Of a DNA stretch of 64,000 bases, positions 1 to 64,000 are shown one piece after another (positions within the stretch are counted from its first letter, which is position 1; each line of letters opens with the position of its first letter). Both the position numbers and the translations under genes were made by a program. Source of the stretch: Haladaptatus sp. ZSTT2 (GTDB lineage Archaea > Halobacteriota > Halobacteria > Halobacteriales > Halococcaceae); the NCBI RefSeq assembly GCF_037081775.1, contig NZ_JBAMHQ010000002.1, positions 62,001 through 126,000 of the forward strand. Direction: 5' to 3'. The notes under the pieces are model-generated. The model had not been told where the DNA came from. It did not search any database and was given only the letters and a program-made list of their open reading frames with translations.

Positions 1-441
1 ACGTTCGACTACACGCGGCCGTGGATTGGGTATCTCTGTATCGGCTGTGCGCAAAAGACGGTCGAACAGACCATCGAGTACATCAAAGAGCGCGAAACCT
101 TTGGCAAACCGGTGGCGACGAACCAAGGCCCACAGTTCCAAGTTGCGGAGATGCTCACGAAACTCGACGTGGCCCGCCTGAAGTGTGACGAGGTGTGCTG
201 GCGGTTAGAAAACGGCATGGACCACACGAAAGACGCGGCCATGTCGAAGTGGTACTCGGCGGAAGTGAGCTTTCAAGTCGTCAAAGAGTGCACCGTGCTT
301 CACGGCCACTACGGCTACTCACAGGAGTCAGGGATTGGCCAACGGTTCTCCGACATCATGGGCAACGTCATCGCGGACGGCACCCCACAGATTCTGAAAC
401 TCATCATCGCGCGCGAGACGTTCGGGCGCGAATACATGTAA
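1..441 (+). CDS. Acyl-CoA dehydrogenase, C-terminal part
   Basis: The reading frame is open from base 1, so the N-terminal part lies outside the window. The visible 146 residues match the C-terminal helical domain of acyl-CoA dehydrogenases, which oxidise acyl-CoA to enoyl-CoA with FAD. The conserved ERETFGKPVA and NQGPQFQVAEM stretches and the closing ILKLIIARETFGREYM helix are seen. The usual catalytic glutamate region and the FAD-contacting helices fit the family. It is followed after 106 bases by an SDR on the same strand, consistent with a beta-oxidation-like catabolic group. Substrate cannot be told from this fragment. Confidence 0.93.
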   Translation, partial: TFDYTRPWIGYLCIGCAQKTVEQTIEYIKERETFGKPVATNQGPQFQVAEMLTKLDVARLKCDEVCWRLENGMDHTKDAAMSKWYSAEVSFQVVKECTVLHGHYGYSQESGIGQRFSDIMGNVIADGTPQILKLIIARETFGREYM

Positions 442-547
442 GGTCGGGTGGTTTTTTGCGGTTTTCGGGCGCGAGACTGACTGTTGTCTCCAGATAGCGC
501 CGCTCGCGGGGAAACTTATTTAGCCGTCGGAAGGGTCGTTTCTGGAG

Positions 548-1318
548 ATGAAAGAGCAGATAGATTTCAGTGGCGATGTCGTCCTCGTGACGGGGGCTGC
601 AGGCGGCATCGGAAGCGCGGTTGCAGAAGAGTTTGCAAAAGAGGGCGCGACGACCGTCGTCACCGACATCTCCCCAGAGGTGGGAACCGAGACAGCAGCG
701 ACCTTAGACGAGAAATACGACGCGACCGTCGTATTCAGACAACTCGACGTGGGCGACTACGGCTCGTGTGAGGAGACCATCAACGGTGTCGTAGACGAGT
801 TCGGGAGTCTCGATGTGCTCGTGAACGTCGCGGCGGGCGGCCTGCGCGAACACGACGACAACAAACCGTTCTATCAGACGACGCCCGAAGACTGGCAGAT
901 TCAATTCGACGTGACCTTCGGCGGCGCAATCAACACCTCACACGTCGCGGTCAAGCACATGATGGAACAAGAGCGCGGCGCGATTGTGAACTTCATCTCC
1001 GAGGCGCACAAGGGCCAAGAGCGCGGCGACAACAAGCTGTATGCAGCCTCGAAAGCTGGCGTCGCTGGATTCACGAAGGCGCTCTCAAACGAGGTCGGTC
1101 AACACAACATCAGAGTCAACGGGATTTCTCCGGCGGCGACACTGACGCCAGCTACTGAAGAACTGATTGGCAAATACGGCGATCGAATGTTGAAAAAGTA
1201 CGCCCTCAACCGACTCGGACGGCCAACCGACTCTGCGAACGCCGCCGTGTTTCTCGCGAGCGATGCCGCAGACTGGATTACCGGCCAAATCCTCAGCGTG
1301 AACGGCGGGTACTCGTAA
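548..1318 (+). CDS. SDR family NAD(P)-dependent oxidoreductase
   Basis: A classical 256-residue short-chain dehydrogenase/reductase, probably a 3-hydroxyacyl-CoA or alcohol dehydrogenase acting in the acid-degradation group around it. It shows the cofactor motif TGAAGGIG at residues 15-22, NVAAGG (variant of NAAG) near 93-98, a catalytic Ser at about 151 and YAASK at 165-169. The start ATG at 548 lies just behind an AT-rich ACTTATTTAG box, typical of a near-leaderless haloarchaeal promoter. Family assignment is certain; substrate (for example a 2-hydroxycyclohexanecarboxyl-CoA-like or 3-oxoacyl compound) is inferred from neighbours only. Confidence 0.93.
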   Translation: MKEQIDFSGDVVLVTGAAGGIGSAVAEEFAKEGATTVVTDISPEVGTETAATLDEKYDATVVFRQLDVGDYGSCEETINGVVDEFGSLDVLVNVAAGGLREHDDNKPFYQTTPEDWQIQFDVTFGGAINTSHVAVKHMMEQERGAIVNFISEAHKGQERGDNKLYAASKAGVAGFTKALSNEVGQHNIRVNGISPAATLTPATEELIGKYGDRMLKKYALNRLGRPTDSANAAVFLASDAADWITGQILSVNGGYS

Positions 1319-1409
1319 GCTTCGAGAAAGTGGATTTCGGGGTTCAGTCACCTGCGTGGTGATAACATGCACCAATAAGTATAACTGGATACTGCGTGTC
1401 AGTCGAACC

Positions 1410-2297
1410 ATGTATCCAGCGCGTTCGCTACTGTACGTGCCAGCGTACAATCAGGATTGGGTAGAAAACACGCCGCACACGACTGAGGCAGACGGCATCA
1501 TCTTCGACTTAGAAGATGGAACGTTGCCCGAGGATAAACCGGCGGCGAGAGAGCACATCCGTGAGACGTTACCCGAGTTGGGTGAGACAGAAAAGAGCAT
1601 TACTGTCCGGGTGAACCCACCCGAGACGGGCTATTTCGAAGACGATATTGCAGAGATTCTCCATCCGAATCTGGACGCCATCGTCCTCCCGAAAGTCGAT
1701 TCCGAGGAGTATGTTCGGTACGCCGACAACGCCCTGACGTTCGCCGAGCGACGAAAGGGCATCGAGAAGAATATCGACATCTATCTCCTGCCGGAATCGG
1801 CCTACGGCCTTTACAACCCCTACGAAATCTGTAGCGCGAGTGACCGCGTCGCGTCCATCACGGGTGGGACGACCAGAGACGGTGATTTCAATCGGGCGCT
1901 TGACTACGAGTTTACGCCGGAAGGCTTAGAATCGCTGTTCGCGCGCTCGAACGTGCTCGCAGGGGCGAAAGCGGCGGGTCTCAAGCAGATTATCTCAGGG
2001 GTGTGGACGGACATCGAGGATTTAGAGGGGCTGCGCAAGCACGCGACCTTCGCCAAACAGCTCGGGTACATGGGCTACGAAATCATTCACCCGAGCCACG
2101 CGGAAGTGGTAAACGAAGTGTTCACGCCAGACGAACAAGAAGCCAGAGAGCTCCAAGAGATGGTCACCGAAATCGAGTCGGCGTTCAGCGAAGGAAAGAG
2201 CATCATCAGGTGGCGCGGGGAGATGATCGACCGAGCCCATTTCACCACAGCAAAACAGAAACTCGAACGGGCGAAACTGTACGGCGTCCTCGACTGA
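1410..2297 (+). CDS. HpcH/HpaI aldolase / citrate lyase beta-like (CitE family) lyase
   Basis: A 295-residue TIM-barrel lyase that cleaves or forms C-C bonds in malyl-, citramalyl- or citryl-CoA-type substrates with Mg2+. Recognisable are RSLLYVPA near the N-terminus, the acidic metal site FDLEDGTLP, the ITVRVNPP strand with the conserved Arg, and VLPKVDS. I chose ATG 1410 rather than an in-frame codon at 1356 because all family members begin at about this point and a TATAA box lies about 28 bases before it. Its position between an SDR and a hydroxyisobutyrate-dehydrogenase-like gene suggests a final cleavage step in degradation of a branched or hydroxylated acid. The exact CoA ester is not determinable. 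Confidence 0.88.
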   Translation: MYPARSLLYVPAYNQDWVENTPHTTEADGIIFDLEDGTLPEDKPAAREHIRETLPELGETEKSITVRVNPPETGYFEDDIAEILHPNLDAIVLPKVDSEEYVRYADNALTFAERRKGIEKNIDIYLLPESAYGLYNPYEICSASDRVASITGGTTRDGDFNRALDYEFTPEGLESLFARSNVLAGAKAAGLKQIISGVWTDIEDLEGLRKHATFAKQLGYMGYEIIHPSHAEVVNEVFTPDEQEARELQEMVTEIESAFSEGKSIIRWRGEMIDRAHFTTAKQKLERAKLYGVLD

Positions 2298-2303
2298 CGG
2301 AGG

Positions 2304-3182
2304 TTATTTCTCGGTCGCGATTTTCTCCTCGACAAAGTCGTAAACGCGGCTCAAATCGGTTTCTCCGCCGTAGTCTGTCTTGGCGAATTTATACAGGTGT
2401 CTGACGTTCGCCGCGAGCATTCCGGGGGTGTGATTGTCCTCGAGGAACTGGGCGGCCAGGCGCAGGTCTTTGTCGGCGATGCCGATGCTCCCCTGAATGT
2501 CGTAGCGACCTTCGAGGACGTGAACCGGGATGATGTAGCGCGTGGCCGTAGAGCTACCGGCGCTGTGATTGATGACTTCGAGGAGTTTTTCGCGGTCGAT
2601 ACCCGCTTTGTCTGCGGCGACCACCGCCTCGCAGGCGGCGTACAGGTTGTTGTACGTCAGGTAGTTATTGAGGAGTTTTACTTTGTTGCCGTCACTCGGC
2701 TGCTCGCCGACGTGGAAGATGTTACTGCAAAAGGGCTCGAAAATTTGCTTGTGTTCCTCGAACAGGGCCTTTGGGCCGCCGACCATGGCGGTCAGTTCGC
2801 CTGCACGCTGGTCGCCGCTCGCGGGTGCGCCGAGGAGGTTGATGTCGTGTTCTGCGAGCAGTGCTTCGAGGGCATCTGTGGCGCGTGGCAACCCCGTCGT
2901 CACGTCGATAATCGTTGCGCCCGGGTCGAGCGTTTCGAGCAGGCCTTCTTCGCCCGTGACGACGCCTTCGACCTGCTCTGGGTCAACCAACACGGTGAAC
3001 ACTACGTCTGCGTTGCGACCAACGGCTGCTGGCGAGGCTGCGGCCTGCGCACCGTCTTCGACCAGCGAAGTCATCGCGCCCTCGCGGATGTCGTACACCG
3101 TCAACTCCCACCCAGCCGCCAAGAGGTGTTCTGCGATTGGTTTCCCGAAGTTCCCAAGCCCAATGAAGCCTATCCGTGACAT
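2304..3182 (-). CDS. NAD(P)-dependent 3-hydroxyisobutyrate/6-phosphogluconate dehydrogenase family oxidoreductase
   Basis: A 292-residue beta-hydroxyacid dehydrogenase. It opens with MSRIGFIGLGNFGKP, the Rossmann GLGNFG loop at residues 8-13; the substrate motif appears as APASGDQRAGELT; the catalytic Lys is in GNKVKLLNNY. Such enzymes oxidise 3-hydroxyisobutyrate, tartronate semialdehyde or similar 3-hydroxy acids. ATG 3182 is preferred to an upstream in-frame ATG at 3227 because the family begins directly at this Rossmann strand. The gene is convergent with the CitE-like gene (6 bases between stops) and divergent from the amidohydrolase at 3271, so the 88-base gap carries both promoters. 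Confidence 0.9.
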   Translation of the reverse strand: MSRIGFIGLGNFGKPIAEHLLAAGWELTVYDIREGAMTSLVEDGAQAAASPAAVGRNADVVFTVLVDPEQVEGVVTGEEGLLETLDPGATIIDVTTGLPRATDALEALLAEHDINLLGAPASGDQRAGELTAMVGGPKALFEEHKQIFEPFCSNIFHVGEQPSDGNKVKLLNNYLTYNNLYAACEAVVAADKAGIDREKLLEVINHSAGSSTATRYIIPVHVLEGRYDIQGSIGIADKDLRLAAQFLEDNHTPGMLAANVRHLYKFAKTDYGGETDLSRVYDFVEEKIATEK

Positions 3183-3270
3183 ACACTGTATGAGGTGTGT
3201 TAGCAACAATAACTCTTTGTGTGGCACCCAAATCTATAATTACGGCGGCCGCAAACTGAGACAGTGAGCC

Positions 3271-4140
3271 ATGGGAACTAGCGACATCCAGATATTAGAC
3301 GTACATTCACATTTCTCGACCGAAGAGGGGTTCGTGTTTCAGAATCCCGGCGATTCAGACACGTTCGGTGAGAACTTCGAGATGCGAACTGAAGCGGAGA
3401 TGGTCGAAGACCTCAAAGCGGCGAACGTAAAGCCGATGCTCGACTTCGGGTTTACGGCGACGATTCCGACCGCCGAAGCCGCGGGAAAACACGACTATTT
3501 CGCGGAGATGTACGGTGAGAACCCGGATGCGTTCCTCGGCCTCTGGGTGCAACTCGACCCTCGCGACGACGACACAGCAGGCGAGTTTGAGCGCTGTCTC
3601 ACCAGCCTCGACATGGGTATCACGGGGTTCACCATCAACGGCTCGACCACGAACGTCCCGGCTGACGACGACCGGTACGACCCCATCTACGAACTGTGTC
3701 TCGAACACAACGCACCCGTCCTCATCAACGTCGGCTACTCGGGGCTCGGCGCTGGCCAGCCCGGCGGTGGCGGCCACCTCGTCGAGCACTGCCACCCCAA
3801 AACAGCTGACAGAGTGGCTGCGAACTATCCAGACCTCCAGATAGTTCTCGGGCGGCCTGCGTGGCCGTGGCAGGGACAGGCAATCGCCTCGCTCCTCCAC
3901 AAAGCGAACATCGTGGGCAACGAACTCCACGGCTGGCGACCAAAGTACTATCCTGAAGAACTCACCTACGACATCAGCCGGCGGCTGAAGAACAAGGTAC
4001 TGTTCGGCGGCGACTACCCACTTCTCGACTACAAAACCCTGCGCGCAGATTGGGAAGCGATGGGGCTCGACGACGAAGTGCTCGAAAAAGTCTACTACAA
4101 GAACGCAGAGCGGGTGTTCAGCCAGTTTGGCGATGTCTGA
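3271..4140 (+). CDS. Amidohydrolase family 2 (TIM-barrel metal-dependent hydrolase/decarboxylase)
   Basis: A 289-residue protein of the COG2159 amidohydrolase-2 group, which includes ACMSD-type and resorcylate-type decarboxylases as well as lactonases. It begins with the strand ILDVHSHF carrying the HxH metal ligands and ends with LFGGDYPLLDY, the Asp-bearing last strand of the barrel. A His in LHGWRPKYYPEE lies between them. It starts divergently from the oxidoreductase at 3182 and is followed by an SDR 33 bases later, probably one transcription unit. Whether it decarboxylates or hydrolyses cannot be decided by eye. Confidence 0.88.
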   Translation: MGTSDIQILDVHSHFSTEEGFVFQNPGDSDTFGENFEMRTEAEMVEDLKAANVKPMLDFGFTATIPTAEAAGKHDYFAEMYGENPDAFLGLWVQLDPRDDDTAGEFERCLTSLDMGITGFTINGSTTNVPADDDRYDPIYELCLEHNAPVLINVGYSGLGAGQPGGGGHLVEHCHPKTADRVAANYPDLQIVLGRPAWPWQGQAIASLLHKANIVGNELHGWRPKYYPEELTYDISRRLKNKVLFGGDYPLLDYKTLRADWEAMGLDDEVLEKVYYKNAERVFSQFGDV

Positions 4141-4173
4141 CAACAGCACATTTATCACGCCACCCAGACCACT

Positions 4174-4899
4174 ATGTGCATGGTTAGAACGGCACTAGTC
4201 ACGGGTGGCAGCGGCGGAATCGGTTCTGCGTGTGTGCGGGCGCTCGCTCCAGAGTGCAACGTCGCGTTCCAGTATTATTCGAACGAAGAAGCCGCGAATG
4301 CACTCGTCGCAGACCTCGAAGCTGCGGGCCATGAGAACGTCCTCGCCCTTCGCGCGAACGTGACCGACGAAGCTGACGTAGAGGAACTGGTCGCTGCCGT
4401 GACCGCCGAATTTGGGTCACTCGACATTCTCGTAAACAGCGCGGGCATCATGAAAGGCCAAAGCCTCGAAGAGATTTCTGCGGCGAGTATCGACCAACTC
4501 ATTTCGATTAATCTCGTCGGAACTATTCTGTGCACGCGAGCGGCATTGCCTGCGATGGTCGAATCGGAGACGGGCCACATCATCAACGTCTCATCGACGG
4601 CGGGCACCCACGGCAGCTACGGCGACCCGGTGTACGCCGCCTCGAAAGGCGGACAAGTCTCGTTCACGCAGTCGCTCGCGAGCGTCTACACCAAACAAAA
4701 CATCTTCTCGAACACCGTCGCCCCGGGTGCGGTGGAAACCGACATGTTCCCCGACGAGTGGGTTGAGGGCGTGAAAAAAGGGTATCCGCTCAAGCGACTC
4801 GTCCAGCCCGAGGAGGTCGCAGAAGCTGTTGTGTTCCTCTCAAACACGACGAGCATCTCGGGCGAAGTCATCGAAATCGACCAAGGAAAGCTGCTCTGA
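4174..4899 (+). CDS. SDR family oxidoreductase (FabG-like)
   Basis: A 241-residue classical SDR with TGGSGGIG (10-17), NSAG (88-91), catalytic Ser at about 141 and YAASK (154-158), followed by the NTVAPGAVETDM loop. It resembles 3-oxoacyl-ACP/CoA reductases. Two possible starts exist: ATG 4174 and ATG 4180; a TTTATC box at about 4150 supports a leaderless transcript at either. It closes the catabolic group that begins at the left edge. Substrate unknown. Confidence 0.9.
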   Translation: MCMVRTALVTGGSGGIGSACVRALAPECNVAFQYYSNEEAANALVADLEAAGHENVLALRANVTDEADVEELVAAVTAEFGSLDILVNSAGIMKGQSLEEISAASIDQLISINLVGTILCTRAALPAMVESETGHIINVSSTAGTHGSYGDPVYAASKGGQVSFTQSLASVYTKQNIFSNTVAPGAVETDMFPDEWVEGVKKGYPLKRLVQPEEVAEAVVFLSNTTSISGEVIEIDQGKLL

Positions 4900-5819
4900 A
4901 TCTGAAAACTGTCTGGCGATTGCTTCTCCTTTCACCCTGTCACCCATTGAGCGTGCTTCCGGTTATCCCACGCCCGTCGACCGCACTCTCCAGTGAAACG
5001 GTCACAACGGAAAATACATCAGAATGAGATTCGGATATCCCGAACGTTCTGGGACGAAGGGTGTGTTAACAACTATCGTGGGAGAGCACAGGAAGAATGG
5101 TGGATGTCCACAGCCAAACCATTACAATTGTATGTGTGTAATGGAAGACGAGTTGTCGGGCCGTCTACTGGTTGTGGCGCGGACGGAACTCCGAAAACGC
5201 GCAAATATCGTTCGGTTATGCCGAATTTGATTGTAGTGGATCGAGGTTGTTTCCTCGAGTGGAAATATGTCTAGCTTAAATTAGTTATGCAATAATATAA
5301 AAATTCGATAATATACGTAGCGGGTAGTTGATCGAGCTGCTTGTGAGAGGTTGATAGAATGGCAGGGAGTCATTTGAGTGGAGTTAAACGAATCAATATG
5401 AAAAGTAAATTCGAAAATAGAACAAATATCGAGGTAGTTGTGTAAAGAAAAGCCTATATTGACACATCAAACAGAGTTTCGAAGGGGGATAGTAAACTAC
5501 CAAAATATCACGTCCCAAAGGAAGAAATGCTAGCCGTTCGGAGAAGGTATTAAATTTATAGAATAGCCAGAATTCCAATATTTAAGTTTGTTTGACTGGG
5601 TTGAGTGCACATCTTTGAGCAAAAGCAACACCGACGCAGGGTAGGGTCTCAAAATGTATTGAAAATAACTTGTTGGATTGGCACTGTCACTGTCAAAAAA
5701 AGAGCTGAAGATACGACTGAGATTCGACTAGACGAGTCAAGATCGAAATAAAAACGCGTCGGAATGGCTGTTGACGACGCAAGGGTGAGCTACCCCCTTT
5801 TTGTTAGCTTAGCAACGAG
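4900..5819. other. Gene-free AT-rich interval
   Basis: About 920 bases with no reading frame of haloarchaeal composition. From about 5270 to 5760 the sequence is markedly AT-rich compared with both sides and short frames have no acidic-proteome character. I see no intact transposase, tRNA or clear repeat. It marks the border between the catabolic genes on the left and the replication zone on the right and may be decayed insertion DNA. Confidence 0.6.
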
Positions 5820-6272
5820 CTATTGGCCCCACGACATCGCATCACGCGGCGCGGCCTCTGGAAGATACATCGTCTTCTCTCTGCCAATTTGGACGCGGAC
5901 GATAATTTCGTCGTCTTCGAGTTGTTGGAGCAGACGGCTATCCGTCGAACACGACCAGGCCGTCATGTCGGCAAACGCCTGCTGTTGTAGCTCGCCATCG
6001 TGATCAGCGAGGATGCTGGTGACGAACTCAGCGGGCGTCAACCCCGCGTGCGTCACCACGTCTGCAAGCGATTCGAGCGCCGCTGGATCAATGGGCTGAA
6101 ACTGAGTGGAAACGTCCGTAGAACCGAATCGTTCGGAGGGCTCCGTGGCGGAGGAGGGTGAAGCGGGTGACTCCTCTGCGTTGCATGATTCTGTTTTCGA
6201 TTCGAAGAGAGCGCAAAATTTCAATGGGAACTCCCGCAGGCACGCAAGAATCACTGCGGGTGTAAGACGCAT
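5820..6272 (-). CDS. Uncharacterised haloarchaeal protein
   Basis: A 150-residue acidic protein that I do not recognise. The N-terminus (MRLTPAVILACLREFP) is hydrophobic/basic, then a Ser/Glu/Pro-rich linker runs to about residue 60, followed by a probable compact helical domain (ESLADVVTHAGLTPAEFV) and a beta-rich tail with IIVRVQIGREKTMYLP. I prefer ATG 6272 to an upstream ATG at 6350 because the upstream stretch is low-acid and a TACAATACTTA element lies shortly before 6272. It is the first gene of the replication zone and is divergent from the NUDIX gene. Confidence 0.6.
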   Translation of the reverse strand: MRLTPAVILACLREFPLKFCALFESKTESCNAEESPASPSSATEPSERFGSTDVSTQFQPIDPAALESLADVVTHAGLTPAEFVTSILADHDGELQQQAFADMTAWSCSTDSRLLQQLEDDEIIVRVQIGREKTMYLPEAAPRDAMSWGQ

Positions 6273-6569
6273 CCAAGTAAGTATTGTATTGCTCGACGTA
6301 ATACTCCTCCACCCCAAGGGTTTGGGTTTCTGGCCCGCGTCGCGAGGCAACTCAGTGGCGGTCGGACAGCGAGTGAACCGTCCCGGTCAAGGCCAACGCG
6401 TTCATGTGGGCCATCGACACCGCCGGGGAGGTGAAGAGAGCTTCCGTGTGAATCCTTCGTGTGGCGGACAGCCACGTCCGACCACGATACAAGACGATTG
6501 CATACCTAATACGCCACTAGACCCCTTTCAGAAAACCTTTTTGTGGGATACGCGCGTCGTTTTTGTAGA

Positions 6570-6992
6570 ATGAGCGTACAAAAACCGTCATACGTCCAAA
6601 AGGCGTGCGCATACATCACGCGGGGAGACCACGAGTTGCTCGTGTTCGAGGGGCCTGGCCACGAGGGGTTACAGATCCCAAAGGGGACGATTGAACCCGG
6701 CGAGAATCCGCGGACGGCGGTGTTACGTGAAATCATCGAGGAAAGCGGGCTTGGCGCCATCAGCGAAACGCGCCATCTGACGACCGACGTTTGGACGCGG
6801 CGCAACTCACCGCCACGGCGCTACATCCGCCACTTCTTCCACACGACTGTCCACGAGCCCCGCGACCGCTGGACGCACACCGTAACCGGGGACGGCGAAG
6901 AAAGCGGCGCTGAATTCGAATTTTCGTGGGTTGAACTCCCGGCGAACAGCGATTTCGCCCTCTCGCTCGACGACTACGTCGACCTGCTGTAA
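6570..6992 (+). CDS. NUDIX hydrolase
   Basis: A 140-residue NUDIX protein that hydrolyses nucleoside-diphosphate-linked substrates with Mg2+. The full NUDIX box is visible: G39, E45, R53-E54, E57-E58 and G60-L61 in GTIEPGENPRTAVLREIIEE. ATG 6570 is chosen because a TTTTTGTGGGATA promoter-like stretch precedes it and the protein then starts at the usual family position. It stands just outside the origin region with a nested palindrome 20 bases after its stop. Substrate not predictable. Confidence 0.9.
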   Translation: MSVQKPSYVQKACAYITRGDHELLVFEGPGHEGLQIPKGTIEPGENPRTAVLREIIEESGLGAISETRHLTTDVWTRRNSPPRRYIRHFFHTTVHEPRDRWTHTVTGDGEESGAEFEFSWVELPANSDFALSLDDYVDLL

Positions 6993-7012
6993 CGCGACAG
7001 CTAACTAGGGTG

Positions 7013-7057
7013 GTACAAACCAGTTTGGGTCGTTTGGCTAGCCAAACGAGTTTGTAC
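7013..7057. promoter_or_regulatory. Nested inverted repeats, probable protein-binding site
   Basis: An 18-bp perfect palindrome (CGTTTGGCTAGCCAAACG, 7031-7048) lies inside an outer 8-bp inverted repeat GTACAAAC (7013-7020) / GTTTGTAC (7050-7057). The whole block also reads in 9-base steps of the AGTTTGGGT type. Its left part shares TACAAACCAGTTTG with the palindrome over the parA start at 15271-15286, so the same protein probably binds both. A role as partition site or operator is inference. Confidence 0.6.
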
Positions 7058-7110
7058 GCTTCGACGCGCGAGCGCGGCCGGGAGTGAACCCACACATCAC
7101 ACGGCTCAAG

Positions 7111-7317
7111 ACAGCGGAAATAGTGGTGTACAGCCACATGGCCGGAGGACGGAGTTAGTATGCCACATGCGCATTTTGAGAGTTTGGATAGATTGTACAG
7201 TTTGAAAATATTGTTCAGAGAAGGGAGTGAGTAAATTGGACAAGACACCCGATCGACCTAATGGTCAACGAAACATCCCCAACATATTCCATCGATAACA
7301 GCGGAAATTGTGGTGTT
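7111..7317 (-). repeat. Two origin-type repeats downstream of orc
   Basis: Copies of the origin repeat in the orientation ACAGCGGAAAnnGTGGTGT at 7111-7129 (ACAGCGGAAATAGTGGTGT) and 7297-7317 (AACAGCGGAAATTGTGGTG and two more bases). They lie on the 3' side of the initiator gene, opposite in orientation to the main cluster, so that the gene is bracketed by inverted repeat sets. Confidence 0.75.
7183..7218 (+). repeat. 9-bp phased repeat array 1
   Basis: Four consecutive 9-base units: TTTGGATAG, ATTGTACAG, TTTGAAAAT, ATTGTTCAG, each starting T/A-TTG. The first 16 bases are identical to those of array 45182-45197. There is no reading frame across it. Confidence 0.6.
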
Positions 7318-7407
7318 ACTTCACAGACTGAAGGCGGCTTCGAGGGAATTGAAAGAGTGACGCCTGTCATCGGAACATGTTTTTCGATTGCTACCAGTGC
7401 CTATGGT

Positions 7408-7609
7408 ATGACTCCGTCTGGTGGGACGAAATTTTCAGACCGGCGCTATCTTGTTTTGAGCGGTGTTTTTTCTGGGGGCGGTGGGGCTTTCCTACGAGTA
7501 CATGGTCGCCGAATGGAGTTCCAACAGTGTCATGGTGATTGTCGGTGCAAGCCTCATGCTCACCGTGTTGGTCATCGGTCTCTCACGAAGGAGCCGACAG
7601 CGCGAGTGA
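7408..7609 (+). pseudogene. Small two-helix membrane protein interrupted by a -/+1 frameshift
   Basis: Reading from ATG 7408 gives MTPSGGTKFSDRRYLVLSGV, then a run of six T (7466-7471). If one T is ignored the frame continues FLGAVGLSYEYMVAEWSSNS and SVMVIVGASLMLTVLVIGLS with a basic tail, ending at TGA 7607-7609. This forms a sensible protein of about 66 residues with two membrane helices. In the uninterrupted frame the second half becomes Cys/His/Arg-rich and implausible. It could be a decayed gene, a sequencing error in the T run or slippage-dependent expression. It is convergent with the initiator gene. Confidence 0.45.
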
Positions 7610-7639
7610 GAAGTGAGTTCTGAGACGAGACGGCTAGGG

Positions 7640-8914
7640 CTACTTTCGAAACGCCTCGTCGAGCGTGGGCTGGTGGTAGCGTTTGATGCTCTCGTGGGTG
7701 CCAACGTACTCAATAGTGTCAGAAAGCGCAGAGAGCACGACCTGTAAATCCTGTTTGAGCGAGTGCTCGCGATACTTCCCACCCGACATACCCTCGTTTT
7801 TCTCGATAGAAGTGACGATACCGAGCATTGAGAGGTCTGCGAGGTGGTCGCGCATCCGCCGACTGGTGAGCGGCTCTGAGTTGATCTGCTTGCAAAACTG
7901 CTCGTAGCGCGGCCGGAGTTGTCGAGAGCGAACCGGCGTCTCTCCCGCAGCATCAAGGGTCGCAAGCGCGTAGAGAACGAGTCGAGCGTGTTGGGTGAGT
8001 TCTGAGACCCCATCGACGATGCGGTCGCGTTCGAGCTTTTCGCGTGCGTCTTTGACGTGTTGGACGGTGATTTTCTCCGCGCCGTCTTTGCGCGCGAGGT
8101 CGCCCGCTTCAAGCAGGAGGTCGAGTGCCTGGCGTGCGTCACCCGCGTCCTGTGCGCCGTAGGCCGCACAAAGCGGGATGACATCCGAGGAGAGCACTTC
8201 AGGGTGGAACGCGACCTGTTCGCGCTGGCGAAGCACCGACTGTAACTCGCTTGCGTCATAGGGCGGGAACGAAACCTCCTTTTCACAGAGCGACGAGCGC
8301 ACTTTCGCAGAGAGCGAATCCCGGAACGAAAGGTCGTTGCTGATGCCGATAATGCCAATTCTGGAGTTCGTGAGATAGCCGTTCGAGCGCGCGCGAGGAA
8401 TTTGGTAGAGAATGGAGTTGTCCTTGATGTGGTCCACCTCGTCTAAGACGAGCAAAATTGTTCCCCCGAGGCTGTCGAGTTCGTCCCAGAGATAGCTGTA
8501 GACCTGCGCTTGGGGATAGCCAGTGTTGCTGATGTGATTGGCCGGGTCGCGAAGCGTGTTCACGAGCCGAATCGCGACTTGGTAGCTGGAGTTGAGTCCG
8601 TCGCAGTTGACCTCGATGACGTTGAGCGTCACATCGTCGTATCGTTCGACGTCAGCCCGCAGCTGTGAGAGTAAAAATCGAGTCGCTGCCGTCTTCCCAA
8701 CCCCACTTTTGCCGTACAGAAAGATGTTCGATGGGGCTTCGCCGTTGATGACCGGCTGGAGGGCGGCGTGGAACTCTTCTAGCTCCTCATCGCGACCGAC
8801 GAGCTCATCTGGTGTGTACTCTTCGAGGAGCGCATCGCGATTTTTGTAAAGAGAATCGTCCCGCTCGAAACTGAAGGATGTCACGTTGCCACTCGATTCG
8901 CTCACAGCGTACAT
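7640..8914 (-). CDS. cdc6: Orc1/Cdc6 family replication initiator
   Basis: A 424-residue AAA+ initiator that recognises origin repeats and loads the MCM helicase. Visible: the N-terminal lead with LVGRDEELEEF, Walker A GKSGVGKT at 68-75, Walker B ILLVLDEVDHI near 155, sensor-1 GIISNDLSF-like strand, the arginine-rich lid, and a C-terminal winged-helix part (LTSRRMRDHLADLSMLGIV). Origin repeats lie on both sides and some sit between its promoter TATA (TTATATAC) and the ATG at 8914, so self-repression through the origin sites is likely. The adjacent ori, inverted repeats and the parA operon 7 kb away make a replicon core. Confidence 0.95.
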   Translation of the reverse strand: MYAVSESSGNVTSFSFERDDSLYKNRDALLEEYTPDELVGRDEELEEFHAALQPVINGEAPSNIFLYGKSGVGKTAATRFLLSQLRADVERYDDVTLNVIEVNCDGLNSSYQVAIRLVNTLRDPANHISNTGYPQAQVYSYLWDELDSLGGTILLVLDEVDHIKDNSILYQIPRARSNGYLTNSRIGIIGISNDLSFRDSLSAKVRSSLCEKEVSFPPYDASELQSVLRQREQVAFHPEVLSSDVIPLCAAYGAQDAGDARQALDLLLEAGDLARKDGAEKITVQHVKDAREKLERDRIVDGVSELTQHARLVLYALATLDAAGETPVRSRQLRPRYEQFCKQINSEPLTSRRMRDHLADLSMLGIVTSIEKNEGMSGGKYREHSLKQDLQVVLSALSDTIEYVGTHESIKRYHQPTLDEAFRK

Positions 8915-8927
8915 AAAACTAGGGCGT

Positions 8928-9092
8928 CCGTTGTTTCCGTTGTTTGAATTGTATATAACTACTTGGGCACCGTGGTTTCCGAAGCTCCCTACGTTATATA
9001 AGAAGAAGGACCACCATTTCCGTTGTTACTCAGCCAATTTTCCCGAAGATAACGTCAGCTTTGGGAATGTACACCACTATTTCCGCTGTTTC
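8928..9092 (+). repeat. Origin repeat cluster A
   Basis: Forward repeats at 8928-8946 (tandem CCGTTGTTTCCGTTGTTTG), 8971-8981 (GTGGTTTCCG), 9010-9029 (ACCACCATTTCCGTTGTTAC) and 9071-9092 (ACACCACTATTTCCGCTGTT plus two). Long copies share ACACCAC, a short AT linker, TTTCCG and CTGT/TTGT. The first tandem copy overlaps the initiator promoter. Confidence 0.8.
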
Positions 9093-9157
9093 AGCATCCT
9101 GCGAGATGCGATGATTTCGAGATGGCGACTCCAGCTGGAGATGAAGTAATTAAGGTC

Positions 9158-9208
9158 GTATCTTACCAAACAATAGCGAGAGCCGGTTTGAAATGTTTGG
9201 TAAGATAC
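9158..9208. promoter_or_regulatory. 15-bp perfect inverted repeat inside the origin
   Basis: GTATCTTACCAAACA (9158-9172) is repeated as its exact reverse complement TGTTTGGTAAGATAC (9194-9208), with a 21-base spacer. The 12-base core TCTTACCAAACA occurs again as an inverted pair with a 22-base spacer at 14912-14957 over the start of the DUF6788 gene. The arms are three helical turns apart, suggesting one dimeric or tetrameric binder on one DNA face rather than an RNA hairpin. Confidence 0.7.
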
Positions 9209-9370
9209 CGTCGGGAGTAGAGCGCTCTGACTGAGGAGATCAAATTGGCCAACCCACGGGAACTGGCGATCGAAGTGAGGGGTTTCGAGCAGTTGAGTGC
9301 GATAGCCAAGGAGGATTGAGAGAAAAAGGGTGTGCTGAAAAAACGGTGAAGAGAGAAGCCAGAGGATGGC

Positions 9371-9477
9371 GTTTCCGTTGTTTCCGTTGTTAGGTTTGAT
9401 ATAAACGAGTGGGAGGCCGCGGTTTCCGTTGTCTCGATTGTAATAAAGACAGTCCCACCCCACTATTTCCGCTGTTT
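9371..9477 (+). repeat. Origin repeat cluster B
   Basis: Forward copies: a tandem GTTTCCGTTGTTTCCGTTGT at 9371-9390, GGTTTCCGTTGTCTC at 9421-9435 and CACCCCACTATTTCCGCTGT at 9456-9475. The tandem copy mirrors the one at 8928, with a 10-base step, so closely spaced initiator binding is possible. Confidence 0.8.
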
Positions 9478-9479
9478 AG

Positions 9480-9700
9480 AAAAACAGGTGGGAGGGGGTT
9501 AGAGAGCGCGTGACCTAGATAAGCGATAGCTTTATTACAAAAGTCGTACAACCAAAACCGTAGTGGAGAACTAACAACTAATTAAATCTCTACACTAGTT
9601 GTTTGTTTTGTAATTCATCTATCATATTATTCGCTTCTTCATCGAATCGGTCTGCTTTCCTACCCACTTCAACAGGCACTCCTCACACTCCCTCCTCCTC
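9480..9700. other. AT-rich stretch between opposed origin repeats (candidate unwinding element)
   Basis: Between the last forward repeat (ending 9477) and the first reverse repeat (9711) the sequence is rich in A/T, notably about 9520-9645 with CTAATTAAATC-like and TTTTGTAATTC-like stretches. Its location between convergent repeat groups suits a duplex unwinding element. Inferred from position and composition only. Confidence 0.5.
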
Positions 9701-9710
9701 TCGCTCAAAG

Positions 9711-9945
9711 ACAGCGGAAACAATGGGGTGGGTGTGTCCACCCAACACCTTCTCATTATCTCGATCAATCCCTCTCCATACAACAGCGGAAACGATGGTG
9801 GGTGGTGGGCAACCTTCTGAATATCTCCACCCCACCTCCATCATCATTCGTTATATTCTCCGCCTCTCCAAATCGTCTCAACACCATGGTAACACCACTG
9901 TTTCCGTTGTCTCGGGTGTGTCTGACACCACTTTTTCCGCTGTCC
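9711..9945. repeat. Origin repeat cluster C with G-rich flanks
   Basis: Reverse copies ACAGCGGAAACAATGGGGTG at 9711-9730 and AACAGCGGAAACGATGGTGG at 9782-9801, then forward copies AACACCACTGTTTCCGTTGT at 9891-9910 and GACACCACTTTTTCCGCTGT at 9924-9943. The TGGGGTGGG flank recalls the G-string of archaeal origin recognition boxes. Confidence 0.8.
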
Positions 9946-10513
9946 TACCACTGCTCAATCGAGGGGAGCTGTCTCTTCTGTGCGAGTCGAGCGTCTGGCC
10001 GTGGCTCGTAATCTGGATTGTTCGCGAACTCGGTAGGGATCGTACTTTTCAGGAACTGAGGACGGGTCTAGCGTAACCATCTACATTCCTGGTGATGACG
10101 CGAGTAAGCAAGTCCAAACGGCGTAATCCGACCTCCTCACAAATGCTACCATCCCCTCCACGACCCGTAGACGTGCCACACCCTGTTTCTGTGCTGTTTC
10201 TAACTCCTCACACTCAGTCATTCACGGAGTGCGTTGGGTTTCACAGCGTAGGTTAGGTTCGCATACTGATTTATTTCATCACAACAGACGCCCGGCTCAG
10301 CAGCCACGCCGACATATTCAAAAATTTTTACATTTATGCCTAGTAGTGCCCTGATAGCCAGTTTCTACTCCGACAAAACACGCCAGTGTCTCTTGCAACT
10401 CAATAGTTTCTATAATTTATATTCTATTAACTAAATTACCAATCAGGATATATTTAAGCTGTGACTTGCCGAATATTGACTGTTCGACTGCGTCCGTCGA
10501 CAGGAGGAAGCAA
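9946..10513. other. Non-coding interval with operon promoter
   Basis: No believable gene. The last 150 bases are AT-rich and contain an ATATATTTAAGC box at about 10447-10456 that probably drives the three-gene operon starting at 10514, giving a leader of roughly 35 bases with a strong ribosome binding site. Confidence 0.55.
10502..10507 (+). promoter_or_regulatory. Strong Shine-Dalgarno site AGGAGG
   Basis: AGGAGG ends six bases before the GTG at 10514. Most genes in this window have no such site, so it both fixes the GTG start (against an in-frame TTG at 10466) and marks this operon as translated from a leadered transcript. Confidence 0.75.
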
Positions 10514-11479
10514 GTGACATTCACAGACAATAGCGACGTGTACACGTCGCTCCACGAAGACGGCATCAACCAAGTCATCCGGCACACCATGCAAAAGCGG
10601 CCGTCGCTCTTTCATTACGGCACCGAGAATGTGGTGAACTCCGCCGCACTCATGCGACGATTCCGACAGTTTAGCGGCCTTTGTGCCCGAATCAACTACG
10701 CGCCTGAGGTTGTCTTGTGGGACAATCCTTTGATGAGCGTTGAAGACCCGTTCCCGGTGCTCGGGACTGACGATCTCGTCGCGCTCGACTACTGCTTTCA
10801 AGTAACTAATCTCGACATCGACTTCTCGCCTGACGACCCCCCTGCTGACGTTGGGGACCAACAGTTCGCCGCACGCGTCGTGGTTTGTGCAGGCCTTGCC
10901 TGTCCGGAGGAAGAAGCGTTCGCACAGATTCGCGACGAACTCGCAGACCTCCGCGCGGAGTGGGGCGACCGACTTACTGACGCGGACTTCCGCACAGAAC
11001 TTGGCTTGCCCCTGATTCCATCCGCAGAGGGACTCTCGTGTTTCTGTCTCGGTGTGACCGTCATCGGGTCGGTTAGCATGCGCGGGCCGGGTGCCGATGG
11101 GACTGTCGTCACCGAGGAGGATGCAGAGACCGGCCTCAGCATCGAGATTGCGGGAACCCCACAACTCAGAGTCGACGACGTAACTCTCTTCGAACCAGAC
11201 GGTGACCGTTTCACCTTCCCGGAGGGATTGACCGCGAGCATGACCTGCTATCTGCGCTCGTTCGTCGAGTTCTCGCTCATTCCGGCGCTTGAAGCTGCAC
11301 TTGAACGCATCGTCATCGACCTCCCCACCGAAGGATTCCTCGCGTTCGATTTGAGCGGGGCAACCCTCAGAATCTCGTTCCCAACGTCGGGGGCGATTCC
11401 GAACAACCCCGCCATTGAGGATGATCAACTTAAAGTCTATACTGACGTGACGCTCACTAGCCCCGGAGGCAGCCCATGA
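10514..11479 (+). CDS. Unknown protein, first gene of a three-gene operon
   Basis: A 321-residue acidic protein I cannot assign. No signal peptide or membrane segment is visible. It contains a central SVEDPFPVLG motif (about residue 78) that recurs as SIEDPFPVLD near the end of the next protein. The second half is strand-rich with alternating hydrophobics. It ends with an amphipathic helix (SLIPALEAALERIVIDLPT) and a last strand pair (LKVYTDVTLTSP), an order reminiscent of the C-terminal layout of lipid-binding TULIP domains; this is a weak structural guess. The start is GTG with AGGAGG upstream. The stop overlaps the next ATG by four bases, so the genes are translationally coupled. Confidence 0.75.
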   Translation: MTFTDNSDVYTSLHEDGINQVIRHTMQKRPSLFHYGTENVVNSAALMRRFRQFSGLCARINYAPEVVLWDNPLMSVEDPFPVLGTDDLVALDYCFQVTNLDIDFSPDDPPADVGDQQFAARVVVCAGLACPEEEAFAQIRDELADLRAEWGDRLTDADFRTELGLPLIPSAEGLSCFCLGVTVIGSVSMRGPGADGTVVTEEDAETGLSIEIAGTPQLRVDDVTLFEPDGDRFTFPEGLTASMTCYLRSFVEFSLIPALEAALERIVIDLPTEGFLAFDLSGATLRISFPTSGAIPNNPAIEDDQLKVYTDVTLTSPGGSP

Positions 11480-12477
11480 GCCACCTGACGATGGCCGTCT
11501 CAGAGGCGATGTTCAACAACGTACTCGACGTGTTGCTCGACGAACGCGTGACGACCATCGACTACGAGAAGGAAGCCGAAATCTCAGGCGCGCTCACCGC
11601 AGGCATCGACGTAGAGGCACACTTCGAACTCGACGCCATCGATTTTCGCGACACGCCAGACCGCATCAAAATCGACGAACTCGACGTGGTCTACGACGTG
11701 CTCGATCTCTATCTCGACGTCGATATCGACGAAATCTGTATCGGCGGATTCTGCATCATTCCGTGGTTCAACGGCTGTGCCGTTCGCGCGCCTGAAATCT
11801 GCCTGTTCGAGGCCGACCCCGACCTCCACATCCCCCTGTCGCTCGGGGGAATCGTTCGTTCTGAGGTATCGGCGCTCGTTGCGCTCACCGTCGACTATGC
11901 CCACAACCGTGGGACGATGGACTACCTGACGGCGCAGGTCGAAGAACACAACCAACTTGCGGCGCGCCCGGCCGGTGAGACCGGCCCGCTCGACCCACCC
12001 GTGGTCAACAGTTGGGACGTGTCGTTTTACCCCGACACGCTCGATATCGACCTGCTCGACGTGGCCGACATCGTTGGCGACCTGCTCGAAAGTGCCATCG
12101 AATTCCTCATCGACGATCTTCTCGGGTGGCTTCCAGGCTGGGCGAGGGACGTACTCCATGGCATCTTCGGCTCGTTTGTCGACATCGTTCGGGCGGCACT
12201 CGACTTGCCCGACGACCTCGGAGAGTGGCTCTCTGACCTCATCGGCGTGAGCCTCGACTTCGAGGGGTTCCTCATCGAAGTGCTTGATGAGTTCCTCTTC
12301 GACTATCCAGTCTTCAGCATCGAAGACCCGTTCCCGGTGCTTGACTGGAGTCCACCGCTTGGCGAACCCGTGCCACCTGGCGAGACCCGGCTCATCCCAG
12401 TCAAAGTGCCTATCGAGAACCTTGCTATCGACCTCGCAGACACCGAACTCGTCATCACCATGGAGGTGGGCAACTGA
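11476..12477 (+). CDS. Unknown protein, second gene of the operon (shares EDPFPVL motif)
   Basis: A 333-residue very acidic protein. The N-terminal half is made of alternating short strands (IDELDVVYDVLDLYLDVDID) with a Cys-containing ICIGGFCIIPWF patch. Residues about 185-290 form amphipathic helices (DIVGDLLESAIEFLIDDLLG, WARDVLHGIFGSFVDIVRAA). The end repeats the neighbour's motif (FSIEDPFPVLDW) and closes with a strand NLAIDLADTELVITMEV. It has no signal peptide. I infer a distant relation to the first protein, possibly forming a hetero-complex. It overlaps both neighbours by four bases or one base. No known family recognised. Confidence 0.75.
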   Translation: MSHLTMAVSEAMFNNVLDVLLDERVTTIDYEKEAEISGALTAGIDVEAHFELDAIDFRDTPDRIKIDELDVVYDVLDLYLDVDIDEICIGGFCIIPWFNGCAVRAPEICLFEADPDLHIPLSLGGIVRSEVSALVALTVDYAHNRGTMDYLTAQVEEHNQLAARPAGETGPLDPPVVNSWDVSFYPDTLDIDLLDVADIVGDLLESAIEFLIDDLLGWLPGWARDVLHGIFGSFVDIVRAALDLPDDLGEWLSDLIGVSLDFEGFLIEVLDEFLFDYPVFSIEDPFPVLDWSPPLGEPVPPGETRLIPVKVPIENLAIDLADTELVITMEVGN

Positions 12478-13445
12478 TGCTCCGACTCAACAAACACCTA
12501 TTCACCGAAACGAAAACCGACAGCGGTGCACTGACCGTCCTCGGAACGCTCATCCACCGATTTACCAGTCCCGGCGAGTATCTCGTCGCGGTCAGCCGCG
12601 CGGGAAAACCTGTTGGTCAACGGCTCATCGTCGTCGATGCACAGTACCACTCGACCCGCGCGGTCATCGACCTCGCGAGCATCGCGGAGGGGAGTGGTGA
12701 CACAGCGTGCTCGTGTGAGCCAGAAACGTTCGACTGTATTCGCCCTGATGGCTACGCTATCTTCCACGTCTCGCGCGGGCGAGGTGGCTATGCGGTCACC
12801 ATCTCTTCGCTCACAGACGACAAAGGCGACCAAGGTGACAAACGCACCAAAGGCGACAAACGCACCAAAGGCGACAAACGCACCAAAGGCGACAAACGCG
12901 ACACACGCACCAAACGCAACAAAAGCGACGGCCACGAGTTCGACAGCGCGACACTCACCGAGTACGACACCGTCTCTGTGACGTTGTTCCGTCCCGGGAC
13001 GTACGCACTGCGAAACGAACTCACCGAGCACGAAGTGACCGTCGAAGTGTCCTATCCAGACGGAGAACGTCCCGGCGAACCGGTTCGCGTCACATGCACC
13101 GAGCGCGGCTTTTCACCTGATGGCATCACGCTCGCCCCGGCACAGGGGCTCGTCGTCGACATCGAAACCAAAGCGAGGGTGACAGTCACTCTCCGTGAAC
13201 CTCACAAGCGCGCCACGGCCGAGGTGTCGGGCGACCGGCCTCCGCGGGGTGCGCGTACTCGCGCTGGCCGCCCGAGCGTCGACCCGCGAAAGCACTCTGT
13301 CGACCGCCTCAAACGCGAACTAGCGCACGTCGATCGGCCGAGCGAACTTCGTCTCATTCACGCAATCGAGCGTGCCTCACGCAACCGGAGCGATGCCCGT
13401 ACAGCCATCGAAGAACGCCTACGTGCTGTCAACGACCGCAACTAA
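12477..13445 (+). CDS. Unknown protein with collagen-like GDKRTK repeats, third gene of the operon
   Basis: A 322-residue protein. Residues about 1-105 form a probable beta-sandwich (PGEYLVAVSRAGKPVGQRLI) with a Cys cluster CSCEPETFDC. Residues about 115-150 are a hydrophilic Gly-Asp-Lys-rich tandem repeat (GDKRTK, four times) like the GDKGDK linkers of fibre and tail proteins. A second beta-rich domain follows (VTLFRPGTYALRNELTEHEV, a cupredoxin-like strand pattern), then a basic C-terminal tail (VDPRKHSVDRLKRELAHVDR) with probable helices. The start shares bases with the preceding stop. No family recognised. The repeat spacer suggests an elongated binding or scaffold protein acting with the two upstream products. 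Confidence 0.75.
   Translation: MLRLNKHLFTETKTDSGALTVLGTLIHRFTSPGEYLVAVSRAGKPVGQRLIVVDAQYHSTRAVIDLASIAEGSGDTACSCEPETFDCIRPDGYAIFHVSRGRGGYAVTISSLTDDKGDQGDKRTKGDKRTKGDKRTKGDKRDTRTKRNKSDGHEFDSATLTEYDTVSVTLFRPGTYALRNELTEHEVTVEVSYPDGERPGEPVRVTCTERGFSPDGITLAPAQGLVVDIETKARVTVTLREPHKRATAEVSGDRPPRGARTRAGRPSVDPRKHSVDRLKRELAHVDRPSELRLIHAIERASRNRSDARTAIEERLRAVNDRN
12831..12902 (+). repeat. 18-bp tandem repeat inside the third operon gene
   Basis: Four adjacent 18-base units of AAAGGCGACAAACGCACC (12831-12848, 12849-12866, 12867-12884, 12885-12902; the middle two identical, the outer two with one or two changes). Each unit encodes six residues, so copy number can change without breaking the frame. Likely a slippage-variable linker. 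Confidence 0.85.
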
Positions 13446-13600
13446 TTATCTAAAATCAGCTACGTCTACGGATGGTGGGTGTGTCAGTGGCGGCGGTGTA
13501 CCTCACACCGAGTCGACGATTATGAACGTGAGGGATTTGGGGGACGCTGGCGGATTGCCGACTGAGATGCACGGCTCTTGGTAACGGCTGTTCTGTGAGC

Positions 13601-13840
13601 TCAGTTCTCGAATTCGTCGTCGTATTGTTCGTAGGTAATCGTCAGTTTGCCTGTGGTGGGACGTTTCGCTGCATCTCGGAGCGTTTTGAACGATTCGAGG
13701 AGTTCGCTTGTGTCGTCAGAGTCCTCCCGGCCGCTCGATGACTCTTCTCGAATCGTATCGTATACTCGCTCCAGGATGCGCCGAGCGGCATACGAATCCG
13801 TTTGTGAGTCAATATCGAAGGAAGCCACGTATCGCGACAT
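13601..13840 (-). CDS. Small acidic haloarchaeal protein, unknown
   Basis: A 79-residue protein beginning MSRYVASFDIDSQTDSYAAR, with a helix (ARRILERVYDTIREES), an acidic Ser/Asp linker and a closing strand KLTITYEQYDDEFEN. Composition and codon use match the haloarchaeal background. An AGCTATATC promoter-like element lies just before ATG 13840. It is convergent with the unknown operon and has no recognised family. Confidence 0.7.
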   Translation of the reverse strand: MSRYVASFDIDSQTDSYAARRILERVYDTIREESSSGREDSDDTSELLESFKTLRDAAKRPTTGKLTITYEQYDDEFEN

Positions 13841-13874
13841 ACTCAGATATAGCTCTCCACGGGGTTAACAACCA

Positions 13875-14051
13875 TCATGTTTCAGCGGGAGTCATGTCAT
13901 CAGCCCCGTTTGAGATGATTCTCGTCCCCTCGAATTTGCCGGTTCGGACAGCGGTGGGGATGTTCTCTGGATCGGTTCCATCGATAGCCACTGTTTCGCA
14001 GTGTGCACGTTGAATCATCTTCGCGGCGAGAAGGTCGATTAAGCGGTTCAT
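13875..14051 (-). CDS. Very small unknown protein, doubtful
   Basis: A possible 58-residue protein (MNRLIDLLAAKMIQRAHCET at the start, ending with a GADDMTPAET tail). Helix-strand pattern and acidic end look protein-like, but its 5' end overlaps a decayed transposase on the other strand, so it may be a trimmed gene or an accident of that sequence. An alternative ATG is at 14078. Confidence 0.35.
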   Translation of the reverse strand: MNRLIDLLAAKMIQRAHCETVAIDGTDPENIPTAVRTGKFEGTRIISNGADDMTPAET

Positions 14052-14241
14052 GGCGGCGAAGACCTCCAAGAACTTCATCCTGCGGTTCTTCTACTTCGCG
14101 TTCGCGTGCTTGTTGTACTCGATATGGTAGGCGGTGGATCTTCTGGTTCAGGTCGAGTTGACGGGTGAGTACGAGCACTCTCCGATTGTGACTGCGGACA
14201 ATACGCTCACGCTGTTGAAGAAGGTAACTGGAATTGGGTGA
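14029..14241 (+). pseudogene. C-terminal remnant of a haloarchaeal transposase
   Basis: The frame reads RSIKRFMAAKTSKNFILRFF then YFAFACLLYSIW, a TAG stop, AVDLLVQVELTGEYEHSP and TLTLLKKVTGIG before TGA 14239-14241. TSKNF-x-RFFYF-x-FA and the DLLVQ segment are the hallmark C-terminus of DDE transposases of haloarchaeal ISH elements. Only about 70 codons survive and one is an in-frame stop, so it is inactive. It shows that the replication zone has taken insertions. Confidence 0.75.
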
Positions 14242-14547
14242 TCGGAGGGCTGAGACGACAGAGACCGAGTGCTGGTGAGCAGCACCGTTGACCTAAATTC
14301 TTGAAATAACCGATTCGAGTTGGATTGCTAACTCGAGCAGGCGTCCTGACCCGGGTTTGAAGCACGTCTAGTTCGGTGGTTCGTCTGAAACCGTGCATCC
14401 TGACGGTGCTATTGCCCGTGTAGTCTCAACTTCCGGCCCCACCTTTATATATCGCAATATTTGGTTTATATAACTCTCGTTCCGTCTCTTGAGGCAACCA
14501 AATCTCGACCACAGTAACCTCGAAAACCACTCCACAGCGGCCTCATT

Positions 14548-14570
14548 GACACCACCATTTCCGCTGTTTA
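14548..14570 (+). repeat. Orphan origin-type repeat
   Basis: ACACCACCATTTCCGCTGTT at 14549-14568, matching the long origin repeat copies at 9010 and 9071. It lies 4.6 kb from the main cluster, at the 3' end of the DUF6788 gene, and overlaps its stop codon. Confidence 0.7.
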
Positions 14571-14924
14571 CTCCTGGACTCGGCCCTTGTACTCCCACTT
14601 GAGCGACTCACCCTCCCGAGTGACCACGTACTTGTATGGCCCGTGCAGATGGCCGCGCGCACACCGACAGCCCGACTTGCCGCAGGTGACTTTCTTGATA
14701 ACGACCGTGCCTGACTCACTGTGTTCTACCTCCACGAGCTGCTCGTCGTCGCCATGTAACTCGGCTTCATCGGTGACTGGACGTTCGCTTAGCCACTCGA
14801 TTCGCGCCTCGCAGTACCCGATGATGGCTTCGAGTGTGTCTGTTCCCTGTCGGTCGAGCCCTTCGCGGATGTAGTTTGGTATCGTTTCCGGTGGTGCCGG
14901 TGATTCGTCCATCTTACCAAACAT
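14568..14924 (-). CDS. DUF6788 family protein
   Basis: A protein of about 118 residues with an N-terminal helical part (GTDTLEAIIGYCEARIEWLS) and the C-terminal family signature VTCGKSGCRCARGHLHGPYK, a Cys/His set likely to bind zinc, followed by a YVVTREG strand. This family is frequent on haloarchaeal plasmids; function unknown, DNA binding plausible. Start may be ATG 14924 (MFGKMDES) or ATG 14912 (MDES); the 12-bp inverted repeat overlaps both, so autoregulation is likely. A longer frame back to 15137 only translates the 9-bp repeat array and is rejected. It is divergent from parA. Confidence 0.8.
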   Translation of the reverse strand: MFGKMDESPAPPETIPNYIREGLDRQGTDTLEAIIGYCEARIEWLSERPVTDEAELHGDDEQLVEVEHSESGTVVIKKVTCGKSGCRCARGHLHGPYKYVVTREGESLKWEYKGRVQE

Positions 14925-14957
14925 TTCGAACACTACCCTCGTAATTGTTTGGTAAGA
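14912..14957. promoter_or_regulatory. Inverted repeat over the DUF6788 start, matching the origin copy
   Basis: TCTTACCAAACA (14912-14923) and its exact reverse complement TGTTTGGTAAGA (14946-14957), 22-base spacer. Same arms as in 9158-9208. One arm encodes the first codons of the gene and the other lies at promoter distance, as in an autorepressor operator. Confidence 0.7.
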
Positions 14958-15071
14958 CTGGACTTCAACCGGTTGTGCCAAACCAACGCGTTTGGCGCGT
15001 TCGTCGCTCTTTTCGTGTTCTGCTCGCTTTGCCCGTTGTGCGCCGTTGTACGTCTCTACTCGACAAAACTG

Positions 15072-15134
15072 CCGAACTGGCAATACTGGTTTGGATAATT
15101 TGTATGGTTGTGATAGTTTTGATAGCTGTGCGAC
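15072..15134 (+). repeat. 9-bp phased repeat array 2 (upstream of parA)
   Basis: Seven 9-base steps: CCGAACTGG, CAATACTGG, TTTGGATAA, TTTGTATGG, TTGTGATAG, TTTTGATAG, CTGTGCGAC. The last five start at 15090 with no phase slip. It lies between the divergent DUF6788 and parA genes, about 150 bases before parA. Confidence 0.65.
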
Positions 15135-15270
15135 CACCCGTTCCTTCGCAAGAACTGTTAGCTGGAAAATAACTGATTTATGCTGATAGAGACTTTCAAA
15201 CCCCGAAATTCGAAGGCTCGGCCGTCGACACGAATAAAAATGTCTGACATAGCTTTATACCATTTGGACG

Positions 15271-15286
15271 TACAAACTGGTTTGTA
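15271..15286. promoter_or_regulatory. parA operator palindrome
   Basis: TACAAACTGGTTTGTA: 7-base perfect arms around TG. It lies between the TTTATA box (15254-15259) and the A of the parA ATG (15286), covering the expected transcription start of a leaderless mRNA. A bound protein would block transcription, as in autoregulated par operons. The reverse strand shares TACAAACCAGTTTG with 7014-7027. Confidence 0.75.
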
Positions 15287-16080
15287 TGAGAGACCCGGCA
15301 AAACTCTGCGTCTCGAATCAGAAAGGCGGTGTTGGCAAGACAACCGTCGCAATCAACGTCGCGGGAGCCTTGAACCATCGCGGGCACGACGTGCTCTTCG
15401 TCGACCTCGACCCCCAGGGCAACGCGACGGAGAATCTTGGATTGATGGAAGCCTACGAAGACGAACCGCCCACGCTTTTCGATTGTCTCACCAATCCCGA
15501 GCAACGCGAGGTGATAAACGACATCATCCGCGAGCACCCAGAGATGGACGTTATTCCGTCGAACATCGACATGACCGCCGCAGAGCCGGAACTGACGCTT
15601 TCACGGCGCAGCGGCGAACAGCTTGACCTCTTGCTCAAAACCGTCGAAAAAGACTACGATTACATCATCGTTGACTGTCCGCCAAACCTCGGTAACCTGA
15701 TGGACAACGCGCTGTACGCGACCCAGAACGTCCTCATCCCAGCGCTCGCAGAGTCCACGAGCAAGCGGGCGTTCGAACTCCTCTTTGACCACGTCGAGGC
15801 GCTCGAACTGGATTACGAAATCGACATCAAAGAGCGTGGGGTCATCATCAACCGCATCGACGTCCGGAAAAATCAGGCAAACGAGATGGTCGAGTGGATA
15901 AACGCGGCGTTCCCCGACATTCCAGTGTACGAGGTTCGCGAACGCGCGGACGTCCAGAAGGCGCTTGAAGCCGGTGTCTCGTTGCTCGAATACAACCCTG
16001 AGAGCGACATGTTCGACGCCTTCCTCGCGGTCGCAGAGGGGCTCGATGCTGAGTTCGGATTCGCGGAGGTTAATGCATGA
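15286..16080 (+). CDS. parA: ParA family partition ATPase
   Basis: A 264-residue deviant-Walker ATPase that segregates replicons. Seen: KGGVGKTT at 13-20 with the signature Lys, VDLDPQGNAT (switch I), and the Walker B strand YIIVDCPPNLGNL. It has no N-terminal DNA-binding extension, so it is the short (Soj/type Ib-like) form that relies on a separate partner. The next gene overlaps by four bases and probably supplies it. The ATG follows a TATA box by about 27 bases with an operator palindrome in between. The promoter lies beside a 9-bp repeat array that may be the centromere. Confidence 0.95.
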   Translation: MRDPAKLCVSNQKGGVGKTTVAINVAGALNHRGHDVLFVDLDPQGNATENLGLMEAYEDEPPTLFDCLTNPEQREVINDIIREHPEMDVIPSNIDMTAAEPELTLSRRSGEQLDLLLKTVEKDYDYIIVDCPPNLGNLMDNALYATQNVLIPALAESTSKRAFELLFDHVEALELDYEIDIKERGVIINRIDVRKNQANEMVEWINAAFPDIPVYEVRERADVQKALEAGVSLLEYNPESDMFDAFLAVAEGLDAEFGFAEVNA

Positions 16081-16451
16081 GTGACGAAAGCCGAGCCAAC
16101 CGCCTGCGCAGTCGGCGTCGGGCAGCAAAAGAGCGCGTTCAGACGGTCGATCCGGACGAAGAGACCGAACCGGCCGATAACTCACAACCAGCCGAACCGT
16201 CCAAACTCGAAGACGAATCCACATCTGGGTCGGTCAAAGAAGAACAAGTTGGGACGTACATGTACCTCCCACAGAGTCAGAAAAAGGAACTCGAACGCGT
16301 CTACACCGTCGCGAAAGCGCAGTACGAATACGAGTTCGACGAGGATTTCGAGAAAAACCGACACTTCTTCCCCCTGCTCATCCAGTACGGTATCGAGACG
16401 CTCGATGGCGCGTCGGCCGAGGAAATCAACGACCTCCTTGACGACCTCTGA
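16077..16451 (+). CDS. Small ParA partner (putative centromere-binding protein)
   Basis: A 124-residue protein translationally coupled to parA (ATGA overlap). The N-terminus is basic (NRLRSRRRAAKERVQ), typical of the ParA-stimulating arm of partition partners. An acidic Pro/Ser linker runs from about residue 25 to 60. The C-terminal part (GTYMYLPQSQKKELERVYTV, then helices) is a compact domain that could be a ribbon-helix-helix: one short strand then two helices. Role as centromere binder is inferred from operon position and architecture; no family name is certain. Confidence 0.8.
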   Translation: MSDESRANRLRSRRRAAKERVQTVDPDEETEPADNSQPAEPSKLEDESTSGSVKEEQVGTYMYLPQSQKKELERVYTVAKAQYEYEFDEDFEKNRHFFPLLIQYGIETLDGASAEEINDLLDDL

Positions 16452-16597
16452 ACACTGAGGGACGCAGGACGTCCTCTCTCGTCGGTATTTTCGTTGGTTC
16501 GATACGGTTTCTACGATTTCACGCATTGCTCGCTTGCGGACTACTCTCACCGAGAAACCTTTGAAAGAAGCAAGTGTTATGTTAGTTACGAGTTTCC

Positions 16598-17854
16598 ATG
16601 AGTCCTTCGGCCCCCCAATCCGTAGACGAGTACCTGCGTGAACGACGTTCGCTTCCGGTTACCATCGCAGAGACCCTCCTCTCGTTCGATACGCAGAACC
16701 CACCTGGCCGAACCGAAGAGAGTATCGACTGGCTGGACGAGCAGTTCGAAGCGCTCGGTCTCACGACGGAGCAGTTCGCCGTCGACCCAGCGAAACCGAA
16801 CTTGCTCGTGACGTTGCCGGGGGCGAGCGAGCGCATCCTTTGTTTCAACGGCCACCTCGACACAGTCCCCTTCGACGCAGGCGAATGGACCTACGATCCG
16901 CTTGGGGAGCGCATTGGAGATCGACTCTACGGACGGGGGGCAACCGACATGAAAGGGGCCGTCGCTTCGATGCTTGCGATGGCCAAAGCGTACGTCGAAA
17001 CCGAGACAACGCCGCCGGTCACACTCCAGTTTGCCTTAGTCAGCGACGAGGAGGTGGGCGGCGACGCTGGACTCCCTGCGCTCCTTAAGACGGATCACTT
17101 CCAGGCAGACGCCTGTGTTATCGGCGAATCGACCTGTCAGGATGGTCGTCACTCGGTTACCGTCGCAGACCGGGGGAGTATCTGGCTCACCCTCTCTGCT
17201 CATGGAAAGGCGGCACACGGTTCGCGGCCGATGCTCGGCGTGAACGCAATCGACCTGCTGTACGATGCTGTCACACAACTGCGAGAACAGTTCGGGCGTC
17301 GAGCGTTGACCATCGACCCTGCGATACTTCCGATTATCGATGAGTCCACCGCCTACTATGAACCGATAATGGGAGAGGCGACGGCTCGTGAGATGTTCGA
17401 ATACCCGACGATAAATCTCGGAACGTTCGAAGGCGGCGAGTCAATTAACGGCGTCCCGCAATCTGCAGAGGCGAGAATAGACATTCGACTGACGGCGAGC
17501 GTGGACACGCCCGCGGTTCTCTCGGACATTCGGACCTGTATCGACGAGTGTGACGGCGTGACGCTCGCTGACGTGTCTTGGAGCCTCGGCTCTGCAGAGC
17601 CACTTGACAGCCCGCTCGTCGAGGCGGTGTCGACGGTTGCAGAAGCGATTACCGGTGAACGAGTGTACCGCAGGAGTGCGACTGGTGGGGGCGACGCGAA
17701 GAAACTCAGGCACGCTGGGATTCCGACTGTGGAGTTCGCGCTTGGAACTGATACCGTTCACGCCGTAGACGAGTACACGACCGTCGCTGCACTGGTGAAT
17801 AATGCAATAGCTTACGCACGCATTCCACAGGTCTACGCCACCCTCACAGATTGA
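16598..17854 (+). CDS. M20 family metallopeptidase (ArgE/DapE/ACY1-like deacylase)
   Basis: A 418-residue di-zinc amidohydrolase acting on N-acyl amino acids, succinyl-diaminopimelate or peptides. Metal and catalytic motifs are present: FNGHLDTVPF, RGATDMKG (bridging Asp), LVSDEEVGG (catalytic Glu-Glu) and a late His in TDTVHAVDEY. A dimerisation insert with SAHGKAAHGSRP is in the middle. The gene starts its own transcription unit after a TGTTATGTTAG box. It belongs functionally to general amino-acid metabolism rather than to the par operon. Specificity unknown. Confidence 0.92.
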   Translation: MSPSAPQSVDEYLRERRSLPVTIAETLLSFDTQNPPGRTEESIDWLDEQFEALGLTTEQFAVDPAKPNLLVTLPGASERILCFNGHLDTVPFDAGEWTYDPLGERIGDRLYGRGATDMKGAVASMLAMAKAYVETETTPPVTLQFALVSDEEVGGDAGLPALLKTDHFQADACVIGESTCQDGRHSVTVADRGSIWLTLSAHGKAAHGSRPMLGVNAIDLLYDAVTQLREQFGRRALTIDPAILPIIDESTAYYEPIMGEATAREMFEYPTINLGTFEGGESINGVPQSAEARIDIRLTASVDTPAVLSDIRTCIDECDGVTLADVSWSLGSAEPLDSPLVEAVSTVAEAITGERVYRRSATGGGDAKKLRHAGIPTVEFALGTDTVHAVDEYTTVAALVNNAIAYARIPQVYATLTD

Positions 17855-17940
17855 CTGGCGGTACGAGTAAGCTATTCGGTCATTCTACAGTACTACGAAC
17901 GACACGCCTATTCTAAACCCGTATTCCACGTCGTACTGGT

Positions 17941-19296
17941 ATGGGAGCTACATTCGTAGTCATCGGCGGCGATGCTGCCGGGATGAGTGCGGCAAGCAAG
18001 GCGAAACGCGACAACCCCGACATTACAGTCATCGTCTTCGAGAAAGGAGAGTGGGTTTCGTACGCCGCCTGTGGGATGCCTTATTACGTCAAAGGTGTGA
18101 TACCCTCGCTCAGTGACCTCGTCCAGGTCACCGCAGAGGAATTTAGAACAGAGCGTGACATTGACCTCAGAACCGGCCACGAGGTTGTCGGTATCAATCC
18201 TGATTCGAAAACGGTTAGCGTTTCAGCGTCTGGCAAGCAGTTTGAGCAATCGTACGATTACCTCCTCATCGGTACGGGTGCGCGTGCAATCGAACCACCG
18301 TTCGATGGAATGGACCTCGACGGCGTGTTCACCATCCACGACCTAAACGCAGCAGACGCCATCCACGATTATGTGGAGCAAACCGACACAGCGACGGCGG
18401 CAATTGTCGGCGGCGGTTACGTGGGCATCGAAATGGCAGAAGCGCTTGCGACCCGCGGTCTCTCAGTCCACCTGTTTGAAATGTTGTCACACGTCCTCCA
18501 GCCGTTTGGAGAGTCTGTTTCACCCATCATTGAGTCTCATCTCGAATCGAAGGGTGTTGAACTCCACCTCGACACTCCCGTCTCGGGATTTGTGGGCGAC
18601 GAAATCGTCGAGTCCGTAGAACTCGAAGCGGAGATGGTGCCGGCTGATATCGTCATCGTCGGTGTCGGCGTCACGCCGAATGTCGAACTCGCCGACGCGG
18701 CGGGAATCGAACTCGGTGAAACTGGTGCCATCGCCACCGACGAGTACGGGCGAACGAACTACGACGAGATTTTCGCGGCAGGCGACTGCGCGGAAACGAC
18801 GAATGTCGTCACCGCCGCTCCAGATTACGTCCCGCTCGCGCTGACGGCGAACCGCGTGGGACGGGCGATTGGCCAGACGATTGCCGGCACGCCAACAAAA
18901 ATTGGCACCACCGCCGGCACGGCCATCGTGAAGGCATTCGACCTTGGCGCCGCGCGGACAGGAATACTCGACGAGACAGTCGCCCGAACCGCCGGATTCG
19001 ACCCAGTATCGGTCGAGATTACGGCTCCCTCGCGCGCTCACTACTACCCCGGTGCAGAAGACCTCACCGTCACTCTCGTCGCAGACAAACAGTCTGGGCG
19101 CGTTCTCGGTGGGAGTGTCGTTGGACGCGAAGGGGTAAAGCGAATTGACACGGTCGCCACCGCCGTCCACGCAGAACTGACTGTCGCCGAACTGCAGCAA
19201 CTTGACCTCGCGTATGCGCCACCGTTCAGTCCCGTATGGGATCCGATTTTGTCCGCCGCCAGGGTGCTCTCCGGTTCGATTGAAAAATCCGGATAG
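17941..19296 (+). CDS. FAD-dependent pyridine nucleotide-disulfide oxidoreductase, CoA-disulfide reductase-like
   Basis: A 451-residue flavoprotein. It shows GGDAAG at 9-14 (FAD), the active-site Cys44 in SYAACGMPYY, a second Rossmann GGGYVGIEMAE for NAD(P)H at about 157-167, and the FAGDCAET-like FAD ribityl motif. The single Cys next to a PYY motif is characteristic of CoA-disulfide reductases, NADH oxidases and polysulfide reductases rather than of glutathione reductases. It has no rhodanese domain. In haloarchaea, which use gamma-glutamylcysteine rather than CoA as main thiol, the substrate may differ. It is monocistronic by spacing. Confidence 0.9.
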   Translation: MGATFVVIGGDAAGMSAASKAKRDNPDITVIVFEKGEWVSYAACGMPYYVKGVIPSLSDLVQVTAEEFRTERDIDLRTGHEVVGINPDSKTVSVSASGKQFEQSYDYLLIGTGARAIEPPFDGMDLDGVFTIHDLNAADAIHDYVEQTDTATAAIVGGGYVGIEMAEALATRGLSVHLFEMLSHVLQPFGESVSPIIESHLESKGVELHLDTPVSGFVGDEIVESVELEAEMVPADIVIVGVGVTPNVELADAAGIELGETGAIATDEYGRTNYDEIFAAGDCAETTNVVTAAPDYVPLALTANRVGRAIGQTIAGTPTKIGTTAGTAIVKAFDLGAARTGILDETVARTAGFDPVSVEITAPSRAHYYPGAEDLTVTLVADKQSGRVLGGSVVGREGVKRIDTVATAVHAELTVAELQQLDLAYAPPFSPVWDPILSAARVLSGSIEKSG

Positions 19297-19376
19297 CGGC
19301 GACACGTACCCACTCTCCCTTACGAGTTCAGCTAGTCGAACCGGGAGTCAATTCCTAATTGCCCGAACTCCGTTCT

Positions 19377-19439
19377 CCAGGTACTCTATCCAAACTAGAC
19401 TACCTGGACACATCGGCCAAACTACCCAATTCATTCAAG
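19377..19439 (-). repeat. 9-bp phased repeat array 3
   Basis: Read on the minus strand: CTTGAATGA, ATTGGGTAG, TTTGGCCGA, TGTGTCCAG, GTAGTCTAG, TTTGGATAG, AGTACCTGG, all in exact 9-base register. The flanking CCAGGTA / TACCTGG also form an inverted repeat (19377-19383 and 19402-19408). Located in the gap between the flavoprotein and the iron block. Confidence 0.6.
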
Positions 19440-19544
19440 TTTGCTTTTGGGTCGGGGGGAGAGGTGAGCCTGCGCCGTCTTTGGTTGTCTTTTTGTGCCA
19501 ACTATCTCGGAGATGCAACCGCTCCAAACTCAACCACCACTACG

Positions 19545-19596
19545 TTTAGGCCCACCTAAAAATCGAAACGCCTTTAATTATTTAGGCGAGCCTAAA
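19545..19596 (+). promoter_or_regulatory. Paired DtxR/SirR-type operators of iron-binding lipoprotein 1
   Basis: Two palindromes TTTAGGCCCACCTAAA (19545-19560) and TTTAGGCGAGCCTAAA (19581-19596), 36 bases apart start to start, bracket a TTTAATTATTTA promoter box; the ATG follows four bases later. TTAGG-N-CCTAA palindromes are the known target type of haloarchaeal DtxR-family metal repressors (Idr/SirR). The same pair with the same spacing precedes the lipoprotein at 46760. Confidence 0.88.
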
Positions 19597-19600
19597 ACCT

Positions 19601-20776
19601 ATGGCGAAGGAGAATTCGAAGGACAAGCGAGCAACGCGGCGCGACTATCTGAAATATGGCGGGGCGCTCCTCGCAAGCGGGTTCGTCGCCGGATGTACGG
19701 GTACCAGCGACAGTGACGAGACGACCGAACAGGGAACCGAGTCGATGACTGAATCCGGCGGAGAGACGACCGAGGCAGAGATGAAAGCCTACACGGTCTC
19801 GATGGAGCCTGTCGGCGAAGTCCAGTTCGAAAGTGTCCCCGAGACGTGGGTGGCGAACAACGGAAGCTGGGCGGACATGGGCATCGCGCTCGGCCTCGAA
19901 CCACCGAAGGGCGTCTGGCTCACGAGTCGGTATCACACCCAGTACTACGACGACATTCCGGGCGTTTCGGTCGACAAGAGCGGGATGATCAACCTCTACA
20001 ACGACGGCGTGAGCAAGGAGTTGTTCTACGAACTCGATGCCGACGTGCACGTCATCGACCCAAACTTCTTGCTGAACCGTTTCAAGGGCTGGGAGCAGGC
20101 CGACGTCGATGAAATCGAAGAGAACGTCGGCCCGTTCTTTGGCAACTGTATCTACGCCCAGCACTACCCATGGCACGACTCGTATGGCTACTACAGTCTC
20201 TACGAAGGCTTCGAGAAACTCGCCCAGGTGTTCCAGCGCACCGACCGCTACGAAGCGTTCGTCTCGGTGCATGAGGAGTTCCAATCGACCCTCGAACCGC
20301 TCGTCCCAGGCGAAAGCGAGCGCCCGGAAGTCGCCGTACTCTGGGGTGTCGGTGACGCACCCGAGGAGTTCTATCCGTACATCATCGGTGAGGGAACCGG
20401 GTTCAAGCACCTGAACGACTTGCAGGTGGGCGATGCGCTCGCGGACTCCGACGTGAAAGACTTCCACGGGAGTCGCGCAGCCATCGACTTAGAGACGCTC
20501 CTCGAAGTCGACCCTGAAGTGCTCATGCTTCGTGGCTACGAGGCAAAGACCCAGGCCGAGTTCGAGAGTTCGGTCGTCGCGTCGCTCGAAAACCACGAGA
20601 CGGCAAGCGCACTCACCGCCGTCGAAAACGGCGACGTGTACCGCGCGGGTGGCCTGTACCAAGGCCCAATCACCAACCTCGTGTTGACCGAGCGCACGGC
20701 CAGCCAACTCTACGGTATCGAAGACGACCTGTTCGACCGCCAGCGCGTCGCAGACATCGTGAACGGTAATCTCTGA
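19601..20776 (+). CDS. ABC transporter substrate-binding lipoprotein, iron/siderophore type
   Basis: A 391-residue periplasmic-binding-protein homologue of the Fe3+-siderophore class (TroA/FhuD fold). The N-terminus carries a twin-arginine signal (RRDYLKYGGA, Arg13-14) and lipobox VAGC with Cys32, followed by a Thr/Glu-rich linker. The body shows the two lobes joined by a long helix typical of the class and ends with a LYGIEDDLF segment. It is leaderless under two iron-repressor operators and heads the operon lipoprotein - flavoprotein - small protein - regulator. No permease or ATPase gene is adjacent, so these must be encoded elsewhere. It is paralogous to the protein at 45528-46760. Confidence 0.92.
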   Translation: MAKENSKDKRATRRDYLKYGGALLASGFVAGCTGTSDSDETTEQGTESMTESGGETTEAEMKAYTVSMEPVGEVQFESVPETWVANNGSWADMGIALGLEPPKGVWLTSRYHTQYYDDIPGVSVDKSGMINLYNDGVSKELFYELDADVHVIDPNFLLNRFKGWEQADVDEIEENVGPFFGNCIYAQHYPWHDSYGYYSLYEGFEKLAQVFQRTDRYEAFVSVHEEFQSTLEPLVPGESERPEVAVLWGVGDAPEEFYPYIIGEGTGFKHLNDLQVGDALADSDVKDFHGSRAAIDLETLLEVDPEVLMLRGYEAKTQAEFESSVVASLENHETASALTAVENGDVYRAGGLYQGPITNLVLTERTASQLYGIEDDLFDRQRVADIVNGNL

Positions 20777-20778
20777 CC

Positions 20779-21699
20779 ATGTCCGCACGCGACCCCACGC
20801 GAAACACCGACCACGATTACGACGTGGCTATCGTCGGCGGCGGCCCAGCCGGGTGTTCTGTGGGCGTGCTCACCGCCCGCTACGGGCTCGATACCGCAAT
20901 CTTCGACCGAGGAAACTCCTCGCTTCGCCAGTGTGCGCACTTAGCAAACTTCCTCGGCTTTCCCGCCGGTATCGACGTGGGGACGTTCTACGAGTTGATT
21001 CACGACCACGCAGAAGAAGCCGGTTGTACGCTCATCCCAGACCACGTCGAAGCGGTCACGCAGATAGCAGAGGGCTTTCTGCTTGAAACCCAAGACGGGC
21101 GGGCCGTCACAGCGCGCCGAGTCGTGGCTGCAGCGCGCTACGACGCGGCGTTCTTAGAATCGCTCGATGTCGAGGAGATGTTCGAGGCGTACGACGTCGA
21201 CGGTCTGGAGGGACAGACGTTCGACCGCACCTACCCGGCTGTCGATGGCAGTACCTCGGTCGCCGGGTTGTACGTCGCCTCACCCGTAGAAGCGGTCGAA
21301 CCACAGGCGCTCATCTCTGCGGGTCACGGCGCGCGCGTCGCACGCACCCTCCTCACGGACGTCCGCTGTGAGCGTGGCTTTCCCCCCGCGGTAGCCGGGC
21401 ACTGGGACTGGGTTCGCGGCGATAGCACCTTGCAGGGTGAGTGGGGCGACCGTGAAACGTGGCGCGAGTGGTTCCACGACCGGATTCCAGCCGACTACCC
21501 CGTAAATGACGCCCGTCTCGAAGCCGTTCGCGAGGAAGAAATCGACCGGCGGCTTGCGACGTACATCTCCGACGAGGAGGTAGCGCGCCGCAAACAGCGT
21601 GGCCACGCGCGATTGCTCGAACACGTGGACGACGACTGCATCCTCGACGCCGCGCGGAAAATCGAGGCCGCACGAGAGGCGGACGAGACGGGTACTTGA
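20779..21699 (+). CDS. NAD(P)/FAD-dependent oxidoreductase (thioredoxin reductase-like fold)
   Basis: A 306-residue flavoprotein with an N-terminal FAD motif AIVGGGPAGCS (residues about 18-28) and an RQCAHLANFLGFP segment like the FAD-contacting loop of thioredoxin reductases. The redox CxxC pair is absent, so it is not a true thioredoxin reductase. It starts two bases after the upstream stop and is co-transcribed with the iron-binding lipoprotein; a role in reducing Fe3+-siderophore complexes inside the cell fits but is inference. The C-terminal 80 residues are helical and charged. Confidence 0.88.
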   Translation: MSARDPTRNTDHDYDVAIVGGGPAGCSVGVLTARYGLDTAIFDRGNSSLRQCAHLANFLGFPAGIDVGTFYELIHDHAEEAGCTLIPDHVEAVTQIAEGFLLETQDGRAVTARRVVAAARYDAAFLESLDVEEMFEAYDVDGLEGQTFDRTYPAVDGSTSVAGLYVASPVEAVEPQALISAGHGARVARTLLTDVRCERGFPPAVAGHWDWVRGDSTLQGEWGDRETWREWFHDRIPADYPVNDARLEAVREEEIDRRLATYISDEEVARRKQRGHARLLEHVDDDCILDAARKIEAAREADETGT

Positions 21700-21711
21700 A
21701 ATCAGTCTCCA

Positions 21712-21879
21712 ATGAACCGAGAAACTCGTCACAAACGCGGGCGGTTGTGGGCGTGGATCTACGCCACGATTTTCAACGTAGACAGCACCACTGACGAGGT
21801 GTCGGCTTCGGGCAACGACCCAGCACACCCAGCCCGCGAAACGGCGGTTGACACCAATAGTTCGGCTGTAGAACGATGA
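21712..21879 (+). CDS. Small protein of the iron operon
   Basis: A 55-residue frame beginning MNRETRHKRGRLWAWIYATI, with a basic amphipathic N-terminal helix and an acidic tail (NVDSTTDEVSASGNDPAHP). It lies 12 bases after the flavoprotein stop and its TGA overlaps the ATG of the regulator by four bases, so it is very probably translated. Function unknown; the WAWIYATIF stretch could touch the membrane. Confidence 0.65.
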   Translation: MNRETRHKRGRLWAWIYATIFNVDSTTDEVSASGNDPAHPARETAVDTNSSAVER

Positions 21880-22253
21880 TGGGAACCGCCGAATATCTGC
21901 TAGTTCTCTACATCGCAGAGCAACGCGAAGGCGCACCCGTCGCGCCCGGTGACGTGGCAGCCCGCCTCGGGCGGTCACCGTCTGCGACCACGGAGATGCT
22001 CCAACGTCTCGACGCCCGTGGGCTTATCGCCTACGAACCCTACGAAGGTGCAACGCTCACCGAATTCGGCCGCGACACCGCCCACGACGTGTACGAAACG
22101 TACCGTATCCTCTCACAGTTTTTCCGGGATGTGCTCGGCCTCGAAGCCTACGACGCGGAGGCGATGCAACTCGCCGGAACCATCAGCAAGTCCGTCGCAG
22201 AGCGACTCGCTGCCACGTTGCTTGTGTCCGAGAGTAGCCCCGCGCCACCCTAA
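21876..22253 (+). CDS. DtxR/SirR-family metal-dependent transcription regulator
   Basis: A 125-residue protein with an N-terminal winged helix (EYLLVLYIAEQREGAPVAPG, AARLGRSPSATTEMLQRLDA recognition region, then a GLIAYEPYEGATLTEFG wing). A dimerisation/metal-binding helical part follows (FFRDVLGLEAYDAEAMQL). It lacks the C-terminal SH3-like domain of bacterial DtxR, as usual for short archaeal members. As the last gene of an operon controlled by TTTAGG palindromes, it most likely reads Fe2+ or Mn2+ and represses these operators, including its own. Confidence 0.88.
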   Translation: MMGTAEYLLVLYIAEQREGAPVAPGDVAARLGRSPSATTEMLQRLDARGLIAYEPYEGATLTEFGRDTAHDVYETYRILSQFFRDVLGLEAYDAEAMQLAGTISKSVAERLAATLLVSESSPAPP

Positions 22254-22308
22254 CGAGTGGGTCACTCATCTCGGGGCTGTGGGCCGTCTCGAATCGCATC
22301 CTTTTTGT

Positions 22309-22324
22309 TTTAGGTCTGCCTAAA
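22309..22324 (+). promoter_or_regulatory. DtxR/SirR-type operator
   Basis: TTTAGGTCTGCCTAAA, a single palindrome ending two bases before the ATG at 22327. It adds the small Cys protein and the amphi-Trp gene to the metal regulon. Confidence 0.85.
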
Positions 22325-22326
22325 CA

Positions 22327-22494
22327 ATGATAATGGCCGTCAGCACTCACTCGCACGCTGAAAAACACCCCGACGGAGATCAGACCCCCGAAATCGTGGT
22401 CTGTGAGACCTGCCCCGGTCGTTCAATCTTTCTCGAAGCAGGCAACACCGACGGCTGGATTTCTAGCGATGTAACGATGAATGTCACGCAATAA
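22327..22494 (+). CDS. Small Cys-containing protein under iron control
   Basis: A 55-residue frame (or 53 from ATG 22333). Contains EIVVCETCPGRSIFLEAGNT with a CxxC pair, then DGWISSDVTMNVTQ. The CETCPGRSIF core is familiar from short haloarchaeal proteins of unknown function. It starts directly behind a metal-repressor palindrome, and the amphi-Trp gene begins three bases after its stop, so both form one iron-controlled unit. Metal binding by the Cys pair is inference. Confidence 0.75.
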   Translation: MIMAVSTHSHAEKHPDGDQTPEIVVCETCPGRSIFLEAGNTDGWISSDVTMNVTQ

Positions 22495-22497
22495 CTC

Positions 22498-22794
22498 ATG
22501 ACTGACACACACTCCACTGAAAACTCAGACCGTACGATTATCCGGACCGGCCGGGACTTCGAACAGGAGTTCCGTCTCGACGCAAAAGAGGCCGGGAAGT
22601 TCCTCATCGAACTCGGCAAACAGCTCCGCGACAGCGACGAACTCACCATCTCCACCGACGAGTGGGAACTGCCGTTCGCGTTTGGAGAGCCAGTCGAAGT
22701 CGAAATCGATTTCGAAGGCGTTGGCGAGCCAGAGCTCGAAATCGAAATCGAACTGCCCGGGCGAACGGACGAAAAAGCGCCAAACGTCGAGTAG
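22498..22794 (+). CDS. Amphi-Trp domain protein
   Basis: A 98-residue protein of the amphi-Trp family, small haloarchaeal and bacterial domains named for an amphipathic pattern with a Trp near the C-terminal strands. Visible are the helix AGKFLIELGKQLRDSDELTI, the central STDEWELPFAFG and acidic strands VEVEIDFEG and ELEIEIELPG. The function of the family is not established. It is the last gene behind the operator at 22309 and convergent with dpsA. Confidence 0.85.
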   Translation: MTDTHSTENSDRTIIRTGRDFEQEFRLDAKEAGKFLIELGKQLRDSDELTISTDEWELPFAFGEPVEVEIDFEGVGEPELEIEIELPGRTDEKAPNVE

Positions 22795-22795
22795 T

Positions 22796-23341
22796 TTACT
22801 TCGTTGCGGAATCGAGGACGAGCGTGTCGTCTTCTAAGTAGTGGGCGATGACGTGGGCGTGTTCTTCGACATCTTCAATTTGCTCGCGGAGCATGTGCGC
22901 CGTCGCGTAGTCCCCGAGCCTTTCTGCGAGTTCGATGTGCTCGCGGTAGCTCTCGATGATGTCACCGTACATCTCGAGGTCGTTCGCAAGCGACGTGCGA
23001 ATGTCGTAGACATCTTCGTCTTCCGGCTCGACGGTCGCGGCCTCTGAGAGCGCCTGCATGCTCGCGTGTGGGACGCCACCGATGGCTTGGGCGCGCTCTG
23101 CGATGGCGTCTGCGGCCAGTTCGACTTCCTCGTAGGCCTCTTGGAGGAAGCGGTGGATATTGAGATGCTCTGCGCCTTCGACGTTCCAGTGGTGCTTGTG
23201 GAGCTGGTGATACAGCACGTACGCATCTGCGAGGTCCGAGTTCAGCGCGTCGATGATCTGCGCTGCCTTGTCTTGGTCGAGGCGGACGGGGTTCGATTCG
23301 ACGGTGCCTGCCTTCTGACGGATGGTCTTTTGTGTACTCAT
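22796..23341 (-). CDS. dpsA: DNA starvation/iron-storage protein DpsA
   Basis: A 181-residue Dps ferritin-like protein that oxidises and stores iron and protects DNA. The ferroxidase-site pattern is present: YVLYHQLHKHHWNVEG and FLQEAYEEVELAADAIAERA. ATG 23341 is chosen over 23407 because a TTATAA box lies 26 bases before it and haloarchaeal DpsA proteins start MSTQK. It ends one base away from the amphi-Trp stop, facing the iron-controlled genes. Placing iron storage beside iron uptake fits a common response to iron supply, although no TTTAGG palindrome is seen in its own promoter. Confidence 0.95.
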   Translation of the reverse strand: MSTQKTIRQKAGTVESNPVRLDQDKAAQIIDALNSDLADAYVLYHQLHKHHWNVEGAEHLNIHRFLQEAYEEVELAADAIAERAQAIGGVPHASMQALSEAATVEPEDEDVYDIRTSLANDLEMYGDIIESYREHIELAERLGDYATAHMLREQIEDVEEHAHVIAHYLEDDTLVLDSATK

Positions 23342-24160
23342 TACACCCTCCAATTGGGGCGGGAGCCTCTTATAACTTTTCAACAAACAAACAATTTTTC
23401 GTGCCACCTAAAACTCGCTGTTTGTGTACTACGTCAGAGATGTCAGTAAATGCGCCTCACCCAAAACTGACTGAAATTTTATCTAATATAGGGGCTCCCC
23501 ACCACAATCGAAATCCACTTGCTGCGACCACCCCCACGAGAAATCGGCTGTGCCCGACCGGAACCTCTAGAATTGTTGGAAAAATACGAGCACCACACAC
23601 GGTGAGCCAGTGTGTATCTCCCCACACGATCTGTCCAAACTAGTTTGTCTATTTTGGACGATTTGGCTGTGTTGGCTGGCCAATCCGGAACGAGTCGTGA
23701 ACACCACCGACTCAGTAACATCAAAAATAATACGTCCCTGTCAATTAGACGGATTATTTGCATATTCTTGTTACGACTCCCGAACGTTGAATAACCTTCA
23801 TTGAAACGACGAAGTCCTCATATTTTTTGAATTATTATTGGCTCTCTTGTAATAGCTGCCCAAACACTTTTTCTAATCTCGAAAATTGTTCTGTACCTCC
23901 GAAAACCACGCAATTCGCCACCCCAAAGACTATTGAACGCCCCCTATTGAGTCGGTATTGGCCATATTCCCTAATAGTTTGTTTGAATTCACAGAACAAG
24001 ATAACTCATTTATGACAATAATATTTTAATCAAACCTTTTAGTCAGCTACTGCCGACATATCCTGCTTCTCGGTGACCTTCGACAGCGTCTCGCTCAAAC
24101 GACTGGCCCACTCTCGGTGAGGGATACACCTATACATTCTGCGAAACCTCAGTATTGAGA
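23342..24160. other. Intergenic region with repeat array
   Basis: About 820 bases, AT-rich particularly between 23700 and 24050, without a convincing gene. It contains the dpsA promoter at the left, a 9-bp repeat array at 23636-23688 and a CTATACATT box at about 24130 for the CoA ligase on the right. Confidence 0.6.
23636..23688 (+). repeat. 9-bp phased repeat array 4
   Basis: A short palindrome CAAACTAGTTTG (23636-23647) leads into TTTGTCTAT, TTTGGACGA, TTTGGCTGT, GTTGGCTGG, CCAATCCGG (23644-23688) in unbroken 9-base register. Confidence 0.6.
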
Positions 24161-25741
24161 ATGACAAACTGGGTGCTCAATTTCGAGACACAGGTGCACA
24201 ATCGAGGGCACGCCGTTGCGATTGTCCACGACGGTCGGTCGAAAACGTACGACGAGCTGAACCGCGATGCGGGGGCGTTCGGCAACTGGGTGAATCGACG
24301 CGGGTTCGAGAAGGTCGCCCTCTTTTTGCCGAGCATGTACGAGTTTCTCGTTGCCCAACTCGGGGCGCTCAAAGCCGGAGTTCCGGTCGTGCCGGTCAAC
24401 TACATGTTCGGCCAGGAGACCATCGGGTACGTCCTCACCGACGCGGAAGCCGACGTGGTGCTCACACAGGCGACGGATGCCGCGCTCGTCGCTGAGGTGG
24501 TAGACGACACCGTCGTCGAAACCGTCGTCACGATTGGCGACTCCCCCCACAGCGACCAGACGCTAGACGCCATCCTCGCGTCCGAATCCCCGATGCTGAC
24601 GGCGGCACCAAAGCGCGATGGGGACCTTTTCAACCTGAACTACACGAGCGGGACGACGGGCGACCCAAAGGGCGTCTACAAAACCCACCGCAATATGAGC
24701 GCCCACATCACGAACATGGAACACGTCTGGAAACTCGGCCCCGACCAGACGTGGATAAACGCCGGCCCGCTCTATCACACCGCGGGCCTCGAATCGAGTA
24801 CGCTCCCGCTCTTACAAGCCGGCGCGACGGTCGTCTTGATGCAGTGGGATGTAGCACGATTCCTCGAACTCACCGAACGCCATCAAGCGTCGAGCGCCTA
24901 CATCGTCGGCTCGATGCTCATCGACCTCGCAAAATACGACGACCCTGAGCGCTTCGACACCTCGTCACTTCGCAACGTCTTCTGTGGCGGTGCGCCAATC
25001 GGGCAGGCAGATTACGACGCCGTCGCGGAGAAATACGACGTTGCCGCCTCCGAATTTCTTGGCTTCACCGAAGCGGGCATCTCGTTTACCTACCCCATCG
25101 GGATGCTTGGCGCGTACGAACCCACGAGTCACACCTCGATGAAAGTCCCCGACTCGTGTGGCAGACCGCTGTTCAATCAGGTCGAGGTGCGACTCTGTGA
25201 CCCCGACACCGACGAGGTCGTGACGGTTATCCAGCCAGACGGCGAGACCACGCCGGGACGCGGCGAACTCCAACTGCGCGGCGAGTCCGTTTTCGAGAAG
25301 TACTACCGGAAACCAGAACAGACAGCCAACGCGTTCACCGAGGACGGGTGGTACCGAACGGGCGACGTCGTCAGCGTGGACGAAGCGGGCTACGTCTACT
25401 ATCAGGACCGAGCCGACAACATGCTCGTCACGGGCGGCGAGAACGTCTACCCGCGGGCTATCGAACCCGTCGTGAACACCCACCCATCGGTTCACGAATC
25501 GGCGGTGTTTGGCCTCCCACACGAGCGATGGGGCACCCAAATCTGTGTCGCCGTCGTCCCCAAAAAATCTGCAGACCTCACGGAAGCTGCCATCATCGAC
25601 TTTTGTAAGGCGTCGGACGCGCTCGCAGACTACGAAGTCCCAAAGCGCGTGTACGTCCGCGAGACGATCCCGAAAACGCCGACCAACTCGATTCGCCGTC
25701 GCGTGCTCACCGAGGAATATTCGACACAGGCAGAACAGTAA
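24161..25741 (+). CDS. AMP-forming acyl/aryl-CoA synthetase, catalytic Lys replaced
   Basis: A 526-residue member of the acyl-adenylate-forming family. Motifs: P-loop YTSGTTGDPKG, SEFLGFTEAGI-like A5, DGWYRTGDVV (A7) and the hinge DRADNMLVTGGENVYP (A8). At the C-terminus the A10 region reads IPKTPTNSIRRR, whereas its close paralogue at 37660 has LPKTPTKSIRR; the position of the adenylation lysine is Asn here. It may therefore be impaired in adenylation or use another residue. ATG 24161 lies 27 bases behind a CTATAC box. It starts the catabolic island together with the divergent-in-function ligase at 25749. Confidence 0.9.
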   Translation: MTNWVLNFETQVHNRGHAVAIVHDGRSKTYDELNRDAGAFGNWVNRRGFEKVALFLPSMYEFLVAQLGALKAGVPVVPVNYMFGQETIGYVLTDAEADVVLTQATDAALVAEVVDDTVVETVVTIGDSPHSDQTLDAILASESPMLTAAPKRDGDLFNLNYTSGTTGDPKGVYKTHRNMSAHITNMEHVWKLGPDQTWINAGPLYHTAGLESSTLPLLQAGATVVLMQWDVARFLELTERHQASSAYIVGSMLIDLAKYDDPERFDTSSLRNVFCGGAPIGQADYDAVAEKYDVAASEFLGFTEAGISFTYPIGMLGAYEPTSHTSMKVPDSCGRPLFNQVEVRLCDPDTDEVVTVIQPDGETTPGRGELQLRGESVFEKYYRKPEQTANAFTEDGWYRTGDVVSVDEAGYVYYQDRADNMLVTGGENVYPRAIEPVVNTHPSVHESAVFGLPHERWGTQICVAVVPKKSADLTEAAIIDFCKASDALADYEVPKRVYVRETIPKTPTNSIRRRVLTEEYSTQAEQ

Positions 25742-25748
25742 CCGGCAG

Positions 25749-27338
25749 CTACAGCGTCACTTCCGCGAACACCGTCACGTCGATGTTGGGCTTTCTGAGT
25801 TCTCTGCGGAGCAGTTTGCCGACGTTGCTCTTCGAGATCTCATCGACGAACACGTACTTCTGTGGGCGCTTGAAATCCGCGAGCGAATCGCTTTCGAGAC
25901 AGTGGGTGTCGAGTTCCATCGCAAGCGCCTCGAAATCGACCGACTTGGGCGGTTCTGCGACGTACACGAACGCCGCGATTGCCTGATTCCACTTCTCGTG
26001 TTCTAAGCCAACCACTGCGACTTCGTGGACTTTTGGATGCCGCCCGAGCGTCGATTCGACTTCGACGGGGTAGATGTTCTCGCCACCGCTCAGAATCATG
26101 TCGTCGACGCGGCCGACGACGTGGATTCGCCCGCGCGCCGAGATGTAGCCGAGGTCGCCGGTGAAAAACCACCCGTCGTGAATCGCCGGTTTCGCCCCGC
26201 CGAGATAGCCGACCATCGTCTCCGGGGAGCTTGCATCTACGATTACCTCCCCGAGGTCGCCCTCCGGCACTTCGTCGTCGGGGTCATGGTCGCCGTTCTG
26301 GCGGAGGTGGACGATTCGAACGTCGGTGTTGATTCCGGGCTTTCCCGCACATCGGTCGTGGCCGCTGTGTCGGCAGACGCTGTGGGTGTACACCTCCGTA
26401 CTGCCGTAGTGATTCACGAACGACTCGGGGTCGATCTTTGCTTTGATGTGTTCTTGAATCGGGTCGCGCATAACCATCCCGCCGTAGGACACCCGCCGCA
26501 CGCAGTCGAGGTCGAACTCGTCGATTATGTCTGACATGAACAGGTCGTGATACACCGAGGGAACCATGTGGAGGTTCTCGATACCCTCCTCGGTCACGGC
26601 ATCGAGCGTCTCCTTTGGAGAGAACGAGCCTTGGGCCACCCACGTCATGTTGAGCAACACGGCCGTCGTCAGCGTGTGAAAGCCCATGGTGTGAAACAGC
26701 GACATCAAGCCGAGTACTGATTCACCGTCGCGCCATCCCAACTCGTAGGCTTGGGCGACCGAGGCCGCGTAGGTGTTAAAGTGCGACCGACGGACGCCCT
26801 TTGGGTCGCCCGTCGTCCCGCTCGTGTGAAGGATGATGCTGTCTGCATCGGCGGGTACCCACGTCGGTTCGAACTCGTCGGTTGCGATTTTCACGAACAC
26901 GTCGTAGGGAATCGCAAACCCCGGCGTGTCAGCATCGACGTAGATGAACGTCTCTATGTCCAGTTCTCCGCGCGTTTGTTCGACCACGTCTCGACTTTCG
27001 CCTGAGAAAAAGAGCAGTCTCGGTTCTGCCGTCTCCATCAGATGGTGAAACTCCTCTGGGGCCGCACGGTAGTTGAGCGGGACGAACACGGCGCCGACGT
27101 ACTGGGTCGCCCAATAAAGCGTCGCCAACTCCGCACGATTGCGCATTATCGCGCCGACTCGGTCGCCGGGCCCGATGCCCAACGAAGAGAGCGCAGACGA
27201 GAGCGATTCCACCTTCGCTCCCCATTCACCGTAGGTGTATTGCGCACCGGTGTCCGCATCGACGAGGCCGACGTGGTCGGGTGCGCGGGCCACCGTCCGC
27301 GCGAAAACGTTCCCCATATTGGCCGTCGCGTCGGTCAT
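25749..27338 (-). CDS. AMP-forming acyl-CoA synthetase
   Basis: A ligase of about 529 residues with LHTSGTTGDPKGVRRSHFN (A3), an NHYGSTE A5 segment, DGWFFTGDLGY (A7), GRVDDMILSGGENIYP (A8) and the complete catalytic SKSNVGKLLRREL (A10 with Lys). It activates a carboxylic acid as its CoA thioester. I place the start at 27338 (MTDATANMGN) because a TATTTAC box lies 27 bases upstream; ATG 27350 is the alternative. It is convergent with the ligase at 24161 and divergent from the MBL hydrolase. It is only distantly related to the other two ligases of the island. Confidence 0.92.
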   Translation of the reverse strand: MTDATANMGNVFARTVARAPDHVGLVDADTGAQYTYGEWGAKVESLSSALSSLGIGPGDRVGAIMRNRAELATLYWATQYVGAVFVPLNYRAAPEEFHHLMETAEPRLLFFSGESRDVVEQTRGELDIETFIYVDADTPGFAIPYDVFVKIATDEFEPTWVPADADSIILHTSGTTGDPKGVRRSHFNTYAASVAQAYELGWRDGESVLGLMSLFHTMGFHTLTTAVLLNMTWVAQGSFSPKETLDAVTEEGIENLHMVPSVYHDLFMSDIIDEFDLDCVRRVSYGGMVMRDPIQEHIKAKIDPESFVNHYGSTEVYTHSVCRHSGHDRCAGKPGINTDVRIVHLRQNGDHDPDDEVPEGDLGEVIVDASSPETMVGYLGGAKPAIHDGWFFTGDLGYISARGRIHVVGRVDDMILSGGENIYPVEVESTLGRHPKVHEVAVVGLEHEKWNQAIAAFVYVAEPPKSVDFEALAMELDTHCLESDSLADFKRPQKYVFVDEISKSNVGKLLRRELRKPNIDVTVFAEVTL

Positions 27339-27514
27339 TAGTAGAGTCATACTGGCGAGGAGTAAATAGGTGCCGCCGGTGTTTGATACGGCGTAGACAC
27401 GCGACCAGTCTATCCCGAAAACCGCCTGCAGAGCCGGTACAACCGCAATTATTGCGGGTCGCGACTGCCGACTATGAAACCTTTATAGTAATCCTGCAGA
27501 AACCCTACGCCTGT

Positions 27515-28282
27515 ATGACTCAGATAGACATTCTACTGCACGGTATCCCCGGGCGTTCGAGTCACGGCTATCTCGGACAGGCCTCCGCAGTGCTCGTAAA
27601 CGAGAAGTCGATGGTCGATGTCGGTTCCATCGGGCGGCGACCAGTGCTCGAAAAATCGTTCGAAAACGTCGACGTCGAACCCGAAGACGTAGAGGACGTC
27701 CTTCTCACACACGTCCACTTTGACCACTGTGACAACATCGACCTGTTCCCGAACGCCACAATTCACGTCTACGGCCCGGAGATGCAGCGGCTCAAAGACG
27801 GCGACTTAGACTGGGCAACGCCGATTTCGGCAGAGGCGATGTTCGATAACCACGACGTGAACCTCTTCGACACCGGCGACGTCATCAACGGCATGGAAGT
27901 CGTCCCGGCACCGGGCCACACCGAACACCACGTCGCGTTCATCCTCGAAGACGACGACCTCACCTACGGCTTCACCGGCGACGCCGTGAAGAACACGCGC
28001 GAACTCGCGACGATGAATCCGATGGTGCTCTACAGCAAAGAGGCAGCCATCGACACCTTAGAGCGCATGGCAGAGCGCCTCGACTTCGTCATTCCGGGCC
28101 ACGACACGCCGTTTTACATCGAAGACGGCGAGCCAATCGCCACCGTGGACGTCGATTGGGGCGTGAACCTTCAGTTCTCGCCCGCCTCTGCAACCACGAC
28201 CGAAATTTCGAGCAACCGGTCGGTGACGCGCGAACTCCCAGACGGCGTCAACGACGCGACCGCCCGCCAAGAGTTCCACTGA
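27515..28282 (+). CDS. MBL-fold metallo-hydrolase
   Basis: A 255-residue metallo-beta-lactamase-fold hydrolase with the zinc motif THVHFDHCDN (H66, H68, D70, H71), a following VVPAPGHTEHHVAF (third His) and FTGDAV (bridging Asp). Such enzymes cleave thioesters, lactones or similar bonds. The ATG at 27515 follows a TTTATAG box at about 27482; upstream in-frame codons are not used by homologues. With CoA ligases on both sides a thioesterase role is possible, but no specificity residue is known. Confidence 0.9.
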   Translation: MTQIDILLHGIPGRSSHGYLGQASAVLVNEKSMVDVGSIGRRPVLEKSFENVDVEPEDVEDVLLTHVHFDHCDNIDLFPNATIHVYGPEMQRLKDGDLDWATPISAEAMFDNHDVNLFDTGDVINGMEVVPAPGHTEHHVAFILEDDDLTYGFTGDAVKNTRELATMNPMVLYSKEAAIDTLERMAERLDFVIPGHDTPFYIEDGEPIATVDVDWGVNLQFSPASATTTEISSNRSVTRELPDGVNDATARQEFH

Positions 28283-28342
28283 GCGGGCTCCGGGGGTGGT
28301 GAACCGAGCCTTTTAAGACCTATTCGAGTGAAACGCGTTACC

Positions 28343-28804
28343 ATGCACCTTGAAGGTGAGCAAGCATTCAATACGCCAGTGGCTACCGTCTGGGACACCT
28401 CGTTTCGTCCCGACATTCTCGAAGCCTGTATTCCGGGCGCACAGTCGGTCGAACGCACCTCGGACACCGAATTTAGCGCCGTCGTTCGCCGTGGGCTGGC
28501 GAGCATCTCCGTGACGATGGAACTAACCTTTGACGTGGTCGAAGACAACCGACCGGACGACGTCACCATCGAAATGGAGGGGACTGACAACCGGACGAAC
28601 AGTACGGCGGCGGGCGACATCGCCATCGATGCCAGCGAAAGCGACGACGGGTCTGTCCTCAGCTACGAAGCCGATTTAGAGTTCACCGGGCGCCTCGCCT
28701 CGCTGGGCAGTCGGCTCATCAAGCGGCAAATCAACAAAGACCTCTCTTCGTTTTTCGACAGTTTGCAAGAACAGGTCGAATCGGAAAGCGCGATTTCAGA
28801 ATAA
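28343..28804 (+). CDS. CoxG-like SRPBCC protein
   Basis: A 153-residue SRPBCC-fold protein of the CoxG group. The start MHLEGEQAFNTPVATVWDTS, the central CIPGAQSVE (family CLPG motif) and a hydrophobic-helix end (RLIKRQINKDLSSFFDSL) match. CoxG-type proteins accompany molybdenum hydroxylases of the CoxLMS family and are thought to help maturation or membrane attachment; the M, S and L genes begin 3.9 kb downstream. ATG 28343 is preferred to the GTG at 28328. Confidence 0.88.
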   Translation: MHLEGEQAFNTPVATVWDTSFRPDILEACIPGAQSVERTSDTEFSAVVRRGLASISVTMELTFDVVEDNRPDDVTIEMEGTDNRTNSTAAGDIAIDASESDDGSVLSYEADLEFTGRLASLGSRLIKRQINKDLSSFFDSLQEQVESESAISE

Positions 28805-28826
28805 GCAGCCGGGTCGGTTGCTGGAA

Positions 28827-29687
28827 TTAGAACCCGAACACTTCTTCTGCGTTTCCACCCATTATCGCGTCCGTCGCCTCCTGTGAGAGGCCGAGGTCGC
28901 GCACGTCGTCTGCGTTGTCCTTGATGTCCGGAATCATCGGCGCAGGCCAGTCGGAACCGAACATCGTTTTGTGGGCGATGGATTCGAGTTTCGGGAACGC
29001 GTCGAGCAGGTTCGTCGGCGGGATAGAGGAGATATCGAAGTAGATGTTGTCGTGACGGCGGTAGAGATAGAACGCCTCGTCGTAGTAGAGCGGGCGGCCA
29101 CCGTGACACATCACCACGTCAACGTCGAAGTCCATGCACACGTCATCGACGTACATCGGGTCTGTGTGGATGTTGCGCGCGCCGGGGAAGAAGCTAGTCC
29201 CCGTGTGGATGACGACGGGAATGTCTGCGTCTGCACACCGCTGGTACAGCACTTCGAGGCGCTCGTTGTTATTGCCGACCGGTGGGTCGCGGTAGGCGTT
29301 CGGGCGCACGTCTTGGTGGGGTGGGTGGAGTTTCACACCATCCAAATCGAGGTCGTCGATGATGCGGTCCATCCGCGCGTGCACGTCGTCTACGGTGCCG
29401 TCTAAGTCGATACCGGCGACCGACCGGAGCCGGTCTGGGGCGGCGTCGCGGAACTCGGCGGCGAACTCGTTTACCTCGGGTGGGTAGCCCACGATATCCT
29501 TCGAGACGTAGTTGATCGCGACGGCACCGTCGAACCCCTGTGTGTCGAGATATTCGAGGAACAGTTCCGGATTCTCCGCCATCTCCCACGCCTCGTCGAA
29601 GCGCCGCTGGAGGTTCCGGAATTTGTCGATGGCTCCCTGCTTTGCGAGCCAGAACGGATTCATGTGTACGTGGCAATCGATCAGCAT
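28827..29687 (-). CDS. Amidohydrolase family 2 protein
   Basis: A 286-residue TIM-barrel hydrolase. It starts MLIDCHVHMNPF (HxH metal ligands). Mid-barrel ligands appear in VKLHPPHQDV and VVIHTGTSFF and the end strand is MFGSDWPAP (Asp). The ATG at 29687 lies about 30 bases behind a strong TATTTATAATA box, supporting a leaderless start; in-frame ATGs at 29708 and 29744 sit at or upstream of that box. This COG2159 class contains decarboxylases and ring-opening hydrolases, suited to the surrounding aromatic-acid genes. It differs from the protein at 3271 in sequence and gene context. Confidence 0.9.
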   Translation of the reverse strand: MLIDCHVHMNPFWLAKQGAIDKFRNLQRRFDEAWEMAENPELFLEYLDTQGFDGAVAINYVSKDIVGYPPEVNEFAAEFRDAAPDRLRSVAGIDLDGTVDDVHARMDRIIDDLDLDGVKLHPPHQDVRPNAYRDPPVGNNNERLEVLYQRCADADIPVVIHTGTSFFPGARNIHTDPMYVDDVCMDFDVDVVMCHGGRPLYYDEAFYLYRRHDNIYFDISSIPPTNLLDAFPKLESIAHKTMFGSDWPAPMIPDIKDNADDVRDLGLSQEATDAIMGGNAEEVFGF

Positions 29688-29785
29688 CGTCTGTCCCTTC
29701 TTCCCCATATTATAAATATGGTATGGGTTGACGTGGTCTGCCAAAATCGCAACACGAAAGGGCGACAGGAAACCGAGAACGTAGC

Positions 29786-31708
29786 TCAGAACGCGGTGAT
29801 ACGCCGGTAGTCGTCTGCGAGCACCTGCGAGTCTTCGGGGAGCAACGCGATGACGAGATACGGGACGTGTTCCTCGAAATACGCCACCAGTTTCGCAATC
29901 CGGTTTGCGTCGAGCGCTTCGAGCGAGTCGAGCAGCATGAACGGCACGGCTTCGTGGACGTCGTGGGTGAGGTAGCCCGCGAGCGCGAAGACGAGGCCCA
30001 TCACCTCACGTTCGCTCTCGCTCAGGTGGGAAACCGTGTCTTCGTACACCGTTCCCGATGCCGTCTGGCGGACGATGTGCAACTCGAAACTGCTCTCACC
30101 GCGCGTGTTGGTGAGCCGTTCGATCCAGATGCGGTCGATGTTCTCGTAATCGAGGATGCGAATCACCCGTTCCATCTCCTCGTTGAACGTCTCGACCGCC
30201 TCTCGCTCGATGTCGTCAATCCGGCTTCGAAGCGCTTCCAACCGGCTTTGACACTCCGCTCGCTCGCGTTCGAGCGTCGGGATACGCTCGATTGCCTCCT
30301 CGATGTCTTCTATTTTCGCTTCGACGGCTTCGAGGTCGGACTGTGCGGTCTCCAGTTCGAATTCGGCTTCGATAGCTGCTTGGTGGAGCGCCAGCACCTC
30401 GTCGCGGTCTTCTCGTTCGAGCTCTGCGACCTGCGCTTTGTACGTCTCGACGGTCTCTTCGACGTCCTCGCGGGTTGCTTCGAGGTCGGCAACGGTCTCG
30501 CGGCGACGTTTCAGTTCTTGAGTTGCCCGCGACAGGCGGTGTTCTGTCTGGTCACGCTCTTGTTGCTTGCGCTCGATTTCGGTGCGCTCTGCTTTGACCG
30601 CCTCTATCTCTCCAACGACCTCCATTCGCTCGTTGACCTTGTCTGCCCGCAGCGCATCGAGTTCCTCGATGATGGCTTCGATGTCGGCTCGCTCGACCTG
30701 GCTTCCACAGGTCCAACAGATGACAGACTCGACATCCGCGAGCAGTTGCTCCATGATGTGGCTTCGCTCTGACTCGTCTGCGAACAGCTCGCGCACTTCG
30801 GTGTCGTCTTCGAGCATCTGCCTGTTGAACTCGATGACACCTTGGAGGCGTTCGATGACCGAATCGAGGTTCCGCTTTCGCTCTTGGTAGGTTCCAAGAC
30901 GCTCCCCGAGGTCGCTGATGGTTCGCACCGACGCCGGAAGCTCTGCGAGCGTTTCGGTCAGTTCGTCGCGCTCTGTTTCGAGGGCGTCGATGCTGTCGCG
31001 CTCGGTGGTGATGCGCCCGCGAACGGTCTCGAGTTTGGCTTGCGCGTCGTGAAGTTCTGAGAGGAGTTGCTCCTGTTCGCTCTGGCGGGATTTGGACTGT
31101 TCGACGTTCAGGTTCTGTTCCTCGAGTTTGGCGGTTTTCGCGTCGACTGCTCGTTTCTGTTCCTCGATTGTTTCCGTGAGTGTATGGCGGCGCTCTTCGA
31201 GTTTCGGCAACTCCTGTTTTTTCGCTTCGAGCGAGCTAATCGTCTCGCTGAGCCGTTGTTTCTCGGCTTGTACTTCTCGAATTTCGCGGTCGATGGCGTC
31301 GGTGTCCACGGGCCGCATGATGAGTTCGTGGAGGTCCTCGTTTCGGGTTGCGGTCTGGCGGGCTTCGTTGGTCTCGAATAAGAAGGCGAACAACGAGGCG
31401 ACTTCGGCGTCGTCAGTGTACGGATTCCCGTCCGTGATGACGGTTCGATTCGCCCGTTCGTAGGTTCGTCGAAAGGAGTCGCCGTCCAGTTCGAGCGTCA
31501 CGTCGCCCTCGGTCGCATCTCCCTTGAGGTTCGCTTCGTCGCCCCCGAGTGCGCCCGCGAGCGCTCGCAAGAACGAGGTTCGATTCGTCGCATTCCTCCC
31601 TTCGAGAATCGTCACCCCCGGTTCGAACGAAAGCTCTGCGTCCTCGATGCCCCCAATATTTCGCACGCCAACGTGGGCAATCGAGTGTGCTTCCTGAGAC
31701 TGTTTCAT
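29786..31708 (-). CDS. Archaea-specific SMC-related (Sph-type) coiled-coil ATPase
   Basis: A 640-residue ABC-ATPase with Rad50/SMC layout. The N-terminal head has ILEGRNATNRTSF at the Walker A position (about 34-46), which lacks the canonical GK. Long coiled coils run from about 145 to 300 and 350 to 510 (Glu/Arg/Leu-rich heptads). A hinge at about 328 has ICWTCGSQ, a zinc-hook-like CxxC. An LSESEREVMGL signature (about 557) and VPFMLLDSLEALD Walker B (about 590) end it. Haloarchaeal relatives (Sph) stand next to rdfA, as here. The Arg in place of Walker A Lys is common in this subfamily. Likely role: DNA- or cell-shape-linked structural ATPase together with RdfA. Confidence 0.9.
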   Translation of the reverse strand: MKQSQEAHSIAHVGVRNIGGIEDAELSFEPGVTILEGRNATNRTSFLRALAGALGGDEANLKGDATEGDVTLELDGDSFRRTYERANRTVITDGNPYTDDAEVASLFAFLFETNEARQTATRNEDLHELIMRPVDTDAIDREIREVQAEKQRLSETISSLEAKKQELPKLEERRHTLTETIEEQKRAVDAKTAKLEEQNLNVEQSKSRQSEQEQLLSELHDAQAKLETVRGRITTERDSIDALETERDELTETLAELPASVRTISDLGERLGTYQERKRNLDSVIERLQGVIEFNRQMLEDDTEVRELFADESERSHIMEQLLADVESVICWTCGSQVERADIEAIIEELDALRADKVNERMEVVGEIEAVKAERTEIERKQQERDQTEHRLSRATQELKRRRETVADLEATREDVEETVETYKAQVAELEREDRDEVLALHQAAIEAEFELETAQSDLEAVEAKIEDIEEAIERIPTLERERAECQSRLEALRSRIDDIEREAVETFNEEMERVIRILDYENIDRIWIERLTNTRGESSFELHIVRQTASGTVYEDTVSHLSESEREVMGLVFALAGYLTHDVHEAVPFMLLDSLEALDANRIAKLVAYFEEHVPYLVIALLPEDSQVLADDYRRITAF

Positions 31709-31804
31709 ACCAGCGTTACTGAGCGATAGGTCAAAATACTATGTGTTGTCGTACCTCTTCGCTGGTTCGGCATCTCCACGTTCACACGGTCGCTCGATTA
31801 CCGC

Positions 31805-32434
31805 TTACGTCGCTGTGTCGCCGTCACGTTGGCACTGACAGCCGCCGTGGGACGCGATGTCTGCGAAGTCGGTGATGGTTCCACAGCGTTTGCACATGAC
31901 GCGAAAGCTCACGATTGGGCGATAGTTGTCGTCTGCGAGCGCGTCTGCGTTGCTGAGGCGCGTTACGGTATCGCCGAGGACGGCTTCGGCCCGACTCTGG
32001 AGTCGGTTGATGCGGTCGAGTTCGCCGTCGACCGTCACTTCCGTCTTCGTCTTCGAGACGTGCAGGCAGTTTCGCAGGTGACGGTACATCGTCTGATGGG
32101 AGATGAACTCAGAGCGAAGCGTGCTCACGTCCACGCCGTAGTTTTCGAGTCGCCCGTGTGCCTCTGCGGTCATCCCTTTGCTGACATCTCCCGTGAGCAG
32201 GTGATAGAGACTCTCGACTTCGCTTTTCACCGCGCTGTGGCCCGCAGTCGACAGTGTGCGAGCGAGAATCGTGCGATTGAACAGGTCTGCGAGCTCCCGA
32301 ACGCTCTGTTTTTCGAAGCCGTCGCCGCGCCAGCGCGCTTCGAGTTCTTCGTTTACGCTCTCCATGCGATACCGCGAGACGAGCCGACCGACCTTGCACT
32401 CACATCGAGGGACGTCTCCGTCCGTATCCTCCAT
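31805..32434 (-). CDS. rdfA: Rod-determining factor RdfA
   Basis: A 209-residue protein matching RdfA, which in Haloferax volcanii is needed for the rod cell shape. It has an N-terminal Cys pair PRCECKVGRL, a helical body (ELADLFNRTILARTLSTAGH) with LYHLLTGDV, and a C-terminal zinc-ribbon-like CKRCGTITDF ... CQCQ. It is upstream of the SMC-related gene on the same strand (97-base gap), the conserved arrangement. ATG 32434 is used rather than GTG 32449. Presence inside a catabolic island is odd; a chromosome-wide count of rdfA copies would show whether this is an accessory paralogue. Confidence 0.88.
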   Translation of the reverse strand: MEDTDGDVPRCECKVGRLVSRYRMESVNEELEARWRGDGFEKQSVRELADLFNRTILARTLSTAGHSAVKSEVESLYHLLTGDVSKGMTAEAHGRLENYGVDVSTLRSEFISHQTMYRHLRNCLHVSKTKTEVTVDGELDRINRLQSRAEAVLGDTVTRLSNADALADDNYRPIVSFRVMCKRCGTITDFADIASHGGCQCQRDGDTAT

Positions 32435-32560
32435 ACCTGTCGCACTCACCGGGGGGTGTTACGTGTTACGCTCGTTCTACCGACCGTCACGTCGGTACGG
32501 CCGTCCTCACGAGCGTTCTCGCCGTGGCCGCGATTGCGAGACCACCCGTGTAACAGCAAT

Positions 32561-32586
32561 TTGTTACAGTTGTATGGCTGTAACAA
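32561..32586. promoter_or_regulatory. Inverted repeat between rdfA and the FAD-subunit gene
   Basis: TTGTTACAG (32561-32569) and CTGTAACAA (32578-32586), 9-bp perfect arms with an 8-base spacer. A third related half-site GTGTAACAG is at 32548-32556 and GTTACGTGTTACG at 32459-32471. It sits in the 260-base divergent promoter region, so it may control rdfA, the molybdenum-hydroxylase genes or both. Confidence 0.6.
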
Positions 32587-32693
32587 TTCTTGGAACACAC
32601 GGTCCGTGAGCCCATTTGGGCAACCGCAGCCATTCTCACGCCTCCGACCACCGGGGAAGAATTATTACCATCCCCTCGAATCCGAGTAGTACG

Positions 32694-33578
32694 ATGTACC
32701 CGTCTGAGTTTAAATATCTCGCCGCCGAGTCTGTAGACGACGCGCTCACGCTGATAGCCGACCACGAGTTCGCTGAAATTCTCGCGGGCGGGCAGAGTCT
32801 CATCCCGTTGCAAAAAGAGCGACTCGCCATGCCCGACTACGTCATCGACATCTCCGAAATCGCGGAACTCGACTATATCGAAGAGACCGCAGACGAAATC
32901 CGCCTCGGCGCGGTCACGACGCACACGACGGCCGAAGAATCTGAACTGGTTCGCGAACACGTTTTCATCTTCAGCGAATGTATCTCGAAAATCGCAGACC
33001 GCCTCGTCCGCAATCGCGGCACGGTCGGCGGCACTGTCGTCGAAGCCGACCCCGACGGCGACTACATGCCGGTGATGAAACTGCTCAACCCCGACGTAGT
33101 CGTGACCGGCCCAGACGGCGAGCGCGTCATCCCCTTCTCTGAGTTCTACATCGGGATGTTCACCGTCGATATCGAAGAAGACGAACTCCTCACCGAGGTT
33201 CGCCTGCCGAAACTTCCCCTCCTCCCCGAGGCCGCAGGCGTTGGTAGCACGTACAAGAAACACGTGAACCGTTCGGGTGACTACGCCATCGTCGGGGTCG
33301 CCGCGCTCGTCCACGTCGATGACGACGGGTCGATTATCGACGCCCGCGTCACCATCGGGAGCGTCGGCCCATTGCTCACGTCAGAAGGTGCCGCAGACGC
33401 CGTCGTCGGCACGAAACTCGACGAGGCCTCACTTGAAGCGGCCGCAGACGCCGTCGAAGCCGAGGTCATGCCCGACCAAGAGGGACGACTCGGCGCGTAC
33501 AAACGCGCGATGGCCGGTGAGTTCACGCAGCAGGCGCTGCGTACGGCCTACGAACGCGCGCTCGCAGACAGCCAGTAA
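32694..33578 (+). CDS. Molybdenum hydroxylase FAD-binding subunit (CoxM-like)
   Basis: A 294-residue FAD-binding PCMH-type subunit of the xanthine dehydrogenase / CO dehydrogenase family. The two FAD motifs are AGGQSLIPLQ (about 32-41) and NRGTVGGTVV (about 105-114), and the C-terminal CO-dehydrogenase flavoprotein domain follows (VGVAALVHVDDDG). It passes electrons from the Mo and Fe-S subunits to an acceptor. ATG 32694 follows an ATTATTACC box by about 30 bases. It is followed by a deacetylase-like gene, then S and L subunit genes. Confidence 0.93.
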   Translation: MYPSEFKYLAAESVDDALTLIADHEFAEILAGGQSLIPLQKERLAMPDYVIDISEIAELDYIEETADEIRLGAVTTHTTAEESELVREHVFIFSECISKIADRLVRNRGTVGGTVVEADPDGDYMPVMKLLNPDVVVTGPDGERVIPFSEFYIGMFTVDIEEDELLTEVRLPKLPLLPEAAGVGSTYKKHVNRSGDYAIVGVAALVHVDDDGSIIDARVTIGSVGPLLTSEGAADAVVGTKLDEASLEAAADAVEAEVMPDQEGRLGAYKRAMAGEFTQQALRTAYERALADSQ

Positions 33579-33661
33579 ACAGTCCCCGAAACTCACGACG
33601 GGTTTTCTCTTTTTGCGGAAAGGTGGTTTTATTAGACCATGGTAGAAAGTCACACCGACCA

Positions 33662-34408
33662 ATGGACGATATTAGCGACATGAAGCGCCGCGAAGTCGAG
33701 GCGTTTCTCTCTTTCGTAGCAGGCGCAGAAACGGAACGCGCGGTCAAAGCACGGTCCTATCACATCCTCGCGACGTACGAACAGGAGGACTTTGAGCGCG
33801 TCTCAGACCTGTTTACCGATGTTGGGGCGACCGCCGGGTTCGCATTCCTCGGGCGCGACGTGGACGACCAAGCGCCCTCCATCGAGATGGTAGCAGACCG
33901 CGGCCACGAGGTCGTGTTGCACGGGCATCGCCACGTCAAGTTCGGCGGCCTCTCCTACGAAACGGCACACGACGACCTCTCACAGGGAATGGCCGCCATC
34001 GAAGACGCCGCGTCGGTCACGCCGACTGGTTTTTTCGCGCCGTTCAAGGCCGTGAGCGAGGGGACGCTCAAAGCCGCCGCCGAACTCGACCTCGGGTGGG
34101 TACTCGGGAAACCCGATGAGGGGGCAACCGTCCCTGCCGAGGTCGAACTCATCGACTCCGTGTATCCCCACGACTCTCGCCTGCTCGAAGGCGGCACCTC
34201 GCCCGCAGACACGTTCGAGCAGTTAACTGACGCCGCCGCAGACGGCGAGACGTTCCTGTTCCACCCGAACCTGCTCGACTACTACGACGCGAACGACGAG
34301 TTCGCAGAGTGGATCGAAGCCGTCGGCCCAGTGTCGGTGGGCGAGCAAGTCGAAGACGGGGGCGTTGGCGTCGTCCTCGACTGCCTCCGCCCGCTCAGAA
34401 TCGAGTAA
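33662..34408 (+). CDS. Polysaccharide deacetylase family protein (NodB-like)
   Basis: A 248-residue NodB-fold protein. It keeps the HGHRHVKFGG motif equivalent to H(S/T)xxH metal ligands and a GFFAPFKA segment in place of RxPYG-type. The expected N-terminal TFDDG metal Asp is not seen clearly, so it may be a degenerate or amide-cleaving member such as the allantoinase/polysaccharide-deacetylase side branch. It sits between the FAD and Fe-S subunit genes of the molybdenum hydroxylase with about 85-105-base gaps, an unusual insertion, suggesting it works on the same substrate, perhaps hydrolysing a ring C-N bond. Confidence 0.78.
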   Translation: MDDISDMKRREVEAFLSFVAGAETERAVKARSYHILATYEQEDFERVSDLFTDVGATAGFAFLGRDVDDQAPSIEMVADRGHEVVLHGHRHVKFGGLSYETAHDDLSQGMAAIEDAASVTPTGFFAPFKAVSEGTLKAAAELDLGWVLGKPDEGATVPAEVELIDSVYPHDSRLLEGGTSPADTFEQLTDAAADGETFLFHPNLLDYYDANDEFAEWIEAVGPVSVGEQVEDGGVGVVLDCLRPLRIE

Positions 34409-34513
34409 CCGGGTACACGGCAGGCTGGATTTTCCCTGTTTCAGGGGCCAACACCCGATTCTTCACCGTCAGTAATGCTTAATAACCATGGTTCGGTACG
34501 TGAATACGTTTCA

Positions 34514-35065
34514 ATGACAGCCGAGCAATACACCAGTACCGTCACCGTAACCGTGAACGGTGACGAGGAAACACACGAGGTTCCAGACCGGAAGCTCCTC
34601 GTCCACTTCCTCCGCGAGGACGCCGGCTGTACCGGCGTCCACCAGGGATGCGTCGTGGGGAAGTGCGGGGCGTGTACGGTCGTCGTGGACGGGACGCCGA
34701 TGAAGTCCTGTATGATGTACAGCGCGCAAGCCAACGGGAAAGAAATCATGACCGCACGCGGGTTGGGGCCAAAAGCAGAGGAAGAAGGCGTCGCGCTCGA
34801 GGACGACGGCGACATGCTCCACCCGATTCAGAAGGGCTTCAAGGAGAATCACGGTCTCCAGTGTGGCTATTGTACGCCCGGCTTTGTGCTCTCTACCTAC
34901 GGTCTCCTTTCAGAAAACGACTCACCCTCTGAAGCCGACATCGACGCTGCCGTCTCGGGGAACATCTGCCGCTGTACGGGCTACAACAGCATCGTAGACA
35001 GCATCGAATGGGCCGCAGAAGAACTGAAAGCCATCCGCGCCGACACGGGGGCGGCCGATGACTGA
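34514..35065 (+). CDS. Molybdenum hydroxylase [2Fe-2S] subunit (CoxS-like)
   Basis: A 183-residue small subunit with two [2Fe-2S] clusters. Cluster one ligands Cys46, Cys51, Cys54 and Cys66 lie in GCVVGKCGACTV and KSC; cluster two ligands are in LQCGYCTPGF and NICRCTGY. It carries electrons from the Mo centre to FAD. It is a little longer than usual (about 160), with an insert between the domains (EEEGVALEDDGDMLHP). ATG 34514 is 27 bases behind a TTAATAACC box. The large subunit gene overlaps its 3' end by eight bases. Confidence 0.95.
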   Translation: MTAEQYTSTVTVTVNGDEETHEVPDRKLLVHFLREDAGCTGVHQGCVVGKCGACTVVVDGTPMKSCMMYSAQANGKEIMTARGLGPKAEEEGVALEDDGDMLHPIQKGFKENHGLQCGYCTPGFVLSTYGLLSENDSPSEADIDAAVSGNICRCTGYNSIVDSIEWAAEELKAIRADTGAADD

Positions 35066-37547
35066 CGACGCCCGGTCTGAAGACACCTGTTCTGACACCG
35101 CCAGAACCGACGGTGGTGCGGCGGCGGTCAAAGCCGTCGAAGCGGAGGAACAACCTGCGCGAGAAAAGAACGTCGGCCAGCCGCTAAAGCGAAAGGAGGA
35201 CAACCGACTCACGACCGGTCGCGGGCGCTATATTGAGGACTTAGAACCCGTCCCGAATCTCCACTACATTGCCGTCCTGCGCTCGCCGCTCGCCCACGCG
35301 AACATTGAGAGTATCGACGCGAGCGCCGCGCTCGAACTGCCCGGTGTCAAGGCTGTCGTCACCGGGCAGGACGTTGCAGCCCGCGTCAAACCGTTCCCGG
35401 CCGCCGTCCAGAATCCGTCTAACGCCTACTATCCGATTGCGGTGGACAAGGTTCGCTACTACGGCGAGCCCGTCGCCGTCGTCGTCGCAGACGACCGCTA
35501 CCGGGCACACGACGCGCTCGAACACATTCGCGTCTCCTACGACCGTCTCGACCCGATTCTCGACCCGGAGGAAGCCGTCGAAGACGACGCGCCGCAAGTT
35601 CACGAGGGCGGCAACGTCGCAAACCACCGCGTCCTCGAATACGGCGACGTGGAGGCGGAGTTCGACGCCGCAGACCACATCGTCGAAGAGCGATTCGAGT
35701 ACCCGCGCACGGCGTACCCGCCGCTCGAAACCTACGGCGTCATCGCGGACTACGACGACGGACAGGACACGCTCGACATCTGGGCAAACTTTCAGGGGCC
35801 GTTCTCGCTGCATGCCGTGACGACGGCCGTGTTGCCCCTTCCCGAAAATCGCATCACCCTTCGCGTCCCCTCGGATCAAGGCGGCGGCTTCGGCGTGAAG
35901 TGTTCGCTCTATCCGTACATGGTGCTGCTCTCTGCGGTATCCATGGAAGCGGGCGTCCCCGTGAAGTGGGTCGAGTCCCGCCAAGAGCACCTGCTCGCGA
36001 GTTCGATGCACGCAAACCGCGTCCAGTACCTCGAAGGCGCAGTTGACGACGACGGTAACATCCGCGCAATTCGCTTCCGGCAGTACGACGATTACGGTGG
36101 GTACGTCAGACCCCCAGAACCGGGGGCGACCTACCGCCCGATTGCGAATTGGCAGGGGCCGTACACCATGAACGCCCTCGGGGCGGAGCTTTTCGCCGTC
36201 AGGACGAACAAGTGTCCGACCGGCCCGAACCGCGGCTATGGCTGTCACCTGCACTACTTCGCGCTCGAAGGGCTGGTCGACCGGATGGCGGAGACCATCG
36301 ACATGGACCCGGCCGAGTTGCGCCTTCGCAACTTCATCGAAGACGATGCGTTCCCGTTCGAGTCGCTCACTGGCGGCCTCTACGACAGCGGTCAGTACGA
36401 GAAGGCAATGCGGATGGGCCTCGAAGCCATCGACTACGAGAACCTCACGACCGAGAGCGACGACGAGGACACGCTCGTCGGCATCGGGATGGCCGCGGTG
36501 GTCGACCCACAAGCGTCGAACATGGGTTACCTCGACGTGGCGCTCCCGAAGGAGATGCGCAAAAACACCAAGTCAGGTGCCTTAGAGGCGATTACCGTCA
36601 TCGTCGGTCCGGACGCGACGGTCAAGGTTGACCTCACCGACTCGCCACAGGGACAGGGGCACGAGACGACGGTGAGCCAAATCGTCGCCGACGAACTCGG
36701 CGTCCCGTTCGACGCGGTGAAGGTGAACACGGGTATCGACACGAGTGCAGACTCGTGGGCCATATCCTCTGGCACCTACTCCTCGCGCTTCGGGACGATT
36801 GGCCACGCCGCCGTCGCGAAGGCCGCCGGAAAAGTGCGCGACCAGATCCTGACCATCGGTGCACACCTGCTCGGCGTCTCTGTAGACCGCGTCGAACTCA
36901 GAGACGAAGCCGTCGTGAGCGACGAGGGCGACGCTGTCTCGCTTCGCCGCATCGCCGGAACGACCTACTGGGACCCACAGCAGTTGCCCGAGGGTGTCGA
37001 GCCGAAGCTGGCTGCACTCTCGGTCATGGGCATGAATCAGGCGACGGCCGTCACCGACGACGACAAGGTGAACTCCTCGATGACCTACGCCTTCGGCGCG
37101 CACTTCGCCGTTGTCGAAGTGAACAAACGAACCGGCGTCGTTAACATCAGAGACTACGTCACCGTCCACGACCCCGGCACCGTCGTGAACCCGCTCATCG
37201 TTCGCGGGCAAATCGAAGGCGGCACCTTCCACGGCTACGCGAGCACGTTCTACGAGTTCCACGAGTACGACGAGACGGGCACGCTCCAGACAGACTCGCT
37301 CATGGACTACGCGATGCCGACCATCAAAGAGCGCCTGAAGATGCGTCACGAACACGTCGAGACGCCGTCGCCGTTCACCGAAATCGGGTCAAAAGGCACC
37401 GGCGAGGCGGGGACGCAGGCAACCGTGCCCGCGCTCTCGAACGCGGTGCGCAACGCGCTCATCCAGGCGGATGTCGACTTAGACACGCTGCCGATTACGC
37501 CAGACCGCGTCTGGGAACTCCTCCACCCGTCCGAGACGGACGACTGA
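35058..37547 (+). CDS. Molybdenum hydroxylase large subunit (CoxL/xanthine dehydrogenase-like)
   Basis: An 829-residue molybdopterin-binding subunit. After an acidic lead, KRKEDNRLTTGRGRY begins the a/b hammerhead domain; GGGFGVKCSLYP is the typical Mo-cofactor loop; TGPNRGYGCHLHYFALEG occupies the active-site region where true CO dehydrogenases have AYRCSFR; the C-terminal EIGSKGTGEAGT includes the conserved catalytic Glu of hydroxylases. The missing Cys of CO dehydrogenase makes CO oxidation unlikely; hydroxylation of an N-heterocycle, aldehyde or aromatic CoA ester is more likely. With the S and M subunits and CoxG the enzyme set is complete. Confidence 0.93.
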   Translation: MTDDARSEDTCSDTARTDGGAAAVKAVEAEEQPAREKNVGQPLKRKEDNRLTTGRGRYIEDLEPVPNLHYIAVLRSPLAHANIESIDASAALELPGVKAVVTGQDVAARVKPFPAAVQNPSNAYYPIAVDKVRYYGEPVAVVVADDRYRAHDALEHIRVSYDRLDPILDPEEAVEDDAPQVHEGGNVANHRVLEYGDVEAEFDAADHIVEERFEYPRTAYPPLETYGVIADYDDGQDTLDIWANFQGPFSLHAVTTAVLPLPENRITLRVPSDQGGGFGVKCSLYPYMVLLSAVSMEAGVPVKWVESRQEHLLASSMHANRVQYLEGAVDDDGNIRAIRFRQYDDYGGYVRPPEPGATYRPIANWQGPYTMNALGAELFAVRTNKCPTGPNRGYGCHLHYFALEGLVDRMAETIDMDPAELRLRNFIEDDAFPFESLTGGLYDSGQYEKAMRMGLEAIDYENLTTESDDEDTLVGIGMAAVVDPQASNMGYLDVALPKEMRKNTKSGALEAITVIVGPDATVKVDLTDSPQGQGHETTVSQIVADELGVPFDAVKVNTGIDTSADSWAISSGTYSSRFGTIGHAAVAKAAGKVRDQILTIGAHLLGVSVDRVELRDEAVVSDEGDAVSLRRIAGTTYWDPQQLPEGVEPKLAALSVMGMNQATAVTDDDKVNSSMTYAFGAHFAVVEVNKRTGVVNIRDYVTVHDPGTVVNPLIVRGQIEGGTFHGYASTFYEFHEYDETGTLQTDSLMDYAMPTIKERLKMRHEHVETPSPFTEIGSKGTGEAGTQATVPALSNAVRNALIQADVDLDTLPITPDRVWELLHPSETDD

Positions 37548-37659
37548 ACCGCGAGCTCTCACGTTTTTCGACGCAATTTACCGCCATTATCGGTGGAAGA
37601 AACGGCTATCATGTGCCATGATAGAAAACTACATTATCTATCTCACAAGTTGAGTGAGT

Positions 37660-39213
37660 ATGAACTGGGTAGTGAATCTGGAGAATCAGGTCCACGAGCG
37701 TGGTCGAAAGACCGCGGTCATCAGCGAGGGCACAAGCTACACGTACAACGAACTCAACTGGCACGCCAATTCGTTCGCAAACTGGCTCAAATCCTTCGGC
37801 GGCAAGCGCGTGTGCATGTACGTCCCGAACACCCCAGAAGTCTATTTCGCCGCGTTCGGCGCGATGAAAGCCGGCGGCGCGCCCGCGCCGATAAACTACA
37901 TGTTCGGTCGCAACATCATCGAATACGTCCTCGACGACGCCGACGCGGACGCAGTGATGACGTTCCCCGATGACGCAGAAATGGTCGCCTCAGCGGCCAA
38001 AGACGCGGGCGTCGAACACGTCGTCACCATCGGCGAATCAGAATACGGCACCATCACGCTCGACGAAATTCTCACTACCCACTCGAACTACACCGAGACG
38101 GTGCCCCAGCGCGACGACGACCTGTTCGGCCTCATGTACACGAGCGGGACGACCGGCAACCCGAAAGGCGTCTACAAATCCCACCGAAGCGTGTCGGTGC
38201 ACACCAAGGCAATGCGACACGTCTGGAAAATCACGTCAGACCAGACGTGGCTCTGTGCCGGGCCGTTGTACCACACCTCCGGGTTCGAGTCGTCGTCACT
38301 GCCCGTGCTCGCTGCCGGGGGCACCGTTGTCCTCCACAAGTGGGACATCGACCGCTTCCTCGCTGAAGTCGAACAGTACAAAGCCGACAGCGCGTACATC
38401 GCGGGGTCGATGCTCCTCGATATGCTGGAGTACGAAACCCCAGAGCGCTACGACGTGAGTTCGCTGAAGCAGGTGTTCGCGGGCGGCGCGCCGATGGATT
38501 CCAAAGATTACGATACCGTAGAAGAGATGTACGACGTGCGCGTCTCAGAGCGCCTCGGCATGACCGAGGCGGGCATCATCCTCACCTACCCAGTCGGCAA
38601 AACCGGCGAGTTCTCCCCGCGCGATGAGGTTCCTGGGCGCGTGCCCGGATCGTGTGGCAGGCCGGTCGTCCAAGAGGTGGACGTACGCGTGGTCGATTTG
38701 AACACGGGCGAGGTCGTCGAGGTTGGCGAAGGCGAAATGCAGGTTCGCGGCGATACGCTGTTCGAGAAGTACATCAACAAACCCGAGAAGACTAAAGAAG
38801 CGTTCACCGAAGACGGCTGGTACCAGTCCGGAGACGTGGTTCGCGTCGACGAAGACGGCTACATCTTCCACCTCCGCCGGGCAGACAGCATGATCGTCAC
38901 CGGCGGTGAGAACGTCTATCCGCGTGGCGTAGAGCGCGTCATCAGCAGCCACGACGCCGTCAAAGAGACCGCCGTGTTCCCGATTCCAGACGCCCACTGG
39001 GGCGAACGCGTCTGTGCGGCCGTCGTCCTCAAAGACGGTGCGTCGGTGACCGAAGCCGAACTCATCCAGTTTTGCAAACAGTCGGACGATATCTCCGATT
39101 TCGAAGCGCCAAAACAGATTTTCTTCCGCGACTCACTCCCGAAGACGCCGACGAAGTCCATCCGGCGACCCGACCTCACCGACGAGTACCGCGACGTGCC
39201 GTACGAGAACTAA
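37660..39213 (+). CDS. AMP-forming acyl/aryl-CoA synthetase
   Basis: A 517-residue ligase closely resembling the one at 24161 over the whole length (for example GPLYHT[A/S]G, VTGGENVYPR). It has YTSGTTGNPKG, GMTEAGI, DGWYQSGDVV and the complete A10 motif LPKTPTKSIRR with the adenylation lysine. It likely activates the substrate of the adjacent molybdenum hydroxylase. ATG 37660 lies 27 bases after a TTATCTATC box, giving a leaderless start (GTG 37654 is an alternative). Exact acid unknown; homologues are annotated as long-chain or aryl acid ligases. Confidence 0.92.
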   Translation: MNWVVNLENQVHERGRKTAVISEGTSYTYNELNWHANSFANWLKSFGGKRVCMYVPNTPEVYFAAFGAMKAGGAPAPINYMFGRNIIEYVLDDADADAVMTFPDDAEMVASAAKDAGVEHVVTIGESEYGTITLDEILTTHSNYTETVPQRDDDLFGLMYTSGTTGNPKGVYKSHRSVSVHTKAMRHVWKITSDQTWLCAGPLYHTSGFESSSLPVLAAGGTVVLHKWDIDRFLAEVEQYKADSAYIAGSMLLDMLEYETPERYDVSSLKQVFAGGAPMDSKDYDTVEEMYDVRVSERLGMTEAGIILTYPVGKTGEFSPRDEVPGRVPGSCGRPVVQEVDVRVVDLNTGEVVEVGEGEMQVRGDTLFEKYINKPEKTKEAFTEDGWYQSGDVVRVDEDGYIFHLRRADSMIVTGGENVYPRGVERVISSHDAVKETAVFPIPDAHWGERVCAAVVLKDGASVTEAELIQFCKQSDDISDFEAPKQIFFRDSLPKTPTKSIRRPDLTDEYRDVPYEN

Positions 39214-39318
39214 GTTCGACGTCTTGATTCTTTTTCACCCATCTCAACCCACTCTCGCAGACCCACTGCTCAGCAACGCTGAGTGAAAACACAAGAAAAA
39301 ATCGTCAGTGAGTCGCGC

Positions 39319-40926
39319 TTAGCGCCCGGTCTTCGACAGCAGTTCCGTCCAGCCGCGTTCGCGGTCTTCTTCTGCGTAGTCGAGCTGCTCGGAAGAGAAC
39401 CAATCCGAGAGCGTGACGAGATCAATGGGATACTCCGGCCGGTCGAATGTCACGTCGAGTTCGCCGTACGGGACCGTCGCGTCGATGGCGAGGCCGCCTT
39501 CGAAGTTGGTGTTCGACTGCTTGACCTCGCCACGTGCTCCGGCGCGCTCGCTTGGCTGGAACGTCTGGCCTGCGCCGCCGGGAACCGGGTTGAGGAAGTC
39601 TTTTTGCGGGTTCGTCCGGGTCGTAATCGCCCACATCACGTCGTCCATCGAGTAGATGTCAATGTCCGTGTCAACGGCCACGGCTATCCGCATCCCACGG
39701 GAGGTGCCGAGTGCGGTCACCATGAAGTTGCGGTGGTAGCCTTCGTCCACCGGGTTCGACTTGTCCACCTGGAAGATGGCTCCGCCCCAGTCGGTCATCG
39801 CGTACGGGATGTTCACGTCGTGGATGATGCCGGGTTCGATTCTGTCAACCGTCTCGTAGAGCGCACCCTCGCGCACGGTCGTCTGGATGTTGTTCTCCTC
39901 TGCGCTGTGGACGATGATTGGTTGGATGAGCGGTTTTGCGTCAAGGTCGCGGTGAGTGACGGCTTCAACGTGGAAGGTCGGAGCCTTGTACGCCCGTCCC
40001 ATGTAGCCGGCCCACTCGGGGTGGAACGGGTGTTTGCCCTGTTCTTCGGTCTCCTCTGACTCATCGGTCTCCCACCGGCGGTCTTTCGGTTTCAGGTAGC
40101 CTTCGATGGCGTACTCGGCGTTGGCGATGCTGTACGCGCCCTCGACGGTTGCCGCCTCAACCACTTCGATGGGTGCCTGCTGGATTCCGCCAGCGACGCC
40201 GAGTTCGTCACAGCCCTTCGGGAGCACGACGTAATCGAACCCAGATCCGGCCGCGAGCGTGGCTGCCGGCGGGATGCCGAAGTTCATCGTAATCGGAATC
40301 TTCGGATCGTCGCTGTCGTTGTAGTGTTCGGACATAACCATCCAGACGTGGCCGCCCGGTGCGGCTTGGAACGTCGAGACGTCGCCCCACCGGAAGTTCA
40401 TGCGGTTGTAGCCAATGTGGCTGCCGCCGTCGAACCAGCCGCCGTAAATGACGCTCACGCCGGAGCCTGTGGTGAGTTCGTCTTCTTCTTCGGTGTGTCG
40501 AATTGGGACGATGATGTCGTCTACGTTGATGTCTTCGGTGACGACGGTTTCCTGTACCGGCGCTTCCTCTCGAGAGACCACTTTCGGCGGAATCGGGTTG
40601 CTGATTGCATCCGCGATTCGCTGGGTGCGGTCGCGCCGGTTTTCGAAGCCAAACAGGTTGTCGATGCGCTCGCGGTTTGCAAAGAGATTGACGACGAATC
40701 GCGCGTGATCCCACCCTTTGAGATTCTCGAACAGCAAGGTCGGGCCGCCGTCCATCTTCTTTTGAATGCCCGCAATTTCGAGGTCGGGGTCGACCGGCGT
40801 TTCTGTCCTGAGTAGCTCACCGCGTTCGTGTAGCCCATCGATGGTCGTCCGGAGGCTCGCGACGTTGATGTCGCCAGGCCGGACTTCCTTTTCAGTACCC
40901 GTCGATAGTGGCTTGTAGTCCGCCAT
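39319..40926 (-). CDS. UbiD family (de)carboxylase
   Basis: A 535-residue UbiD-type enzyme, which uses prenylated FMN to decarboxylate aromatic or unsaturated acids. Family features include the N-terminal helical LRTTIDGLHERGELLRTETP, GGPTLLFENLKG, the prFMN/Mn region with YNRMNFRWGDVS and a conserved VEAVTHRD segment with metal-binding His/Glu. The start at ATG 40926 fits an AGTTTATC box about 28 bases before it. UbiD needs UbiX for its cofactor and I see no ubiX in this window. With the CoA ligases and Tct transporter it recalls phthalate-type decarboxylation routes. Confidence 0.9.
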   Translation of the reverse strand: MADYKPLSTGTEKEVRPGDINVASLRTTIDGLHERGELLRTETPVDPDLEIAGIQKKMDGGPTLLFENLKGWDHARFVVNLFANRERIDNLFGFENRRDRTQRIADAISNPIPPKVVSREEAPVQETVVTEDINVDDIIVPIRHTEEEDELTTGSGVSVIYGGWFDGGSHIGYNRMNFRWGDVSTFQAAPGGHVWMVMSEHYNDSDDPKIPITMNFGIPPAATLAAGSGFDYVVLPKGCDELGVAGGIQQAPIEVVEAATVEGAYSIANAEYAIEGYLKPKDRRWETDESEETEEQGKHPFHPEWAGYMGRAYKAPTFHVEAVTHRDLDAKPLIQPIIVHSAEENNIQTTVREGALYETVDRIEPGIIHDVNIPYAMTDWGGAIFQVDKSNPVDEGYHRNFMVTALGTSRGMRIAVAVDTDIDIYSMDDVMWAITTRTNPQKDFLNPVPGGAGQTFQPSERAGARGEVKQSNTNFEGGLAIDATVPYGELDVTFDRPEYPIDLVTLSDWFSSEQLDYAEEDRERGWTELLSKTGR

Positions 40927-41066
40927 GCCAGATGCTTCGAAGAGATACATGATAAACTTGTGTATGTGTGTCTCACACAGGGATTCAGTTCGAGGGCCGT
41001 CCGCGGAATCCGCAGTGCGTTTCCCCGCGCCGGTACGCCCATATTCCCCGAGCGAGATACGAGCGT

Positions 41067-41687
41067 ATGGGCCACCACGACGACGCGGCAGACCACGCAC
41101 ACGAACATTCTCACGACCACGACCACCACGACAACGACTTCACCGACCGTATCGACCGGTTGAACGACCCGATCCAATTTCGCTATCTCTCGGCTGAAGA
41201 ACTCAGAGAGCTACTTGACCCCGCACCCGACTGGACGGTCGCTGACTTGGGGAGTGGAACCGGGCTCTTCACGGACGAACTCGCGCCAGTCGTCGACACG
41301 CTCTACGCGCTCGATACGAACGACGGGATGCACGAGGCGTACCGCGAACGAGGCGTCCCCGAGAACGTCGACCTCGTGACTGCAGACGTTGCAGCCACGC
41401 CGTTTGCAGACGGCGAACTTGACGGAGCCATCTCACTGCGCACTTTCCACCACGGCGTCGCAGAAGCCCTTCCAGAACTCGCCCGCGTCCTGCGGCCGGG
41501 CGGGCGGCTCGTCGTGTTCGACTGGTCTGCGACGCGAGCCGGTGAGACTGAACGAGGCCCACCTGCCGACATGTGTTTCGACCTCGCAACCGCACAATCG
41601 CTGTTACTCGACCACGGCTTTCGCATTCAACGCGCCCAGGAACGCCGCGAGACGTTTGTCGTGGTCGCAACGCGACGCGGTGACTGA
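41067..41687 (+). CDS. Class I SAM-dependent methyltransferase with His-rich N-terminus
   Basis: A 206-residue Rossmann methyltransferase. Motif I is VADLGSGTGLFTDEL (about 57-71), the acidic loop is YALDTNDGM, motif IV is LDGAISLRTFHH and post-motif LRPGGRLVVFDW. Ahead of it is a metal-binding tail of about 25 residues with ten His (HDDAADHAHEHSHDHDHHDN), similar to ZIP and hydrogenase-chaperone tails. Target unknown. The gene is divergent from the UbiD gene and may not belong to the same pathway. Confidence 0.88.
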   Translation: MGHHDDAADHAHEHSHDHDHHDNDFTDRIDRLNDPIQFRYLSAEELRELLDPAPDWTVADLGSGTGLFTDELAPVVDTLYALDTNDGMHEAYRERGVPENVDLVTADVAATPFADGELDGAISLRTFHHGVAEALPELARVLRPGGRLVVFDWSATRAGETERGPPADMCFDLATAQSLLLDHGFRIQRAQERRETFVVVATRRGD

Positions 41688-41784
41688 CCCTCCGAACGTT
41701 CATGCGACCGCCGTGTAAATCGAGAGCTGCGTTAACGAAGCACATATATACCTCATCTGAGTAGGTCTGGCATACCTCTCACGT

Positions 41785-42300
41785 ATGATGACCGAGCAAC
41801 GTAGCCTGCGAGTCGCCGTCAGACGCCATTCCCGAGCGATATTCTTACTCGCCCTTTCTCTGTACACCCTCTTTTTGATTTACACGTCGTTCTCCTACAG
41901 CCGCGAAGCGCGAATGTTCCCGCTCATAGCGAACGTTTTGCTTATCGCGTTGATTCTCCTTGAGGCGCTTTTCAATCGCTATGGAGACCGGCTTCACTTC
42001 CGGATTCACGGCGTGTTCTCCAAAACAACTGAGGGAGACGATGTCCTTTCGCGTGCAGCAGCAGAGCGCAACGTGCGCCGGGAAGTCGAGATGGTCGGCT
42101 GGATTGTCGGGTTCATCTTCGTCATCTGGTTGTTCGGCTTCCTCTCGTCGTTCTTGCTGGTTCCACTGTTCGTGTACGTCTACGAACGTGATCTTCGTAT
42201 GGCAATTTACACCCTCATCGTCATCGTCGTCTTACTGAACACGTTCGTGTATGTGCTCTCTGCGCGGCTGTGGGACGGGGTCATTTTCGGCCTGTTGTAG
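41785..42300 (+). CDS. tctB: Tripartite tricarboxylate transporter small membrane subunit (TctB)
   Basis: A 171-residue membrane protein with four or five hydrophobic segments (AIFLLALSLYTLFLIY, LIANVLLIALILLEAL, VGWIVGFIFVIWLFGFLSSF, AIYTLIVIVVLLNTFVYVL). The order and length match TctB, the small permease of TTT systems. The substrate-binding protein and large subunit genes follow on the same strand with gaps of 149 and 80 bases. Confidence 0.88.
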   Translation: MMTEQRSLRVAVRRHSRAIFLLALSLYTLFLIYTSFSYSREARMFPLIANVLLIALILLEALFNRYGDRLHFRIHGVFSKTTEGDDVLSRAAAERNVRREVEMVGWIVGFIFVIWLFGFLSSFLLVPLFVYVYERDLRMAIYTLIVIVVLLNTFVYVLSARLWDGVIFGLL

Positions 42301-42449
42301 GCTGTGTGTCCCGTAGCATAAACTCGGAACACAACGTTTCTCTACCAGTCTCTCGGTGATATTGGTCTTCAGTCAAACGGTTTGCGGGAGCCACAAAATA
42401 TATCTGCCACGACCCAAAGCTATAACATCTGCCCTATTAATGATGGGGT

Positions 42450-43463
42450 ATGCGTCGAAGAAGCATGCTGAAGGGCATTGGAGCAGCCGCAACGCTCTCC
42501 CTTGCTGGTTGTACTGGTGGCAGCGGCGGCGAATACCCCTCGGATGACGTCGATCTCATCGTTCCATTCGACACTGGTGGCGGAATGGACCACATCGCTC
42601 GACTGAGCAAACCTTACTGGGAGGAGTACTTGCTCGGCGGCGAGCACAACTTAGTCATCAAAAACGTCACCGGTGGTGGTGGCACGGTCGGAACAGAACA
42701 GGCCTACAGCGCGAACGCAGACGGCTACACGTTGTTGACCAACGACTCGTTCCAGCTCATCCCGCACGAAATCGGGCGCGACCCCGGTTTCTCCGTTCAG
42801 GACATGAGCTACCTCGGCGTCATCTCCCAAGACCCGATTGGCCTGACGGGCTCTACGGATTTAGAGATAGAGAGTTTCCAAGACTTAGTCGACCAAATCG
42901 ACGATCTCACCTTCGCCACGCAAGGGAAGGGGTCGGTCGGACACTTACACCCCATCGTCATCGGTGAGTTGACGGGTGCGTTCAGCCAAGACGAAATCAA
43001 CTTCATCCACTACGAAGGCGTGGGCGCGGGCATCACGGGCATGGAGCGCGGTGAGGCCGACCTCGCGGCGTTCACCGCCACGTCCGGACACAACGTCGCA
43101 CTCGGCTACGACACGGTCGACTTGCTGTTCGTCTGGGCGGACGCCGCGCTGCGCGACCGGATTTCGAGCGGCCAGATTTTCGCTTCAGAAATCGACGCCG
43201 ACGGGATTGACAGAATCATGGACGTTTCGCTGTTCCCACGATTCTACGCCGGACCGCCGGGCATGGATGAGGACGTCTTGAGCACCCTCCGTGATGCCTT
43301 CGAACAGGTGATAGCCGACGACGAATTCATGGCCGACGCAGAGGAGGCAAACCGGGTCATCGTCGACCCGGCGGGTCACGAACGCATCGAGGAGATTGTC
43401 GGAAATCAGTTTGAACTCATGTCCCAAGAGCCGTTCAAAGGAATCATCGAGGAAATGTTCTAA
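42450..43463 (+). CDS. tctC: Tripartite tricarboxylate transporter substrate-binding lipoprotein (TctC)
   Basis: A 337-residue TctC-type binding protein. Signal: RRRSMLKGIG twin-arginine type, lipobox SLAGC with Cys21. Family motifs: DLIVPFDTGGGMDHIAR, VKNVTGGGGTVGTEQAY-like GG segment and LLTNDS. TctC proteins bind carboxylates, including aromatic dicarboxylates in terephthalate and phthalate systems, via these loops. ATG 42450 follows a CTATAACA box at the leaderless distance. Confidence 0.95.
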   Translation: MRRRSMLKGIGAAATLSLAGCTGGSGGEYPSDDVDLIVPFDTGGGMDHIARLSKPYWEEYLLGGEHNLVIKNVTGGGGTVGTEQAYSANADGYTLLTNDSFQLIPHEIGRDPGFSVQDMSYLGVISQDPIGLTGSTDLEIESFQDLVDQIDDLTFATQGKGSVGHLHPIVIGELTGAFSQDEINFIHYEGVGAGITGMERGEADLAAFTATSGHNVALGYDTVDLLFVWADAALRDRISSGQIFASEIDADGIDRIMDVSLFPRFYAGPPGMDEDVLSTLRDAFEQVIADDEFMADAEEANRVIVDPAGHERIEEIVGNQFELMSQEPFKGIIEEMF

Positions 43464-43543
43464 TCGACGATGGTACACAGTGCTCTGAACAACGCCCCTC
43501 GCCTCGTTCGCTTCGAACCGGGCGATAACCCAACTGCGACACC

Positions 43544-45109
43544 ATGATGGACGCACTCTCACCGGTCGTAACCGCCGTTGGCCAAGACTTCTGTTCGAGC
43601 CTCGTGTTAGCCGCTGCTGATGGCGACCTGGTTGACGTTGCGCTGACGGCGCTCGATACGGTTCTCACGCCGATTGGTATCGTGTTAATCGTCCTTGGTG
43701 CGGTACTGGGGCTGGTGATGGGTGCGATTCCGGGGCTTGGTGGCCCTGTTGCGATTGCTCTGCTCATCCCGCTCACGTTCCATCTTAGAACCGAAGATGC
43801 GTTCATCATCATGGCCGCGACGCTCGGTGGCGTTGCCTTTGGGGGGTCTGTCACCGCGATTCTCCTCAATATCCCGGGCGACGCGCCAAACGCGGCGACG
43901 CTGCTCGACGGCTACCCACTCGCAAAGCAGGGTCGTGGCGGCGAGGCAGTCACCGCAAGCGCACTGAGCTCTGCAACCGGGGCGACGATTGGGATTATCC
44001 TGTTCGTTATCCTCATCCCGTTCGTCCGGCCGATTGTGCTCTCGTTTTGGTCACCGGAACTGTTCTGGCTTGCGGTGTTTGGGCTCGCAGTGCTCGCCAC
44101 CGTCACGAGAGGCTCCATCCTCAGCGATTTGATTGCCGGGGCGTTCGGCCTCGTGTTGGCCTTCCACGGCCTGAACGCGGTCACCGGCAGCGCCCGATTC
44201 ACCTGGGGGACGACGTACCTGCTCGACGGCTTTACGCTCATCCCCGTGATTATCGGCCTGTTCGCCGTCGCAGAGATGATTAAACTAGTGAGCGAAGGCC
44301 GGAAGATTGCAGAGGATGGGAGCGTCCACGGCGGCGTCGTGGACGGGGTTAAATCCGTCTTTAACAGCAAATGGACCGTCATCCGTGGTTCGATTATCGG
44401 CTGGTTTATCGGCGTCGTTCCCGGCGTTGGTGGGACGGTGGCGAACTTCGTCGCCTACTACCAAGAGGTGCAGTGGTCTAACGACCCAGATTCGTTCGGG
44501 AAGGGGAACATCAAGGGCGTGATTGCCAGCGAAGCTGCGAACGACGCGAAAGACGGCGGAACGATGCTTCCGACGCTCGCGCTCGGCATTCCGGGGTCGG
44601 CTTCGACCGCCGTGTTACTCGGTGCGTTCTTGGTTCACGGGATTCAACCCGGGCCGATGCTGTTTGACCAGCACGTAGACCTCATCTTCATCATCCTGTT
44701 TTCCCTCCTGTTTTCGAACTTTGTCACGTCTACGATTGGCGTGTTGCTGGCCAACCGGTTGGTCCGGGTGACCCAAACGCCGACGGTCGTTCTTGCCCCA
44801 GTTGTGTTGTTCATCTCCTTCGTCGGGGCATTCATGTTCAGGAACAACTTCGGGGACATCGCCATCGCCGGTGCGTTCGGCGTGCTGGGCTACCTGATGA
44901 TAAAGTTCGGTATGTCCCGGATTATTCTCATCATCGCGCTCATTCTGGGGCCGGTCGCTGAGGCGAACTTCCACCGGTCGCTGCAGTACTCACAGGGCGA
45001 TTTCGCCATCTTCTACTCCCGACCGATTTCGGCTGTGATCATCGTACTGACCGTCGTTATTCTGCTCCTGCCGGTGCTCCAGGCCCAGTTCAGAGAGCGA
45101 CTCTCCTAA
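43544..45109 (+). CDS. tctA: Tripartite tricarboxylate transporter large permease (TctA)
   Basis: A 521-residue polytopic protein with 11-12 predicted membrane helices. The TctA signature GAIPGLGGPVAIALLIPLTF lies near residue 60 and is repeated in inverted form as VPGVGGTVANFVAYY, and LPTLALGIPGSASTAVLLGA lies near 345. It forms the ion-coupled channel of the three-part carrier. It ends the tctBCA group and is the right border of the catabolic island. Confidence 0.95.
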   Translation: MMDALSPVVTAVGQDFCSSLVLAAADGDLVDVALTALDTVLTPIGIVLIVLGAVLGLVMGAIPGLGGPVAIALLIPLTFHLRTEDAFIIMAATLGGVAFGGSVTAILLNIPGDAPNAATLLDGYPLAKQGRGGEAVTASALSSATGATIGIILFVILIPFVRPIVLSFWSPELFWLAVFGLAVLATVTRGSILSDLIAGAFGLVLAFHGLNAVTGSARFTWGTTYLLDGFTLIPVIIGLFAVAEMIKLVSEGRKIAEDGSVHGGVVDGVKSVFNSKWTVIRGSIIGWFIGVVPGVGGTVANFVAYYQEVQWSNDPDSFGKGNIKGVIASEAANDAKDGGTMLPTLALGIPGSASTAVLLGAFLVHGIQPGPMLFDQHVDLIFIILFSLLFSNFVTSTIGVLLANRLVRVTQTPTVVLAPVVLFISFVGAFMFRNNFGDIAIAGAFGVLGYLMIKFGMSRIILIIALILGPVAEANFHRSLQYSQGDFAIFYSRPISAVIIVLTVVILLLPVLQAQFRERLS

Positions 45110-45172
45110 CTGTCTGCCTCGGCAGCAATTTTCCTCGTACTTGGTTCGCTTCTCGCCGATTTCGAGCACTAT

Positions 45173-45199
45173 CTTGGATGGTTTGGATAGATTGTACCA
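45173..45199 (+). repeat. 9-bp phased repeat array 5
   Basis: CTTGGATGG, TTTGGATAG, ATTGTACCA in 9-base register. 16 bases are identical with array 1 (TTTGGATAGATTGTAC). Confidence 0.55.
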
Positions 45200-45344
45200 A
45201 ACTCAAAAACTCAGATATTTTACTGTCTGAAATAGGCCCTCTCTCAGACAATATTATTCTATTCACCAATAAATGCCTGATTCAACCTATATAGAGTGCA
45301 ATTGACAACTAGAAAAATTTAGTAAATATCTTTCATTATTATAG

Positions 45345-45476
45345 TTTGTATGGTTTTGACTCCATGGGGCGAACTAGTTTGGATGGTTTGTATAGATTGG
45401 CTAGTTTTGCTCTTACGGCCGGATTTGACGGTTCGTCGAGGTTGGTTAGATTGGGCTGGCATTCTGGTTGGGCAGG
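45345..45476 (+). repeat. 9-bp phased repeat array 6 (longest)
   Basis: TTTGTATGG, TTTTGACTC at 45345; then from 45378 TTTGGATGG, TTTGTATAG, ATTGGCTAG, TTTTGCTCT, with weaker continuation (ATTTGACGG 45423, GTTGGTTAG 45441, ATTGGGCTG 45450, TTGGGCAGG 45468) still in 9-base phase. A frame on the minus strand across it gives a meaningless SIQTIQTS repeat. Located between tctA and the second iron lipoprotein. Confidence 0.6.
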
Positions 45477-45527
45477 TGCCCGATTCTTTGCCAGCACTGC
45501 CGAGCTGTGTTTCCGCCGCTTGGGTGA

Positions 45528-46760
45528 TTAAAACTCGCGGTTCACGATTGCTGCAACACGAGTCCGGTCGAACAACCATTCGTCTTCGGGGATGTCCGGG
45601 TAGTGGTCGCCATCTTGGTAGCGAGGCCACTCGCCAAACAGGTCTGGATAGAGCTGTTTTGCGCCCATCTCGATTTGGAACAGGTTCATGAGCGGGCCTT
45701 GATACCGCATTCCGGCGGCGAACACACGGTCGTTCTTCACAGCCGAAAGCTGACTGCCCACCGAGTGTTCTTCGAGCGTCTTTCGCGTCTTCTGCATGCT
45801 GTAGCTCGGCGTCATCCCCCAGAGGTGGAGGATAATATCCGGGTCGGCTTCGAGCATCGCTTCGTAATCAACGGTGCCCCAGAGTCCGCCCCAATCCTCG
45901 TCCGCGAAAGCGTCGTTCGCGTCCAGCGGACGGGTGTCTGCGAGCCAGTAGCCCGGCTTGTTGAGGTGGTACGTGTAGAACTTCTCACCGTCTGCGGCGA
46001 GTGTCGCACGAACGACCGTCGGGCGCTCTGCTTTCGGTGGCAGCGCGTCTTGGATGGTAGAGACGAGGTCCGTGTGCACCGCAGCGAGCGCTTCGTAGCG
46101 CGCTTGCTCTTGGAATACGGCCGCGACCTTCCCGAACAGTTCCCAGAGGGTGTAGTAGTCGTAGTTTTCGTATCCCTTCGGCGGCGCGCCGTTGGTTCCG
46201 CTGTAGAAGTTCCCGAACCACGGTGCCAATTGGTCGCTGATTTCCTCTACGTCGGATTTCGACCAGTTGCTCTGGGTCGAGGCCCACGCTGGGTCAGCAA
46301 AGTGGACGTCGCTGTCGAGTTCGTACAGTTTCTCTTTCGAAAAGCTTGCCATGAGGGGGTCATAGAGGCCCTCCCAATCGAACGACACCCCGTCTAAGTG
46401 GTGGGTGTAGTGGTTGAGCGTCGTCCCGAACATCTCGGGGACGTACACCGAATTCACTGCGTCGCCGTGCCCGAGGGCGACTGCCATATCTGCGTACTGC
46501 GAGAAGACGGTGAACACCGACTCTGGTACGGCGTCGAACGTCACGTTTCCCATCGGTGACATCGATACCGTGTACGGTCCTTCTGTGCTTTCGGTGGTCG
46601 AGCCGTCTTGTGGTTCGGTCGTCTGACCGCCCGTTTCCGTTCTCTGCCCGATTGCATCGTTCGTGCCCGTACAGCCGGCGAGCAGGCCACCAGCGATGAG
46701 CGCACCGCCACCTTTGAGATACCGCCGCCGGGTCGGATTCGATTGCGACTTACCGTTCAT
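45528..46760 (-). CDS. ABC transporter substrate-binding lipoprotein, iron/siderophore type (second copy)
   Basis: A 410-residue paralogue of the protein at 19601, with RRRYLKGGGALIAGG twin-arginine signal and lipobox LAGC (Cys30), a Thr/Glu-rich linker and the long-helix two-lobe binding domain (YTVSMSPMGNVTFDAVPES compares with the first copy's YTVSMEPVGEVQFESVPE). Two iron-repressor operators precede it with the same spacing as in the first copy. No permease or ATPase gene is adjacent. Its 3' end lies beside the longest 9-bp repeat array. Confidence 0.92.
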   Translation of the reverse strand: MNGKSQSNPTRRRYLKGGGALIAGGLLAGCTGTNDAIGQRTETGGQTTEPQDGSTTESTEGPYTVSMSPMGNVTFDAVPESVFTVFSQYADMAVALGHGDAVNSVYVPEMFGTTLNHYTHHLDGVSFDWEGLYDPLMASFSKEKLYELDSDVHFADPAWASTQSNWSKSDVEEISDQLAPWFGNFYSGTNGAPPKGYENYDYYTLWELFGKVAAVFQEQARYEALAAVHTDLVSTIQDALPPKAERPTVVRATLAADGEKFYTYHLNKPGYWLADTRPLDANDAFADEDWGGLWGTVDYEAMLEADPDIILHLWGMTPSYSMQKTRKTLEEHSVGSQLSAVKNDRVFAAGMRYQGPLMNLFQIEMGAKQLYPDLFGEWPRYQDGDHYPDIPEDEWLFDRTRVAAIVNREF

Positions 46761-46763
46761 ACT

Positions 46764-46815
46764 TTTAGGCGACCCTAAATCCTTAAGGGCGTTTCGATAT
46801 TTAGGTGGGCCTAAA
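46764..46815 (-). promoter_or_regulatory. Paired DtxR/SirR-type operators of iron-binding lipoprotein 2
   Basis: TTTAGGCGACCCTAAA (46764-46779) and TTTAGGTGGGCCTAAA (46800-46815), 36 bases apart, the same spacing as at 19545-19596. On the transcribed strand the sequence between them also resembles the first promoter (ATCGAAACGCC shared), so promoter and gene were duplicated together. Confidence 0.88.
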
Positions 46816-46832
46816 ACTGGATGTACTGTGGG

Positions 46833-48023
46833 TTATTCGCCCTCTCCATCCACGTCATCGAGCACGCCACCGACCTGTTCTGCGAGGTCGCTCGCCTCGA
46901 TGTGAGCGTATGCCCGAGCCGTCGTCTCCGGGGATTTGTGCCTGAGCGCACGCTGGGCGGCTGCGGGGCTGTGGGCCCGATACAGCGTCTCACCGAGGCC
47001 GCGGCGCGCACCGTGGAGCGTCAGGTAGTCGCGGTCACCCGCGACCTCGAAATCAGCCTCGTCACAGAGCCGTTTCATGATGGCGCGGGCTCCCGTCGTT
47101 GTCACCGACGGCGGGACGAGTTCGTACGCGCGAATCACCGCTTCTGTGTTGGCTCCAGAGAGAATTTCATCGATTTCATTGTCCACATATCCTGCTGCCC
47201 GAAGCCCGTCTCGCGCCGTCGAATAGAGGGTCGGCGCGCTTCGCGTCGGAAACACCGGCCACTCGGGAGTTGGCGGAGCGAGCAGTTCGCGGTACCGACG
47301 CAGGGGTTCACACGCTTGTGGTGGCAGCTGTACCGGCTCGCGCTCTTGGGATTTTCCGAGAACGACCAATATCCCCTCGTCGAGATCAACGTCTGCCCAC
47401 GTCAATCCAGTACGCCGACTGTCGCCGGGTGCGTTGAACACCTCTGCGCCCCGAACTCCGGAGTAGGCAAGGAGGGCGACGAGCGCCCGGTCACGCGTTT
47501 CTTCGATTGCGTCGAACCCCTGTTCATCGATGGCGTCGTGGGCTCGCTTATTAACGAAGGCCATGATTTTGCGGCGTTCTGTCGGCGACCAGAACTGTTC
47601 TGGCTGGGTTTTCCGACCCGCCGATTTGTCGGGTAATTCCTCTTCTGCACGGCGTTTTGCCGCGGGGTTGTCCGCGATGAGTTCTTCGCGCACGCACCAG
47701 GTCAAGAACGCCCGGACGACGGCGTAGTAGTTGTGCGCGGTCGAGGCCACGATGGCATCGGCACGAACCCGCTGGGTCAGGTATCGCGCGTACTCGCGCA
47801 TCGAGCGGACGTCTAACTCGTCGAATGTATCCACTCCACGCGTTTCGAGCCAGTCAATCCACAGGCCAACGACTCGTTCTGCGTTGCGCTGGTAGTTACC
47901 CGATCCGGTTTCTCCCTTGCTCTTGCTCGCAAGGAATGGTGGAAGCGCGTCTTGGAGCCGTGTCCCCCCGGAGTTGCGCGTCGAGGTTCGGGGCGGAGAA
48001 TCATCGTCCGTTGGATTGGGCAT
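46833..48023 (-). CDS. Tyrosine-type site-specific integrase (XerC/D-like)
   Basis: A 396-residue recombinase. It has a N-terminal SAM-like core-binding domain (NYQRNAERVVGLWIDWLETR, YYAVVRAFLTWCVREELI) and a catalytic domain with Arg in YSGVRGAEVF, HxxR in HGARRGLGE, His in LRHKSPETT and the Tyr nucleophile in ARAYAHI. I choose ATG 48023; an upstream ATG at 48089 adds a non-conserved hydrophobic stretch and would run through an inverted repeat. No tRNA gene or obvious att duplication is seen nearby, so it may resolve replicon multimers rather than integrate an element. Confidence 0.92.
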   Translation of the reverse strand: MPNPTDDDSPPRTSTRNSGGTRLQDALPPFLASKSKGETGSGNYQRNAERVVGLWIDWLETRGVDTFDELDVRSMREYARYLTQRVRADAIVASTAHNYYAVVRAFLTWCVREELIADNPAAKRRAEEELPDKSAGRKTQPEQFWSPTERRKIMAFVNKRAHDAIDEQGFDAIEETRDRALVALLAYSGVRGAEVFNAPGDSRRTGLTWADVDLDEGILVVLGKSQEREPVQLPPQACEPLRRYRELLAPPTPEWPVFPTRSAPTLYSTARDGLRAAGYVDNEIDEILSGANTEAVIRAYELVPPSVTTTGARAIMKRLCDEADFEVAGDRDYLTLHGARRGLGETLYRAHSPAAAQRALRHKSPETTARAYAHIEASDLAEQVGGVLDDVDGEGE

Positions 48024-48062
48024 GACGTTGGACGCACAGACGGCAGCAGGGTACAAAACTGT

Positions 48063-48090
48063 GGTGTTGATTATTGGGTTAGTCAACACC
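48063..48090. promoter_or_regulatory. Inverted repeat upstream of the integrase
   Basis: GGTGTTGA (48063-48070) and TCAACACC (48083-48090), 8-bp perfect arms, 12-base spacer, 40 bases before the integrase ATG. Candidate autoregulatory operator or recombination core. The remaining gap to 48329 is AT-rich and shows no gene. Confidence 0.5.
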
Positions 48091-48329
48091 GGCTTTGGAA
48101 GCGGTGGATTTTCGAAAAATCGCTATACTACGGAGCGATTATCTATTTATAAACTTTATACTACTATACAAAAATGAGGGGGTGGTTCGAGCCAGAGTTT
48201 CGATAGACGGGTCAGCTCTTACTTCCCCAGCATGCAGCGGACCATCTGAATGGTTCAAACCTGATTAGCTGGGGTTATACCATCAGATGATACCTCGATA
48301 TCTTGGATTACAGTGGCGAGATGATTGCC

Positions 48330-49589
48330 TCATCCTCTGCCACCGGCCAGGTTCGACGCTTCTGGGAGTACCCGGAGATAGAGCATAGCTGCGGTGCCGA
48401 TAGCGGGGCCAATAGCCAAGGGGGCGAACGCCCATTGCCAACCTAAATACCCCTCGAATACTGGTACGAGCTGAATGGAGACCGTGGTGATAATGTATCC
48501 AATCGCAGTTTGCAAGGTGAGAGCCGTCCCGACGTAGTTGTCCTCCGCGAGTTCGGAGACACAGGCGGAGAACTGTGCGGAGTCGGCGACAATCACGAAG
48601 CCCCAGACCAGACAGAACGGGGCCAGGATGACTAGTGGTTCGCCGAAGACGAACCCAGCAGCGAGACAGGAGAGGCCGCTAATGACCATGCTTGCGCTAG
48701 TAACGGTCGTCCGCCCCACGCGATCTGCCGCACTGCCTGCGAGCCAGGCACCCACGCCCCCGATGGCGATCGTCCCGAAAGCAAGCAACGATGTCGTCGC
48801 GGACCCGCCGCTTCCGTTCGCATGCAAACTCGCTGCGATGTAGAATGGAATCCAGGTCCAGATAGCGTACAGTTCCCACATGTGGCCAAAGTACCCAACG
48901 TTCGCGAGCAACGTTCCTCGGTCGCGTAGAATTCGCCAGACTGCAGTTGGGTCAAACGGTGACGTATCCGCTTGATACGGTCCCGATTCATATTTCAAGA
49001 TCAGGAGCCCTCCGGCCGTGGCGACGACTGCCGCTCCATAGAGCACGAGCCGCGGTTGCCCGATACCCCCGAATACGCGAAGAAGGTGGGGCGCAGCTGA
49101 CCCAACAGTGAGTGCACCAACCAATACGCCGATAGCAAGCCCTCGACCCGCCTTAAACCATTCTGCCATCATCTTCATGCCGATTGGGTACACACCAGCC
49201 ATGGCTACGCCGGTCACGAACCGAAGGCCAACAGCAGGAAGAAACGACTGAACCACCCCTGCAATAAGCACGGTTGCCGCAGCACCGACAAACGCTGAGC
49301 TGGCGAACAAGTACTGTGGACGGATCGTATCTGAAATAGTGAAGATAGAGGAAAGAAGCGCGCCCACGACGAAACCCAGTTGTACGGAAATAGTCAGCCA
49401 AGCCGCCTCAGTGCCGGATAGATTCCAGGCAGTTACGAATGATGACGATACAGCTGACGCACTGAACCACAGCGTCATGACGAATAACTCAGCTACGGCC
49501 ACGAGGAGCAAGACTCGCCATTTCGGTTCGCCCCCACTTATCATATTCACTACCGCCCACTGTTTGTTCCAACTGTCTATTTCACTCAT
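48330..49589 (-). CDS. MFS transporter
   Basis: A 419-residue major facilitator carrier with about 12 membrane helices (for example VLLLVAVAELFVMTLWFSAS and LISVQLGFVVGALLSSIF-like segments; a loop with GSAADRVGRTT resembling the MFS cytoplasmic motif between helices 2-3 of the second half). It is the distal gene of the minus-strand acyl-CoA module (thiolase, DUF35, CoA ligase, MaoC), 78 bases after MaoC, and probably imports its carboxylate substrate. Confidence 0.88.
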   Translation of the reverse strand: MSEIDSWNKQWAVVNMISGGEPKWRVLLLVAVAELFVMTLWFSASAVSSSFVTAWNLSGTEAAWLTISVQLGFVVGALLSSIFTISDTIRPQYLFASSAFVGAAATVLIAGVVQSFLPAVGLRFVTGVAMAGVYPIGMKMMAEWFKAGRGLAIGVLVGALTVGSAAPHLLRVFGGIGQPRLVLYGAAVVATAGGLLILKYESGPYQADTSPFDPTAVWRILRDRGTLLANVGYFGHMWELYAIWTWIPFYIAASLHANGSGGSATTSLLAFGTIAIGGVGAWLAGSAADRVGRTTVTSASMVISGLSCLAAGFVFGEPLVILAPFCLVWGFVIVADSAQFSACVSELAEDNYVGTALTLQTAIGYIITTVSIQLVPVFEGYLGWQWAFAPLAIGPAIGTAAMLYLRVLPEASNLAGGRG

Positions 49590-49667
49590 CCGTACTCTCC
49601 CCAGAGCTGAATGTCTCCCGTCATCTGGTTCGTGCCGTGTATCCGGCGTTGTCAGAGCATGATATCA

Positions 49668-50120
49668 TTAGTCCTTGTCCTTCGATCCCATATCCATGGT
49701 GTAGCAGACTGAGGTTCCATCTAGTACGACCGTTCCATCGTCTCGCGTTACGGTCGTCTCGAGGTTCGTGATGGGTTTGTCGTCACGAACGTCCGTCACC
49801 TTCACACAACCTGTGATAGTGTCGCCAGGGCGTGCGGGTGCCTTGAAGTTCCAATTCACTGAGAGAAAAACGGTGCCTGGGCCAGGAAGGTCTTCGGCGA
49901 CGACCGCATTAAGGATCGCACTTGTAATTCCCCCTTGCACAACGATTTCACCGAATTGGGAGTTCGCCGCTGCCTCAGCATCATAATGTAGTGGGTTGTA
50001 ATCGCCGCTAATCGCGGAGAACCGTTCGATATCTTTTTCTTCAATTGTTCGAGACCTCTTGGCGGTATCGCCAATTTCGGGCTGACTGACTGGCCAAACT
50101 TCCGTAGATGAGTCACTCAT
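49668..50120 (-). CDS. MaoC family enoyl-CoA hydratase
   Basis: A 150-residue hot-dog-fold hydratase with the catalytic motif ISGDYNPLHYD (Asp and His) near residue 40. The middle (NFKAPARPGDTITG) matches R-specific enoyl-CoA hydratases. It hydrates enoyl-CoA, or with the DUF35 partner could be part of a side-chain-cleaving complex as in the MaoC-DUF35-thiolase systems of actinobacterial steroid catabolism. It lies 30 bases downstream of the CoA ligase. Confidence 0.9.
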   Translation of the reverse strand: MSDSSTEVWPVSQPEIGDTAKRSRTIEEKDIERFSAISGDYNPLHYDAEAAANSQFGEIVVQGGITSAILNAVVAEDLPGPGTVFLSVNWNFKAPARPGDTITGCVKVTDVRDDKPITNLETTVTRDDGTVVLDGTSVCYTMDMGSKDKD

Positions 50121-50150
50121 TGTTGAATGTGTTACTGGATTTCGTATTTA

Positions 50151-52136
50151 CTATCGAGCGTCTTTGACCTTCGCTAAACTCTCCGGATTCTCGATACTGG
50201 ACGTGTCTTCAATCTCTTTGCCTTGGTAGAGCGAGCTGATGATTCCACGCACAATTTTTCCGGATTGCGTCTTCGGGAACTCGTCGACGAACAGGATCTC
50301 ACGCGGTTTGAACGGTTTGCCGTGTTCCTGGGCGATTTGATCTCGTATCTCTTCACGGAACAACTCACTTTCGTCGCATCCGGGTTCAACAATGACGTAC
50401 AATACGACGGCAGTACCGGTTGTGTCATCAGGAACCCCGACTGCTGCGGCCTGATTGATACAGCCATGTTCTATTGCGACACCTTCTAATTCTGCAGGCC
50501 CGACTTTCCGGCCAGCAACGTTCAGCGCATCGTCTGCGCGGCCATGAAGGAACCAGAAGCCATCCTCGTCCTTTTGCGCCCAGTCGCCGTGATCCCAGAG
50601 GTCGTCGAACTTCGACCAATATTCCTCAAGATACCGACTGTCGCCACTCCAAAGGGATTTGGTCATCGAGGGACACGAGTCAGTCGCCACCAGATAACCT
50701 CGTTCGTTCGTGTCGGCGATGGACTCGCCTGCCTCATTCACGATGTCGACGGCTTTGCCCACCGCTGGGCCCCCAACTGTACAGGGCTTTTGTGGATTCG
50801 AGGGGAAGGGCATGAGGAAACAGCCACAAATCTCGGTTCCACCGATAATGTTCATGATGGGTATCTCACCGTTGCCGATTTGTTCGTAGAACCAGTACCA
50901 GGACTCTGGATCCCATGGTTCACCAGCTGACCCGAGCAACCGAAGTGAAGACAGGTCGTGGCTTTGTACCCACTCGTCACCTGATTTCATGAGGGCACGA
51001 ACCGCGGTCGGTGATATACCGAAAATCGTTAAGTCGTGTCTGTCGACCATTTCCCACAACCGGTCTGGTTCAGGATAGTCCGGAGCACCCTCGTACAGGA
51101 ACACAGTGCCTCCAAAGGTGTGGTTCCCAAGTAACGCCCACGGACCCATCATCCAGCCGATATCAGTCAACCAGAAGAAGCGATCATCCGGCTTCAGGTC
51201 GAAGTGGAAGTACATCTCAGTCGCACAGTTCACGAGCAGTCCAGCGTGGGTCTGGACGATACCCTTTGGTTTCCCCGTTGTGCCGGAAGAGTACAATAAC
51301 ATGGCTTCCGCGTCGGCGTCGAGTTCTCGGGTTTCGAATTCAGTGGGTTGGGACAGGACGGCATTCGTCCACCATTCATCCACCGAATCATCCCATTCGG
51401 GGTCAGCATCCAACCGGTCGAAGACGATGGTTCTCTCAACGCTGTCGGCCTGTTTCCTGGCCGCATCTGCTGTGGTCTTCATATTTACTTCGGAGCCACG
51501 ACGGTAGAACCCGTCTGCCGTGAATATGATCCGACAACCGGCGTCCTGTAGGCGGGATGCAGTCGCCTCGACACCAAATCCGGAGAAAATCGGGACGACA
51601 ACTGCGCCAACCTTGAAACAGCCATAGAGAATCGAAATTGCCTCCGGCACCATCGGCATATACAACCCAACTCTATCGCCCTCTTTGATGCCATACTCGG
51701 TAAGCGCGTTCGCGACCTGGTTCGCTTCTCGGTTAAGCTCCTGAAAACTGGTTTCGGACACCTCACCTGGTTCGGACTCCCAGAGACACGCGGTTTTCTC
51801 TGGGTTAGTCGCCGCGTGCCGATCAAGCACGTTGTGGGCGATATTGAACTTCCCCCCAGGATACCAATGCGTGAACTGCGGACCGTTCGTGTCATCCCGA
51901 ACGGTATCGTAGTCCTCATAGAATTCAATGTCGAGATAATCGACGACTTCATCCCAGAACCAGTCGAGGCCCGATGCTTCGATTCCCTCGACCGTTCTCG
52001 TCGTCCGAGTTACGAGTTCGTCAGTCGTTTGGATATCGTACTTCTCCATGAACTCGTAGGCGTTCGTCTGCCTGACAGAGTCGTGGTTCTGTTCGTGAAC
52101 AATCCCATCTTTATCGCCAAGGCTTGGCAAGGACAT
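50151..52136 (-). CDS. AMP-forming acyl-CoA synthetase, acetyl-/propionyl-CoA synthetase type
   Basis: A 661-residue ligase of the long AcsA-like class. It has YSSGTTGKPKGIVQTH (P-loop), a WLTDIGWMMGP segment typical of acetyl-CoA synthetases, IIGGTEICG, DDALNVAGRKVGPAELE (A8) and a catalytic PKTQSGKIVRG with Lys. It lies between the DUF35 gene (128-base gap) and MaoC. In acetyl-CoA synthetase a Trp restricts the acid pocket; the pocket residue cannot be read with certainty here, so the acid may be larger than acetate. Confidence 0.92.
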   Translation of the reverse strand: MSLPSLGDKDGIVHEQNHDSVRQTNAYEFMEKYDIQTTDELVTRTTRTVEGIEASGLDWFWDEVVDYLDIEFYEDYDTVRDDTNGPQFTHWYPGGKFNIAHNVLDRHAATNPEKTACLWESEPGEVSETSFQELNREANQVANALTEYGIKEGDRVGLYMPMVPEAISILYGCFKVGAVVVPIFSGFGVEATASRLQDAGCRIIFTADGFYRRGSEVNMKTTADAARKQADSVERTIVFDRLDADPEWDDSVDEWWTNAVLSQPTEFETRELDADAEAMLLYSSGTTGKPKGIVQTHAGLLVNCATEMYFHFDLKPDDRFFWLTDIGWMMGPWALLGNHTFGGTVFLYEGAPDYPEPDRLWEMVDRHDLTIFGISPTAVRALMKSGDEWVQSHDLSSLRLLGSAGEPWDPESWYWFYEQIGNGEIPIMNIIGGTEICGCFLMPFPSNPQKPCTVGGPAVGKAVDIVNEAGESIADTNERGYLVATDSCPSMTKSLWSGDSRYLEEYWSKFDDLWDHGDWAQKDEDGFWFLHGRADDALNVAGRKVGPAELEGVAIEHGCINQAAAVGVPDDTTGTAVVLYVIVEPGCDESELFREEIRDQIAQEHGKPFKPREILFVDEFPKTQSGKIVRGIISSLYQGKEIEDTSSIENPESLAKVKDAR

Positions 52137-52264
52137 TGCTAACTATACACACAATTGTAAGCCACCATGAAAAATGTTTTCCTGCCTGTCGCAGCGGGAC
52201 GATGGTTTGGGTGCGGCGACATTTGTAGCCGCTACACCGCTTCTTGATCGACTGACGGAATCAC

Positions 52265-52726
52265 TTAGGCGGGTTCGATTACGTGAAGCGGCCAGTCTTT
52301 CTCCTGACGGAGCTCCGTGTCGGCACCGATCTCTTCTGGCTGTCTGATGCGAAGCTGAATTGGCATCCCGATATTCACGTCGTCGTATGGAACCGTCATT
52401 CGACCGGTTAATCGCGCACCGGAGTCCAGTTCGACAGTCGCGATTGCGAATGGAGCGAGAGCTTCGAACGCCGGTGGCGGCCGGTAAACTTCCGTGTAGC
52501 TGATAACCTCGCCGGTCATTGGTTGCTCTTCAATTTCGATGTTACGGCTGCCACACGCGTAACAGGCTGGTCTCGGCGGAATCATGCGGTTTTCACATTC
52601 CGCACACTTTCCGGCTAGGAGGCGTTCATTTGCCATTGCCTCGAAGAACCCTGGCAGTGTTAGGGGACTCTCTGAGGTAATTTCACGCTGTTCGTGTGTC
52701 ACTGTCTGTAGGTCGTTATTGCTCAT
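52265..52726 (-). CDS. DUF35 OB-fold/zinc-ribbon protein
   Basis: A 153-residue acyl-CoA-associated Zn-ribbon plus OB-fold protein. The ribbon is CAECENRMIPPRPACYACG (CxxC-x10-CxxC) and an ITYTEVYRPPPAF-type OB strand region follows (here VISYTEVYRPPPAFEALAP). Such proteins bind thiolase-like enzymes and channel CoA esters; the thiolase gene is two bases upstream in the same operon, the conserved pairing in archaea. Confidence 0.92.
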   Translation of the reverse strand: MSNNDLQTVTHEQREITSESPLTLPGFFEAMANERLLAGKCAECENRMIPPRPACYACGSRNIEIEEQPMTGEVISYTEVYRPPPAFEALAPFAIATVELDSGARLTGRMTVPYDDVNIGMPIQLRIRQPEEIGADTELRQEKDWPLHVIEPA

Positions 52727-52728
52727 TG

Positions 52729-53895
52729 TTAGATTGAAAGAACGTGTGCCACGGTACAGGCATCAGCTACACCACCTTCGTTGATTAACAGACCGGCGTT
52801 AGCGTTCTCGATCTGTCGTCCAGCCGTAGCATTACCTGTGAGTTGTTCGTACACCTCGACGGCCTGTAAAAGGCCAGTCGCACCAGTGGGATGGCCCCGT
52901 GCCTTCAGTCCGCCACTGGTATTGATGTGGACATCGGTCCAGTCGGCCGACCGTTCGGCAGGATCGCGGACAGTTTGGATACCCTCTCCCCAGGGTGCGA
53001 ACCCGGCAGCCTCTGCTAAGAGCGCCTCGCATGCGGTGAATGCGTCGTGAACTTCTGCCACGTCCATGTCTTCGGCGGACATTCCGGCTTCGTCGTAGGC
53101 TCGCTCAGCTGCCACTTCGGCACCCTCGATGGAGGTAAGGTTCCGGTCGGCCACCGAGAGGTTGTTCGAAGTGACGCTGCTCCCGAGGATTTTCACCTGT
53201 TCTTCGTCAGAGACTAGTTCCGAAGCAAGGTCTTCGGACACGACGATTACGGCTGCGGCTCCGTCGCTGACCGGCGCACAATCGTAGAGCTTGATCGGGG
53301 GTGCGATGTAGTCAGACTCCATTACATCGTCAATGTCTACTTCCTTCTGGAAGTGCGCGCGTGGATTCTGGGACGCATTATGATGGTTCTTCACCGAAAT
53401 CTCCGCAAGTTCCTCCTCGGTAATCCCCGATTCGTGGAGATACCGCTGTGCGATGAGCGCGTATTGACTTGGGGCAGTGATCCCCGACCGTTGTTCGAGT
53501 GCTCGGTCGAACGCCCCCGAAAGGGATTCGATCGAGTGGGAGGTTCCGCCAGCAGTCATCTTCTCTACACCACAGGCAAGGACTGCGTCGTGAGTGCCGG
53601 TTTTGACGTCCCGCATTGCATTCTTCAATGCGAGCCCACCTGCGGCGGCACACGCCTCAACTCGCTCGGCGGGGACGTTTCGGAGGCCGGCCCACTCGGC
53701 CAGCAAGGTCCCCATCATAATCTGGTGTTCGTACATCTCGGATTGGCTTCCGGCGTAGACCGCGTCAACGAATGATGCCGGATCTGGGAGGCCACTAAAG
53801 GCCTCTTCCATTGCGACTGCGAACAGATCGCGGCCAGTGAGATCGGTCCTGCCAATGGGTGATGTACCCACGCCTATAATACAAGGGTCTGGCAT
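52729..53895 (-). CDS. Thiolase family acyl-CoA acyltransferase/aldolase (lipid-transfer type)
   Basis: A 388-residue thiolase-superfamily protein. The N-terminal nucleophile region is VEACAAAGGLALKNA (Cys in place of CASG). The C-terminal motif INTSGGLKARGHPTGATGLL carries the catalytic GHP; a second Cys as in biosynthetic thiolases is present as DACTVAH. With DUF35 it resembles archaeal acetyl-CoA acetyltransferase complexes and Ltp2-type retro-aldolases. It is the first gene of the operon, divergent from the IclR regulator. Confidence 0.92.
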   Translation of the reverse strand: MPDPCIIGVGTSPIGRTDLTGRDLFAVAMEEAFSGLPDPASFVDAVYAGSQSEMYEHQIMMGTLLAEWAGLRNVPAERVEACAAAGGLALKNAMRDVKTGTHDAVLACGVEKMTAGGTSHSIESLSGAFDRALEQRSGITAPSQYALIAQRYLHESGITEEELAEISVKNHHNASQNPRAHFQKEVDIDDVMESDYIAPPIKLYDCAPVSDGAAAVIVVSEDLASELVSDEEQVKILGSSVTSNNLSVADRNLTSIEGAEVAAERAYDEAGMSAEDMDVAEVHDAFTACEALLAEAAGFAPWGEGIQTVRDPAERSADWTDVHINTSGGLKARGHPTGATGLLQAVEVYEQLTGNATAGRQIENANAGLLINEGGVADACTVAHVLSI

Positions 53896-54477
53896 TGCAT
53901 AACAATGTCATTATCCCACCGCCATAAACCTACTGCAACTAATAATATATTTGCTATAACTTCTAGCACGAGCCTTGATGGTGATATCAGTTCTAGTAGG
54001 GTCTATCCCGAAATTGACCTTCAGGAGTACAATGAGTCAGACAATGCATTCCCATCTCCATGGATCCAGTCCTCTCGATGACCATTCCGAGGTCGAATGT
54101 GACGTAGCTCAGGATTCAGACGAAGAGGAACGGATTAGGCACCATCGCTCGACGATCTCGGTCAATTTGTAGCCCGCGCGTTGTATGAGCGTCTCGCTGT
54201 CATCCGCCAAATCAGCTTGTGCCGTGATATAAAATACCTAATACATATTCTCCAATATTTATTTTGGGTAATTTTGAGAAGCTAACACACTATTGCGGGA
54301 ATTAATCAAAAGTTCGGACAATTATTATTACTACGGACTCCAAAAACATGGGGATATTTCTCTTGACGGTGTATTTTTCCGAAAAATTTGCGTGAGGGGC
54401 ACGGACCAATCTTCAATTCGACTTTCTGATATTTTGAGAGGGGCAAATTGAAGTCAAGGCTTGACTATGCCTAGCAC
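53896..54477. other. Divergent promoter region between thiolase operon and IclR gene
   Basis: About 580 bases, AT-rich after 54220, with ATATAAAATAC- and TATTTTTCC-like boxes and no believable gene. A short frame at 53975-54172 is not protein-like. IclR binding sites are expected here, but no clear palindrome is visible. Confidence 0.5.
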
Positions 54478-55260
54478 ATGGTTCAAAATTCGCCAGACGG
54501 CGGCCCGCGGACGATAGCGGCAGTCGAAAAAGCGTGTGCGATTGTGGACTCTCTCCATGAGATGAACGGCGCAACGCTCACGGAAGTCGCAGATCATCTC
54601 GACTTGACCCCAGGGACAGTGTACCCGCACCTAGCGACTCTGATGCAGCAAGAACTAGTAATCAAGCAAGACGACCATTATTACACCGGATACCGATTTC
54701 TGACCATCGGTGAAACTCGACGACGGAACGATGTCCTTTTTGAGCACGCTATGGATGAAATTGATGAGTTTGCTCAAGAGGCGAACGTCCGAATGCAAAT
54801 CTACATCGAAGAGTTCGGGCGGGCGGTTTGTATTGGAATAGCGGGTGGGAAGCGGAGCATCTCCCCTGTAGATGAGGTCGGTTACCGCACCCCGCTCCAC
54901 TGTATTGCAGCTGGCAAAGCGATGTTGGCGGAGTTCGATCAGGACCAGTTGGACGAACATATTTCGCGCCATGGACTGTCTGAACACACCGAGAACACGA
55001 TTACGAACCGCGACCGTCTCGTTGCCGAACTCAAGGAAATATCAGACCAAGGATACGCTGTCAACGACGAAGAATATATCCCCCGATTGCGTGCTGTAGG
55101 TGCAGCGGTTACGAAGGAAGATGGTTCTATCCTGGGAGCGATATCGGCTTCAGCCCCGGTTGGCGTTCTGAGTGGAAGAAGGCTCTCCGAGGAGCTGCCA
55201 AAACAGATCGTGGCAATGGCACACACGATCGAAATGAATATCAGAGTTCAAAGCGAATGA
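54478..55260 (+). CDS. IclR family transcription regulator
   Basis: A 260-residue regulator. The N-terminal winged helix (about 12-75) includes GATLTEVADHLDLTPGTVYP as helix-turn-helix. A GAF-like effector domain follows with GKRSISPVDEVGYRTPLH, HCIAAGKAMLAEF (characteristic of IclR) and SASAPVGVLSGRRL. It binds a carboxylate or aromatic effector in this family and probably controls the divergent acyl-CoA operon (thiolase to MFS). Confidence 0.92.
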   Translation: MVQNSPDGGPRTIAAVEKACAIVDSLHEMNGATLTEVADHLDLTPGTVYPHLATLMQQELVIKQDDHYYTGYRFLTIGETRRRNDVLFEHAMDEIDEFAQEANVRMQIYIEEFGRAVCIGIAGGKRSISPVDEVGYRTPLHCIAAGKAMLAEFDQDQLDEHISRHGLSEHTENTITNRDRLVAELKEISDQGYAVNDEEYIPRLRAVGAAVTKEDGSILGAISASAPVGVLSGRRLSEELPKQIVAMAHTIEMNIRVQSE

Positions 55261-55602
55261 CATTTGCTGGCCGCAAGTTTGCAACCCTGCAGGTTTGTGA
55301 GGATTAAGCATGAATATAATTGGTATATTTGACTGAAAATAGGCTACCTCACGTAATTCCGCGATATTATTGGACATTCAGTTAGAGTGTATCGGTGGTA
55401 CAGTGCTTGTGGGCATCAAACCGTGAATTATTCCCCTTAGCAGTCGTGCCTACAATCTTACTCGTATCTGTCAAAGTGGTCGTGCACGGCCAGCTGCTCC
55501 TCTGGGACTCACCTCAGCCCGTCTCATAGTAAAATGCGTCCCTTGTTTGGAAACTTTCCATAACAGTAGTACGTCTGTTATTCGAGTTGCCAGGTATGAT
55601 GA
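55261..55602. other. Intergenic region, nothing recognised
   Basis: About 340 AT-rich bases between the IclR gene and the small lipoprotein; no gene, tRNA or repeat is seen. Confidence 0.5.
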
Positions 55603-55983
55603 TTAATAAGCCGAGAAACTGATATCGACATTCCCCTCATTAATTCTCACGACAAGAATACAATCACACATTGTAACTTCCCCAGAACCGTTGGGACCTC
55701 CGTCGGTAGTTACAGATACATTATATTTCTTGTCTAACTCTAGGTCGGTTTCAAACACCTCCATCTGATCCGGTTCAAGTGTTATTTGCTTCTCGAAAAC
55801 AATATTATTTTTAGTGGAATCAACCTCCGCTATAGCAAGAGATATTGTGAGGATTTTCTCAGACCTGTTATATATTTCCAACCTTTTGTATGCTTCTACG
55901 TCTGATGATTCGAACATAGAGAGACATCCTGACCATGCTGTAAGAATGCCTGTGGAGATCCCAAGTAATGTACGTCGATTCAT
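55603..55983 (-). CDS. Small secreted lipoprotein, unknown
   Basis: A 126-residue protein with a twin-arginine type signal (MNRRTLLGISTGILTAWSGC; lipobox WSGC with Cys20), then a strand-rich domain of about 100 residues (LEIYNRSEKILTISLAIAEV, NIVFEKQITLEPDQ) with a C-terminal CDC pair. Its coding region is AT-rich compared with the rest of the window, a sign of recent transfer. An Ig-like or cupredoxin-like fold is possible. Function unknown. Confidence 0.8.
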   Translation of the reverse strand: MNRRTLLGISTGILTAWSGCLSMFESSDVEAYKRLEIYNRSEKILTISLAIAEVDSTKNNIVFEKQITLEPDQMEVFETDLELDKKYNVSVTTDGGPNGSGEVTMCDCILVVRINEGNVDISFSAY

Positions 55984-56403
55984 GAGATTTTCGGAAGGTA
56001 AGGAATGGTATGATAAATATTTTCTGTAAATATTGTTGGAGAATTTATTCCTTCACACATGCTTGAATTGGCAGAAGAATTCTCTCAAAGTCCACATATT
56101 CTGATATTATCTATGTGTGTAATTTTGCCTTCTCCCACCTCAGTAAGTGGCGCTTTTCTCCTCTGAGGGTATCCAGTACCCCCCGAATACGACCATGGCG
56201 TCGGTTCGTGGCCGTTCTCTTACCCACGAAAGAGACGTCTTGTTCCGCTGTGACCAATGGCGGATTACACCGAGAGCTCCGGTAGCGCGAAGAGCTGGCG
56301 TCAAGGCGAACCTTGAAGACAGCTACATGCGCTACAGCTGACCCACATAACAACACAGCTGTTATTCATTTCCATAACCACAACACGAGTACCACAGTAA
56401 GCG
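55984..56403. other. Intergenic region, probably decayed sequence
   Basis: About 420 bases. From 56190 to 56340 the sequence is GC-rich and codon-like (a short frame reads VRGRSLTHERDVLFRCDQW) but has no complete gene; it may be debris next to the IS remnant. Confidence 0.4.
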
Positions 56404-56996
56404 CTAGAAGTAATTACTCACACTCTGGAGGAGACGCTGGTCGAGAGCGGTATCAATCGCTGTGGTGAGCTCGTCAAGTGAGAAAAAGGTGCTACTGAGA
56501 GCTGCTTGGAGCTGTCTCCTGCATTCACTGACTGAGTTCAAACCAACGAGTCCGAAGGGGAGTCCGTCACAGCTCGTGACGGCTGAGCGGTGAGATTTTT
56601 GATAGCTCAATCCCGCTTCCTTCAGCAACCGTCGGCAACTCGGGATCGAATACTCCACATCGAAGCTGACTCCGAGGTATTGCTGAGCGAACGCCAGTGT
56701 CCACGTCGGCGTGTCGATTCTGATTTGTCCGGGTGGCTCCAGAAACCGCCTTTGTATTTCTCTTACCATGAGTTTGAGGGCTTCCGTGTTCTCCTAGAAT
56801 CCCGTCAGTAACGCCTTGATGAACCCTCTCATCGGTGTCATCCGGCGCTGAAGGTCGTTCCACTCGGCCATCTCTGTCTGCTTCACACAGTGCTTGTTCG
56901 CGATTGCAGCTAAGAGCCGTTGTGTCAGCTTCTTTCCTTCCACGTTGTCGAGAGCCCTTTACAGCTCTTCGACAGGATTTTCATCAAGATGGTTCA
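56404..56996 (-). pseudogene. IS630-family transposase remnant with internal deletion
   Basis: Read on the minus strand, 56996 to about 56830 gives LDENPVEEL, a stop, RALDNVEGKKLTQRLLAAIA, NKHCVKQTEMAEWNDLQRR: the helix-turn-helix start of haloarchaeal IS630 transposases. After a frameshift and stop, 56769-56590 gives EYSIPSCRRLLKEAGLSYQK. Then CRRQLQAALSSTFFSLDELT and TAIDTALDQRLLQSVSNYF close the protein. The whole DDE middle (about 130 residues) is missing. A dead copy. Confidence 0.85.
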
Positions 56997-57286
56997 CTCA
57001 CTACTGCACCAATTTGTGAGCAAATAATTCTAACGTTCTCTTATTTCAGCTGCATATTTCGAAGAGGACCGACCGTTCATTCTTGGTGCTAAGTTAGTCT
57101 GGCATTGACTTCATCACAAAGAATATTCTTGACGTACAGTTTTTGGGACGATATGGCACCATTCCGGTGTTACCTTTCTGCGTGGAATCCGCGAGAAACA
57201 CGATATTTTTGAAGCAGTATTTCCCGTCGTTTAGTTCCTCCTCTATTCAGTTACTAGGATGCGTTCAACGGGGTTCTCGCTCATCC

Positions 57287-57367
57287 TTTGTTCTGTTTTC
57301 TCTGTTGGCCAGTTCGGCTGCCAAAACCGTTTTTGCTTGTTTGTATAGTTTTGACAGGTTGGATGAT
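57287..57367 (+). repeat. 9-bp phased repeat array 7
   Basis: TTTGTTCTG, TTTTCTCTG, TTGGCCAGT, ... TTTGCTTGT, then TTTGTATAG, TTTTGACAG, GTTGGATGA from 57340. It lies in the 550-base gap between the IS remnant and the SRPBCC gene; the rest of that gap shows no gene. Confidence 0.55.
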
Positions 57368-57548
57368 GTCCAGTGCTATCCTGATATAGCAGCCTTCGAA
57401 TCCTCACGAGTAGTGTACGGCTTCATATATGTACTATAGATAGACTTCAAATCGGCGTTCAGAAGTAAACTATTCGTGCTCATCGGTCCACGAGCGTTCA
57501 CGCACGGAGCCTCTATTTCTTTGCAAGACGTATTCATTGTGACGGACA

Positions 57549-58001
57549 ATGACGAATAAAGCGAGTAGGGGTATCGGTGGGGGATTGATTGTTTCAGTAT
57601 CCAATATAATCGACCGACCGGTTTCTGACGTGTTCCATTTCATCGCCGACCAACATGTCGAGAATCACCCACGATGGGATCCTGATATCGAACTAGAACA
57701 GGAGTCGGATGGTTCGATCGAAGTTGGAACCATCATTCGCCGTCGGAACACACGGTATGACACACCCGTCGAGGGAACGATGGAGATAACAGAATTCGAA
57801 CGCAACCAAGCGATGGGCTCGATTATCAGAGAGGGTGGCTTCGAGATGCAGGGGCGAATCACCTTTGAGGACTTGGGATTGTCTCAAACGCGGATTACCC
57901 AGCAGGCGTCTGTTCCAGATTCGATTGATGAGGCACTGATTCGTCAAATGATGGAACGAAGCTCAGCGACGATCAAGGAGTTACTCGAATCAGCAGAGTA
58001 G
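57549..58001 (+). CDS. SRPBCC (START-like) family protein
   Basis: A 150-residue protein with the SRPBCC pattern: PVSDVFHFIADQHVENHPRW near the start, strands GTIIRRRNTRYDTPVEGTME and a C-terminal helix (EALIRQMMERSSATIKELLE). These proteins bind hydrophobic ligands; polyketide-cyclase-like members are common in haloarchaea without known roles. Stands alone after decayed sequence. Confidence 0.85.
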   Translation: MTNKASRGIGGGLIVSVSNIIDRPVSDVFHFIADQHVENHPRWDPDIELEQESDGSIEVGTIIRRRNTRYDTPVEGTMEITEFERNQAMGSIIREGGFEMQGRITFEDLGLSQTRITQQASVPDSIDEALIRQMMERSSATIKELLESAE

Positions 58002-58292
58002 TGCGGGGTTACCCGACTCATGGAAAGTCCCGTCCTTTAGATCATTGCTAGGACACTCGATATCTTTTTCGCACGGGAAAACACCTGGGTTCCAGAGTTG
58101 GGCGGTTGTCCGTTGCGTCGGATGTCCATGAAGAATCCTCTAACTAGAGCCAGTTAATCGTTCTCTCGAAGAGTGCCCCTTTGCGTCTACCCGACCAATC
58201 ACATCTCACGATTTCGTTCCGTGGCGGATATGCGCTCTGTTTGCAGCACCTTGGATGGACACCAGAGGTGACCCCTTCCTTACAGGAGTCAG

Positions 58293-59711
58293 TTACGCTG
58301 CGTCGACGCCGCTTGGCCCCCGAGGGAGGTATTCGCCGATCCCCTTCTCCGTGAGGATCTCGTCGTCTTCGACGACCACTTTTCCGCTCGTGATGACGTG
58401 GCTCGGCGAGCCCCGAAGGGTTCGGTCGTACGCCGAACACCAGTCGTTACCCAGGCCCTCGAGCCACTCGGAGTCGACGTGAACCTCCTTGTCGAGGTCG
58501 ACGATCAGCATGTCCGCGTCCGCACCCTCGACGAGTGCGCCCTTCCGAGGGTACAGTCCGAAGCGCTTCGCCGTGTTCGTCGAACACGTCTCGACGAGTC
58601 GCTCCATGCTGATGCGGTTCTTGTTGACGCCTTCGTGGAGCAGCAGGGGCAGGAACGTCTGCAAACCCTGGTCGCCCGGCGGGCCCTCCCAGAAGCTGCC
58701 GTTCCTTTCGCCCTTGAACTCTCGCGGATATGGGCAGTGGTCGGTCCCGACGTGCTGGAGCGCGCCAGTGCGGAGACCCGCCCACAGCGCCTCCTGGTCT
58801 TCCTTGTACCGGATCGGGGGGGATATCTTCCCCCACAGCCCGACGTCCTCGTCCTCACAGTGGTTCGCGAGGAAGGAGGGGAGCGTCTCTCCGTAGAGTT
58901 GGACCCCGCGATCCTGATATTTCTTGAGGACGGGGATCGTCTCTTTGGCGCTGTTGTGAACGACGTAGGCAGTGGCGTCGGTCTCTTCGCACAGCATGCC
59001 AATCTGCTCAACCTGCATTGCCTGCGCGATGCCCGGGGAGCTGTCGGCCCACGCCCGCAAGCTATCACGCCCCTCCTCATCTCGGACCTGGGGGATTGTC
59101 TTCTGGAGCAGGTCGTCGTTCTCCGCGTGGAACATCACGACTGCACCGCCCATGTCCGACGTCTTCCGGAAGACTTCGTACACTCGACCGGCGTCGGAGT
59201 GGCCGATTCCCAGCTCCGGCGCAGACTTCTTGTACATGTTGAAGAAGAGCTTGAACGAGCGAATTCCCGCGTCGTCCGCGAGTTGCTCGATCTCCTCGAC
59301 ATGGTGGTCCTGGTGGATGATCGCGTGGAAGCCGAAGTCGATGTACGACTGCTCCTCACCGGTGTCGACGAAGAAGTCCATGTCCGACATGTACGGCTCC
59401 TCCTGAAGGAGGAAGGTAAAGAATGAGGTCACGCCGCCCTTGAGGGAGGCGCGGGTCTCGGTTTCCATGTCTAGCTCGAACTGGGTGTGGTAGTCGTTTT
59501 CGTAACCCGCCGAGAGCCCCATGTGGTTGTGCGGGCAGATGATTCCCGGAATCAGGTGGTTCTGCTCCGCGTCTATCTCTTCGTCGGCCTCCGGGAGCGT
59601 TTCCTTGGATCCCACCGCGGTGATCTTGCCGTCTTCGACCGCTACGCCTCCGCGTATCGTTCCGGCCGGCGTAACGACACGGCTGTTAACAATCCTCAAG
59701 TCTGCTGGCAT
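58293..59711 (-). CDS. Dihydropyrimidinase/allantoinase-family cyclic amidohydrolase
   Basis: A 472-residue metal-dependent hydrolase that opens cyclic amides. Metal ligands: PHNHMG (HxH), the carboxylated Lys in SFKLFFNMY, VMFHAENDD and GTDHCPYP (Asp/His). The N-terminal beta-sandwich DLRIVNSRVVTPAGTIRGGV is typical of the D-hydantoinase/dihydropyrimidinase group. It is GC-rich and isolated from other pyrimidine genes; hydantoin, dihydropyrimidine or allantoin could be the substrate. Confidence 0.92.
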   Translation of the reverse strand: MPADLRIVNSRVVTPAGTIRGGVAVEDGKITAVGSKETLPEADEEIDAEQNHLIPGIICPHNHMGLSAGYENDYHTQFELDMETETRASLKGGVTSFFTFLLQEEPYMSDMDFFVDTGEEQSYIDFGFHAIIHQDHHVEEIEQLADDAGIRSFKLFFNMYKKSAPELGIGHSDAGRVYEVFRKTSDMGGAVVMFHAENDDLLQKTIPQVRDEEGRDSLRAWADSSPGIAQAMQVEQIGMLCEETDATAYVVHNSAKETIPVLKKYQDRGVQLYGETLPSFLANHCEDEDVGLWGKISPPIRYKEDQEALWAGLRTGALQHVGTDHCPYPREFKGERNGSFWEGPPGDQGLQTFLPLLLHEGVNKNRISMERLVETCSTNTAKRFGLYPRKGALVEGADADMLIVDLDKEVHVDSEWLEGLGNDWCSAYDRTLRGSPSHVITSGKVVVEDDEILTEKGIGEYLPRGPSGVDAA

Positions 59712-59986
59712 GCGACTGTCCTATCTCCGGTCTAAAACATAAGTACCATGATTGTTTTACCGGCAGGGAACTGTCTCGTTACGCCAGTGTGAGGAACAAG
59801 CAGGTCGGTGGGTTCGTTGGTCAGAATGCTCGTAGACCTGCTCAGCGAGTCGTTAGTGGCGGACTATCAGGCATCTTGGGAGCGCGAGCGGACGGAGACA
59901 CATACACAGTTGCGTCGTAGCCGAAACAAACCGATTCTCCCTGGCTCGGAAGTCGACATTCGGTCGCGTTTCGCGTTACTGCATCG

Positions 59987-60091
59987 TCAGTATAGAACGA
60001 CAAAGACCGAGAATACGACGACAGCACCAATTGCGACTCCAAGCCATTCCCCGTACGGAATACCAATTTCGAGGACGGCTCTACCCGTCAT
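59987..60091 (-). CDS. Single-helix small membrane protein (34 residues)
   Basis: ATG 60091 gives MTGRAVLEIGIPYGEWLG followed by VAIGAVVVFSVFVVLY and a stop. It forms a short amphipathic lead and one strong membrane helix. Such tiny membrane proteins are typical of haloarchaea. No recognised ribosome binding site, and an upstream TTCATAATCGG repeat sits just before it on the coding strand. Moderately supported. Confidence 0.5.
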   Translation of the reverse strand: MTGRAVLEIGIPYGEWLGVAIGAVVVFSVFVVLY

Positions 60092-60828
60092 GAGGGTTTC
60101 ATAATCGGTTTTCCTCTTGTGTTTTTACTGTCTCACCGAATTAACTCTACACCGAATTAGCTCTCCAAGTGGCTGAGACGGCCTGTATCGAAGGGAGTGA
60201 GCCGTAGTCGGCACATCTACTGAGGTGTCATAATCAGAATTACTGCCTTTGAGTTGGTTCTGGAGTGTCTAGGAGATTCTGTGCCTGTTATTTCGACTTC
60301 ATAATCGGGTTCATTGCCCGGAAGAGGCTGGTTGAGACTGGCTGTGTTTGAACTAGTGTGGAATTTTTGCGGAGGCGAAACTGGCGTTTGAGCGGGTGAG
60401 ATGTTTGAATTCGATGGATTTGTTGATTTTTGCATGTTGCACAGTAACTCCAAATCCGCCTCTCAGAGTTTCATAATCGGTTTCCTTCTTGCGGTTTCGA
60501 GTTTTTGAAAATGAGCCGGTCACGTCAAAACAGTTTCTTCAAAATCGCGTTACGTACCCGGGTTTGGGAATATTCTGGCTCTCACCATCTCTCTTTGTTG
60601 CTCGCTTGGTCGCCACATTCACTCTAGGTCCCACACATCGTCTTCTCTACCGCTCTCTTCCGGGCAAAATACCCGAGTTTGCAAATGTAACGACTCGCGT
60701 AGCACCGCCTAGATTCCCGCTGACTCATGCTACAGAACTATATGCGATTATGAGCACGCTCCAACAGAACCAGCACCGAACAGTGGTCAGGAATTCAATG
60801 CTGTAGAAACTCCCTTCAGCTAGAATCC
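60092..60828. other. Gene-poor interval
   Basis: About 740 bases with a family of TCATAATCGGTTT repeats but no credible larger gene; short frames lack haloarchaeal acidic composition. Part of a 1.1-kb decayed or regulatory region. Confidence 0.5.
60096..60491. repeat. Dispersed TCATAATCGGTTT repeats
   Basis: GTTTCATAATCGGTTTTCCT (60096-60115), CTTCATAATCGGGTTCATT (60297-60315) and GTTTCATAATCGGTTTCCTT (60468-60487), plus a weaker TGTCATAATCAG at 60225. First and third share about 20 of 24 bases, spaced 372 bases. Confidence 0.6.
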
Positions 60829-61908
60829 TCATTGGAGGCTTTCACAGGCAATGCCGTCATTATCTGCATCGAGTCGGTGTGGGTCAGACGGATCGTTCTC
60901 AAGGACGGTTTGGGCTTGCTCGTGCGTGTCGAAGTGTCCACAGTCATAATCGCCATCCGCAGGTAGGGGTGGCAAGTCTACATCATCAGTGTTCGATTCG
61001 GTCGGTGTGGGCGTTGGCGTTGGAATATCGGACACATCCCAGAGGCCAACTTCATTCTCTCGTGCGTCTTCTTCAGCGGCTCTGAACTCAGTACGCTTTG
61101 AGAATGAACTGTCGTAGAAGCGGGCGTAGCCCTGCGTGAGCAACTCCTTGTTGAAGTTGTCTCCGTCTACGTAGACATAGACGAGGAGCCGACCATAGTA
61201 GCCACGTCGGTCTGCTTGTGGGTCAACGGCGATGCGTACCGTTTTGCCATCGAGTTCTCGAACTGCGAATGCTTCTGCTCGCTCACCCCACTCGAAGAGG
61301 TGGTCTCGTCCTGCAACCGTGTCTGGAATGCCCTCGTATTCGGAGGGATTCACTTGGCTATACGTCGTTTCAGGTGTGTCAACGCCCAAGAGTCGGAGGG
61401 TGTCGATTTCGCCATTCGGGAATCGTGCCTCGACAGTATCACCGTCAATGACGCGGGTAATCGTCACCGTCCACTCGGTGCCCTCGTTCGGTCCGGATGG
61501 TGCAACGGTGGTTGGCGCTGGTGTCGGTGTCGGTGTCGGTGTTGGCGTTCGAGTAGTCGTCGTGACTGCCGTAGTCCTCGCTGTTGTCGTCGTTGGCCGT
61601 GGAGTTGTCGTCGTCACGATGCGGGTTGTCGTCACAACAGTCGTGGAGACAATCGTGGTCTGCTGTGTTGGGGTAGGGGTTCGTTGTGGCGTTGTCACCA
61701 CCGTGGGTTCAACCTGTGTTTGTGACGTCGGTGTCTCGCTCGTGGTTGGTCGCTCCCGTTCTGTTTCGCTCTCGATAGCGTCTGTCTGCTCGCCTTGCTC
61801 TGCCGTCGAGAACTCAGTCGTCTGCCCTGTTTGGGGCGATTCGACACACCCAGAGAGGATGACGAAGCACGCCAAAAGATAGACAATGAGCGTTCTGCCG
61901 CGAATCAT
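60829..61908 (-). CDS. Secreted thermonuclease lipoprotein with excalibur domain
   Basis: A 359-residue extracellular nuclease. A signal with lipobox ILSGC (Cys21) is followed by a Thr/Pro/Val-rich linker of about 110 residues. The staphylococcal-nuclease domain has [54 protein letters not shown] and [10 protein letters not shown] (catalytic Arg/Asp/Glu pattern). [11 protein letters not shown] spacer precedes the C-terminal excalibur Ca2+ motif ([11 protein letters not shown]). It would digest DNA at the cell surface. It lies 83 bases from the transfer ATPase on the same strand. Confidence 0.93.
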
Positions 61909-61991
61909 GTTTCAGATTCGACTGAAATTGGGATAGTAAATTCGTGCTTACAAAATGTTCATCTCAGCACAATAGGGCAGCGCACATTCAT

Positions 61992-64000
61992 TCACCGCTC
62001 CAAATACCGGTCACGCAACCACGCCGCAGGATACATCGCCGTCAACCCGGGTGTGTCGATGTTGAAATGCTGGGGTGGCGTTGTCTCAGCGTAGGTCTTC
62101 TCCACACGCGGCTCGCCTCCGTTCGAGTTGTTCAACGCCGACAACACCTTGTGCCCATCTGATTGCGACATCACCACCCAAATCGATTCTGCTGGCTCAC
62201 ACGCAGCCATCTTATCGAAATCTTCGGGAACGGCTTTCCGGTAATCGTGATTGATTCGCTCTGCCTCTCCTGCAACCACGACATCGCCTTCAGCATCCAA
62301 CCCCACACAGTCGAGGCGATGTTGTTCAAACCCATCTGTCGCAGCCGCAGCGTCGTCTGAGCCACCCATAAAGCCAGCCGCAGGCAACTCGCCTTCACGA
62401 ATCTCGTAGTACGGAACCACCTCGACGACCTCCGACTCAGGATTCTCTGCGAACTCAGTCACGATGTACTGTCGAAGTATCTCAACGGCGACGATGTGCT
62501 GACTCGATTCCTCCAAATCACCCTTTCCGTGGCCGTAATCGACGCCTTGGCGGTAGCTCTCGCCAATCTCTTTTCGACCTTCGGGGGTCACCGTAAACAA
62601 CCGATGTGGGTGGTCGGTATCGTGGCGAAGCAAGTCCCCGTCCAGTAAATCCTGAATCGCCCCGCTCTCGATGCCGACGTACTCTTGGAGGCGAATCATC
62701 GAATCGCGGAGGATGTCGTACTCCAGTTCGTCATAGCGCAATCGCTGGGCGTTGTACACCACCTGCAAGAAGAGCAACTGAGGGTCAGTCCAGTCGGACA
62801 GTTCTCGTTCTTCTTCGGTGAGCTTGAGCCCAACCGAACAGACCGGAATATCATCGCGGTCAACCGCGTCAAGCGAGGAACAACACGCAATCGCACGCTT
62901 CATGCCCCCGATGGAGCGGTCGTAGCGGTTGTCACAGTTCACACAACGCAGGGCGTGAATTTCCCCATCGTACTCCACCGTCTCAGGCATGCGTTTGGTG
63001 TGCGCAAGCGCTGTGTCCACTCGAAGCGAAGGGGTTGGTTCATCTCCGTTTTCATCCGCCTCACTCGACGTGTGGAGCGTAACCCCCATTTCGTCACGCG
63101 TCCGCTTGGACAACTCAGCCATCGTCTCTTCAAACCGCACTTGCTCACTCTCCGTAAGCGGGCGCGCTCCCGCAGGGTCGCCGGGTGGCAACGGCGCAGA
63201 CCGCACGAGGAACGGGCGAGGCTCAGCCGTATCGAACGCGGCAGGCAGCTTCACGAACCACTGGCCACGACGCAACGCCCGGAGGCGATTTCCAACCTCC
63301 GTCGCATCCATCTCGTCGGTCGCGAGCCGAGCAGCCAGCTCGCGGTCGATGGGCACGTTCCCCGTCACGAATGTCGAGACGTTATTGAGAACCTCGTTGT
63401 ACGCCCGTTCGCTCGCCTCTCTGAGCTGGCCGGGGAATTGCATTGCGAGGGTCACCGAACACCCAAAACTCCGCGACTTGGCGAGGAACTCCGTGAGCAA
63501 ATCCGTGACTGCAACGCTCGCGGCCTCCTCGATGTAGAGATTCACGAGCGGATGGTCGTCCTCCTCACCTTTCTGTGTCCGTCTTCGCAACGCCGTCCAG
63601 AGGTTCGAGAGAATGACGAGCGTGAGTACGCGCTGGGCACCACTCCGGAGGCCGCCCGTATCGAAGATAATCACCGCATTCTCGTCGAGGGAGTCAGCGA
63701 GGTCGAAGTGCGGCCCCTTCGTTTCCTCACCATCTCTGTCGGCAACGTGATTGAACATCCGCGCCAGTCGCTTGTCAACGGGAATCTTCTCAATCCGATT
63801 CGCTACGCCCTGCATGATTTCGTCAAACGAGCGGGCACGATTGGCGACCACGCCCCCGAGCATGCGTTCGAGTTCGTCATCAGACACGGCGGGTGCAGTC
63901 TGTCGCTCGTGCATCCTGCGGGCCGCGTCGTGGAGTTCTCGGTGCGAGAAGGCATCATCCCCATTCACCGGGTCGAACAGTGCTTTCACGAGATAGCGGA
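61992..64000 (-). CDS. VirB4/HerA-like conjugative transfer ATPase, N-terminus cut by window edge
   Basis: The frame is open at base 64000, so only the last about 669 residues are seen. A Walker B-like LVNLYIEEAASVAV lies in a RecA-like domain with sensor GCSVTLAMQFPGQL, and an Arg-rich RLRALRRGQWFVKLP follows: the pattern of haloarchaeal TraC/VirB4/HerA-type ATPases. The Walker A motif must be beyond the edge. The C-terminal part has a zinc-like CVNCDNRYDRSIGG and a winged-helix region (TVTPEGRKEIGESYRQGVDY). It suggests that an integrative or conjugative element continues to the right. Confidence 0.85.
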   Translation of the reverse strand, partial: RYLVKALFDPVNGDDAFSHRELHDAARRMHERQTAPAVSDDELERMLGGVVANRARSFDEIMQGVANRIEKIPVDKRLARMFNHVADRDGEETKGPHFDLADSLDENAVIIFDTGGLRSGAQRVLTLVILSNLWTALRRRTQKGEEDDHPLVNLYIEEAASVAVTDLLTEFLAKSRSFGCSVTLAMQFPGQLREASERAYNEVLNNVSTFVTGNVPIDRELAARLATDEMDATEVGNRLRALRRGQWFVKLPAAFDTAEPRPFLVRSAPLPPGDPAGARPLTESEQVRFEETMAELSKRTRDEMGVTLHTSSEADENGDEPTPSLRVDTALAHTKRMPETVEYDGEIHALRCVNCDNRYDRSIGGMKRAIACCSSLDAVDRDDIPVCSVGLKLTEEERELSDWTDPQLLFLQVVYNAQRLRYDELEYDILRDSMIRLQEYVGIESGAIQDLLDGDLLRHDTDHPHRLFTVTPEGRKEIGESYRQGVDYGHGKGDLEESSQHIVAVEILRQYIVTEFAENPESEVVEVVPYYEIREGELPAAGFMGGSDDAAAATDGFEQHRLDCVGLDAEGDVVVAGEAERINHDYRKAVPEDFDKMAACEPAESIWVVMSQSDGHKVLSALNNSNGGEPRVEKTYAETTPPQHFNIDTPGLTAMYPAAWLRDRYLER

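What the first reader, a model, noticed from the sequence alone, without database searches (positions are those of the whole stretch)
10514..13445. Unrecognised three-gene operon with shared EDPFPVL motif and a collagen-like repeat protein
Three translationally coupled genes between origin and par operon. Two proteins share EDPFPVL and an ending of amphipathic helix plus strand that recalls TULIP lipid-binding domains; the third has two beta domains joined by a GDKRTK repeat. No signal peptides, so the system acts in the cytoplasm unless exported differently. Candidate undescribed complex; strong start signal suggests high expression.
Basis: inference. Interest (0 to 1): 0.7.

Follow-up and report, generated by a model that had tools for sequence, protein, structure and literature searches.

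The report
Archaeal two-protein complex plus adaptor
Three overlapping genes on a salt-loving archaeon's secondary replicon encode a rare protein set, unknown to the family databases; methanogens make the first two proteins as one fused chain, so they very probably work together, most likely as a lipid-carrier-like tube with the third protein as its adaptor.

Summary
Window 10514-13445 carries three overlapping genes (A, B, C) behind a GGAGG signal, next to an Orc1/Cdc6 gene and origin repeats on one side and parA on the other. A and B share EDPFPVL (8 of 20,000 shuffles reach seven shared residues). No Pfam, NCBIfam, PHROG, PADLOC or PDB family matches them credibly. The operon recurs, in the same order with the same kind of short overlaps, in three distant haloarchaeal lineages and is under purifying selection. 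In methanogens (McrA-positive, probably Methanosarcina) A and B are fused into one ~620-residue protein without C. A and B are therefore two halves of one unit. The order of predicted elements, twice in tandem, fits a TULIP-like lipid carrier, but this is unproven: single-sequence AlphaFold failed (pLDDT 40). The 'collagen-like' repeat is a lineage-specific six-residue expansion without Gly-X-Y, absent elsewhere. C ends in an exchangeable helical module: a 54-residue type shared with EtfA, GvpO and DUF2589 proteins, or a helix-hairpin-helix in another genus. No phage, toxin or fixed neighbour accompanies the set; it is patchy and partly plasmid-borne.

The parts
10448..10458 (+). TATA-like element (ATATATTTAAG), candidate archaeal promoter
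   Evidence: seen in sequence; function inferred
10503..10507 (+). GGAGG Shine-Dalgarno, 6 nt before the GTG start of gene A
   Evidence: seen in sequence
10514..11479 (+). gene A, 321 aa, N-terminal half of the A-B unit
   Evidence: relatives G119 43-45%, G427/G444 28-30%, fused form in methanogens; dN/dS 0.16
10742..10762 (+). EDPFPVL in A (residues 77-83); varies in relatives (EEPLPVV, SRIPVL, TDPLSII)
11476..12477 (+). gene B, 333 aa, C-terminal half of the A-B unit; most conserved of the three
   Evidence: 60% in G119, 34-35% in G427, 26-33% in methanogen fusions; dN/dS 0.02
12322..12342 (+). EDPFPVL in B (residues 283-289), followed by the final strand pair; kept as IEDPFQVL in methanogens
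12477..13445 (+). gene C, 322 aa: two beta regions, linker, C-terminal helical module
   Evidence: 43% in G119; N-terminal part in G427/G444; element order from a low-confidence model
12818..12929 (+). 18-bp tandem repeat encoding GDKRTK; lineage-specific, not Gly-X-Y
13281..13442 (+). 54-residue helical module, also in EtfA, GvpO and DUF2589 proteins of haloarchaea; replaced by helix-hairpin-helix in genus g86

Best explanation
A and B are the two halves of one cytoplasmic protein unit that binds a hydrophobic ligand, most likely a membrane lipid or isoprenoid, in a tandem tubular (TULIP-like) fold. C is an accessory: two beta domains on a flexible linker plus an exchangeable helical module that attaches the complex to a partner or to itself. 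SHOWN: operon conservation and order, A-B fusion in methanogens, purifying selection, exchange of C's end module, patchy and partly plasmid-borne distribution. INFERRED: that A and B bind each other directly, the TULIP-like fold, the lipid ligand, and the adaptor role of C.
For: A-B-C recurs in G000, G119 and genus g86 with the same kind of short overlaps. A and B are one continuous frame of 606-623 aa in G794 and G797, and in G750 up to an insertion sequence that breaks the gene; the genomes with McrA are methanogens. dN/dS 0.02-0.19 in g86, 0.33-0.44 own vs G119. A and B both begin with a 'strand - [S/H]E..hN' element (hhalign E 0.0067 but probability only 5.7%) and both carry the [E/D]P.PV...strand element. 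Order of elements strand-helix-strands-helix-strand with an amphipathic helix at B 232-252 and alternating strands at B 43-50, 77-83, 116-121, 309-320 (weak method). Known TULIPs often occur as tandem pairs or dimers and are often missed by sequence search (PMC5507252, PMC6791001). C end module exchange.
Against: No match to any TULIP family of Pfam (P47, DUF1439, DUF2140, DUF2993, DUF4403) or to a TULIP structure by sequence. Single-sequence AlphaFold of B is uninformative (pLDDT 40). No lipid-related neighbour genes. The A/B shared start is weak on its own. C is absent in the methanogens, so it is not essential to A-B.
Confidence: 0.45

Rival explanations
1. A and B form a joint complex of some other beta-rich fold that does not bind lipid (a scaffold, chaperone or polymer-like assembly); C anchors it.
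For: No significant match to TULIP families or structures; long Gly/Pro-rich inserts in A of g86; C-end module shared with GvpO, an assembly protein of gas vesicles.
Against: Order of elements and tandem architecture fit TULIP better than any alternative considered; the amphipathic helix and final strands are conserved.
Confidence: 0.33
2. Works like the OrfX/P47 proteins of bacterial gene clusters: cytosolic lipid-binding accessory proteins, without signal peptides, that assist another protein.
For: Same general picture: several co-encoded proteins, TULIP fold in P47/OrfX2, lipid binding in vitro, spread with mobile elements (PMC7020563, PMC6791001).
Against: No Pfam P47 match and no toxin-like neighbour in the loci read.
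Confidence: 0.1
3. A plasmid maintenance, partition or toxin-antitoxin function, suggested by the position between origin and parA.
For: Position in this window; plasmid-borne in G444:C7, a circular 153-kb contig.
Against: In G119, G427 and the methanogens the genes are not next to parA or orc; no match to partition or TA families; PADLOC empty.
Confidence: 0.05
4. A phage tail or fibre related set.
For: Weak PHROG matches of C to tail proteins (E 0.014-0.039).
Against: Those matches overlie the low-complexity repeat; no relatives in phage or IMG/VR collections; no structural phage genes nearby.
Confidence: 0.02

Closest known systems
TULIP (tubular lipid-binding) superfamily: BPI/CETP, SMP, YceB/DUF1439, DUF2140, DUF2993, DUF4403
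   Same: Apparent order of elements (strand-helix-strands-helix-strand) and tandem or dimeric arrangement
   Different: No detectable sequence relation; no confident structure; cytosolic; no archaeal TULIP paper was found in the one search made of the held library
P47/OrfX proteins of bacterial orfX-p47 clusters
   Same: Several co-encoded proteins; two of them (P47, OrfX2) hold two TULIP-like domains each
   Different: No P47 Pfam match; no associated toxin gene; archaeal; partner C has no counterpart
EtfA N-terminal / GvpO N-terminal helical module of haloarchaea
   Same: Gene C ends in the same ~54-residue module (own C 35-46% identical to it)
   Different: No Pfam model for it; in C it is C-terminal and exchanged for helix-hairpin-helix in one genus
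Enolase EDP motif
   Same: IEDPF...DW short resemblance in B (E 0.0058, 31 residues)
   Different: Confined to ~30 residues and one motif; judged chance

Membership tests
TULIP superfamily | Tubular fold: beta-meander wrapped with a long helix and a hydrophobic cavity | tested here: inconclusive
   Single-sequence AlphaFold of B, mean pLDDT 40.2; order of elements from a simple propensity/moment analysis fits
TULIP superfamily | Binds lipid | not testable with these tools
   needs biochemistry
TULIP superfamily | Tandem or dimeric TULIP domains (common, not universal) | tested here: inconclusive
   A-B fusion shows a two-half protein; homology of the two halves weak
P47/OrfX family (PF06597) | Sequence match to the P47 profile | tested here: not met
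   No P47 match at E<=1 for A, B, C or at E<=5 for the methanogen fusions
YceB/DUF1439, DUF2140, DUF2993, DUF4403 | Pfam profile match | tested here: not met
Collagen-like proteins | Gly-X-Y repeat | tested here: not met
   Repeat unit GDKRTK, Gly every 6th residue; absent in G119 and G427
Phage tail proteins | Homologues in phages or a phage gene neighbourhood | tested here: not met
Known anti-phage defence systems | PADLOC profile match | tested here: not met
Translationally coupled operon with co-inherited products | Same order and overlaps in distant genomes; gene fusion | tested here: met

The most novel reading that the evidence does not exclude
The first archaeal tandem TULIP-type lipid carrier: a soluble, cytoplasmic A-B tube that moves archaeal ether lipids, isoprenoids or a hydrophobic cofactor, recruited through an exchangeable adaptor C, and carried as a mobile gene set between haloarchaea and methanogens.
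Probability: 0.35. Interest if true: 0.7.

Novelty: new variant of a known kind. Interest (0 to 1): 0.45.

Why it matters
It defines an undescribed archaeal protein pair, absent from Pfam and NCBIfam, with gene-fusion evidence that the two proteins act as one unit. If the TULIP reading is right, it would put tandem TULIP lipid carriers in archaea, whose membrane lipids differ from those of bacteria and eukaryotes, and would bear on the age of the fold. The fused methanogen form is a single chain that could be expressed and tested directly. The end module of C also reveals an uncatalogued haloarchaeal helical domain shared by EtfA, GvpO and DUF2589 proteins.

Tried and rejected
Single-sequence AlphaFold of B (pLDDT 40) and C (pLDDT 44) were too poor; the Foldseek run on C gave nothing at E<=0.001 (submitted, 110 collected) and is not used. 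Homologues fetched by the genome search were not put into the structure predictor, because its stated rule admits only window sequences and loci from other named tools. The apparent B relative in G005 is enolase, and PDB matches to enolase cover one short motif: chance. Weak A/B matches in G066, G125, G041, G008, G441 and genus g51 lie over unrelated genes (oxidoreductase, nucleotide-sugar dehydrogenase, enoyl-CoA hydratase) or reading frames without a relative (four of the eight g51 loci were not opened). 130 of 392 genomes matched the C profile, but apart from G000 and G119 the listed matches cover its end region, in a few with some of the stretch before it. DUF2589 proteins share only that module with C; no similarity to A or B. 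No relatives found in plasmid (A, B and the fusion), phage (B and the fusion) or IMG/VR collections, nor in two peptide-pattern scans of the 84,980-species contig set; pattern scans miss distant relatives, so bacterial relatives remain possible.

Full report
OBSERVATION. The window lies on a 404-kb contig (G000:C2) of a 3.2-Mb haloarchaeal genome. Gene A starts at GTG 10514 behind GGAGG (10503-10507) and a TATA-like ATATATTTAAG (10448-10458); A and B overlap as ATGA, B and C as TGATG. Proteins are 321, 333 and 322 aa. EDPFPVL occurs once in A and once in B; seven shared residues arise in 8 of 20,000 shuffles. No signal-peptide-like N-terminal segment is seen. To the left lies an Orc1/Cdc6 gene with TTTCCGTTGT-type repeats between it and A, to the right parA.

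RELATIVES. Pfam, PHROGs, NCBIfam, PADLOC and PDB give no credible family for A, B or C. Whole-genome searches found full sets: G119 (A 43%, B 60%, C 43%), and genus g86: G427, G444 on a 153-kb contig with a 104-bp terminal overlap, hence circular, and a decayed second copy in G444 in which the first part of B runs into the last residues of C, with transposase-like genes upstream. A is found once in its own genome, and the two other genomes of its genus searched lack it. The operon is rare: beside own, G119, G427 and G444 no true relative appeared among 392 order genomes (A), 391 class genomes (B) and the 170 genomes of G119's family (A); weak matches were inspected and rejected.

FUSION. A phylum-level search reached genus g151. 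G794 and G797 encode A and B as one protein of 606-623 aa; G750 has the same frame broken by an insertion sequence, the end of B lying beyond it; G792 has a B end at a contig edge. McrA is present in G794 and G750 over its cut-off and in G797 in two pieces, so these are methanogens; with genome sizes up to 5.8 Mb in the genus they are probably Methanosarcina (genus inferred). B's half again begins with the strand plus S-x-x-x-[FL] element. No C lies beside the fusions read or was found in the genus (one weak 37-residue match in G575). A gene fusion of two operon neighbours is strong evidence that they act together.

SELECTION. dN/dS G427 vs G444:C7 is 0.16 (A), 0.02 (B, 241 codons), 0.19 (C); the decayed copy's A gives 0.38 against the C7 copy; own vs G119 0.37, 0.33, 0.44 at high dS. 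All three are kept proteins, B most strictly.

ARCHITECTURE. Aligned relatives give for B: N-terminal strand and helix, several alternating strands, a Cys/Pro-rich loop in most, a run of amphipathic helix, then a [E/Q/T][D/-]P[F/Y] element and a final strand pair. A has strand-helix, P.PV..T...strand, strands, helix, P.NPA.ED..L.V strand. A simple propensity and moment analysis marks an amphipathic helix at B 232-252 and alternating strands at B 43-50, 77-83, 116-121, 309-320 and A 306-311; this is weak evidence. A and B profiles align at their starts only (E 0.0067, probability 5.7%). This order, twice in tandem, resembles TULIP proteins, and TULIP families are known to escape sequence search (PMC6791001, PMC5507252). 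The fold is not proven: B alone gave pLDDT 40.

GENE C. A low-confidence model shows two strand-rich regions (34-108, 166-239), a linker over the repeat and three helices (275-321). The repeat is missing from G119 and G427. The last 54 residues belong to an uncatalogued module found at the N-terminus of EtfA and GvpO and the C-terminus of a DUF2589 protein; in G427 the same place holds a helix-hairpin-helix (HHH_5 E 8.8e-6, just under the gathering score). Exchange of the end module suggests an adaptor role; this is inference.

VERDICT. A real, conserved, undescribed archaeal operon; A and B are halves of one unit. TULIP-like lipid handling is the most likely working, at 0.45.

Noticed in passing
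L104-L107 (GvpO), L046/L055/L061/L067/L070 (EtfA), L108 5108-6049 and L109 5523-6332 (DUF2589), L043 1489-2145: An uncatalogued ~54-residue haloarchaeal helical module (DPxxxTVxEL...IDD...L.xER.G.xRxTAxxAIxxRL) sits at the N-terminus of EtfA and GvpO and at the C-terminus of DUF2589 and other proteins; Pfam has no model for it.
   Followed up: partly
L108 4483-7071, L109 4763-7216: Haloarchaeal gene set of two DUF2589 proteins, one with the module above, followed by a gene ending in tandem helix-hairpin-helix repeats; function unknown.
   Followed up: no
L080 11610-12480: Insertion sequence with a transposase gene inside the A-B fusion gene of a methanogen (G750), flanked by inverted CTATCCGAAAAGT; similar short stretches occur elsewhere in the genus.
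   Followed up: partly
L034 9276-10750: Decayed second copy of the operon in G444: B truncated and running into the last residues of C, transposase-like genes upstream.
   Followed up: yes
L102 13558-15057: Methanogen protein with a long TPTTTE repeat and a PEGA-like stretch near the A-B fusion.
   Followed up: no
window 9366-9943 and about 14541-14562: Scattered TTTCCG(T/C)TGT motifs on both sides of ABC, probably origin recognition repeats of the replicon.
   Followed up: partly
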